Of a stretch of DNA of 38,434 nt, positions 1 through 38,434 are shown one piece after another. Source of the stretch: Caldisericaceae bacterium (GTDB lineage Bacteria; Caldisericota; Caldisericia; Caldisericales; Caldisericaceae); the NCBI GenBank assembly GCA_027023025.1, contig JALVXB010000024.1, positions 1 to 38,434 on the forward strand, read 5' to 3'. Each line of letters opens with the position of its first letter. The first letter of the stretch is position 1. A program made the translations under genes and the position numbers. The notes beneath the pieces are model-generated. The model searched no databases. It saw nothing but the letters and a program-made list of their open reading frames with translations, and was not told the DNA's origin.

Positions 1-2
1 GG

Positions 3-134
3 AACTACTACATCCCCATTAACATCCTCATACTCGTTACCCTGATCTCCCTTCTCTTAGGCTTCCTCTTCTCGTACCTCCCTGCCCTCTTTGCATCAAA
101 AACAAACCCCGTTGAGGCAATAAAGAGCGAGTGA
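3..134 (+). CDS. FtsX/MacB-type ABC transporter permease, C-terminal end (partial)
   Basis: Only the last 43 codons are in the window; the gene starts before base 1. The visible peptide is one hydrophobic membrane helix (about INILILVTLISLLLGFLF) followed by a short cytosolic tail that ends NPVEAIKSE. An 'A...NP.EAI/L...E' tail after the last helix is typical of FtsX-domain permeases of the LolCE/MacB class, and the next gene encodes the matching ATPase. The inference is that this is the membrane subunit of that transporter. Substrate specificity cannot be read from this fragment. Confidence 0.7.
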   Translation, partial: NYYIPINILILVTLISLLLGFLFSYLPALFASKTNPVEAIKSE

Positions 135-163
135 AGATGAAATTATTAAAAATAAGAAAATTG

Positions 164-191
164 TTAACAAAATTTTTATTGGTAGTACAAT
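164..191 (+). promoter_or_regulatory. Candidate sigma70-type promoter of the LolD-like ATPase gene
   Basis: TTAACA (164-169) and TACAAT (186-191) are separated by 16 bp. The expected transcription start near 198 leaves a short leader with a GGAGGT ribosome site just before the ATG at 219. The ATPase can therefore be transcribed separately from the upstream permease. Confidence 0.45.
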
Positions 192-218
192 GTAAACAGA
201 TTGCGAAGGAGGTAGCTT

Positions 219-917
219 ATGATTGAACTGAAAGATGTGTGGAAGATCTACGAAAAAAGAGGAGTGGAAGTCCAGGCTTTGAGAGGGATAAACCTCAACA
301 TAGCAGAAAAAGAATACATTTCCATTATGGCTCCCTCAGGTGCAGGAAAAACGACGCTGCTTAATGTGATAGGTTCCCTCGACTTTCCCACAAAAGGTAA
401 AGTGCTCTTTGACGGAAAAGACATCACGAAGATGAACGACTTTGAAATATCTAAGTTCAGGAGAACTCATGTGGGGTTTGTGTTCCAGGCGTACAACCTC
501 ATATCAGACCTTACCGCCTGGGAGAATGTTGCACTTCCTATGTATTACAATGGAGTAAAGGACAAAGCCCAGAGGAAGCAGAGGGCAATGGAACTGCTAA
601 AAAGGGTAGGCCTTGAAAAACGCGCTGAGCACTACCCTTCAGAGCTCTCAGGAGGAGAGGAGCAGAGGGTTGCAATAGCAAGAGCGCTGGTAAACCACCC
701 CAGGCTGATACTTGCAGACGAACCCACGGGCAACCTCGACTCTAAAAGCTCAGAAGAGATAATGAAACTCTTTGAAGAGATATACGAAAAGGAAAGCATT
801 ACGCTCGTAGTCGTAACGCACGAAAGACACATAGCAGAACGAGCGGAAAAGATTATACACATGCTGGACGGGCAGATAACAAGCGTAGAAGTATTGAAAG
901 AAACTCAAAGCGTATAA
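219..917 (+). CDS. LolD/MacB-type ABC transporter ATP-binding protein
   Basis: 232-residue stand-alone ABC ATPase of the usual family length. It has a Walker A loop (APSGAGKTT, about 38-46), a Q-loop in FVFQAYNL, a signature LSGGEEQR that deviates slightly from the common LSGGQQQR, a Walker B LILADEP followed by TGNLDS, and an H-loop in VVVTHE. The TGNLDS D-loop is characteristic of the LolD/MacB/FtsE group, which drives FtsX-type permeases in lipoprotein extraction or peptide/antibiotic efflux. A strong GGAGGT site precedes the ATG. The permease end lies 84 bp upstream and a lipoprotein gene follows 24 bp downstream, so the three probably form one envelope transport unit. The substrate is unknown. 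Confidence 0.9.
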   Translation: MIELKDVWKIYEKRGVEVQALRGINLNIAEKEYISIMAPSGAGKTTLLNVIGSLDFPTKGKVLFDGKDITKMNDFEISKFRRTHVGFVFQAYNLISDLTAWENVALPMYYNGVKDKAQRKQRAMELLKRVGLEKRAEHYPSELSGGEEQRVAIARALVNHPRLILADEPTGNLDSKSSEEIMKLFEEIYEKESITLVVVTHERHIAERAEKIIHMLDGQITSVEVLKETQSV

Positions 918-941
918 AAATTCGAAAGGAGGTATGGCAAT

Positions 942-1421
942 ATGAAAAAACTCTTTGTACTGTTTCTCGTTCTTACGATGGGGGTGCTGATCTTTGCAGG
1001 CTGCAGCGGCAGCAGCAAAACAAGCGGAGGAAGTCCTCAAAACGCCTCTCAGAAGGTCGTAAAAGGCAGCGTAAACGAAACTGTTACCCTTCCAGATGAT
1101 ACGGCAATTACCGTAAAGAGAGTGCTGAAGAATCCAGAAGATAGCAAAATGCTCCTTATAGCCGTAGAGATAAAGAACGAAAGTAATGTGCCGAAAGTGT
1201 ATGGCATCCAGAACTTCTTGCTAAAAGACGAAAACGGCAATACATATACTCCTGCTATTGCAAAGGTGCCCAATCCAATACTTACTACAAATGTGCTTCC
1301 CGGCAAAACGCTCTCAGGGTTCCTTGGGTTTAATGTTCCTGAAAGTGCGGGCAATTTAACGCTCGTTTTCCAGGGAGCAACAGGAAAAATAGAGGTGCAG
1401 ATACAGCCCTCAGGAGAGTAA
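942..1421 (+). CDS. Secreted lipoprotein with a DUF4352-like domain
   Basis: 159 residues. The N-terminus is a lipoprotein signal peptide: KK, a hydrophobic stretch, then a lipobox ending FAGC with the acylated Cys near residue 20. A Ser/Gly-rich linker follows. The rest (about 45-157) has the layout of DUF4352 immunoglobulin-like domains: 'I.V..V' strand, 'LLIAVEIKNESN', 'FLLKDENGNTY', a Pro-rich loop, 'LPGKTLSGFLGFNVPE', and a closing 'LVF' strand. Such domains are found in surface lipoproteins of many Gram-positives and thermophiles and have no defined enzymatic role. GAAAGGAGGT precedes the ATG. Its position directly after the ABC ATPase suggests a role with that exporter; this is inference. 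Confidence 0.75.
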   Translation: MKKLFVLFLVLTMGVLIFAGCSGSSKTSGGSPQNASQKVVKGSVNETVTLPDDTAITVKRVLKNPEDSKMLLIAVEIKNESNVPKVYGIQNFLLKDENGNTYTPAIAKVPNPILTTNVLPGKTLSGFLGFNVPESAGNLTLVFQGATGKIEVQIQPSGE

Positions 1422-1812
1422 TTTATTTGGGTTGGTTAAAAGGTGCTTTAATCGGGTTTGGTGGTGTTTACTAAAAACAGAGTTACAACCGAAGTTAAAT
1501 AATTGATGTTTTTAAGCGGGAGTTTGTAAATTGGAAAATCCGGAGTTTTATACCTGGAAGATGTTGGACAGGTATGGCGGCGTTTGTAGCGTAAAGTGTA
1601 TTTATTACCAATTTACTTCCGTTTATTAAGGATTAGAGTGGAGTTCATAGATACGCAATTGCTGGAACTGCTTCGAGAAAAAGTTTTTCCTTACGGTTGC
1701 GACGGTTGGAAAGTTTTTACTGCGAATTCAGGAAGAGCGTGTGCACCTTTTAAGGAAAATTTTGTGCTGATTCTGTCAAATACCGCGGCAAAATGTAAGT
1801 AATTAAAATTGG
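1422..1812. other. Intergenic stretch without a supported gene
   Basis: About 390 bp between the lipoprotein gene and the end of the threonine aldolase gene. A GTG-started open frame of 68 codons (1596-1802) has no convincing ribosome site, no recognisable motif and an odd composition. I see no terminator with a clear stem and T-run and no RNA gene. It reads like decayed non-coding DNA. Confidence 0.5.
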
Positions 1813-2859
1813 CTATTCTTCCAGCACTTTCCGAACACTCGAGATAAATTCGAATACATCCTCTTCAGTCGTTGCAAAGTGGGTCATCCAGCGCGCGATG
1901 CCTGAATCCTCACTCCACATATAAAAGAAGGATTTTTCCTGCAGTGCTTTTACTTTCTCTTTAGGTAGTTTTACGAAAACGGCATTTGCTTCGACCGGGT
2001 AAACTACCTCTACGCCTTTTGTCTTTTTTACTTCGTTTACAAGGAGCTGTGCCATTTCGTTTGCGTGCTTTGCGTTTTTCAGCCATAGGTCGTTTTCAAA
2101 GTATGCAAGAAACTGTGCGGATACAAAACGCATTTTTGAGATAAGCTGCCCGCTCTGCTTTCTTATAAACTTGAAGTTTTTTGAAAGCGTGTTATTGAAA
2201 AATATAACTGCTTCTCCCTCCATCATCCCGTTTTTCGTCCCCCCAAAGGAAAGGACATCCACGCCTGCATCACTCGTAAACGCACGCATAGGAACTCCAA
2301 GATGCGCTGCTGCATTTGCGATGCGTGCACCGTCCATGTGCACGAGCATGTTATTTTTATTTGCAAATTTCGTGATGGCTTTTACTTCGGAAACCGTATA
2401 AACTGCGCCAAGCTCCGTAGGCTGCGTTATGGAAATAACTTTTGGAATAACGGCGTGCTCTCCGTGTCCTTCTTTAAGGAGCGGTGCAATCATTTCTGGC
2501 GTAAGCTTCCCGTCTGTCGTTTTCAAGGGAAGGATTTTATTCCCTGCAATCCTTTCCAGCGCGCCGCACTCGTCTGCGTATATGTGGGCAGTTTCAGCAG
2601 AGATAACTGCTTCGTAAGGTTTAAGCATCGCCGAAAGCCCTATTACATTTGTACCTGTTCCTGTAGGCGTAAAAAATACTTCCGTGCTTTCCCCGAAAAC
2701 TTCTTTGAACTTCTTCTCTGCTTCTTTTGTGTACGGGTCGTCCCCGTATGCGATACAGTCCCCGTCATTTGCTTTTATGATTGCTTCCAACACTTTTGGG
2801 TGGACACCTGCGTTGTTATCTGATGCAAAGGAACGCTTCATAGTTTTTAATATTTTCAT
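1813..2859 (-). CDS. ltaE: Low-specificity L-threonine aldolase (PLP enzyme)
   Basis: 348 residues, a normal length for fold-type I threonine aldolases, which cleave threonine or allo-threonine to glycine and acetaldehyde. Family marks are SFASDN near the start (10-15), the AYGDDPYT segment, PTGTGTN, VHMDGARI with the cofactor-ring Asp (176), and the PLP lysine in SFGGTKNG (K209). The ATG at 2859 has GGAGG four bases upstream. A second in-frame ATG seven codons in (giving MKRSFASDN) matches the usual family start but has no ribosome site, so the longer start is chosen. Nothing in the immediate neighbourhood is related in function. Confidence 0.88.
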   Translation of the reverse strand: MKILKTMKRSFASDNNAGVHPKVLEAIIKANDGDCIAYGDDPYTKEAEKKFKEVFGESTEVFFTPTGTGTNVIGLSAMLKPYEAVISAETAHIYADECGALERIAGNKILPLKTTDGKLTPEMIAPLLKEGHGEHAVIPKVISITQPTELGAVYTVSEVKAITKFANKNNMLVHMDGARIANAAAHLGVPMRAFTSDAGVDVLSFGGTKNGMMEGEAVIFFNNTLSKNFKFIRKQSGQLISKMRFVSAQFLAYFENDLWLKNAKHANEMAQLLVNEVKKTKGVEVVYPVEANAVFVKLPKEKVKALQEKSFFYMWSEDSGIARWMTHFATTEEDVFEFISSVRKVLEE

Positions 2860-2919
2860 TTTTCCTCCGTTTAATTTTCACAATTCGTTCACAAAAGTGC
2901 TTAAAATATTAGTAGCATA

Positions 2920-2947
2920 TTGATAAAATATACAAATTCATTATAAT
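2920..2947 (+). promoter_or_regulatory. Candidate promoter of the rplS-lepB-rnhB-yraN operon
   Basis: TTGATA (2920-2925) and a perfect TATAAT (2942-2947) are separated by 16 bp. The expected start near 2954 gives a leader of about 40 nt carrying GAAAGGGG before the rplS ATG at 2993. Confidence 0.6.
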
Positions 2948-2992
2948 AGTTTGGATTAAAATTGAAATATAATTGAAAGGGGTTGAATAGAA

Positions 2993-3343
2993 ATGGACGA
3001 AATTAGGGCAATAGAGCAGGAGTACTTTAAAAAAAATATTCCGGACTTCCATGTGGGCGACACGGTAAGGGTCCATGTGAGGATTAAGGAAGGAAACAAA
3101 GAAAGAATTCAGGTATTTGAAGGTACCGTCATTGCAAGAAAACACAGCGGAATTAACGAGACATTTACCGTAAGGAAAAATTCCTACGGCGTTGGCGTAG
3201 AAAGAGTATTTCCACTTCACTCGCCACTCGTGAAAAAGATTGAAGTAAAGAGGAGAGGCGATGTGAGAAGGGCGAAACTCTACTACTTAAGAGGTAGAGT
3301 AGGTAAAGCACAAATCGTTAAGGAGAAGAAGGCGAACAAGTAG
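2993..3343 (+). CDS. rplS: 50S ribosomal protein L19
   Basis: 116 residues, the standard length. The protein is recognisable throughout: the N-terminal helix, [45 protein letters not shown] and the basic C-terminal strand [16 protein letters not shown]19 sits at the 30S-50S interface of the ribosome. It heads a tight four-gene operon: the next start is three bases after its stop. Confidence 0.97.
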
Positions 3344-3346
3344 TAT

Positions 3347-3871
3347 ATGAAGGAGTTAAAAAGCTGGGTTATTTTAATAATCCTTGCTTTCCTTACTGCA
3401 TTTCTTCTCAGGGCGTATGTCATCCAGCCGTACCGTATAGAAATGACTTCTATGGAGGCGACTTTACATCCCAACGACCTCGTGCTGGTGGATAAACTTT
3501 CGTACAAATTGCATCCTCCGCGCAGGGGCGATGTAGTGATCCTTATTCCCCCTACGGATAAGCACAGCAGGTACATAAAGCGGGTGATAGGGCTTCCGGG
3601 TGAAACGATTTCCATAAAGAACGATAAGGTGTACATAAACGGTAAACCGCTGAACGAACCGTACATTCACTCTCCGATGCCAAATAATATGCCGCCTACT
3701 AAAATTCCAAAGGGGTATGTCTGGGTAATGGGAGATAACAGAAGTGTAAGCCTGGATTCTCGTTACTTTGGCCCTGTTCCCATTAAAAACATTATCGGGA
3801 AGGCAATTATCGTTTACTGGCCGTTCTCCCACATAGAAAATCTGGATGCGTACAGCGGAGAAAAGCCGTAG
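3347..3871 (+). CDS. lepB: Signal peptidase I
   Basis: 174 residues, typical of the short single-anchor type I signal peptidases. One N-terminal membrane helix (about 7-24) is followed by the catalytic Ser in TSMEATL (S35; the usual SMxPTL has Ala in place of Pro), the general-base Lys in YIKRVIGLPG (K78), and box E, MGDNRSVSLDSRYFGPVP. It removes signal peptides from secreted proteins on the outer face of the membrane. It starts three bases after rplS and overlaps rnhB by 26 bp. Confidence 0.95.
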   Translation: MKELKSWVILIILAFLTAFLLRAYVIQPYRIEMTSMEATLHPNDLVLVDKLSYKLHPPRRGDVVILIPPTDKHSRYIKRVIGLPGETISIKNDKVYINGKPLNEPYIHSPMPNNMPPTKIPKGYVWVMGDNRSVSLDSRYFGPVPIKNIIGKAIIVYWPFSHIENLDAYSGEKP

Positions 3872-4466
3872 AATTATAATAGGAGTTGACGAAGCGGGCA
3901 GAGGACCGCTTGCAGGCCCGGTTGTATCTGGTGCCGTAATAATAAACGAAAAGATTGACGGAGTGAAAGATTCAAAGAGCCTCTCGCAAAAGCAAAGAGA
4001 GGCTTTATTTGATGTTATAAGGGAGAAAAGCGTTGCATTCGGCGTAGGTATTGCAAGCAGCAGTGAAATTGACGAAATAAATATACTGAATGCTGCGCTC
4101 CTCTCGATGAAGCGTGCGATAGACGCGCTTTTTAGAAACCTTGAAAACAAAGGGATACAGGTGCAGGGCGATGACATCCTCGTGCTCGTTGACGGGAACA
4201 GGCGCATAAAAGGCCTGAAATTTCAGCAGGAAACCGTGGTAAAAGGCGACAGTAAAGTGTACGAGATCAGTGCTGCGTCAGTCATTGCAAAGGTCGTGCG
4301 CGACAGAATGATGTGCGTTTTCGACAAACGGTATCCGCAGTATAATTTCTGTAAACATAAGGGGTATCCAACAAAGGAACACAGAATGCTGATTGCAAAG
4401 TTTGGTCCCTGCCCTTTGCACAGAAAAAGTTTCAGAGGTGTCTATGAGCAAACTTTCGGTTGGTAA
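3846..4466 (+). CDS. rnhB: Ribonuclease HII
   Basis: 206 residues. The type 2 RNase H signature GVDEAGRGPLAGPVV carries the first two catalytic acids (D15, E16). The third is D116 in LVLVDGNRR and the fourth is D153 in VVRDRMM. The usual C-terminal block with KHKGYPTKEH and GPCPLHRKSF is present. The enzyme removes RNA primers and misincorporated ribonucleotides from DNA. The ATG lies inside lepB, 26 bp before its stop, so translation is probably coupled. The order rplS-lepB-rnhB-yraN is a common arrangement in thermophiles and Firmicutes. Confidence 0.95.
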   Translation: MRTAEKSRRIIIGVDEAGRGPLAGPVVSGAVIINEKIDGVKDSKSLSQKQREALFDVIREKSVAFGVGIASSSEIDEINILNAALLSMKRAIDALFRNLENKGIQVQGDDILVLVDGNRRIKGLKFQQETVVKGDSKVYEISAASVIAKVVRDRMMCVFDKRYPQYNFCKHKGYPTKEHRMLIAKFGPCPLHRKSFRGVYEQTFGW

Positions 4467-4800
4467 GTTGGGCGAAGACATTGCCGTGAAGTTTTTGCAG
4501 AAAAGAAGAATGAAAATTCTCCAGAGGAACTACCGCACACCTTTTGGGGAGATAGACGTTATAGCAAGAAAAGGAAGTGTGCTGCACTTTGTTGAGGTGA
4601 AAACGCGGAGGAGCGAGAAGTTTGGAAAACCGTTTGAAGCGGTGGATAAAAGAAAACTAATGCACATAAAAAGGTCTGCCGAGTACTATCTACAGAAGGA
4701 AGGCGTGGATAACAAAAATTTTGATGTTGAAGTAGATGTAATTTCTATTTTAATGAAGGGAGAAGAAGAGAAAATTGAATTTATTGAGAATGTATTTTGA
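4444..4800 (+). CDS. yraN: YraN/UPF0102 nuclease-fold protein
   Basis: 118 residues from the ATG at 4444, chosen because AGAGGTG lies just upstream and the family starts near a KLGEDIAVKFLQ-like helix; a longer frame from 4393 only adds sequence overlapping rnhB. The core motif YRTPFGEIDVIARKG...HFVEVKTRR is the Holliday-resolvase-like (PD-(D/E)xK) nuclease motif of UPF0102, with Asp in GEID and Glu/Lys in VEVK. The biological role of the family is poorly defined, probably DNA processing. It overlaps rnhB by 23 bp and ends the operon. Confidence 0.9.
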   Translation: MSKLSVGKLGEDIAVKFLQKRRMKILQRNYRTPFGEIDVIARKGSVLHFVEVKTRRSEKFGKPFEAVDKRKLMHIKRSAEYYLQKEGVDNKNFDVEVDVISILMKGEEEKIEFIENVF

Positions 4801-4829
4801 AGTCGTTTTTCAGCATAGGGAAGAAATTC

Positions 4830-4903
4830 TGGCTGGGGCGGAAGGATTCGAACCTTCGGTGACGGATCCAAAGTCCGTTGCCTTACCGCTTGGCTACGCC
4901 CCA
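4830..4903 (-). tRNA. tRNA-Gln (anticodon TTG)
   Basis: On the minus strand the cloverleaf is complete: acceptor TGGGGCG pairs with CGCCCCA, the anticodon loop CTTTGGA holds TTG, and the T arm contains GGTTCGAATCC. The discriminator G is followed by an encoded CCA. It lies antisense between yraN and the RNase J gene. Confidence 0.95.
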
Positions 4904-4942
4904 AATGCTGATATATTTTATAGATAAAAGGAGAGATGTCAA

Positions 4943-6619
4943 GTGGCTAACAACAGTGAAGTTAAAATTATACCGCTCGGAGGAATTGGTGAAATTGGCA
5001 AAAATTCCACAATTATCGAGGTAAACAAAAGTATCCTGCTCGTGGATTTTGGATTTAAGTTTCCTTCGTCCGATATGCCGGGGATTGACTTTATCATCCC
5101 GGATTATTCGTATTTAAAAAAGAAAAAGAAGTATTTGAAGGGGATTGTCCTGACGCACGGCCATCTGGATCACATCGGCGCGCTGCGTTTTTTACTGGAA
5201 GACATTACCCCGCCGTTTATTGCAGGCTCCCCTATTACGCTGGGAATCGTCAAAAACAACCTGGCCGAGCGCATAAAGAAGAAAATTCAGTTCAGGGAAG
5301 TGGAAAACAGAGGGCGTATTTCTGCGCAGCCTTTTGAAATTGAGTTTATTCGAGTTACGCACAGTATCCCCGGGAGTTTCGGTATTGCAATAAAGACACC
5401 TGAGGGCATTATTTTTCACACGGGCGATTACAAAATTGACAAAACGCCTGTTGACGGCAAAAAAATGGATGTGGAGCGCCTCAAACAGCTCAGCAAGGAG
5501 GGGATCGTTGCGCTTCTTTCTGACAGCACCAACGCAGACGAAAGCGGGTTTACGGGTTCAGAATCCCTGATCGGCAAAAATCTTATACCGATATTTAAAG
5601 CGTCGAAAGGGAGGATTATTGCAGCGACATTTTCCACGAACATCCACCGTATCCAGCAGATTATAAATGTGTCGCAGCAGTTTGGACGCAAAGTGATTTT
5701 CGACGGGAGAAGCCTCGTTGAAACGGTAAAAATTGCAAAAAAGCTCGGGTACATAAAAGTGCCTGAAAACATAGAAGTGGAGCTTTCCAACATTTCTACT
5801 CTGCCCAAAAAGAAAGTAACGCTCATTACGACGGGCACGCAGGGCGAGCCGATGTCTGGGCTCGTGCGCATTGCAAACGGTATGCACAACGGAATTGGTA
5901 TAACAAAGGGCGACACGGTGATCGTTTCTGCTGACCCTATCCCGGGTAACGAGCGCGTCGTGTCCGACACGATAAACAAACTGTTCAAACTGGGTGCAGA
6001 TGTATACTACAGAAAGGAAGACGGAATCCATGTGTCCGGGCACTGCTCGCAGGAGGACATCCGCTTTATGCTGCGCATTACGAAGCCGAAGTACTACATT
6101 CCAGTGCACGGTGAATACAGGCACCTCGTTTTTGCAAAGAAAATTGCAAAGAGTGAAGGAATCAGCGAGAAAAATGTGTTTATTCTTGAAAACGGTCTTG
6201 GCGTGCGTATATCAAAAGGCAAAATGAAAAAACTTCCGCGTATTAAGTCGGGCAGCATTATTGTGGAGGGCAACACACAGATTGCATTAAAAACGAACGA
6301 AGAAATCCCGATGTTTGCAGAGCGCAGGGAAATGGGCAACAGAGGGATGCTCTTTGCCGTAATCGTTATAAACAAAAACGGGAAAGTGAAAAAACCCGTG
6401 CACATAGAGACGAGAGGTATAATATTCCCCAAAGGCTCCGAAGGGGAAATCGTTAAAAAACTGAAGAGTAAAATAGTTGAAACTGTAGAAAAATCTGCTA
6501 AAATAGACAGGCAGAGTGACATAGAGAAGCTGGTGGAAAAGGCAGTAAAAAAACTTTTCCGGAAAAATTCTCAGAAGTCGCCTGCGGTGTTTCCTTTACT
6601 GATAAAGGAAAAGAAGTAA
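4943..6619 (+). CDS. rnj: Ribonuclease J (beta-CASP metallo-beta-lactamase RNase)
   Basis: 558 residues, the standard length. The metal motif THGHLDHIGA (H72, H74, D76, H77) lies in the beta-lactamase fold. HTGDYKID, the DSTNAD segment, the beta-CASP region with ATFSTNIHRIQQI and TGTQGEP, and the late motif HVSGH...PVHGEYRH follow, then a C-terminal domain. RNase J combines 5'-to-3' exonuclease and endonuclease activity in mRNA decay and rRNA maturation. Translation starts with GTG at 4943, preceded by AAGGAGAG. It lies between two tRNA genes. A clear terminator is not visible; only a weak 6-bp stem occurs before tRNA-Leu. Confidence 0.95.
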   Translation: MANNSEVKIIPLGGIGEIGKNSTIIEVNKSILLVDFGFKFPSSDMPGIDFIIPDYSYLKKKKKYLKGIVLTHGHLDHIGALRFLLEDITPPFIAGSPITLGIVKNNLAERIKKKIQFREVENRGRISAQPFEIEFIRVTHSIPGSFGIAIKTPEGIIFHTGDYKIDKTPVDGKKMDVERLKQLSKEGIVALLSDSTNADESGFTGSESLIGKNLIPIFKASKGRIIAATFSTNIHRIQQIINVSQQFGRKVIFDGRSLVETVKIAKKLGYIKVPENIEVELSNISTLPKKKVTLITTGTQGEPMSGLVRIANGMHNGIGITKGDTVIVSADPIPGNERVVSDTINKLFKLGADVYYRKEDGIHVSGHCSQEDIRFMLRITKPKYYIPVHGEYRHLVFAKKIAKSEGISEKNVFILENGLGVRISKGKMKKLPRIKSGSIIVEGNTQIALKTNEEIPMFAERREMGNRGMLFAVIVINKNGKVKKPVHIETRGIIFPKGSEGEIVKKLKSKIVETVEKSAKIDRQSDIEKLVEKAVKKLFRKNSQKSPAVFPLLIKEKK

Positions 6620-6697
6620 AATAAGTTTGGACAGCTTTTAGTCCGAGTCTTTGGTCTGCTTTGCGGACTGGGGCTTTTTGTGAAATGTCTTTGCTTT

Positions 6698-6785
6698 GCG
6701 GAAGTGGCGGAATTGGCAGACGCGCTGGGTTCAGGTCCCAGTGGGCGATAAGCCCTTGGGGGTTCAAGTCCCCCCTTCCGCACCA
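6698..6785 (+). tRNA. tRNA-Leu (anticodon CAG)
   Basis: An 88-nt class II tRNA. GCGGAAG pairs with CTTCCGC, the anticodon stem CTGGG/CCCAG encloses TTCAGGT (anticodon CAG), and a long variable arm follows (GTGGGCGATAAGCCCTT). The T arm is GGGGGTTCAAGTCCCCC, with discriminator A and an encoded CCA. The DNA downstream changes to an AT-rich accessory stretch, a common context for island insertion. Confidence 0.96.
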
Positions 6786-7193
6786 AACTTTGGGATTGCA
6801 CTCAAAGATTTTTGCTCAGATGTTGTGTCCAGATATTATGTCTGGAATAACTTCAATGCTTTTCATTCGAATGTATTTTTCATTTAACGGGATGTGACCA
6901 TAATCTATAATTTAAGCATGGTAGCTTATAGTATTCAGTAAAGTAATTTTCCTTATATTTATGCCAAAATTTTGTGGATAGTAGAAGTATTTTTATAATT
7001 TATCTTTAAATCATTTTATTATAATTATTATAATTAAATCGACTCTTGTGTATTATAGTACAACTTTTAGTATGTTCTCTATTTTATTTGTTGATTAGGC
7101 TTTGAAAAAGTTTTAAACTATAATATAAGTGTACTAAATGCTAATAATATGAGATTGGTTAAGCAGACATAAGAAGTATAAAAGGAGGCTGTT
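6786..7193 (+). other. AT-rich intergenic region after tRNA-Leu
   Basis: About 400 bp with many A/T runs and no open frame worth calling. A 5-bp inverted repeat (CCAGA/TCTGG, about 6829-6845) lies downstream of the tRNA but has no T-run. I found no copy of the tRNA 3' end here. The stretch ends with a candidate promoter for the DUF3800 gene. Confidence 0.5.
7102..7129 (+). promoter_or_regulatory. Candidate promoter of the DUF3800 gene
   Basis: TTGAAA (7102-7107) and TATAAG (7124-7129) are separated by 16 bp, with an overlapping TATAAT five bases earlier at a less favourable distance. The leader to the ATG at 7194 would be about 58 nt and carries AAAGGAGG. The DNA is so AT-rich that chance matches are likely. 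Confidence 0.3.
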
Positions 7194-8039
7194 ATGTTAG
7201 ATGTTTTTTTTGCAGATGATTCAAAACAGGATAATCCGTCTCGTGATGGCATGGGACCATTGGTTGCGGTAGGAGCTATTTATGTTCCGGGAGATAAAGT
7301 TAAGTCTTTAGAAGACAATCTTGAAGAAATTTGTAAACAATATGGGTTTCCTTCTGACCCAGTAAAGGGAGAATTCAAATGGTCACCGGGTAGAGAACTG
7401 TGGATGCATGATAATCTTACTGGAGAGGATAGGGAAAATTTCTTTCTGGAAGCAATCAATCAGCTTATAGATTGTGAGTCGAAAGTAACCATTGTCATAG
7501 CTGATAAAAATGCCAATTATGCTAATTCAACAAAGGCGAATAATAGTCTTGAGGATGTTACCTTTATGCTACTAGAAAGAATAGAGACACAGCTTAATTA
7601 TGTAGAGAATACAGGTATAATAGTTACCGATAGACCTTCAGGTGGTCGTTCCGATGAAGACAAATTTCTTCAGAGTTGCCTTGAAACAATCACTTCCGGA
7701 ACAAAATTTGTTAAACCACAACGAATTGCTGTAAATGTGCTTTCTTCTCCTTCTAAGCTGATAAGGTGTCTTCAAATTGCTGATGTTGTTACATCAGCAA
7801 GTCTTGCATTTATATCAGGCGAAGATCGATACTCTCCCAAAATTTTTGCCGCTATAAAACCTCTTTTGAATAGTAAAGATGAGAGAATTGGTGGCATTGG
7901 TATTAAAATTCATCCAGACTATAAATATAGAAATCTATATTATTGGTTATTAAATGACAAATATTATTACAAGAATAATGTTGGTATTCCATTACCAGAA
8001 TCAGGCTGTGCTTATGAAAATAGCCCTCTTAATCCTTAG
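7194..8039 (+). CDS. DUF3800 domain protein
   Basis: 281 residues. The N-terminal VFFADDSKQ with its acidic pair, the 'PLVAVGAIYV' strand, the GEFKWSP segment, VIVTDRP and the late LQIADVVTSASLAF helix match the layout of DUF3800, a family with an RNase H-like fold and conserved acidic residues. Members are common in mobile elements and variable islands; biochemical function is not established. AAAGGAGG precedes the ATG. Codon use is visibly more AT-rich than in the flanking housekeeping genes. It converges on the membrane protein gene downstream and lies in an accessory stretch beside tRNA-Leu, consistent with horizontal acquisition. Confidence 0.75.
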   Translation: MLDVFFADDSKQDNPSRDGMGPLVAVGAIYVPGDKVKSLEDNLEEICKQYGFPSDPVKGEFKWSPGRELWMHDNLTGEDRENFFLEAINQLIDCESKVTIVIADKNANYANSTKANNSLEDVTFMLLERIETQLNYVENTGIIVTDRPSGGRSDEDKFLQSCLETITSGTKFVKPQRIAVNVLSSPSKLIRCLQIADVVTSASLAFISGEDRYSPKIFAAIKPLLNSKDERIGGIGIKIHPDYKYRNLYYWLLNDKYYYKNNVGIPLPESGCAYENSPLNP

Positions 8040-8118
8040 AATAGAAATTTTACCAATTTGTTTATTCTTACAAACTTCGTAGATCTTTTACTAACTGTGT
8101 TTTATTTTATCAGCAATA

Positions 8119-9822
8119 CTACTGGTTGTGTTTGAACTTATCGAGAGTTAAAAGGATTTTCTTCTCTATATCATTGTTACGAATATTTTTGTCTTTTATA
8201 AGGTTCGAAAATTCTTTGAAATACTCAGATATTATAATGTTTGCTCTTGCTTCTTCTAAAGTATTTATTTTTTCCGTTATTGCTCTGATGCTATCAAATG
8301 CATCGATAGCAATATTTAGTATATTAAGGAAGTGCTTATTATCTAAGTGTTCTAAGCTTTTTTTAGCTATACCAAACATATACGGCAATCCTATCTCACA
8401 ATAATTTAAATCGATTGCTTTTCTTGCAGCAATATTAATCAAGGTTTCAGAGAAATACCTGGTAGGCGTTTTGTACATATAGGTATCTTTTGTAAAAAAG
8501 TGAAAAATAATTCCGAATGCATAAAAAATGCTTTCGGAAACCATCTCATATATACCTTTTTTAACGCACCTTATTGTTAGTAACTTTATAAGCAAGTATG
8601 AATCATTAATAATATTTTGTGTAACATAATTATCAAGATTATCGTTTAGAACAACAGGAACAGCTAATTTTTGAATGCTCAAAAATCCTCTATGGATAAT
8701 ATCAAGTCTCTCGAGCTCTATGGCTTTTTGCATTACGGCATTTAGAATTGAAATATAGGTAACTTCGATGTAATTTCTTTGATGATACTTAATTGTTTCA
8801 AGTTTATGTACATCGTTTTCTTCTTTAAAGAAGAAAGGATAATTCTCTAAATCTTCCATTAAATTTTCTTCCAAGACTTCAAAACCTTTTTTACAAACAG
8901 AAATAAAATCTTTTTCAACCCCTCGCAATAAAATATTTCTAAGAAGCTCGTCAAGGCTGGACAGTAATTTCTCTTTTTGGCTACTCCCTCCTATAAGTTC
9001 TCTTGTTTCCCTTATACAATTTAGAATCTCTCTTAAAGCAAATTCATTTCTATGTTTGAATGATTCCATTGAAAAATATTCTAACAAATTAAAATAAGGT
9101 TTTAATTTACTACTTTTGATTGCTCCATTTCTATCCATAAAGGCATCGAAATATTTTTTGCTAAATTCTGATAGAATTAACTTTATTCCGTCCTGATCAT
9201 CATCTTTAAGCATGCCCACAAACACTTCTTTTAAAGTAAGTATTTTATGTTGAACTTCTAAGTTTGAGCTAAATGCGGAAATCTTCATGTCTCCTAGTAT
9301 CTTAATTAGCGCATTAATGCTTTTTTTAATTTTTCTTTTTGGTTCACTGGAAGTCAAAATTTCCTGTACTCCAAACGGTAGAATAAGCAAGCAATATATA
9401 AAAAGAAACAAAGAAATTCTAAACGACCATTGGTTTATCACAGTAAGATTTTGGCTTATGCTGACTGCTGCAATTATTGTTACAATAATTGCTAATATGA
9501 AAAACCATAAAAGGAACCGAAAAGATAGATTTTGAAAGAATTTTTCAAAAGCAGAGCTTCCATAAAGTTTGCGTTGCAAACCAAATGAAACTAACGAGAT
9601 TGCAATGATAATCCCGATTATGGAAGCAAGGATAGAAGCTATCGCTGTAAGAATTGAAATTGTTGTACCTGCATTTGTTAAATTAATAAGGTCCAATTGT
9701 TTAAGTAGATAAAGGATTAATATGGATAGAATTGGTGTTATTATAGTAGAGGCAAGAAATTGTTCTTCTTTTAAAAAAGATTCAAGATTATTCTTCAGGT
9801 ATAGGTGTCTTTTCAATTTCAC
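8119..9822 (-). CDS. Unknown large membrane protein with a helical C-terminal domain
   Basis: 567 residues; I do not recognise the family. The first 165 residues hold four hydrophobic helices (about 24-42, 52-80, 103-125 and 135-155), and the remaining 400 residues are soluble, Leu/Ile/Lys-rich and predicted mostly alpha-helical. The 'SLVSFGLQRKLYG' segment after helix 2 vaguely resembles DUF2254 membrane proteins, but the match is weak. Translation probably starts at GTG 9822, whose GTGA overlaps the stop codon of the upstream DUF2344 gene, implying coupled translation. Base composition is much more AT-rich than that of DUF2344. It is best described as an accessory gene of unknown role. Confidence 0.7.
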   Translation of the reverse strand: MKLKRHLYLKNNLESFLKEEQFLASTIITPILSILILYLLKQLDLINLTNAGTTISILTAIASILASIIGIIIAISLVSFGLQRKLYGSSAFEKFFQNLSFRFLLWFFILAIIVTIIAAVSISQNLTVINQWSFRISLFLFIYCLLILPFGVQEILTSSEPKRKIKKSINALIKILGDMKISAFSSNLEVQHKILTLKEVFVGMLKDDDQDGIKLILSEFSKKYFDAFMDRNGAIKSSKLKPYFNLLEYFSMESFKHRNEFALREILNCIRETRELIGGSSQKEKLLSSLDELLRNILLRGVEKDFISVCKKGFEVLEENLMEDLENYPFFFKEENDVHKLETIKYHQRNYIEVTYISILNAVMQKAIELERLDIIHRGFLSIQKLAVPVVLNDNLDNYVTQNIINDSYLLIKLLTIRCVKKGIYEMVSESIFYAFGIIFHFFTKDTYMYKTPTRYFSETLINIAARKAIDLNYCEIGLPYMFGIAKKSLEHLDNKHFLNILNIAIDAFDSIRAITEKINTLEEARANIIISEYFKEFSNLIKDKNIRNNDIEKKILLTLDKFKHNQ

Positions 9823-10508
9823 ACTTCCCAGGGGGAGAACATCCGCTCGCCCTTTAGGAGTAGGGTTTTTTTGCGGACGACATAGTCAAACTGTACTCCT
9901 GCGCCGTGCTCTTTTATAATCTTTTCCAGTTCGTCGATTTTTATGCTGCCGTGTTTCGTAAATAAGATTGACGCAAGTATTACTACTTCGGCGCTTTTTT
10001 CAAATTTTAGCACTTTGAGTTCTTTGATAAACTCGCGGACATCCTTTTCTTTTATTCTACCTTTGCTTTTACGCTTTACTAAGATGTTTTCTTTTTTTAG
10101 AATGCTGCTTAGAACATCTTCGAGGTGCTTTTCGCTTTCTCCTTCTTCCGCCGTTCCGTAAACAAAGTGCACGAGGATTGCGTCCATCGATGTAATGGAA
10201 GGTGCGTTGAACGGAACTTCGCGTACTCTTTTGATGCGAATTATGTTTTTGAACGCTTTGTTCAGTGCTTCGAGTACCTGGGCAGTATCCACCTGCCCTT
10301 CTATGTAAAAGTCGAAGTATTCGTCTTCGCCTATCATTCCTACGCTCAAAGGAAAGCCCATTTCTACCTTCACGCGCTCGTTAAATCCTTCCGTAAAACG
10401 CAGGGGCAAACCGCTCCGCCTTAAACCTCGCGCAATTGCACGCGTTAAGTCTACATGCCCTATGTAGCACACCTCTTCAGGTCGCTCAAAATTTACTCTT
10501 ATTCTCAT
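9819..10508 (-). CDS. DUF2344 (radical-SAM-associated) protein
   Basis: 229 residues. The start RVNFERPEEVCYIGHVDLTR and the following LRRSGLPLRFTEGFNERVKVEMGFPLSVGMIGEDEYFDF are typical of DUF2344, a domain normally fused to or encoded beside a B12-binding radical SAM protein. No radical SAM gene is in this window, so the partner would have to be elsewhere. No clear ribosome site precedes the ATG; a TATTAT box lies seven bases before it, so the transcript may be leaderless, but the -35 is weak. The stop overlaps the start of the downstream membrane protein gene by 4 bp. Composition is like the housekeeping genes. Confidence 0.8.
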   Translation of the reverse strand: MRIRVNFERPEEVCYIGHVDLTRAIARGLRRSGLPLRFTEGFNERVKVEMGFPLSVGMIGEDEYFDFYIEGQVDTAQVLEALNKAFKNIIRIKRVREVPFNAPSITSMDAILVHFVYGTAEEGESEKHLEDVLSSILKKENILVKRKSKGRIKEKDVREFIKELKVLKFEKSAEVVILASILFTKHGSIKIDELEKIIKEHGAGVQFDYVVRKKTLLLKGERMFSPWEV

Positions 10509-10624
10509 AACTTTTATAATAGCAAATTTATCGTCAAAACAAAACTTTATAAATTATAAAAAAGTAGTATTATATTTTTGTGTAAAATTGAGTTTTGGTA
10601 TTTATAAGAAAGGAGAGGTGGAAT

Positions 10625-12208
10625 ATGGACGTAAAAGAGTTTCTGAAAAAGACGAACGAAGAACTTAAAGAAATGGAAAAAGCCGTTGCAACCGCCTACT
10701 GGAATCTTGCAACGACGGGCAAGAAAGAATTTGGTGAAGAGGTGGAGAAGTCTGAAATTAAGTTAAGGTTGTACCTGGCCGATAAGGAGCGCTTTGAATT
10801 TGTCAAAAAAGCAAAAGATGAAGAAGGCCTTGACGAAATTGAAAAAAGAGAACTCATCTTGCTTTACAACAACATGCTTCCCAACCAACTGCCGAAAGAG
10901 AGAATTGAGGCGGTCGTAAAAAAAGAAGTGGAAATGGAATCCATTTTTGCAAACTTCAGGGCAAAGATAGACGGCAAAGAGGTTTCCAATAACGAGATAG
11001 ATGAAATCCTGAAAAGCAGTAAGGATGTGGAGCTTCGCAAAAAGGCGTGGATTGCTGGCAAAGAAATAGGAAAAGAGATTGCGCCGCGCCTTATTGAAGT
11101 AATAAAACTTAGAAATGAAAATGCAAAAATTTTAGGATACGACAACTATTACGACATGATGATGGACTTGCAGGAGCTCAGCACTGAACAGATTCACAAT
11201 ATGTTCCACGACTTCAAAGAGCAAACGGACGACCTGTTTGTCGAGATAAAAAACGAGATAGACGAAGTACTTGCAAAGAAATTTTCTATTAAAAAGAGCG
11301 AACTGATGCCGTGGCACTATGCAGACCTCTGGTTCCAGGAAGTTCCCGAGATTGACGACTTTGACTTTGACGGATTGCTTAAAGACAAGGACCTCGTAAA
11401 ACTAACGGTTGATACTTACGATTCAATAGGGCTGGACATAAGGGACATTATCGATAGGTCTGACTTATTTGAAAGAAAAGGCAAAAACCAGCATGCGTTT
11501 ACTATTACTATAGACAAAGAGAAAAAGGATGTAAGAGTGCTTGCAAATGTGCGCCCGAATGTACGCTGGGCAGAAACGATGCTTCACGAGTTTGGACACG
11601 CTTCTTACGACAAGTACATCGATAGAAGCCTCCCTATAATTTTGCAGGAACCCGCACACATCTTTACCACTGAAGCGGTTGCAATGTTCTTTGGGAGAAG
11701 GGCGCGCGATGCGGAGTGGTACAAAAAGATCGTTGGAGTGGACGAAAAAACTTACGAAGAAATTTTGCCGCGCCTCAAGAGAATTTTGCGCACTCAACTT
11801 GCGATAACTGCGCGTTGGGTAATGGCATTTGTTTTCTTTGAGAAGGAGCTTTACCGCTCGCCTGACGGAGACCTCAACAACCTCTGGTACGATACTGTAC
11901 ACGAGCTCCAGTACATAAATGTGCCCAATGAAAGGAGAGAGTATCCCGACTGGGCAGCGAAAATTCACTTTGGGACTGCACCCGTATATTACCACAACTA
12001 CCTGCTTGGTGAGATGATGGCATCTCAAATGAGGGATTACATACACGAAAACATTTCAGAAGACATTTTAAATAAAAATGTAGGCACATTCTTTATCGAT
12101 AAAATTTTCAAACCGGGTGCGCTGTACAGATGGGACAACCTTTTGGAAAAAGCAACTGGCGAAACGCTGAACCCCGTACACATGGCGAATCAGTTAAAGG
12201 AAAAGTAA
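10625..12208 (+). CDS. M3/M2-like gluzincin oligopeptidase
   Basis: 527 residues from the ATG at 10625, which has GAAAGGAGAGGTG just upstream; a GTG ten codons earlier lacks such a site. The zinc motif is TMLHEFGHASYD (HExxH), and the third ligand is probably Glu in FTTEAVAMFFGR about 30 residues later. The long helical N-terminal half, the motif spacing and the C-terminal 'YHNYLLGEMMASQ' segment fit the M3 oligopeptidase F / M2 ACE-like clan of cytosolic peptidases that cut short peptides. There is no signal peptide, so it is probably cytosolic peptide turnover. A weak stem (CAGAAG/CTTCTG, 12229-12245) follows the stop. Confidence 0.85.
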   Translation: MDVKEFLKKTNEELKEMEKAVATAYWNLATTGKKEFGEEVEKSEIKLRLYLADKERFEFVKKAKDEEGLDEIEKRELILLYNNMLPNQLPKERIEAVVKKEVEMESIFANFRAKIDGKEVSNNEIDEILKSSKDVELRKKAWIAGKEIGKEIAPRLIEVIKLRNENAKILGYDNYYDMMMDLQELSTEQIHNMFHDFKEQTDDLFVEIKNEIDEVLAKKFSIKKSELMPWHYADLWFQEVPEIDDFDFDGLLKDKDLVKLTVDTYDSIGLDIRDIIDRSDLFERKGKNQHAFTITIDKEKKDVRVLANVRPNVRWAETMLHEFGHASYDKYIDRSLPIILQEPAHIFTTEAVAMFFGRRARDAEWYKKIVGVDEKTYEEILPRLKRILRTQLAITARWVMAFVFFEKELYRSPDGDLNNLWYDTVHELQYINVPNERREYPDWAAKIHFGTAPVYYHNYLLGEMMASQMRDYIHENISEDILNKNVGTFFIDKIFKPGALYRWDNLLEKATGETLNPVHMANQLKEK

Positions 12209-12295
12209 AAAGTGATTTTTTGTGGAAGCAGAAGGCATTCTTCTGTCAAAGCATTTTTAAAAAGGTAAAGTACTTGATTGTGGTTTAGACTGCAC

Positions 12296-12325
12296 ACAAA
12301 AAGGCTGGCCTGAAAGGCCAGCCTT
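12296..12325 (-). terminator. Rho-independent terminator of the 5'-nucleotidase gene
   Basis: A perfect 11-bp stem AAGGCTGGCCT / AGGCCAGCCTT with a 3-nt loop occupies 12301-12325. Read on the minus strand it is followed by TTTTT, so it mainly serves the minus-strand gene ending at 12355. It may also stop plus-strand transcription from the peptidase gene. Confidence 0.85.
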
Positions 12326-12354
12326 AAAAATGTCAAACTGTTTTGTCTATAGAT

Positions 12355-14010
12355 TTAGTCGCCGAATCCTGCGAGTTCACCCTTAATAATGATTCTACCT
12401 TCTACTTTTGGTGCAATTGGTGAGTGTGCTTTGATGTACTTGTAAAGTGCGTCGGTTAAGTACACATATGTAAAGTCCTTTGCAGAATCTGGCAGGTTAG
12501 CGAGTGTGACATATCCGTCGCCGCCGTGTGCAATGTAGTCGTTTACTGCAACAGTGTAAACTTTGTTAGGATCGAGCGGTTCGCCGTTGATCGTAACAGA
12601 TACGACTCTTTCGCCTGGAACGACGATCTTGGAGTTCGTCGGGTCTAACTGCTGAGGTGTCTTATCCACATCGATTACTTCTTTGATGCCTGCAACCTGC
12701 AGGAATGCACCAGTGTCAATCGTCTTTGGATCGCGTGGGTCGTTCTTTGCGCGGAGTGCTGCTGCACCTCTTTCCAATACCTGCTTAAATTGCTTTCCGG
12801 TAAGTTTTACAATTACGATAGAATTCCCAAATGGATGCATCTGTGTAAGCGTTGCAGTTGTAATGACACCTTTTGGATAAATCTTGTCGCCTCTTATTCC
12901 GCCACCGTTTGTTACTGCAATTTTCGTTCCAACTGCATAGTTCATTGCGTCAGTGAAGAGGTCTCCAATTGCTGCTTCTCTCGTTCTTACCGTGCTCTTT
13001 CTTGCGTCAAGGTCAACGAGTGATTCACCAACTTTTTCTGGAGGTGGCATCTTTGACTCAAAGTAATCTACCATTTTTTGCGTAAACGGATCACTTGGGA
13101 CGCTGCTGTCAAGAAGATGCAGTTTCCAGTTGTACTTTTCAATACCTTTCCTTCCCACATAAAGTGTAAGTTGGCCTAAGTACGCTGCTTTTGCGCCATC
13201 CTGGACGATGATCGTTTCGTGTCCGTTCGGGTTCTTTACTACGATTGGTGTTTGAATAAGTGTATGAGAGTGTCCACCCACGATTACATCAATGCCGTTT
13301 ACTTTGGATGCCAGGTCTTTATCTGCATCTACACCGATGTGTGTGAGGGCAACAATCAAGTTGCAGCCTTCGCCTTTTAGTTTGTCGACTTCTGCCTGTG
13401 CAACTGAAGCAAGGTCGGGATTTACTTTAACATTTTTTCCTATATTGGAGAGAATGTTAACATTTGGCGTAATAAGTCCGAAGATACCGATTTTCACGCT
13501 GCCTGCAATTTTAATTACATCTGGTTTAATTTTGCCTTTCAGTGCAGGTTCGTTGGATACATCAAGATTTGCACAGATCATAGGGACTGTGGAATAGTCC
13601 AGTGCTTTTCCGAGTACTTCTGGCCCCTGGTCGAATTCGTGGTTCCCTGGTTCCCATGCATCTGCAATCTGGTCCCACATAAATGTCGTTGGGATACCTC
13701 CAAATGCTCTGAATACCGGTCCTAAGAAGTCATCACCAGAGGTAAGGAATAATGTGCTTGCATTTCCATTTCTCCACTTAAGTTCTTTCACAAGGCCTAC
13801 TACTCTCGCTGAGCCACCAACCTCTACCTTCGTCTTTACACCATTAATGTAAATCTTTGTTTTGAACGGGGTGATCTGGCTCTGGAAGTCAGATGTGGTG
13901 AGAATTGTAATTCTTTGTGGGGGAAGTCTGAAACCATTGACTACTACGAAAGAAAGTACCAACAAAACTGCCAGAGTTAGTACGATAATTGACTTAACTC
14001 CTTTCTTCAT
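12355..14010 (-). CDS. Secreted 5'-nucleotidase / metallophosphatase (UshA family)
   Basis: 551 residues. The signal peptide (about 1-26) lacks a lipobox. The N-terminal metallophosphoesterase domain has SGDD (D93), PGNHEFD (N123, H124), ALTHIG and VGGHSH. The first metal motif, normally D-x-H, reads TTSDFQSQ, so Asp41 is kept but the His ligand is replaced by Gln43. The C-terminal 5'-nucleotidase domain has TNGGGIRGD, the substrate loop and NDYIAHGGDGY. The family dephosphorylates nucleotides or related phosphoesters outside the cytoplasmic membrane to salvage nucleosides and phosphate. AAGGAGGC precedes the ATG. The gene stands alone and has its own terminator. Confidence 0.9.
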   Translation of the reverse strand: MKKGVKSIIVLTLAVLLVLSFVVVNGFRLPPQRITILTTSDFQSQITPFKTKIYINGVKTKVEVGGSARVVGLVKELKWRNGNASTLFLTSGDDFLGPVFRAFGGIPTTFMWDQIADAWEPGNHEFDQGPEVLGKALDYSTVPMICANLDVSNEPALKGKIKPDVIKIAGSVKIGIFGLITPNVNILSNIGKNVKVNPDLASVAQAEVDKLKGEGCNLIVALTHIGVDADKDLASKVNGIDVIVGGHSHTLIQTPIVVKNPNGHETIIVQDGAKAAYLGQLTLYVGRKGIEKYNWKLHLLDSSVPSDPFTQKMVDYFESKMPPPEKVGESLVDLDARKSTVRTREAAIGDLFTDAMNYAVGTKIAVTNGGGIRGDKIYPKGVITTATLTQMHPFGNSIVIVKLTGKQFKQVLERGAAALRAKNDPRDPKTIDTGAFLQVAGIKEVIDVDKTPQQLDPTNSKIVVPGERVVSVTINGEPLDPNKVYTVAVNDYIAHGGDGYVTLANLPDSAKDFTYVYLTDALYKYIKAHSPIAPKVEGRIIIKGELAGFGD

Positions 14011-14104
14011 ATATACTGCCTCCTTTCTTTGATGTATGTGTATTCATTTTAATTAAATATCGAAATTTTGCAAATCTTTTACTTGTTAAATTCTGCATAA
14101 TCTA

Positions 14105-14132
14105 TTGGAAATTAAATTAAAAGGTATAAAAT
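14105..14132 (+). promoter_or_regulatory. Candidate promoter of the glutamate dehydrogenase gene
   Basis: TTGGAA (14105-14110) and TAAAAT (14127-14132) are separated by 16 bp. A start near 14139 gives a 30-nt leader with CGGAGGT before the ATG at 14169. This start point also argues against the longer open frame that begins at 14136. Confidence 0.45.
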
Positions 14133-14168
14133 AAGTTGGTTTTAAATTATGAAGACACGGAGGTAGGT

Positions 14169-15410
14169 ATGGGAAGCTTATTCGAAGATGCACTAAAGCG
14201 TGTAGACGAAGCAGCTGAAAGGCTTAATCTTGACGAAAACATCTACAGAATCTTAAGAAAACCCAAGAAGCAGGTAATTGTTTCAATCCCGGTAGAAATG
14301 GACGATGGAACAATCAGGGTCTTTGACGGTTACAGAGTGCATTACAATGTGGCAATGGGGCCTGCAAAAGGTGGAATCAGGTTTCATCCAAATGTCACGC
14401 TTGACGAAGTAACAACTCTTGCTATGTGGATGACATGGAAGTGTGCAGTAGTAAACATTCCTTTTGGTGGAGGCAAAGGTGGAGTAGCGGTGGATCCGCA
14501 CAAACTTTCCGTAAAGGAATTGGAGAGGCTTACGCGTAGATATACTGCTGAAATTATAGACCTCATTGGGCCAGATGTAGATGTTCCTGCGCCTGATGTG
14601 AATACTAATTCCCAGGTTATGGCGTGGATCGTGGATACATACAGTATGCACATGAGAAAAACAGTGACGAGCGTCGTGACAGGAAAGCCCATATTTTTGG
14701 GTGGTTCTCGTGGAAGAAGAGAAGCAACAGGTAGGGGCATAATGTTTATTGCGCGCGAGGCAGGAAGAGTTTACGGCCTGCCACTTAAAAATGCAACTGT
14801 CGCAGTGCAGGGATTTGGAAATGTAGGTTCTGTTGCAGCTAAACTTATTGCAATGCACGGTGCGCGCGTTGTTGCACTGAGCGATGTGAACGGCGGAATT
14901 TACAACGAGAACGGGATTGATGTAAATGCTGCACTCAGAAAAGTAGAGGAAACAGGTACAATTGTGGGGCTTGAAGGTACTACTCCTATAACAAATGAGC
15001 AGTTATTAGAACTTGATGTAGACTTCCTTATTCCGGCAGCTCTTGAAAATCAGATTACCAGAGAAAATGCTGACAAAATTAAAGCAAAGATTATCGTTGA
15101 AGGCGCAAACGGGCCCACTACTACTGAGGCGGATAAGGTATTAAACGAAAGAGGAGTAAAAGTAATTCCCGATATTCTTTCCAATGCAGGTGGCGTAACT
15201 GTTTCTTATTTTGAGTGGGTACAGGATAGGGATGGGTACTTCTGGAAAGAAAGTGTCGTAAACGACAGACTCGAAGAAGTAATGACGGATGCGTTTAACG
15301 ATGTATATCAAATGAGTAAACAGCATAATGTCCCAATGCGTCTTGCAGCATATATGGTTGCAATTAAGCGCGTTGCAGACATTACTAAAGCAAGAGGAAT
15401 ATACGCGTAA
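14169..15410 (+). CDS. gdhA: NAD(P)-dependent glutamate dehydrogenase
   Basis: 413 residues from the ATG at 14169 (GGAGGT upstream), the length of the short, often thermophilic, hexameric enzymes. [26 protein letters not shown] (catalytic-site lysines, including K103) and DVPAPDVNT form the substrate domain. The Rossmann domain has VQGFGNVG, and the later part includes [12 protein letters not shown] and [15 protein letters not shown]. It interconverts glutamate and 2-oxoglutarate plus ammonia in the cytosol. Cofactor preference cannot be decided by eye. The gene is monocistronic, with its own promoter candidate and a clean terminator. Confidence 0.96.
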
Positions 15411-15415
15411 GTATT

Positions 15416-15445
15416 GGGAGGCACAGCGCCTCCCGTAGTTTTTTT
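15416..15445 (+). terminator. Rho-independent terminator of gdhA
   Basis: GGGAGGC (15416-15422), loop ACAGC, and GCCTCCC (15428-15434) are followed by GTAG and seven T, immediately after the gdhA stop codon. Confidence 0.88.
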
Positions 15446-15858
15446 CATTTGAGTTTTTGATAAAATTTGAATCACTAAATTGCTAAGTTAAGCAGAGTTA
15501 TAACATTCCCGGAGAATCGTAAGTTTAAATTTCTGTATTTGAGGTGGTCAGGGCGAAAATCTGAAAACCTGCATTTTTATACAGTAGATAATTCATACTG
15601 AATTTTTAAGTGTAGAAAATTTTTGTTAGTACTTGAAGTTAATCCGTGAAATTTACATTTATAGTTACAAAGACAGACATAGAAAATTTTTTCTTTACTC
15701 CTGTTATATCTTTTTTCTTATCTTTATTGGTGTATTATGTGTACTACTACTAAATTCCCCCGAGTCTTCTCGATATTTACTTCTATAGATGCGAAGTAGA
15801 TAATCTTTTTCTGCAGAGTTTATTTAAAAATTTTTGAAGAGAGTATAGAATTGCCTGT

Positions 15859-16200
15859 AATGCTTATAAATAATTGCTTTATTGGCATTTTTGCTAAATA
15901 CGAACAATTTTTCGCTTTTCGGCTGGATTTTGCCCACTTTTGACCATTAAGAAAGCCTCTATTTATGCGGGTTTCTATTTTTGCTAATTTTATTCAAATT
16001 GAAAATTTCAGGGCAATTTTTGAGAAATGCTGATAAACACAGGCTTTATTGCAATTTTCTTATGCCCTAAAATAAGGCCGTTTAACGCGTTTTGCAAGTA
16101 TAATTACCCAATTTTTCTCAAGATTTGCGTCTATGGGCCTTAAATTAGCGATTTTTAAACGAAGGCTGATAAATACAGGGTTTGTTTGTAGTGATTTTGT
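15859..16200. repeat. Degenerate repeat family 1, about four copies
   Basis: Four related segments begin near 15859, 15952, 16025 and 16161. Each has a GCTGATAAA-like part, then a CAGGCTTTATT-like part, then a run ending ATTTT. The clearest pair is AAATGCTGATAAACACAGGC (16025) against GAAGGCTGATAAATACAGGG (16161). Spacing is irregular (93, 73 and 136 bp) and the copies have diverged considerably. Found by eye only. Confidence 0.5.
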
Positions 16201-16262
16201 CGTTCTGAGCCGTCTTCCAAAAAATAATCTATAAGTAGCGTTTAATAATAACAAATTACAAG

Positions 16263-16720
16263 GTTATTAAGGCAGAGATGTTTCGCTCCGCTCAACACTA
16301 CACAATAAAAGTGTTTACCGTTAATGCAGAGACTCTTCGCTGTGCTCAAAGTGATGCAATAAAAATGCAAAATTGTTAGGGCAGAGATTATTCGCCCGCT
16401 GTGCTCCTTCGGAATGACGGAAAAAATTCAGATAATGTAAAATTACGCGGTGGTTAAAATTGAAACTACTTACCTGGCGTAGCAAAATTAAAAAATTTTG
16501 CCGTTAAATTAGAGACTCCTCGTCGTGCCCGAAATAGCGAAAAAATACGAGTATCACAAATAGGTTCGTTGTTAGAGCAAAAATTCTTTATCAGGCAAAG
16601 ATTTGCTACTTATTAGAATACTCTCTTTGTGGCAAAAGCGTTCCACTCCGTTGAGATAATGCTGGAAAAGGTAGTATTGTTAAAGCAAAGGTATCCATTA
16701 TGCCAACATTATTGCGGAAA
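16263..16720. repeat. Degenerate repeat family 2, about seven copies, period roughly 50-75 bp
   Basis: Units begin near 16263, 16318, 16374, 16501, 16569, 16627 and 16676. The best-preserved first three read GTTAAGGCAGAGAT, then TTCGCTCCGCTCA-like sequence, in the third unit ending GGAATGACGG, followed by an AATAAAA spacer. The first three are spaced 55-56 bp apart. The later four are progressively degraded. A probable inverted copy lies at 30321-30360. The unit resembles the short GC-richer interspersed repeats with a TTCGC...GAATGACG pattern seen in many bacterial genomes. Confidence 0.6.
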
Positions 16721-16988
16721 AACCAAGTTAAGGAAAGCAACAAAAAGCGCACATTTTAAAAATGCCGTGTGGATAAAAATATTTAATAGTATGCGGCAAC
16801 GCGGAAAACTTTTTTATTGATAAATTTTCTAATATTAATCTAAAAATTATAACATCGAACTACAAAACTCCGTCTTTAAATGGTGATTGTTTGCTAATTT
16901 ACTGAGCGCAGATTTTAAAGTTTGCCTGCAGAATCTTATTTTTTGGATTTAATGCCAATTTGAATTTCGATTATGTGTCACAATGATA

Positions 16989-17016
16989 TTGACCAAAAAT
17001 ATTTTTGTAGTATAAT
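16989..17016 (+). promoter_or_regulatory. Strong sigma70-type promoter of the H+-ATPase gene
   Basis: TTGACC (16989-16994) and a perfect TATAAT (17011-17016) are separated by 16 bp. Transcription would start near 17023, leaving about 30 nt with GGGAGGTGA before the GTG at 17054. Confidence 0.75.
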
Positions 17017-17053
17017 AGCAAATTGTGGAAATTATTGAAGGGAGGTGAAGAAT

Positions 17054-19663
17054 GTGGATACCAAAGAATTCGAAAAAATGAGTATAGAGGAAACGCTCAA
17101 AACACTTCAAACAGATCCAGAAAAAGGTTTAACTGAGCAAGAAGTTCAGGAAAGAATCAAGAAATACGGCAAAAACGAAATTCCAGAAAAAGAAGAATCC
17201 ACACTACACAGAATATTACGAAGATTCTGGGGTCCTATTCCTGGTATGATCGAAACGGCAGCAATCCTTTCTGCCGTCGTTCACAAGTGGGAGGACTTCA
17301 CGATAATCGTATTGCTACTCGTCACAAATGCATTTATAGACTTCTGGCAGGAGTCTAAAGCGCTCAATACGCTAAAAGTTTTAAAAGAAAAACTTGCTAA
17401 AAAGGCGATTGTGCTCAGGGACGGCAAGTTTAAAGAAATTGACGCAAGGGAACTCGTCCCGGGAGACATCATTAAAGTAAGGATAGGTAACATTATCCCT
17501 GCTGATGTAAAGGTGATCAAAACGGACTATGTGCTAGTTGACCAGTCCGTTCTTACAGGAGAGTCGCTACCTGTTGCAAAGAAAACGGGAGACATTCTTT
17601 ATTCAAACTCCATTGCAAAGCAGGGCGAAGCAATAGGTGTTGTTATTAATACAGGACTGAACACTTTCTTTGGCAAAACGGTAAAGCTCGTTGCAAAGGC
17701 AGAAAGAGAAGAGAGAAGCCACTTCCAGAAAGCAGTTATCAGGATCGGCAACTACCTCATTATCTTAACGGTATTCCTCGTTTCTTTAATTATTCTCGTT
17801 GCAATGTTCAGGCACGAACACATGCTTGAAATTATCCGCTTCTCGTTGGTGCTTACCGTTGCAGCAATTCCCGTTGCGCTGCCTGCAGTTCTAACCGTAA
17901 CGATGGCTGTTGGTGCAACTTACCTTGCGAAGAAGCAGGCAATCGTAAGCAGGCTTGCCGCAATAGAAGAACTTGCGGGCGTCGATGTGCTTTGCTCTGA
18001 TAAGACGGGGACGCTTACCAAAAACCAGATGACTGTTGCAGATCCCGTTGTGTTCAACGGATACGATCCCGACAAACTTATGTTCTATGCAGGGCTTGCA
18101 TCCAGAGAAGAGGATCACGACCCAATTGAAAAACCGATTTTTGAATACTTAAAAGAGCACAACCTTTACGACGAACTGAAAAAGTACAAACAGTTGAAGT
18201 TTAAGCCGTTTGACCCCGTAAGTAAAAGAACGGAAGCGCTCGTTAAAGGGCCAGACGGGAAGCAGTTTACCGTAACTAAAGGTGCCCCTCAGGTAATTCT
18301 CGAACTCTGCATCCACTCCATAAAACCTGAAGAGGTAATGGATCATGTAAACAAGTTTGCGGAAGACGGCTACAGGACGCTGGGGGTAGGTATTAAAGAG
18401 GAAGGCGATGACTACAAGTATGTAGGGCTTATTCCTCTATTTGACCCACCAAGGGAAGACTCTAAAAAGACGATTGAGGATGCAAAAAATTACCACATCC
18501 GCGTCAAGATGCTTACCGGCGATAACATTGCAATTGCAAAACACATCGCTGAAATCCTTGGGCTGGGCACGAACATCTTAGATGCACGCGATCTGCGTGG
18601 TGGAGACTACAGAGAATACATCGTGCTTTCCGAAGTAATTGCAAAGGCAATGTATAAACGCCTTTACCCAAAAGCAACTGAAGAGGAAGTAGAAATTTTT
18701 GCTAAAGACATCGCAAAAGATGTGCGTAACTACCTGTCCAATATGCCACTTCCAAAGGGCTGGGTAAAGCAGCACGAGGCTAAGATAATCGAACTCATAG
18801 AAGAAGCGGACGGGTTTGCTCAGGTGTTCCCTGAAGACAAGTACTTTATCGTGGACAAACTTCAGAAGGCTGGGCACATCGTTGCAATGACCGGTGACGG
18901 TGTAAACGATGCACCGGCGTTAAGAAAGGCAGACGCAGGTATTGCGGTGTCTGGTGCAACGGATGCAGCGCGTGCAGCGGCAGCAGTTGTTTTGCTTCAG
19001 CCAGGACTCAATGTAATTATCAATGCGATTAAAATTGCGCGTGTTACATTTGAGCGAATGAAGAGTTACGCAATTTACAGAATTGCAGAAACGCTTAGGG
19101 TTATCTTCTTTATGACGCTGTCGATCCTTATCTTTAACTTCTATCCAGTTACTGCGCTGATGATTATTTTGCTTGCATTCTTAAACGACATTCCGATTCT
19201 TGCGATTGCATACGACAGGACGAAAATTGACCAGCATCCCGTAAGCTGGAATATGCGAAATGTGCTTACTGTGTCAACTCTTCTTGGAATTCTTGGCGTT
19301 ATATCAAGTTTTGGAATTTTCTACATTGCAGAGGTTTACTTCAAGTTAAGTCCTGATGTAATTAAGTCGTTTGTGTTTCTTAAGCTTGCAGTCGCAGGAC
19401 ACCTTACTATATTCGTTACGAGGACGGAAGATAACTTCTGGAAGAAACCGTATCCTTCAGGCATCTTATTCTGGAGTGCAGTTGCAACAAAGGTTGTTGC
19501 AACTCTGTTCGCAGTTTACGGATGGTTTGTTGCGCCGATTGGCTGGGGCTACGCAATTCTGATCTGGGTGTATGCACTTATCTGGATGGTAATAAACGAC
19601 TTTGCAAAAGTTGCAACTTACAGGTGGCTCAGGAGAGAAGCAGAATCAAGCGAAAAAAGTTAA
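17054..19663 (+). CDS. Plasma-membrane-type H+-exporting P-type ATPase (P3A)
   Basis: 869 residues from GTG 17054. The frame is open from GTG 17045, but that codon overlaps the ribosome site GGAGGTGA, which is well spaced for 17054. It has the full P-type set: VLTGESLPV in the actuator domain, the phosphorylated Asp in CSDKTGTLT (about residue 316), KGAPQV, MLTGDN and MTGDGVNDAPALRKADAGIAV. Helix pairs lie before and after the actuator domain, with about six more at the C-terminus. The short N-terminal domain, GATDAARAAAAVVLLQPG and overall length match fungal/plant/archaeal-type proton pumps rather than Ca2+ or heavy-metal pumps. It would export protons at the expense of ATP. It has its own promoter and terminator. 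Confidence 0.9.
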   Translation: MDTKEFEKMSIEETLKTLQTDPEKGLTEQEVQERIKKYGKNEIPEKEESTLHRILRRFWGPIPGMIETAAILSAVVHKWEDFTIIVLLLVTNAFIDFWQESKALNTLKVLKEKLAKKAIVLRDGKFKEIDARELVPGDIIKVRIGNIIPADVKVIKTDYVLVDQSVLTGESLPVAKKTGDILYSNSIAKQGEAIGVVINTGLNTFFGKTVKLVAKAEREERSHFQKAVIRIGNYLIILTVFLVSLIILVAMFRHEHMLEIIRFSLVLTVAAIPVALPAVLTVTMAVGATYLAKKQAIVSRLAAIEELAGVDVLCSDKTGTLTKNQMTVADPVVFNGYDPDKLMFYAGLASREEDHDPIEKPIFEYLKEHNLYDELKKYKQLKFKPFDPVSKRTEALVKGPDGKQFTVTKGAPQVILELCIHSIKPEEVMDHVNKFAEDGYRTLGVGIKEEGDDYKYVGLIPLFDPPREDSKKTIEDAKNYHIRVKMLTGDNIAIAKHIAEILGLGTNILDARDLRGGDYREYIVLSEVIAKAMYKRLYPKATEEEVEIFAKDIAKDVRNYLSNMPLPKGWVKQHEAKIIELIEEADGFAQVFPEDKYFIVDKLQKAGHIVAMTGDGVNDAPALRKADAGIAVSGATDAARAAAAVVLLQPGLNVIINAIKIARVTFERMKSYAIYRIAETLRVIFFMTLSILIFNFYPVTALMIILLAFLNDIPILAIAYDRTKIDQHPVSWNMRNVLTVSTLLGILGVISSFGIFYIAEVYFKLSPDVIKSFVFLKLAVAGHLTIFVTRTEDNFWKKPYPSGILFWSAVATKVVATLFAVYGWFVAPIGWGYAILIWVYALIWMVINDFAKVATYRWLRREAESSEKS

Positions 19664-19684
19664 ACAGTTTTGAGTAAAACACTT

Positions 19685-19715
19685 AAACGAGGAGGCGTAA
19701 TGCCTCCTCGTTTTT
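19685..19715. terminator. Bidirectional terminator between the H+-ATPase and PEP carboxylase genes
   Basis: A 12-bp stem AAACGAGGAGGC / GCCTCCTCGTTT encloses GTAAT (19685-19713) and is followed by five T on the plus strand. It lies between two convergent genes. The minus-strand side has a shorter T-run, so termination is probably stronger for the ATPase transcript. Confidence 0.85.
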
Positions 19716-19717
19716 AT

Positions 19718-21169
19718 TTATCCGAGGAATTTGCGCAAACTTGCCGCATTCAAAATGAGTTCCCCTATGTGCTCTTCCCTGTTCTCTGTAAGTGCCCGCA
19801 AAATGCACCGCGTAATGTTTCTGTGTGATTCGTCCACTTCAAAGTCTCCAATAAGTTCTTTAAGTTTTATACGGATACTCTGCGGCACATAAGGTGAGTC
19901 TGGATTGTAAAATTTAAGCGCATCTCTCAAATCTTTTTCAAAGTTTTTGTAAATCGTTTTAACATAAGCAAAGTCCTCTTTTGAAAGTGCATCTATCCCG
20001 AGTATTTCGGGAGGAAACCCTATGGAATACATCGATGCGGTAAATCGGATTGCGCGGGGAAGTTTTATGCCGTTTACTCCGCGGGAGTAGCCGAACAGCC
20101 CAACATGCGGTTTTCTCTTTCTTCTACTTGGTACATACTTTGCGATGCGGTTTATCACATTTGCAAGATCCGACACTGCGGACTGGTAGAACGACCTGTA
20201 CTTGTCCACGATATCCATTATTCTGTCAGAGTCGAACTTTTCAGGCGTAATTTCCTCTGAATTTTTAATTTTACTTACTGCTTTTCTTACTGCATCTGGC
20301 GGGTAGTCGTACTTAAACGCAGACTGAATGGTGAATGTGTGTGCGCCTGCGTATTCCTTCAGTGCGTTTTCTACATTTTCGGGGGTAAGGTTTCCCCTGA
20401 ACGGTGAAGAGCCGACACCCACTATTGGGTATATTTTAATTCCTATTTCGTTGGATAGTTTGTTTAACCTGTAAAGTCCAATTTTGTTTATAACGGTTGC
20501 GCTGAGCAATCCGTAATTAAGCGCGGGATCTGAGCGAGCAAAAAACACTCTCTGGTATTCAAAGTCCTTGTCCTTTAAGAATTCTTTTATAATTTTATCT
20601 GCATTTAAAATGTGTTCCATATCTTCAAACAGAGGGATCACATTTATGCGTTCTGGCTTAAACTCTCCTATCCAGTTTTTTATTACCGTGTCGCCCACTT
20701 TTGCGTTCTGTTTTCCGTGGACGAAGTTTTTGTAGTAGAGGTATATTTTTTCAATTGAACCTGCGTCGGTTGCCATTGGCAGGATGACTTCAAATATCGG
20801 TGTAGTGCGATCGCCGTAGAATAACTTTGCTGCGTCAAACGAGCGGGGGATGCTTTCCAGTGTTTCGAGTAGAATTTTTGCTTCCGCTTTTTCTACTTCT
20901 GGGTTGGGCACGCGCGGCGTTATGAATAAGTCTCTTCCGATTTTGTTCTCCATAAAGAAACTGCTGTACTTCGTGAGCAATTTTTTAACGACGAAGTTGT
21001 CCACTTCTTTGCCTTCGTAGTCCCACATCTGCTCGTCGCATCCGAGGTGCGAAAATACATAGTATGCTTCTTTTATTTCGTCTTCTCCCGCCATCTCCGT
21101 ATTTTCGGAAAAGAACGGGAAGTTTACATTGTCCGGGTGCTGTGTGCTCATACACTTAGGAACTTTCAT
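19718..21169 (-). CDS. ppcA: Archaeal-type phosphoenolpyruvate carboxylase
   Basis: 483 residues, about half the length of the classical bacterial enzyme and typical of the archaeal-type PEPC family. The start KCMSTQHPDNVNFPFF is a hallmark of that family. Other conserved parts are HLGCDEQMWDYEGKEVD, FITPRVPNP, FYGDRTTPIFEVILPM, FFARSDPALNYG, VGSSPFRGNLTPENV and GLFGYSRG. It carboxylates PEP to oxaloacetate to replenish the TCA cycle. This form is widespread in archaea and known from only a scattering of bacteria. GGGAGGCG precedes the ATG, and a promoter candidate lies upstream. It converges on the H+-ATPase gene. Confidence 0.93.
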   Translation of the reverse strand: MKVPKCMSTQHPDNVNFPFFSENTEMAGEDEIKEAYYVFSHLGCDEQMWDYEGKEVDNFVVKKLLTKYSSFFMENKIGRDLFITPRVPNPEVEKAEAKILLETLESIPRSFDAAKLFYGDRTTPIFEVILPMATDAGSIEKIYLYYKNFVHGKQNAKVGDTVIKNWIGEFKPERINVIPLFEDMEHILNADKIIKEFLKDKDFEYQRVFFARSDPALNYGLLSATVINKIGLYRLNKLSNEIGIKIYPIVGVGSSPFRGNLTPENVENALKEYAGAHTFTIQSAFKYDYPPDAVRKAVSKIKNSEEITPEKFDSDRIMDIVDKYRSFYQSAVSDLANVINRIAKYVPSRRKRKPHVGLFGYSRGVNGIKLPRAIRFTASMYSIGFPPEILGIDALSKEDFAYVKTIYKNFEKDLRDALKFYNPDSPYVPQSIRIKLKELIGDFEVDESHRNITRCILRALTENREEHIGELILNAASLRKFLG

Positions 21170-21204
21170 AAACGCCTCCCTGCCTTTTTATAAAAAATTT
21201 TTAC

Positions 21205-21232
21205 ATTATAACGAATATGCAGAAAAATCCAA
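21205..21232 (-). promoter_or_regulatory. Candidate promoter of ppcA
   Basis: On the minus strand TTGGAT (21232-21227) and a perfect TATAAT (21210-21205) are separated by 16 bp. The leader to the ATG at 21169 would be about 30 nt and includes the GGGAGG site. Confidence 0.6.
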
Positions 21233-21270
21233 GTGTGCCTTGCCGTGGGAAAATCTTTCGTAAGAACTTA

Positions 21271-21298
21271 TTGACAGGAGAAGCAAAATGTATACAAT
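21271..21298 (+). promoter_or_regulatory. Promoter of the 97-residue gene, placed for a leaderless transcript
   Basis: A perfect TTGACA (21271-21276), a 16-bp spacer and TACAAT (21293-21298). The ATG of the next gene is at 21308, so a start six or seven bases after the -10 box would leave a leader of only a few nucleotides with no room for a ribosome site. Confidence 0.6.
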
Positions 21299-21307
21299 CT
21301 CTTTCAT

Positions 21308-21601
21308 ATGAAAGAAGAAGAATTAGAAACCTGGCTTAAAATTCAAGAAATTGAAGACGGCAAAAAGGGTGTGCTGAAGTATAGTTTCAGTAACGACATT
21401 ACCGTGTGGTACGAGTACGAAACGAATACGCTCTACATAAGGGGCGTGGACATAAGTGAAAAAGAGTTTTACATTTCTGAGGATCTCGTGCTCTTCTTGG
21501 GCACTCTGGATGCGCAGATCAAAAAGCATCCCACTCTCGTCGTGCTTAAAGAAGTGTTCAGTAAAAACTTTTTAGTTAAAATTGGCGTACTGTATCAGTA
21601 A
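21308..21601 (+). CDS. Small unknown protein, 97 residues
   Basis: I do not recognise this protein. It is acidic to neutral and rich in Glu, Lys, Val and Leu, with alternating hydrophobic residues that suggest several beta strands (VLKYSF, ITVWYEY, TLYIRGV, EFYIS), then two helices. It has no signal peptide or Cys motif and appears cytosolic. There is no Shine-Dalgarno sequence before the ATG; instead a near-consensus promoter ends nine bases upstream, which supports the gene being real and its mRNA being leaderless. It ends tail-to-tail with the C25 protease gene, overlapping it by 7 bp. Confidence 0.6.
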   Translation: MKEEELETWLKIQEIEDGKKGVLKYSFSNDITVWYEYETNTLYIRGVDISEKEFYISEDLVLFLGTLDAQIKKHPTLVVLKEVFSKNFLVKIGVLYQ

Positions 21602-23442
21602 TTTCGCATAAACAGGGCAAGGTCTTTGCCGTTTACTTCGTGGTCGAAATTTGTATCGCAAAGCGGGTTAAATGCCGCATCCATATAGGTTTTTCCGAAG
21701 GTGTTGCGCAGAATATCGAAGTCTTTTGAGTTTACTCTTCCGTCAAAGTTAAAGTCGCACAGGTCAAAACCACTTGCTTCAACCGATTTCGTAATCGCTT
21801 TGCCGTTATCCGGTACGACTTTAAAAACCAGTTTCCCGCTGCCCCGTACCTTTCCTTTAAAGGTAAATGTGCCAGAGAAGTTGTTCAAGCGAATTATCCC
21901 AAAGTACTTATCTAGAATAGCACCTTTAGGCACCGTACTTACGAAAAATTCTTTTGCGGGGAACAGTATAAAGAATCGTTCTTTTTTGGCAGGGTTTTCT
22001 GACTTTGCCGTGACGGAAACGGTAATTTCTTTGCCTGAAAGTGTGCTTGAAAGATTTATAGAAAGTGTATTGCTTTTCGTGCTCTCCTGCGAATTTGTAC
22101 CGTCCTGCGAATCGATAGAATTGCCAATTTGCGAATTACCCGTATCAGAAGCGTTTTTTTCTGTATGAAATACGAGTGCAGGGTCTCCGTAAAGGTTAAA
22201 GTCGTATATGTTCATAAGCATTCCCTCGACCGGATCCTCGAGGTCTTTGAATAGCAAGTGGTCGAAGCAATAGGTAAACGAGTCGTAAAGTGCCTTTCCT
22301 ATGGGTGTGCCATTCACGAGATTTTTAACGAAGTAGTACTTTATGCTTGCGCTTCCTCCGTCGTCTTTGTTTGTGAAGTACGAGGGGGAGAAACTGATTT
22401 CCGTTGAGCCGATAAATGCAGCTGCACCTTTTTTGAGTAGTGCAGTTCCCAGATTATCGTCGCCGTGTTCGTTCAAGCAGCTTCCAGAAAAGTATATGCC
22501 GCTTGCATTAAAGTCGTCGTTTTCCGATATAAATGCCTCAAACTTAAAACGGTCGCCTGTATCGGGTACGCCGTTTTTGTTTTTGTCGAACCACGCTTCG
22601 TTGTATGCACCTTCGCTGCTTCCGTGCGCAGACCAGTCCACAAAAGATGCGCCATTTATAGCACTGTAAAAGTTCGTTTTGTTTAGCGGCACATCACAGG
22701 GATAAACAGAAGGAAAACTTCCTTCTTTATTGAACAGATATACTTTTTTCATCGGGAGCAAAGTACCTATGAGTTTTTCTTCCCTTGCCCCGTCCCCGTT
22801 AAAGATCTGAGCGCCTTCGTACTCTTCGCCTGGGTACGAAATGAACGAGCCTGCAAGCACCGCTTTTTCGCTTACGCTTTCCGTTTCAAACTTTACAGTG
22901 TCGTTAAAAACTTTTTCCACATCTGCATTGTCGTTAAACGGAATTCTTCCTACATAGAGGTCTGGCTTTATCGCGATTCTGTCGTCCCAGAGCTCGCCAG
23001 GATATCCGTCTCCGTCTTTGTCGATATTTTCGGAGAGCAGTGCGTAGTAAAGGTCTGTTTCAGTTTTTGACGGCCCTGAAAACGAATTTGTGTGTACCCG
23101 CTCCGAGGGGTACATTGCAGGGCGGGGAACGACACTACTGTTTCCTATGATTAATAAGAATCCGCTCTTAAAGTGCGTTTTTAAAAATGCGCGTATGTTA
23201 GCGGGATCTTTAGAGCCAATCTCCGAAAGCGTAACTATGTGCGTGTTAAATTTATCTTTATGGTAATTTGCAAAGAGCTTTGCACTTTCAAGGAGCGACT
23301 TTTGCGTAAGGATAATGTAGTTTTCTTTTATGGGTGCAGTTTTTTGTGAAACAGCGCCACTTAAAAAACCTGCAGGTGCAAAAAGTACGGTAGAAAAAAT
23401 AAAAAAGAGGACTATAAGTACCTTAAACTTTTTGAATAGCAT
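21595..23442 (-). CDS. Secreted C25 (gingipain-like) cysteine peptidase with a dockerin-like tail
   Basis: 615 residues. A signal peptide (about 1-30) is followed by a caspase-fold peptidase C25 region: YIILT near 42, FLLIIGNSSVVPRP, DLYVGRIPF, and the catalytic pair His273 in DWSAHGSSEG and Cys322 in YFSGSCLNEHGDDNLG. A Ser/Asn/Gln/Asp-rich linker (about 435-460) leads to a beta-rich domain. The last 55 residues hold two Ca-binding loop repeats, DFNFDGRVNSKD and DTNFDHEVNGKD, as in type I dockerins. It is probably an extracellular protease that may anchor to a cohesin-like partner. AAGGAAG precedes the ATG, which overlaps the GDPD gene by 20 bp. It is last in the clpB operon. Confidence 0.85.
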   Translation of the reverse strand: MLFKKFKVLIVLFFIFSTVLFAPAGFLSGAVSQKTAPIKENYIILTQKSLLESAKLFANYHKDKFNTHIVTLSEIGSKDPANIRAFLKTHFKSGFLLIIGNSSVVPRPAMYPSERVHTNSFSGPSKTETDLYYALLSENIDKDGDGYPGELWDDRIAIKPDLYVGRIPFNDNADVEKVFNDTVKFETESVSEKAVLAGSFISYPGEEYEGAQIFNGDGAREEKLIGTLLPMKKVYLFNKEGSFPSVYPCDVPLNKTNFYSAINGASFVDWSAHGSSEGAYNEAWFDKNKNGVPDTGDRFKFEAFISENDDFNASGIYFSGSCLNEHGDDNLGTALLKKGAAAFIGSTEISFSPSYFTNKDDGGSASIKYYFVKNLVNGTPIGKALYDSFTYCFDHLLFKDLEDPVEGMLMNIYDFNLYGDPALVFHTEKNASDTGNSQIGNSIDSQDGTNSQESTKSNTLSINLSSTLSGKEITVSVTAKSENPAKKERFFILFPAKEFFVSTVPKGAILDKYFGIIRLNNFSGTFTFKGKVRGSGKLVFKVVPDNGKAITKSVEASGFDLCDFNFDGRVNSKDFDILRNTFGKTYMDAAFNPLCDTNFDHEVNGKDLALFMRNY

Positions 23443-24391
23443 CTGTAACTTCCTTAACGAGTGCTCTTACTTTCACCATCGTGCAGGGAAGGTCCGTGAT
23501 AATCCCGTCTGCGCCAAAAACTGAAAATTTCACTGCATTTTCTGGTTTGTTTATCACCCAGGGAAACACGGTTTTGTTTGCTTTGTGTATGCGCATAATA
23601 CCCTTCTTTCCTATGAGCGCTGCAAGGGGATTTACTCCGTCTACATCTTTTGCTGCTTTCAGCGGATTGTGCAGCGTCATGTAAAGCCTGTTTGCTTTTA
23701 CGAACGGATACCTACGCTTCATCTCTACGAGCGTTTCGTAGTTGAACGAAGAGAAAAGAATGTTTTCGTATCCAAACGGTTCAGTTTCTTTTATTAAGGT
23801 GTCGATAATGCCCGGGTAGAATGCTTCGCCCCGTTTTACCTCTATGTTCACGAAGCGACCTTTCAGTGCATCCAGCACTTCTGAAAGCTCAGGAATTTTT
23901 ACATTTTCAAAATTTTGCGTATTGTCCTTGCACTTTACGGAAAATTCCTTTTCAAAAAATACATCGCCTTTTTTTACGAAAGAAAACCCTCTGTGCTTTA
24001 TCGTGATTTCGTTTCCTAAAATAAGGTTGTAACTATGGATTTTAAGCGTTTTTTGATCCGTTGCGCTCAACACGAAAACGCTCCTTCTGTTCGTCTGGAA
24101 AATTTTTATGTCCCATTGAATTTCTTTACACTGCTCTTTTTTTATAAGGTGTGAAATGTCCAGCGCTTTTATTTCTTTCATCGTGAGGTCTTTAATGTAT
24201 GCTTTGCCGTCTCCGCTTACGCGTTTCAGCGTGCTGTCGTGGATCACTGCAAGTTTTCCGTCTTTTGTAAGGTGCACATCCAATTCGATGCCGTCTGCTC
24301 CGCACTGGATTGCACTTTTAAAACTCGGGATGCTGTTTTCTGGCGCAGTGGTGCGTGCGCCTCTGTGCCCTATAATAAGCGGTAATTTCAT
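23423..24391 (-). CDS. Glycerophosphodiester phosphodiesterase with an internal insertion
   Basis: 322 residues, compared with about 240-250 for a typical bacterial GDPD. Catalytic and metal residues are present: H9 and R10 in GHRGAR, E36 and D38 in IELDVHLT, H51 in VIHD, and later VNIEVKRG, LFSSFNYETL and GADGIITDLP. The extra length is a block of about 75 residues (about 87-165) between ALDISHLIK and IPELSEVL, rich in Lys, Phe and beta-type sequence, which I do not recognise. No signal peptide. It hydrolyses glycerophosphodiesters to glycerol-3-phosphate and an alcohol. ATGA overlap with the upstream membrane protein gene indicates coupling. Confidence 0.88.
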   Translation of the reverse strand: MKLPLIIGHRGARTTAPENSIPSFKSAIQCGADGIELDVHLTKDGKLAVIHDSTLKRVSGDGKAYIKDLTMKEIKALDISHLIKKEQCKEIQWDIKIFQTNRRSVFVLSATDQKTLKIHSYNLILGNEITIKHRGFSFVKKGDVFFEKEFSVKCKDNTQNFENVKIPELSEVLDALKGRFVNIEVKRGEAFYPGIIDTLIKETEPFGYENILFSSFNYETLVEMKRRYPFVKANRLYMTLHNPLKAAKDVDGVNPLAALIGKKGIMRIHKANKTVFPWVINKPENAVKFSVFGADGIITDLPCTMVKVRALVKEVTDAIQKV

Positions 24392-24966
24392 ACGATAAGC
24401 CCCGTGATGATGCGGATTTCAGCAAGCAAAATAAATGCAAGCAGTATCTGAAAAACTGCGCTTTGCTTAAAACTCAAATTGCCTTCGTACACTTTTATAA
24501 ATATCGGAATACCTGCTGCAAGAAAAACTGCAAGCAAAACTATTGCGATAACAGTGGAAAAACTTGTCTGCATTAAGAAAAGCAGGGCAAGTAGAGAAGT
24601 GAGTGTAATGTCAAATACTTTTGCGTCGAAGTCTTCCATAAGTGCAAGAAAAAACACCAATAACAAAATAATTAAACAAAACCCGGCAACAGAGAGTGAT
24701 ACGAAATTTTTAACGAGAGGAAGCGCAAATACGGAGAAGTAAACGAGCACGGCAGATGTGAGCGATAGATAGGTGCTTTTTTGGGAAGTAATCGTTTTTG
24801 TCGCATACTTAAGCATTGGAAGCGCAAGCACGAGCAATAAAATGGAAAGTGCTATACTTAACGAATCGTTTAGAGAACTTAGTTTTGGAATGGCAATCCA
24901 CAGGGCATAAAAGCAGCCAATGAAAAACAGAAAAAATTCGTAGTCAGATAATTTGATTTTACTCAT
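24388..24966 (-). CDS. Unknown multi-pass membrane protein
   Basis: 192 residues, almost entirely hydrophobic, with about six or seven membrane helices (about 11-28, 35-52, 66-84, 88-109, 117-135, 137-155 and 168-190) and short charged loops. No catalytic motif is apparent and I cannot assign a family. It overlaps rsmG by 4 bp upstream and the GDPD gene by 4 bp downstream, so it is a true member of this operon. A link to lipid or envelope metabolism through GDPD is possible but only inferred. Confidence 0.7.
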   Translation of the reverse strand: MSKIKLSDYEFFLFFIGCFYALWIAIPKLSSLNDSLSIALSILLLVLALPMLKYATKTITSQKSTYLSLTSAVLVYFSVFALPLVKNFVSLSVAGFCLIILLLVFFLALMEDFDAKVFDITLTSLLALLFLMQTSFSTVIAIVLLAVFLAAGIPIFIKVYEGNLSFKQSAVFQILLAFILLAEIRIITGLIV

Positions 24967-25700
24967 AACATTCTTTTCAGGTGTTTCCGCATCGTAGAAT
25001 ACTTTCTTGGATACTTTTTAGGAGTCTTACTTACTTTTTTGATGACGAGCAGGTAGCGCGTTTGAGCGTCGTCACCCAGTTTGTAGGGAACGGTTTTTTC
25101 TACCTTCCCGCCTAACTCTTCTATAAACTGCTCAAATCTCGAAATCTGGGCGATGTCCTTTTCCCCTTTCCACAGCACGAGGAATCCACCAATTTTTACG
25201 AACGGCAATCCGACTTCTGCGTTGATTGGTATTTTCCCGACTCCGCGCATTACGGCAATGTCAAACTTTTCGCGAAACTTTTCGTCTTTACCTATGTCTT
25301 CGCCGCGTGCAACGAGTAAGTTCACCTCGCTTGAAAGTTCGAGACGCCGCAAAAGCATCATAACGAACGCTGCCTTTTTCTCTTTTGAGTCGAGAAGCGT
25401 GAGACGAATGGAAGGAAATGCAATTTTTAGAGGAATGCCTGGAAATCCTGCTCCTGTGCCTATGTCGATAAGTTCTGCGTCGTCTAATTTTACGGCGAGG
25501 TTTATTGCAAGCGAATCTGCGAAGTGCTTTAACGCGGATTCTTTGTCGCCTTTTATTGCAGTAAGGTTAAAGCGGGTGTTGTTCCAGTTGTCCAGCATAG
25601 ACTTGTGGACGAGCATACGGCGCAGAGCCCGCTCATCGAGCTCCACGCCGAATTTTTTTGCCTCTTTCTTTAGTATTTCAGTAAATTCTACTTCGCTAAT
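24963..25700 (-). CDS. rsmG: 16S rRNA (guanine-527-N7)-methyltransferase RsmG
   Basis: The SAM-binding motif [20 protein letters not shown], the DSKEKKAAF segment, the preceding NTRFNLTAI and the later AVMRGVG identify RsmG, which makes m7G527 in 16S rRNA. A GTG at 25646 would give 227 residues, but it has no good ribosome site and removes the first helix of the family. The frame is open upstream; an ATT at 25700 lies seven bases after GGAGAGGTGA and would give 245 residues beginning (M)[20 protein letters not shown], which looks like a normal RsmG N-terminus. I therefore propose an AUU start, overlapping clpB by 13 bp. The enzyme call is firm; the start is less certain. Confidence 0.85.
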
Positions 25701-28300
25701 TTGAACTTCACCTCTCCTTTTTCCATATACGCTTCTATTACTGCGCCTTTTTCTATGTTGTTTCTCAGAATAAACTCTGCAAGCGGATTTTCAAGGTACT
25801 TCTGAATTGTTCTTCTCAGCGGCCTTGCCCCGTAGATTGGGTCAAATCCCTTGTTTGCAAGGAATACTTTTACATCTTCGTTTACTTTCAGCACGATTTC
25901 CCGCTCTTTTAGTTTCCTCATCGTGTAGCCGAGCAAAATGTCCACGATCTTCTTGAGCTGTTCCATGCCTAACGGGTTGAATACGATAATTTCGTCAATC
26001 CTGTTGAGGAATTCTGGCCTGAACACATGGCGCATTTCTTCCTGCACTCGTTCCACTACGCGGTCGTACTGTGTGCTGTATTCCCGGGTCCCGGGGATCG
26101 CGTTTATCTCCGTGATGTACCTGCTACCGATGTTGGAAGTCATTATGATAATCGTATTTCTAAAGTCTACCGTCCTGCCTTTTGAGTCCGTGAGCCTTCC
26201 GTCGTCGAGCACCTGCAGAAGTATGTTGAACACATCCGGGTGTGCTTTTTCAATTTCGTCGAGCAAAACGACGGAATACGGATGCCTGCGCACTGCTTCC
26301 GTGAGCTGCCCTCCCTGTTCGTAACCTACATATCCAGGAGGTGCGCCTATAAGACGGGAAACTGAGAACTTCTCCATGTATTCCGACATGTCGATCCTGA
26401 TTAAGGCCTTTTCCGTGTCAAACAGGAATTCTGCAAGTGCTTTTGCAAGCTCAGTTTTACCAACGCCTGTAGGTCCGAGGAATATAAACGAGCCAAGCGG
26501 CCTGTTCGGGTCTGAGAGTCCTGCACGCGCTCTGCGGATTGCGTTTGCAACTGCTTTGATTGCCTGGTCCTGTCCTACGACGCGTTTCCTCAGTTCGTCT
26601 TCGAGGTGAAGCAGTTTGTCCCTTTCTGATTCTAACATTTTTGAAACGGGGATGCCCGTCCACTTGGAAACGACCTCTGCAACTTCTTCTTCGCCTACTT
26701 CTTCTTTAAGGAGTGGATGGTCTTTCTGGATTTCTGCAAGTCTTTTATTTGCTTCGTCTAGTTTCTTCTGAAGAGTTGGAATTTCGCCGTAAAGAATGCG
26801 TGCTGCTTCGTCCAGGTCTCCGCGCCTTTCCGCAAGTTTTGCTTTCGTTTTCAGGTCGTCTATTTGTTTTTTAATTTGCCTGATTTCGTTAATTGCTTCT
26901 TTTTCTTTACGCCACTTTGCCGTAAGGGCGGCGTCTTTTTCCTTCAGGGATGCAAGTTCTTTTTCTAATTGTTTTAGCCTCTCTGCCGTTTGAGGGTCGC
27001 CTTTTTCTCGCTCGAGTGCCTTCTTTTCCATTTCTAGCATTCTGATTTTCCGCTTCAGTTCGTCAAGTTCTACGGGCATGCTGTCGATTTGCATCCTCAA
27101 AAGGGACGCTGCTTCGTCTATCAGGTCTATTGCTTTATCTGGAAGGAATCTGTCCGTAATGTAGCGTGCGGAAAGTTTTGCCGCTGCGACGAGTGCTGCG
27201 TCTTTTATTTTTACTCCGTGGTGCACTTCGTACTTCTCTTTCAGTCCGCGCAAAATGGCGATCGTTTCTTCTATGGAAGGCTCCTTTACGAATACGGGCT
27301 GGAACCTTCTTTGCAGTGCTGCATCCTTTTCTATGTACTTCCTATATTCGTCAATTGTCGTTGCGCCGATCGTGCGAAGTTCTCCTCGTGCAAGGGCAGG
27401 CTTCAGCATGTTGGATGCGTCAAGCGAGCCTTCAGTTGCGCCTGCACCAACGACCGTGTGGATTTCGTCTATGAACAGAATAATTTTGCCCTCTGCTTTT
27501 TTAATTTCTTCGATAACGGCTTTTAGCCTGTCTTCAAACTCTCCTCTGAACTTTGCGCCTGCAACGAGTGCACCGAGGTCCAGCTGGAAAATCGTTTTGT
27601 CCTTCAGTGTTTCGGGCACATCGCCTGCAACAATTCTCTGCGCGAGCCCTTCCACGATTGCCGTTTTACCCACGCCTGCTTCACCTATGAGGATTGGATT
27701 GTTTTTCGTTCTGCGTGTAAGAATTTGCATCGTGCGCCTGATTTCTTCGTCTCGGCCGATGACGGGGTCGAGTTTGCCTTTCCTTGCAAGGTCTGTTAAG
27801 TCTCTGCCGTATTTTTCGAGTACTTTGTACTTGTTTTCTGGCGTTTTGTCAGTCACCTTTCTACCACCTCTTATTTCTGTAATTGCTTTTAATACATCCT
27901 GTTTCCTTATGCCGAAAGCGTTGAATAAGCTGGCAAGTTCTGTGTCGTCCAGCGCTGCAAGGAACAGGTGTTCTGTACTTATAAATTCGTCCTGCATTCT
28001 CGCTGCTTCCGCTTCTGCCCGTTTGAAAAGGGCATCGAGCCTGCTCGTTATGTAAAATTCCTTTGACAAACTGCCTTCTACTTTTGGAAAACGAGAAATG
28101 CGTTCGTAAAGTGCATTTAAGAATGCGTTTTTGTCTACTTTTAGGCTGTTAAGGATAAGGGGAACGAGTCCATCTTGCTGCTGAGTAAGTGCAACGAGCA
28201 AGTGTTCAACATCAACTGCCTGATTACCTTCGTTTACTGCGATGTCTTTTGCATTAACGAGTGCTTCCTGCACTTTTTCAGTAAACTTCTCCTGATTCAT
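25688..28300 (-). CDS. clpB: ATP-dependent disaggregase ClpB
   Basis: 870 residues from the ATG at 28300, which has AAAGGAGGTG upstream; the open frame extends 18 codons further but without support. It has the double Clp N-domain repeat, AAA1 with GEAGVGKTA and [13 protein letters not shown], a long coiled-coil middle domain (about 400-520, rich in Glu/Lys/Leu), AAA2 with [32 protein letters not shown] and [16 protein letters not shown], and the C-terminal [16 protein letters not shown]. ClpB extracts proteins from aggregates, usually with DnaK, which is not in this window. No CIRCE element is visible. It leads an unusual operon with rsmG, a membrane protein, GDPD and a secreted protease. Confidence 0.97.
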
Positions 28301-28442
28301 TATTACACCTCCTTTCCTTGTTTTGTACTTAAATTGCCTAATGAATTTTAACACAATTTTGCAATTTTTCGAAATACTTTGGCATCTGTTTTTACTATTA
28401 GTACCTGTTTTTGTTTTGTAAAATTTGCCCTTAAATCTACTT

Positions 28443-28470
28443 TTGTAAAAGGTAAGTATTTCTGTATAAT
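28443..28470 (+). promoter_or_regulatory. Promoter of the L,D-transpeptidase gene, placed for a leaderless transcript
   Basis: TTGTAA (28443-28448), a 16-bp spacer and a perfect TATAAT (28465-28470). The gene's ATG is at 28477, seven bases after the -10 box, which is where transcription should begin. There is no Shine-Dalgarno sequence before the ATG. Confidence 0.6.
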
Positions 28471-28476
28471 TTTGTT

Positions 28477-29019
28477 ATGAAAAAATTTTTTATTTTGCTG
28501 CTTCTTTTGGTGATGCTTTTTGCAGTAGCGTTTAGCAGCGCAAAGGCAGATGGGGATTATTCAATTGTGGTGAATAAATCGTATCACTTACTGTTCCTTA
28601 AAAATAACGGCAAAATTGTCCGCGTAATACCTGTAACGATAGGGAAAGGCGGGGACAGCGAAACGCCTGTGGGCAATTTCTCTATCGTGAGCATAGTGCA
28701 CAATCCGAAGTGGTACTTTAACGGCAAGGTTTATCCTCCGTATAACGAGGATCCCGAGAACGGGCTTGGCGTGTGCTGGATGGGTATATCTCTTCCTTCT
28801 TACGGCATACACGGGACGAACGAACCGTTTTCTCCTGGCAGAAACCGCTCACACGGGTGTGTGCGTATGAACAATAACGATGTAAAGTACCTTTCTTCTG
28901 TTTCTTATATCGGCGAGCCCGTAAAAATAGAAAGTGGAGAAATGGATAGTATTTCAGAACACATGAAGGTGATCAATATGCTTTACGACATAGAAAACTT
29001 TTTAGGGGGTGAAAAATGA
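28477..29019 (+). CDS. L,D-transpeptidase (YkuD family)
   Basis: 180 residues. A signal peptide (about 1-24) is followed by a YkuD domain: YSIVVNKSYHLLFL, GKGGDSETPVGNFSI, YGIHGTNEP (H112) and the catalytic motif SHGCVRMNN (H126, C128, R130). The family forms 3-3 cross-links in peptidoglycan or attaches proteins to it, outside the cytoplasmic membrane. Its presence supports a peptidoglycan-containing envelope. It is transcribed divergently from clpB and overlaps the next gene by 4 bp. Confidence 0.9.
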   Translation: MKKFFILLLLLVMLFAVAFSSAKADGDYSIVVNKSYHLLFLKNNGKIVRVIPVTIGKGGDSETPVGNFSIVSIVHNPKWYFNGKVYPPYNEDPENGLGVCWMGISLPSYGIHGTNEPFSPGRNRSHGCVRMNNNDVKYLSSVSYIGEPVKIESGEMDSISEHMKVINMLYDIENFLGGEK

Positions 29020-29504
29020 GCAAAGGGAAAATAATGGGAATTGCGTTTTTGGTCGTTGCACTTGGGTTTGCTGCGTGGCTTCTTTCCACGACGGGCGCAA
29101 GAAGCGCTGGGGGGACTGTTCTGGGTATTATTATCCTCGTAATTCTTCCTGCAATTATAGGTGTGTACCTGTTTATCAGCGGCGGCAAAGAGGAAAAGAC
29201 GATGAAGAAGTTAGAGCTTGAGCAGAAAATTCTTAACGCCGTGGAAACGCGTGGAACTGTAAAAGTAAACCAGCTAATCCTCGAACTCGGCCTGAGCAGG
29301 GACACATTCAGGGATTATCTTGAAGACCTCGTAGGAAAGGGACTGTTTACCGGGTATGTGGACTGGAAAGGCGGGAAACTCGTATCTGCAGATATGGCAA
29401 AGTTGGATATGCATAAGTGTCCGAACTGCGGTGCGCCTCTTGAACTTGCAGGAAAAGGTGTGGTTAGGTGTCCTTACTGCGGAACGGAAATTTTCCTGAA
29501 GTAG
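29016..29504 (+). CDS. Membrane-anchored winged-helix and zinc-ribbon protein
   Basis: 162 residues; family not recognised. Two N-terminal membrane helices (about 5-23 and 33-55) are followed by a Lys/Glu stretch, a winged-helix-like region (about 66-125: ILNAVETRGTVKVNQLILEL, then LSRDTFRDYLEDLVGKGL) and a C-terminal zinc ribbon with CPNCGAPL (C135, C138) and CPYCGTEIF (C152, C155). This layout suggests a membrane-tethered regulator or adaptor, but no target is evident. ATGA overlap with the L,D-transpeptidase gene and GGGGGTG upstream indicate coupled translation, hinting at a cell-wall-related role. Confidence 0.75.
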   Translation: MSKGKIMGIAFLVVALGFAAWLLSTTGARSAGGTVLGIIILVILPAIIGVYLFISGGKEEKTMKKLELEQKILNAVETRGTVKVNQLILELGLSRDTFRDYLEDLVGKGLFTGYVDWKGGKLVSADMAKLDMHKCPNCGAPLELAGKGVVRCPYCGTEIFLK

Positions 29505-29573
29505 TTTTTAAAAAAAGGGTTTTTCGCGGGCAGCTTTTGATGGTGCCTTCGGACACAGGGTTGTGGGATTTGT

Positions 29574-29591
29574 AAAATTAAGCTTAATTTT
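29574..29591. promoter_or_regulatory. 18-bp perfect palindrome upstream of the gamma-carbonic anhydrase gene
   Basis: AAAATTAAGCTTAATTTT is a perfect dyad, about 70 bp before the next ATG and 70 bp after the previous stop. It could be a protein-binding operator, or a weak hairpin terminator for the upstream pair since it ends in T. AT-rich DNA gives such dyads by chance occasionally. Confidence 0.3.
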
Positions 29592-29660
29592 TCTAAACGA
29601 TTTTAGATTGAATTTTTTAACGGATAGTTTTAAGTGGAATGCGAATCGGAGGTTAAGCGT

Positions 29661-30167
29661 ATGATTATATCTTACAAAGGTAAAACGCCTAAAATTGCAA
29701 AGAGTGCGTTTATTGCAGAAACTGCCGTAATTATTGGAGATGTTACGATAGGAGAAGACGCAAACATCTGGTACGGCGCCGTACTTCGCGGGGACATCGC
29801 GCCGATTGTTATAAAGAAAGGAGCAAATATTCAGGACAATACCGTAATTCATGTGGACCTAGACATTCCCTGCATCGTCGGAGAGTATGTGACTGTGGGG
29901 CACGCAGCAATTCTTCATTCCACAGTAGTAGAGGCAGAATCGCTAATAGGTATGGGCGCAACGCTTCTTACAGGCTCACACATCGGTGCGCATTCAATCA
30001 TTGGTGCAAATGCACTCGTAACTGAAAACAAAACGATCCCAGAAGGTACGCTTGCCGTGGGTATCCCTGCAAAAGTCGTGCGCAATTTAACGGATAAAGA
30101 GAAAGCATTTATAAAAGAAAACGCACTGCACTACATAGAACTCGGACGGGAGTATAAAGGTAAGTAG
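29661..30167 (+). CDS. Gamma-carbonic anhydrase family protein (left-handed beta helix)
   Basis: 168 residues from the ATG at 29661 (CGGAGGT upstream); an earlier GTG at 29634 adds nine codons without support. Hexapeptide repeats run through most of the chain. The metal ligands fit the gamma-CA pattern: H64 in TVIHVD, H81 and H86 in VGHAAILHS, with the conserved R43/D45 in LRGDIAP and Q58/D59 in NIQDN. Members hydrate CO2 or are inactive homologues (YrdA, PaaY-like). A link with the PEP carboxylase that uses bicarbonate is plausible but not shown by the local order. The C-terminal helix is as expected. Confidence 0.88.
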   Translation: MIISYKGKTPKIAKSAFIAETAVIIGDVTIGEDANIWYGAVLRGDIAPIVIKKGANIQDNTVIHVDLDIPCIVGEYVTVGHAAILHSTVVEAESLIGMGATLLTGSHIGAHSIIGANALVTENKTIPEGTLAVGIPAKVVRNLTDKEKAFIKENALHYIELGREYKGK

Positions 30168-30320
30168 CACAGCAAAAAGTTTGTGTGAACACTATTATTG
30201 TTCTGTACTACTGTGGATAGGCTTGATTTATTGGTCTGGTTTTTGTCCTGGTGAAGTGTTAATGAAGGTTTCTTATGCCGGTTATGCTACTACACTAACT
30301 AACATTAGCAATATACCTTT

Positions 30321-30360
30321 TGTTGTCGCGTTAAATGCAGTGAAAAATCTTTACCTTAAC
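30321..30360 (-). repeat. Inverted copy of repeat family 2
   Basis: Read on the minus strand, 30360-30330 gives GTTAAGGTAAAGATTTTTCA, then CTGCATTTAAC. This aligns with the GTTAAGGCAGAGAT...TTCGCTCCGCTCAAC unit of the array at 16263-16720, with about 24 of 31 positions alike by eye. Confidence 0.5.
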
Positions 30361-30492
30361 AAAACTTCCTTTGAGAAAGTATAGCCGTGACGCTTTCCTT
30401 TCTGAGTGTGTAAAAAACCATTTTTCTCATTTGCTTCTTAATGTATTATTTTTCTGCATTTACTTTGGTCAACAAAGCACTCTTTCATCTAT

Positions 30493-30520
30493 TTGCAAAT
30501 CCGTAAACTTATAATAAAAT
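30493..30520 (+). promoter_or_regulatory. Candidate promoter of the murJ-rfb locus
   Basis: TTGCAA (30493-30498) and TAAAAT (30515-30520) are separated by 16 bp, with a TATAAT at 30510 that overlaps but is too close to the -35. The leader to the TTG at 30564 would be about 37 nt. Confidence 0.35.
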
Positions 30521-30563
30521 ATGCACGCAAATAATAATTTAGGGAGATAATGGAGATAATTTA

Positions 30564-32156
30564 TTGAAATTTTTAAAGCGAGTTGCAAATTCAAGAATTT
30601 TACGCTGGCAGACTGTATCCGAGTCTGCACTAATTCTAACTACTATTACTTTTCTGAGTAAGATTATTGGGTATCTCCGTACGGTGCTCGTTGCCTACTA
30701 TTTTGGTACGAGCGCCCAGGTGGATGCGTTTGTCGTTGCCATGCTTATTCCTTCTCTTGTGTTTGGAATTATAGCAGGTGGCTTGCAAACCGTTATTATC
30801 CCGGTATACACTGAGGAGAAGCAAAAAAATTTGCAGAAAGCAAAGACTTTTGTCAACCAGATATTTTTAATAAATGTTATCGTTCTTTTACTATTCTCCT
30901 TTATTATGTTTTTGTTTCCTACCGCATTTGTAAAAGTAGTTGCATACGGCTTTAAAGGTACGCGGCTTTCGCAGGCTACTTACTTTATGCGTTTTCTTAT
31001 AATATTTGGTTTCTTTAATGTATTTATCGGTTTTTTTATAGGTTTGTTGCAGTCAGAAAGGCAGTTTTTGTTTCCAGCTGTTGTTACGCTTGTTGGTAAC
31101 TTATTTATACCGTTTTCTCTACTTTTGTTTGCAAAGAGAATAGGCATAAATAGTTGGACAATAGGCGAAATCTCGTTTGGTACTTTCAGCTTTTCTGGAA
31201 TGTTTCTTTATTTGTATTTTAGAAAACGATTTTTTAGACATTTCAAGTTTTTTAGTGTTGATTGGAAAAAGGTTTGGCATTTTTTTGTACTTCTTTTTCC
31301 AATAATTTTGACATCTGGTGCAAATGCGTTGTATCAAATTATAGATAAGGCGGTAGCATCTTCTCTCCCTGTGGGTTCTGTTGCAGCATTAAATTTTGCA
31401 CAACTTATTTATAGAATTCCGTTAGGTCTCTTGTCTATACCAATTATAGTTTCTGTTTATCCTTTATTTTCAGGTTTTGCTATTAAAAAGCAATATGAAC
31501 AATATGTGAAGGTATTTCAGGATACTTTTACTGTATTAATGTTTATAATAGTTCCTGTATTAGTTTTATTTGTAGTATATGCGTATCCGATTGTTCGTAT
31601 TCTTTATCAACATGGTGCTTTTACATCTAACTCTACTTCGCTTACTGCATTTGCTGTTTCAATGTATTCTATGGGTCTTTTTACTATATCTATAAATCTT
31701 CTTTTTCAAAGAGTGTTTTTTTCTTTTAAAGATACAAAAACTCCTTTATATATTACAATATCTATTCTAGTTTTTAATGCAGTAGGAGATGTTTTGTTGT
31801 CAAAGATTTTGGGTGTTGGCGGAATAGGACTTGCAACAGCACTTGCAACAATAATAGGCTTTTTCTTATACACGCTAACAATAAGAAGAAAGGGTTTAAT
31901 TAATATTTTATATGATTCTTTGGCAAAAGAAGGATTAAAGATAATTTGTGCTTCTGCTATGATGCTTTTTGTTGCATTGTTGTTTAAAAAATTTATAAAC
32001 TATTCTCAAACCTTTGTTGTTTTACTATTTCGTTTTACGGTAGTGGTAATACTTCTCGTTGCATCGTATTTAATTTCTGCATATCTGTTAAAGTCTTCAG
32101 GATTGAGTATTTTTGTGAAGTATTTAAGGAGGATGTTTAGAAAGTTTTCTTTATAG
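30564..32156 (+). CDS. murJ: MurJ/MviN-type lipid II flippase
   Basis: 530 residues with about 14 hydrophobic helices. Family marks are TFLSKIIGYLRTVLVAYYFG near the N-terminus, the helix-2 segment VDAFVVAMLIPSLVFGIIAGGLQTVIIPVYTEE, and RIPLGLLSIPIIVSVYPLFS in the middle. MurJ flips lipid-linked peptidoglycan precursor across the membrane; in a polysaccharide locus a homologue could instead flip another lipid-linked glycan. Translation appears to start at TTG 30564 after TGGAGATAA. The first third is noticeably richer in G+C than the rest, which is as AT-rich as the following rfb genes. It heads the locus, with rfbA 56 bp downstream. Confidence 0.88.
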   Translation: MKFLKRVANSRILRWQTVSESALILTTITFLSKIIGYLRTVLVAYYFGTSAQVDAFVVAMLIPSLVFGIIAGGLQTVIIPVYTEEKQKNLQKAKTFVNQIFLINVIVLLLFSFIMFLFPTAFVKVVAYGFKGTRLSQATYFMRFLIIFGFFNVFIGFFIGLLQSERQFLFPAVVTLVGNLFIPFSLLLFAKRIGINSWTIGEISFGTFSFSGMFLYLYFRKRFFRHFKFFSVDWKKVWHFFVLLFPIILTSGANALYQIIDKAVASSLPVGSVAALNFAQLIYRIPLGLLSIPIIVSVYPLFSGFAIKKQYEQYVKVFQDTFTVLMFIIVPVLVLFVVYAYPIVRILYQHGAFTSNSTSLTAFAVSMYSMGLFTISINLLFQRVFFSFKDTKTPLYITISILVFNAVGDVLLSKILGVGGIGLATALATIIGFFLYTLTIRRKGLINILYDSLAKEGLKIICASAMMLFVALLFKKFINYSQTFVVLLFRFTVVVILLVASYLISAYLLKSSGLSIFVKYLRRMFRKFSL

Positions 32157-32212
32157 AATATTTCTCGTTTTTTATATTTGTGGATATAATTTAAAAACAA
32201 GGAGGTATAGAC

Positions 32213-32941
32213 ATGAAAGGCATTGTTTTGGCGGGTGGTACAGGGTCAAGGCTTTATCCTTTAACAAAGGTGACAAATAAACATTTACTGCCGGTAGGAC
32301 GATATCCTATGATTTTTTATCCGATTTATCGGTTAAAGCAGGCAGGGATTAGTGAAATTTTAATTGTAACAGGAAGAGAACATATGGGTGATGTCATGGA
32401 ATTGCTTGGTAGTGGTAGAGATTATGGTGTAGAATTTACCTATAAAGTACAAGATCAAGCTGGTGGTATTGCACAGGCTCTGGGCCTTGCAAGGAATTTT
32501 GTAAATAACGATAGATGTGTAGTAATCTTAGGTGATAATATATTTGAAGATGATCTATCACCGTATATAAAATCTTTTGAGGGCCAAAAGGTGGGTGCAA
32601 AAATCTTATTAAAAGAAGTTAGCGATCCTACGCGATTTGGAGTAGTAGAATTAGAAGGCAAGAGGATTGTTTCTATTGAGGAAAAACCTAAAAAGCCCAA
32701 GAGTAATTTTGCCGTTACTGGAATCTATATGTACGATTCTAATGTTTTTGATATAGTAAAAACTCTTAAACCGTCAGGAAGAGGCGAGCTTGAGATAACA
32801 GATGTGAATAATGCTTATATAAAAAAAGACTTGCTTACCTACGATATATTAAAGGGCTGGTGGACAGATGCTGGAACCCCGGAATCTCTATTTAAATCTA
32901 ATGCTTTAGCTAAAGATATAATACTGGATTTTGGAGAGTAA
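32213..32941 (+). CDS. rfbA: Glucose-1-phosphate thymidylyltransferase
   Basis: 242 residues, the length of the short RmlA form. The nucleotide-binding start LAGGTGSRLYPLTKVTNKHLLPVG, then QDQAGGIAQAL, ILGDNIFED with the metal-binding Asp, and GVVELEGKRIVSIEEKPKKPKS are diagnostic. It makes dTDP-glucose from glucose-1-phosphate and dTTP, the first step to dTDP-L-rhamnose. AAGGAGGT precedes the ATG. It is followed four bases later by rfbC, so the genes are co-transcribed. Confidence 0.93.
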   Translation: MKGIVLAGGTGSRLYPLTKVTNKHLLPVGRYPMIFYPIYRLKQAGISEILIVTGREHMGDVMELLGSGRDYGVEFTYKVQDQAGGIAQALGLARNFVNNDRCVVILGDNIFEDDLSPYIKSFEGQKVGAKILLKEVSDPTRFGVVELEGKRIVSIEEKPKKPKSNFAVTGIYMYDSNVFDIVKTLKPSGRGELEITDVNNAYIKKDLLTYDILKGWWTDAGTPESLFKSNALAKDIILDFGE

Positions 32942-32944
32942 ATA

Positions 32945-33502
32945 ATGGGAAAGTACGAATTTATTAAAACTCCCATTAGCGGATTGATTATCGTTAAAAC
33001 TACGCAGTTTAAGGACGAAAGGGGTTTCTTTATTGAAACATACAATGAGGATATTTTTAGATTTAATGGTATTACGGAGCGGTTTGTACAGGATAATCAT
33101 TCGCATTCAAAAAAAGGCGTTTTGAGAGGCTTACATTTTCAGTTTAAACATCCGCAAGGGAAACTTGTTCGAGTTGTGAAAGGTAGAGTATTTGATGTTG
33201 CCGTTGACTTAAGAAAAGATTCACCTACATTTGGTAAGTGGTTCGGTGTTGAACTTTCGGAAGAGAATCACCTGGAGTTTTACATCCCCCCGCACTTTGC
33301 GCATGGTTTTCTCTCGCTGGAAGATGATACGGAATTTCTATATAAGTGTACTGATTTTTATTATCCTGACGATGAAGGTGGCATTATTTGGAATGATCCT
33401 CAAATAGGCATAGAATGGCCTGTAGACAAAGTACAGGAAATAACTATTTCTGGGAAGGACAAAAAACTGCCAAAATTTGAAGAGGTAATTAAGTACTTAT
33501 GA
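32945..33502 (+). CDS. rfbC: dTDP-4-dehydrorhamnose 3,5-epimerase
   Basis: 185 residues, a cupin of normal RmlC length. RGFFIETYN, QDNHSHSKKGVLRGLHFQ with the catalytic His64, GRVFDVAVDLRKDSPTFGKW and YIPPHFAHGFLSL are the expected family segments. It performs the double epimerisation at C3 and C5 in the dTDP-L-rhamnose pathway. It starts four bases after rfbA, and rfbD begins 26 bp after its end. Confidence 0.95.
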   Translation: MGKYEFIKTPISGLIIVKTTQFKDERGFFIETYNEDIFRFNGITERFVQDNHSHSKKGVLRGLHFQFKHPQGKLVRVVKGRVFDVAVDLRKDSPTFGKWFGVELSEENHLEFYIPPHFAHGFLSLEDDTEFLYKCTDFYYPDDEGGIIWNDPQIGIEWPVDKVQEITISGKDKKLPKFEEVIKYL

Positions 33503-33528
33503 ATATTTATTTTTGTAGGTAAAACACG

Positions 33529-34389
33529 ATGAAAATAGTTGTATTGGGAAGCAATGGGCAATTAGGTAGGGAATTTGTAAATTATTTGCAAACGACAGAA
33601 AACAAGATTTTCGCTTTTTCTCATTCTACACTTGATGTAGAAGATCTTGAGAAAATAATTAAAACTTTTAGGTCAATAAATCCGGATGTAGTAATAAATT
33701 GCGCTGCTTATACGAAAGTAGACAAAGCTGAGGAAGAAAAAGATTTAGCCTACAGAGTAAATGCAATTGGAGCAAAAAATGTTTCTTTTGCATCTTTTAA
33801 GGTAAATGCAAAAGTTGTCTATTTCAGCACGGATTATGTGTTTAACGGTAAGAAGAATAGCCCTTATATAGAAATAGACCCGCCAGAACCTATATCTATT
33901 TATGGAGAATCGAAATTCTGGGGTGAACAATACACGAGAGAATTCAATTCAAATCATCTCATATTAAGAGTAAGTTGGCTTTATGGAGGTTATGGGAATA
34001 ACTTTGTTAAGACGGTAATTAGGCTTGCTAAAAGTGGTAAACCTCTGAGGATTGTTAATGACCAGTACGGAACTCCTACATATACTTTGGATGTAGTAAA
34101 ACAAACTATTAAACTTTTAGAAAATGCCAGAATCGGGATATATCACTCATCGAATATTGGTGAAACAACCTGGTTTGAGTTTGCAAATAAAGTTCTTGAG
34201 GATTTGGGTCTGGAATCAGAAGTTATTCCAATTGAGTCAAAAGAATATCCTACTTTAGCAAAAAGACCAAAATATTCTGTCTTAAAAAACTACTTTCTTG
34301 AATTAGAGAAGTTGGATATAATGAGACAATGGAAAGTAGCACTAGGTGATTTTATAAACAACTATGGAGAGTGGCTGTTAAATGAATAA
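33529..34389 (+). CDS. rfbD: dTDP-4-dehydrorhamnose reductase
   Basis: 286 residues. The dinucleotide-binding start VVLGSNGQLGREF, VINCAAYTKVDKAEEE, FSTDYVFNGKK, the catalytic YGESKFWGE and LRVSWLYGGYGNNFVKT match RmlD. It reduces the last intermediate to dTDP-L-rhamnose using NAD(P)H. It completes the pathway together with the adjacent rfbA, rfbC and rfbB. Confidence 0.94.
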   Translation: MKIVVLGSNGQLGREFVNYLQTTENKIFAFSHSTLDVEDLEKIIKTFRSINPDVVINCAAYTKVDKAEEEKDLAYRVNAIGAKNVSFASFKVNAKVVYFSTDYVFNGKKNSPYIEIDPPEPISIYGESKFWGEQYTREFNSNHLILRVSWLYGGYGNNFVKTVIRLAKSGKPLRIVNDQYGTPTYTLDVVKQTIKLLENARIGIYHSSNIGETTWFEFANKVLEDLGLESEVIPIESKEYPTLAKRPKYSVLKNYFLELEKLDIMRQWKVALGDFINNYGEWLLNE

Positions 34390-34440
34390 TAATTTAGCCT
34401 TCTAATAGAGGTTCAAAGGAAGCAATGATAGGGTAAAGAA

Positions 34441-34542
34441 ATGGGAATATATAGGAAATTGTGCAGTTTCGTTTTATTAAAGGTCTACAGTGTGCCTAAA
34501 GTACTTGTAGAATTTTTTATTATGCCAAATGAAAAGGAATAA
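34441..34542 (+). CDS. Possible 33-residue ORF between rfbD and rfbB
   Basis: An ATG at 34441 opens 33 codons (MGIYRKLCSF... ending MPNEKE) that overlap the proposed rfbB start by 14 bp. The peptide is hydrophobic with basic residues at the N-terminus. Only a weak AGGGTAAAG lies upstream. It could be a coupling leader peptide, a remnant of a lost gene, or chance. Low confidence. Confidence 0.2.
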   Translation: MGIYRKLCSFVLLKVYSVPKVLVEFFIMPNEKE

Positions 34543-35617
34543 TTCTTATTTGTCTGAACGGGTATCTGTTTTAGTTACTGGTGGCGCGGGATTTATAGGT
34601 TCAAATTTTATTCATTATATTCTCGATAGATATCCACAATATATTATAATAAATTTAGATAAACTTACTTATGCTGGTAATCTTAATAATTTAAAAGATG
34701 TGTCTGGCAATTCTAATTACTATTTTGTAAAAGGGGATATTTCTAATTATGAATTGGTTAATTACATCTTTGAGGTTTTTCAACCTCGGTATGTAGTAAA
34801 TTTTGCAGCAGAATCTCATGTTGATAGATCTATAGAAGATCCAGGTATTTTTCTCAGAACCAATATACTCGGCACTCAAGTCTTACTTGATGTGGCAAAA
34901 AAACACTGGTATAGAGCCAATAATTGGAGAAATGGAGTAAAGTTTATTCAAATATCTACGGATGAGGTGTATGGATCTTTAGGACCAGAGGGATTTTTTA
35001 CAGAGAAGACTCCGCTTGATCCTCATAGCCCGTATTCTGCCTCTAAAGCCTCTGCTGACTTTATTGTTAAATCTTACTTTGATACTTTTAAAATGCCTAT
35101 AAATATAACAAGATGTTCTAATAATTATGGTCCGTATCAGTTTCCTGAAAAATTAATTCCTCTAATGATAAATAATGCGTTAAACCACAAAGAGTTACCT
35201 GTGTATGGTGATGGAAAACAGGTAAGGGATTGGCTTTATGTTGAGGATCACTGTAGAGCAATAGATTTAGTTATGCAAAAAGGAAAATTAGGCGAAGTTT
35301 ATAACATTGGGGGGCATAACGAGAAGGAGAATATATACATAGTAAAAAAAATTATAGAATTACTAAGAAAAATGACTGGAGATGTTAAAATAAATGAGTC
35401 TTTAATAAAACATGTGAAAGATAGGCCTGGCCATGATAGAAGATATGCAATTGACCCTTCAAAGATTGAAAAAGAACTTCACTGGAAACCAGAAGTAAAT
35501 TTTGATAGAGGCATAGTGAAGACAGTCAGTTGGTATCTGAATAATATTGCCTGGGTTAGGAATGTTACTAATGGAGAGTATCGAAACTACTATAAGAGAA
35601 TGTATGAATGGAGATAG
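34529..35617 (+). CDS. rfbB: dTDP-glucose 4,6-dehydratase
   Basis: 362 residues, slightly longer than average (about 330-355). The extended-SDR marks are VTGGAGFIGSNFIHY, NLDKLTYAGNL, FAAESHVDRSI, ISTDEVYGSLG, the catalytic YSASKAS, RCSNNYGPYQFPEKLIP and YGDGKQVRDWLYVEDH. It converts dTDP-glucose to the 4-keto-6-deoxy intermediate. The start is uncertain: the ATG at 34529 has no ribosome site, while an in-frame TTG at 34550 lies ten bases after AAAAGGAA. The last 190 bp are repeated almost exactly at 36730-36919, beyond the next gene. Confidence 0.93.
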   Translation: MKRNNSYLSERVSVLVTGGAGFIGSNFIHYILDRYPQYIIINLDKLTYAGNLNNLKDVSGNSNYYFVKGDISNYELVNYIFEVFQPRYVVNFAAESHVDRSIEDPGIFLRTNILGTQVLLDVAKKHWYRANNWRNGVKFIQISTDEVYGSLGPEGFFTEKTPLDPHSPYSASKASADFIVKSYFDTFKMPINITRCSNNYGPYQFPEKLIPLMINNALNHKELPVYGDGKQVRDWLYVEDHCRAIDLVMQKGKLGEVYNIGGHNEKENIYIVKKIIELLRKMTGDVKINESLIKHVKDRPGHDRRYAIDPSKIEKELHWKPEVNFDRGIVKTVSWYLNNIAWVRNVTNGEYRNYYKRMYEWR

Positions 35618-35618
35618 G
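35429..35618 (+). repeat. 190-bp direct repeat, copy 1 (3' end of rfbB)
   Basis: Matches 36730-36919 with one difference seen (G at 35613, A at 36914). It covers the last 62 codons and the stop of rfbB. The two copies are offset by 1301 bp and flank the GT2 glycosyltransferase gene. Confidence 0.95.
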
Positions 35619-35699
35619 ATGTACTACATTTTAGAATCCAAAAATTTAGTGAATAACTAATAAGTAATATATAAGTGAAATTTAATATGGTGTTGGCCT

Positions 35700-36659
35700 A
35701 TGGGTAATTTTCTGTCAGTAGCAATGTGCACCTATAATGGAGAGCAGTATCTACAGGAACAAATTGATAGTATTCTTCTGCAAACCCGTCTTCCAGATGA
35801 AGTGGTTGTTTGTGATGATGGTTCTACTGATAAAACATTACAAATTCTTAAGGATTTTAGGAGGAAAGCATCTTTCCCTGTAAGGATTTATGAAAACGAA
35901 GTAAATCTTGGTCCTACTAAAAACTTTGAACAGGCTATTAGTTTATGTATGGGGAATATTATTGCTTTGAGCGATCAAGACGATGTGTGGATGCCTGACA
36001 AGATTGAAATGCTTGAAAAAGCCCTTGATAGTCATCCGGATGCCGGCTATGTTTTTTCTGATGCTTTAGTTGTTGATGAAAGGTTAGGTCCCCTTGGATA
36101 TACGATGTGGGAAAAAGCTTTATTTTCGTATCGACAGAGATGGTACTTTGAACATGGGCAACAGTTAAGGGTTCTTCTTAAACATAATATAGTAACTGGT
36201 GCAACATTGGCATTTCGTTCAGAATTACGAGATTTAATTCTTCCGATTCCATCTCAATGGGTACATGATGCATGGATTGCTCTTTTAATGAGCGCGGTTG
36301 GAAGGAAGGGAATTTTTATTGACAAGCCTCTTATTAAGTACCGGCAGCATCCAAAGCAAGTTATAGGGGGTAGAAAACTTAGCTTTGTCAATCAAGTTCG
36401 AAGAGCTAGTAGTATAAGTTTACATTCTTACAAAGAGCAATTCAAATTTGCCCTTGATCGATTGTCTTTGTTTGATAAAATAGAACAAAGGAATGTACAG
36501 TTAATAAAAGCTAAATTAGTACATTTAGAGATACGCGACCAGATTCATAAGCAGCCACGCTGGAAGCGTTGTGGGAGAATTCTCAAGCAATTATTATTTG
36601 GATATTACCATCAATTTTCGGGAGGATGGAAGAGCGTATGGAAAGACCTGTGTTTGTGA
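35700..36659 (+). CDS. Family 2 glycosyltransferase (rhamnosyltransferase-like)
   Basis: 319 residues. A GT-A fold N-terminus with VAMCTYNGEQYLQEQIDSIL, VVVCDDGSTDKT, NLGPTKNFEQAI and the DxD region ALSDQDDVWMPDKI is typical of GT2 enzymes in O-antigen and exopolysaccharide loci. HDAWIALLMSAVG follows, and the C-terminal part is basic with no membrane helix, so it is probably cytosolic or peripheral. Donor and acceptor are unknown; dTDP-rhamnose is suggested by the neighbours. The gene lies between the two copies of the rfbB 3' end, so it may have come in as a cassette. No strong ribosome site precedes the ATG. Confidence 0.88.
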   Translation: MGNFLSVAMCTYNGEQYLQEQIDSILLQTRLPDEVVVCDDGSTDKTLQILKDFRRKASFPVRIYENEVNLGPTKNFEQAISLCMGNIIALSDQDDVWMPDKIEMLEKALDSHPDAGYVFSDALVVDERLGPLGYTMWEKALFSYRQRWYFEHGQQLRVLLKHNIVTGATLAFRSELRDLILPIPSQWVHDAWIALLMSAVGRKGIFIDKPLIKYRQHPKQVIGGRKLSFVNQVRRASSISLHSYKEQFKFALDRLSLFDKIEQRNVQLIKAKLVHLEIRDQIHKQPRWKRCGRILKQLLFGYYHQFSGGWKSVWKDLCL

Positions 36660-36714
36660 GAGAATTCGTATATGGATTGTAAAGTAGAATATTATGAAAG
36701 AAAAATGAGTAGAG

Positions 36715-36919
36715 GTTTATAACATTGTAGGCCATGATAGAAGATATGCAATTGACCCTTCAAAGATTGAAAAAGAACTTCACTGGAAACCAGAAGTAAA
36801 TTTTGATAGAGGCATAGTGAAGACAGTCAGTTGGTATCTGAATAATATTGCCTGGGTTAGGAATGTTACTAATGGAGAGTATCGAAACTACTATAAGAGA
36901 ATGTATGAATGGAAATAGG
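36715..36919 (+). pseudogene. Truncated second copy of the rfbB 3' end
   Basis: 36730-36919 is a near-identical copy of 35429-35618, the end of rfbB. Just before it, GTTTATAACATTG (36715-36727) matches 35297-35309 in rfbB, and the 119 bp between these parts in the intact gene are missing. The fragment has no start codon or ribosome site in the rfbB frame. Sequence upstream of 36715 shows only patchy likeness to rfbB. It is a remnant left by duplication or recombination. Its last codons supply an ATG (36909) in frame with the downstream gene. Confidence 0.9.
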
Positions 36920-36941
36920 TTTGGAGGCAAAGGATATTGAT

Positions 36942-37679
36942 ATGTTTATTGAAACTAAAATTCGTTCTATTGTAAAAAGTATATCTTGGCGCATTCTTGC
37001 TACATTAACTACGGTGTCGCTTGTTTTTATTTTTTTCCATCGTATAGATATAGCTTTAGAGTTAGGCGGAGTAGAGATCGTTGCAAAGATGTTTATCTAT
37101 TATTTTCATGAAAGAGCTTGGGATAAAATTAAATTTGGAAAGGTGGCAATTTCGCCTTTCGTTGTGTGGTTAACGGGACTTCCAAAATCTGGTAAAACGA
37201 CAATCGGCAATAATTTATTTAGGTTGTTGCAGAAGGAAGGAATTAAAGTACAACGACTTGATAGCAAAGAAGTGCGAGCTCTGTTTCCAGAAACGGGATT
37301 TACAAGGGAGGCAAGAGACGAGCATATAAAGCGTATTGGATATTTAACGAGCATATTAGAACAAAATGGTGTTTCTTCTGTTGCATCATTTGTATCTCCG
37401 TATAAAGAGAGTAGGGACTTTGTTAGAAAAAATACTAAAAATTTTGTCGAAGTGTATGTTAAGGCTTCTGTAGAAACTTGTATAAAACGAGATAAAGAAG
37501 GAATGTATGAAAGAGCTCTCAAGGGTGAAATTATTAATTTTACTGGTGTTTCTGATGTCTATGAAGAACCGACGGAGGCAGAGATTGTCGTTGATACCGA
37601 AAAACTGACTCCTGATGAAGCTGCGCAAAAAATATATAAGTATTTAAAGAAAAAATTCTTGAATGTGAGGAGGTTATAA
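36942..37679 (+). CDS. DUF2061-adenylylsulfate-kinase-like fusion protein
   Basis: 245 residues from the ATG at 36942 (AAAGG eight bases upstream). The frame is open from 36909, but that ATG belongs to the duplicated rfbB remnant. Residues about 5-65 match DUF2061: IRSIVKSISWRILATLTT, a hydrophobic helix, then VEIVAKMFIYYFHERAWDKI. Residues about 70-240 are an APS-kinase domain with P-loop GLPKSGKTT (79-87), FVSPYKESRD and INFTGVSDVYEEP. The conserved DGDN is replaced by DSKE (107-110), and ENIRR by EHIKR, so true APS kinase activity is doubtful. It is probably membrane-associated. Its stop abuts the start of a canonical APS kinase gene. Confidence 0.85.
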   Translation: MFIETKIRSIVKSISWRILATLTTVSLVFIFFHRIDIALELGGVEIVAKMFIYYFHERAWDKIKFGKVAISPFVVWLTGLPKSGKTTIGNNLFRLLQKEGIKVQRLDSKEVRALFPETGFTREARDEHIKRIGYLTSILEQNGVSSVASFVSPYKESRDFVRKNTKNFVEVYVKASVETCIKRDKEGMYERALKGEIINFTGVSDVYEEPTEAEIVVDTEKLTPDEAAQKIYKYLKKKFLNVRRL

Positions 37680-38279
37680 ATGGCAGAAGTTTATTGGCAT
37701 TCTTACAAAGTTACAAAGGAAGACCGTCAAAAAATTAAGGGGCATAAATCAGCTGTTGTTTGGTTTACTGGTCTTTCTGGATCTGGAAAGTCTACTCTTG
37801 CAAATGAGTTGGAATATATTCTAAATAGCCTTGGGGTCCATACTTTCCTTCTCGATGGTGATAACATAAGGCATGGTTTAAATGCAGATCTAGGTTTTTC
37901 TCCTAAAGACCGAGAAGAAAATATTAGAAGAATAAGTGAAGTGGCAAAACTTTTTGTCGAAGCAGGTATTGTTGTAATTGTGGCGTTTATATCTCCTTAT
38001 AGAAAAGACAGGAACCGAGCAAGATCGCTTGTTGCTCAGGATGAGTTTATAGAAGTTTTTGTAAAGTGTCCATTGGAAGTAGCAGAAAAAAGAGACACAA
38101 AAGGATTGTATAAAAAAGCTCGTGCGGGGATAATAAAAGACTTTACGGGTATTTCTGCCCCTTATGAAGAACCAATAAATCCAGAAATTGTCATAGAAAC
38201 TGATAAGCTCTCTATTAAGGAAAGTGTTAGCACCATATTTGATTATTTGATTAAGAAAAATATAATAAAAAAGACTTAG
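37680..38279 (+). CDS. cysC: Adenylylsulfate (APS) kinase
   Basis: 199 residues, normal for CysC. P-loop GLSGSGKST (31-39), [10 protein letters not shown] (59-68), [33 protein letters not shown] with the Ser that is transiently phosphorylated in the E. coli enzyme, [22 protein letters not shown] and [12 protein letters not shown] are all present. It phosphorylates APS to PAPS, the donor for sulfotransferases and for sulfate reduction. AGGAGG precedes the ATG, which directly follows the stop of the fusion gene. In a polysaccharide locus it suggests glycan sulfation, but ATP sulfurylase and sulfotransferase genes are not in the window. Confidence 0.95.
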
Positions 38280-38434
38280 TATAATAAGTCAATACCTTGG
38301 AGAAGGAAATAGGGAGAAAATAAAGGAGAATAGCAGGCAAAAATAGCAACAATGAAGAACATAGAATGAAAAGGAGGAGCACAGCGAGGAAAAAATGAAA
38401 AGGCAGAGAGGAATAAGAATAGAAATAACAAAGG
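38280..38434 (+). other. Purine-rich gene-free tail at the window end
   Basis: About 155 bp after cysC. From about 38297 the plus strand is almost all A and G with few T or C, and no TT dinucleotide occurs. Stops occur in every frame and no gene start is convincing. There is no perfect short tandem repeat. Confidence 0.6.

Follow-up and report, generated by a model that had tools for sequence, protein, structure and literature searches.

A putative leaderless mRNA for an L,D-transpeptidase gene in Caldisericaceae, with signs of a minority leaderless gene class

The L,D-transpeptidase gene of a Caldisericaceae genome appears to be transcribed as a leaderless mRNA from a sigma-70-type promoter and to belong to a minority leaderless class of the family; from the sequence evidence presented below, we place the probability of this reading at about 0.87. 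The window, by which we mean the whole stretch of DNA analysed, is an entire contig of 38,434 bp from a 1.66 Mb genome that is 99.89% complete. In the proposed mechanism the promoter would set the RNA polymerase to start on the A of the start codon, or one or two bases off. The transpeptidase mRNA would then possess neither a leader nor a Shine-Dalgarno (SD) sequence, and the ribosome would recognise the 5'-terminal AUG. The gene would join a minority of leaderless genes in the family, mostly the first genes of transcription units.

Promoter and start codon of the L,D-transpeptidase gene

The features of the region are the following.

28443..28448, + strand: -35-like hexamer TTGTAA, identical to TTGACA at four of six bases (direct reading of the sequence and promoter scan)
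28465..28470, + strand: -10 box TATAAT, its first base at -12 from the ATG (direct reading and promoter scan)
28471..28476, + strand: the six bases TTTGTT from the -10 box to the ATG (direct reading and relatives)
28477..29019, + strand: L,D-transpeptidase gene (YkuD domain) with a signal-peptide-like N-terminus (ORF and Pfam)
29016..29504, + strand: gene for a zinc-ribbon-like protein, overlapping the 3' end of the transpeptidase gene (zinc-ribbon matches below the Pfam cut-offs)
25688..28300, - strand: clpB, a divergent SD-led gene used for contrast, with AAGGAGGT six bases before its ATG

The two promoter hexamers are separated by 16 bp, and the ATG (28477-28479) follows the second after six bases, an arrangement that a preliminary description of this DNA had given exactly to the base. 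The promoter scores 10 of 12 in the promoter scan, which detected no other + strand site in the AT-rich intergenic region between clpB and the transpeptidase gene. The -10 box thus lies about 12 nt before an ATG that is itself the furthest upstream start of the open frame. No SD of at least 4 bases occurs 4-20 nt before this ATG, in agreement with the earlier claim that the gene has no ribosome site. The nearest SD-like string, AAAAGGT (28447-28453), overlaps the -35 hexamer and the spacer, and 23 nt separate its end from the ATG. The SD is absent despite the presence in this organism of a putative anti-SD string, GGATCACCTCCTTT, presumably the 16S end, which occurs once in the genome.

The gene product matches PF03734 (YkuD; E-value = 2.1e-24) at 87.2 bits, above the curated cut-off of 23.4. 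Its signal peptide was assigned by eye; the orthologues exhibit a hydrophobic N-terminus of the MK type. The ATG of the zinc-ribbon-like gene is preceded by GGGGGTGA, and this gene is probably co-transcribed with the transpeptidase gene. A TTTTGTAAAA repeat found by both divergent promoters was considered as an operator and then dropped: it has 20 sites on both strands of 812 kb, ranking in the lower half among 16 TTTTNNAAAA strings in the same sequence.

Conservation of the box position among orthologues

The relatives compared are genomes assigned to its genus, its family or its class. A match to the transpeptidase was obtained in 13 of the 18 family genomes, and none in the other five. TATAAT lies exactly at -12 in 11 of the 13 orthologues, across six of the seven genera. 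The bases between the box and the ATG vary (TTTGTT, TACACT, TTGATT, TTAACT, CATCTT, TGCATT and others), and their number is six in all 11. The -35 hexamer and its 16-bp spacing in genome G001 are identical to those of the window; in G013 and G011 the best -35 hexamer has four mismatches, with a TG before the box in G011 instead. These poor -35 hexamers, and the imperfect one of the window, count against the leaderless reading. In G007, TATAAT is found at -24 with GGGA within the leader, and a search for a box near the start in G004 returned none.

Outside the family 17 loci were collected, two of which (fragments at contig ends in G027) were dropped, leaving 15 for examination. Among the seven loci of group f2, five exhibit TATAAT at -16 from the likely start and GGAG between the two, one has the box at -15, and one has TATACT at -12. 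No box near the start was found in any of the four loci of group f3 or the four of group f4. These exceptions, together with G007 and G004, indicate that the leaderless arrangement is not obligatory. The f2 loci L040-L044 carry TATAATGGGAGTCACTATG or a close variant, with an ATG that overlaps the -10 box in frame with the likely start, and GGAG at the spot where the transcript would be expected to begin.

clpB was found next to the transpeptidase gene only in G000, G001 and G005; in nine of the other 10 genomes it is on another contig or 320 kb off, and no clpB match was found in the tenth (G009). The promoter is therefore independent of its clpB neighbour, which we rejected as an explanation for its presence.

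Frequency of the arrangement in the genome

Plain pattern counts provide weak evidence. TATAATN{3,12}ATG occurs 6 times in the window for 4.57 expected. In the whole genome TATAAT followed by six bases and ATG occurs 44 times, versus 24 for the reversed pattern; with a spacing of N5-6 the counts are 77 versus 35, and N15-16 is likewise raised (55 versus 35). As the excess is partly common to the 15-16 base spacing, a gene-aware test was used instead, in the form of the scan of SD-less genes for TATAAT boxes that had been proposed along with the original description.

The scan covered 811,901 bp, about half of the genome, in which 644 genes were called, 601 of them with a usable ATG start. The gene caller was our own simple one (codon score, neighbour limit, first plausible ATG) rather than a published annotation. 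An SD of at least 5 bases was present at some plausible start in 415 of the 644 genes. Among the 601, the 207 with no SD of at least 5 bases at any plausible start form the non-SD class and the other 394 are SD genes; the profile at -12 leaves out genes lacking any plausible ATG. The exact TATAAT box occupies -12 in 12 of the 207 non-SD genes versus 2 of the 394 SD genes. Allowing one mismatch, with A2 and T6 kept ("near match"), the box was found in 24 of the 207 versus 2 of the 394. In 200 dinucleotide-preserving shuffles of the 50 upstream bases of the non-SD genes, the corresponding means at -12 are 0.19 (maximum 2) for the exact box and 2.37 (maximum 8) for the near match. Over positions -15 to -11, 52 near-match boxes were observed versus 11.25 (maximum 21) in the shuffles, an excess of about 40 that corresponds to 6-7% of the 601 ATG genes. 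At in-frame internal ATGs of a first 438-kb sample, the -12 position held an exact box in 1 of 1950 cases and a one-mismatch box in 10 of 1950. The same pipeline applied to four 50-kb stretches of E. coli K-12 gave no near match at -12 among 90 non-SD genes.

The signal is thus over-represented, within the half of the genome scanned, as a sharp peak in the very register of the transpeptidase gene. The suggestion that leaderless initiation is a regular mode of this organism holds with a qualification: the mode is well supported by these sequence counts as a minority one, with about 40 of 601 genes over chance. This excess predicts about 1.9 genes per 38 kb, which fits the two such genes previously noticed in the 38-kb window. 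In G007, exact boxes at -15 to -11 number 8 versus 0.45 in shuffles (n=92). Outside the family, G019 (f3) exhibits 6 versus 0.48 (n=47), spread over -16 to -12, and in G018 (f2, 54% GC) 3 of 51 non-SD genes carry a near match at -12, versus 0 or 1 at the other positions between -45 and -6.

Signs of transcription initiation at the start codon

A pyrimidine is preferred immediately before a transcription start. Of the 32 non-SD genes whose box lies at -12 or -11, 27 have a pyrimidine at position -1, versus 172 of the 394 SD genes (P = 9e-6). A pyrimidine occurs there in 63 of the 156 non-SD genes without a box, and boxes at -15, -14, -13 or -10 exhibit no such bias (10 of 19); these latter boxes may reflect short leaders or chance. 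The bias at -1 in the -12/-11 class agrees with a +1 on the A of the ATG. Together with the geometry of the box, it leads us to infer that transcription of the transpeptidase gene would start at the A of its ATG, and ribosome entry would then presumably occur at the 5'-terminal AUG.

Leaderless genes are known to prefer ATG starts. Among candidate starts of non-SD genes, a near-match box at -12 was found for 26 of 375 ATG, 3 of 222 TTG and 0 of 185 GTG codons, the 185 GTG candidates having six near-match boxes at -13 or -11. This amounts to a preference for ATG. Of 47 non-SD genes whose upstream neighbour is divergent, 28 have a near-match box at -15 to -11. With a same-strand neighbour such boxes are present in 8 of 31 genes for gaps of more than 100 nt, 12 of 44 for 25-100 nt and 3 of 85 for 25 nt or less. 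At control positions (-35 to -31) the numbers of boxes in the same four neighbour classes are 2, 4, 1 and 4. A -35 hexamer within two mismatches accompanies 24 of the 34 candidates at -12 or -11, versus 167 of all 601 ATG genes in the same register, candidates included. The leaderless reading of the transpeptidase promoter is supported by these comparisons of sequence.

Alternative explanations

The distance from the -10 box to +1 is known to vary by a few bases. The promoter might be real and its +1 lie 1-5 bases before the ATG, giving the mRNA a tiny SD-less 5' UTR. The presence of some boxes at -15 to -13, and of a box at -15 or -16 in six of the seven f2 orthologues, speaks for such a short leader. 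However, the boxes peak at -12, a position from which the usual distance leads to a +1 on the A of the ATG, and most genes of this class have a pyrimidine at -1. We regard a short leader as a possibility to be kept in mind but an unlikely one, noting that it shades into the leaderless reading and that the two are not fully exclusive.

An explanation by chance would require the TATAAT to be an accident of AT-rich DNA, with a more distant upstream promoter providing the mRNA with an ordinary leader. The base composition of the intergenic region and the lack of enrichment of the plain pattern in the window are compatible with this, and genes that lack an SD could be translated from AU-rich leaders through S1-type initiation. 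Yet the promoter scan detected no second promoter-like site on the + strand of the intergenic region, the -12 register is kept in the 11 of 13 orthologues though their spacer bases differ, and about 0.2 exact boxes are expected where 12 are found among the 207 non-SD genes. Chance is accordingly very improbable. The least probable of the readings considered places the true start downstream, at GTG 28510 or ATG 28513, with a leader of about 35 bases. These in-frame starts do exist, but their use would cut the signal-peptide-like N-terminus, which is conserved in the family from 28477, and no SD of at least 4 bases precedes ATG 28513. A leaderless transpeptidase mRNA remains the reading that we prefer.

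Other leaderless candidates in the family

Several other genes exhibit a similar arrangement. In the family, coaD has TATAAT or TATACT in all 15 loci retained, at -12 (12 loci), -11 (2) or -13 (1), with TTGCAA 16 or 17 bp before the box in each. Of 18 ispE loci, 17 have the box: 13 at -12, including one that precedes a GTG, three at -11 and one at -14. All 15 hrcA loci show TATAAT between -15 and -10 of a start, four of them exactly at -12; this start is the best-placed one in 13 loci, and in the remaining two the box fits only a second ATG shortly after it. None of the 16 loci of clpB, the SD-led control, carries a box between -17 and -10 of the start chosen, and an SD of at least 4 bases is present in 15 of them; alternative upstream starts with a box at -10 are found in G003 (ATG) and G007 (TTG). 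These counts follow the removal of 3 of 18 coaD rows (weak or second hits), 2 of 17 for hrcA (fragments without the N-terminus), 1 of 12 for lexA, and 12 of 28 for clpB (11 weak hits and one at a contig edge). The evidence did not support a leaderless coaD throughout the class: of 31 genomes outside the family with a match, 15 loci were examined, and among the 14 that gave a start a box was found in one, as an AT-rich TAAAAT.

The lexA gene is a more variable case. GTTCGTANAAT is found in 11 of the 11 loci examined (L074:18330-18395 in G000 C27; orthologues L161-L170). In several of them an AACA-like left half precedes it, resembling an SOS operator placed on the -10 box. Four of the 11 loci have the box at -12 or -11 from the ATG. 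In the other seven the chosen start is further down, with an SD before it in six; in the remaining one (G008) the SD belongs to a GTG located six bases further along. Three of the seven are ambiguous through upstream starts with a box (ATG at -10 in G003, GTG at -14 in G015, GTG at -12 in G004). Subject to this ambiguity, lexA seems to have acquired or lost short leaders while its promoter stayed in place, and the transpeptidase locus of G007 looks like the same change. As lexA and transpeptidase orthologues with and without a leader occur in close relatives, the gain and loss of leaders can be traced.

The candidate list from the 812 kb contains 56 genes, 26 with the box at -12, 8 at -11 and 22 at -13 to -15. 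As judged by their N-termini, we take them to include dnaX, coaD, hrcA, ispE, dinB, lexA, rapZ, rsmH and lspA. Since about 11 boxes are expected by chance at -15 to -11, the list holds false members, mostly at -15 to -13. On the minus strand of L019 (G000 C29), a gene starting near 12103, presumably dinB, has TTGACA-16-TATACT at -12, and the spacer contains CGAACAAATGTAC, which resembles the lexA operator. It is possible that this is a leaderless SOS gene.

As a tentative extension, which we hold to be rather doubtful at present, Caldisericaceae might keep a fixed leaderless set (L,D-transpeptidase, coaD, ispE, hrcA and others) in an SD-dominated genome for distinct translational control, with single genes such as lexA switching between leaderless and SD-led forms at one promoter through the gain or loss of a leader of about ten bases.

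Relation to known leaderless genes

Caldisericota is a little-studied phylum, first cultured as a thermophile. No earlier report of leaderless genes in it was found in the open-licence literature, although earlier notice elsewhere is possible. A leaderless transpeptidase gene would belong to a kind of gene already known in other bacteria. Zheng et al. 2011 described leaderless genes of bacteria in which a TA-like signal precedes the start by about 12 bp (PMC3160421). The present genes resemble them, so far as the available text describes them, in the TATAAT-type signal at -12, in a promoter that would leave no leader, and in being part of the genes only; the list of groups in that text does not name Caldiserica, and the text has no word beginning with Caldiseric- (PMC3160421). 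In Deinococcus-Thermus, according to the accessible part of the account, a -10 box likewise lies directly before the ORF of leaderless mRNAs (PMC12340547). The present case differs in concerning a minority in an SD-dominated genome, and in that the 24 of 34 candidates cited above also have a -35 hexamer. Mycobacterial leaderless transcripts, in the portion of the study at hand, are similar as a standing part of the genome; they were studied by RNA-seq and ribosome profiling, whereas our evidence is sequence and conservation (PMC4633059). One paper on the leaderless topic names Caldiserica, in an anti-SD table within the text available, and no mention of Caldiseric- names was found in the accessible portion of Nakagawa et al. 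2017.

With these observations Caldisericota would join the bacteria in which leaderless genes form a definite class, on the evidence of gene-by-gene conservation. They also bear on annotation, as start calling that expects an SD may misplace leaderless starts.

Other sites in the window

Three further starts in the window deserve mention. Within 10583-10630, ATG 10625 is in frame with TTG 10595 and has a clear SD, AAGGAGAGGTGG (10610-10621). The mechanical ORF start at TTG 10595 is probably wrong, and the TAAAAT before it would serve a leadered mRNA. Within 21271-21310, TTGACA-16-TACAAT is followed after nine bases by ATG 21308, with no SD; this gene is possibly leaderless or very short-leadered, and may be the first of the two genes previously noticed. 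On the minus strand, TATTAT at -13 precedes the ATG (10508) of ORF 9819-10508, again with no SD, which makes it a weaker leaderless candidate. Finally, the G+C content is low in the stretch 6001-10000 (0.372 and 0.310 in 2-kb steps), near ORFs 7194-8039 and 8119-9822, and this stretch was possibly acquired.
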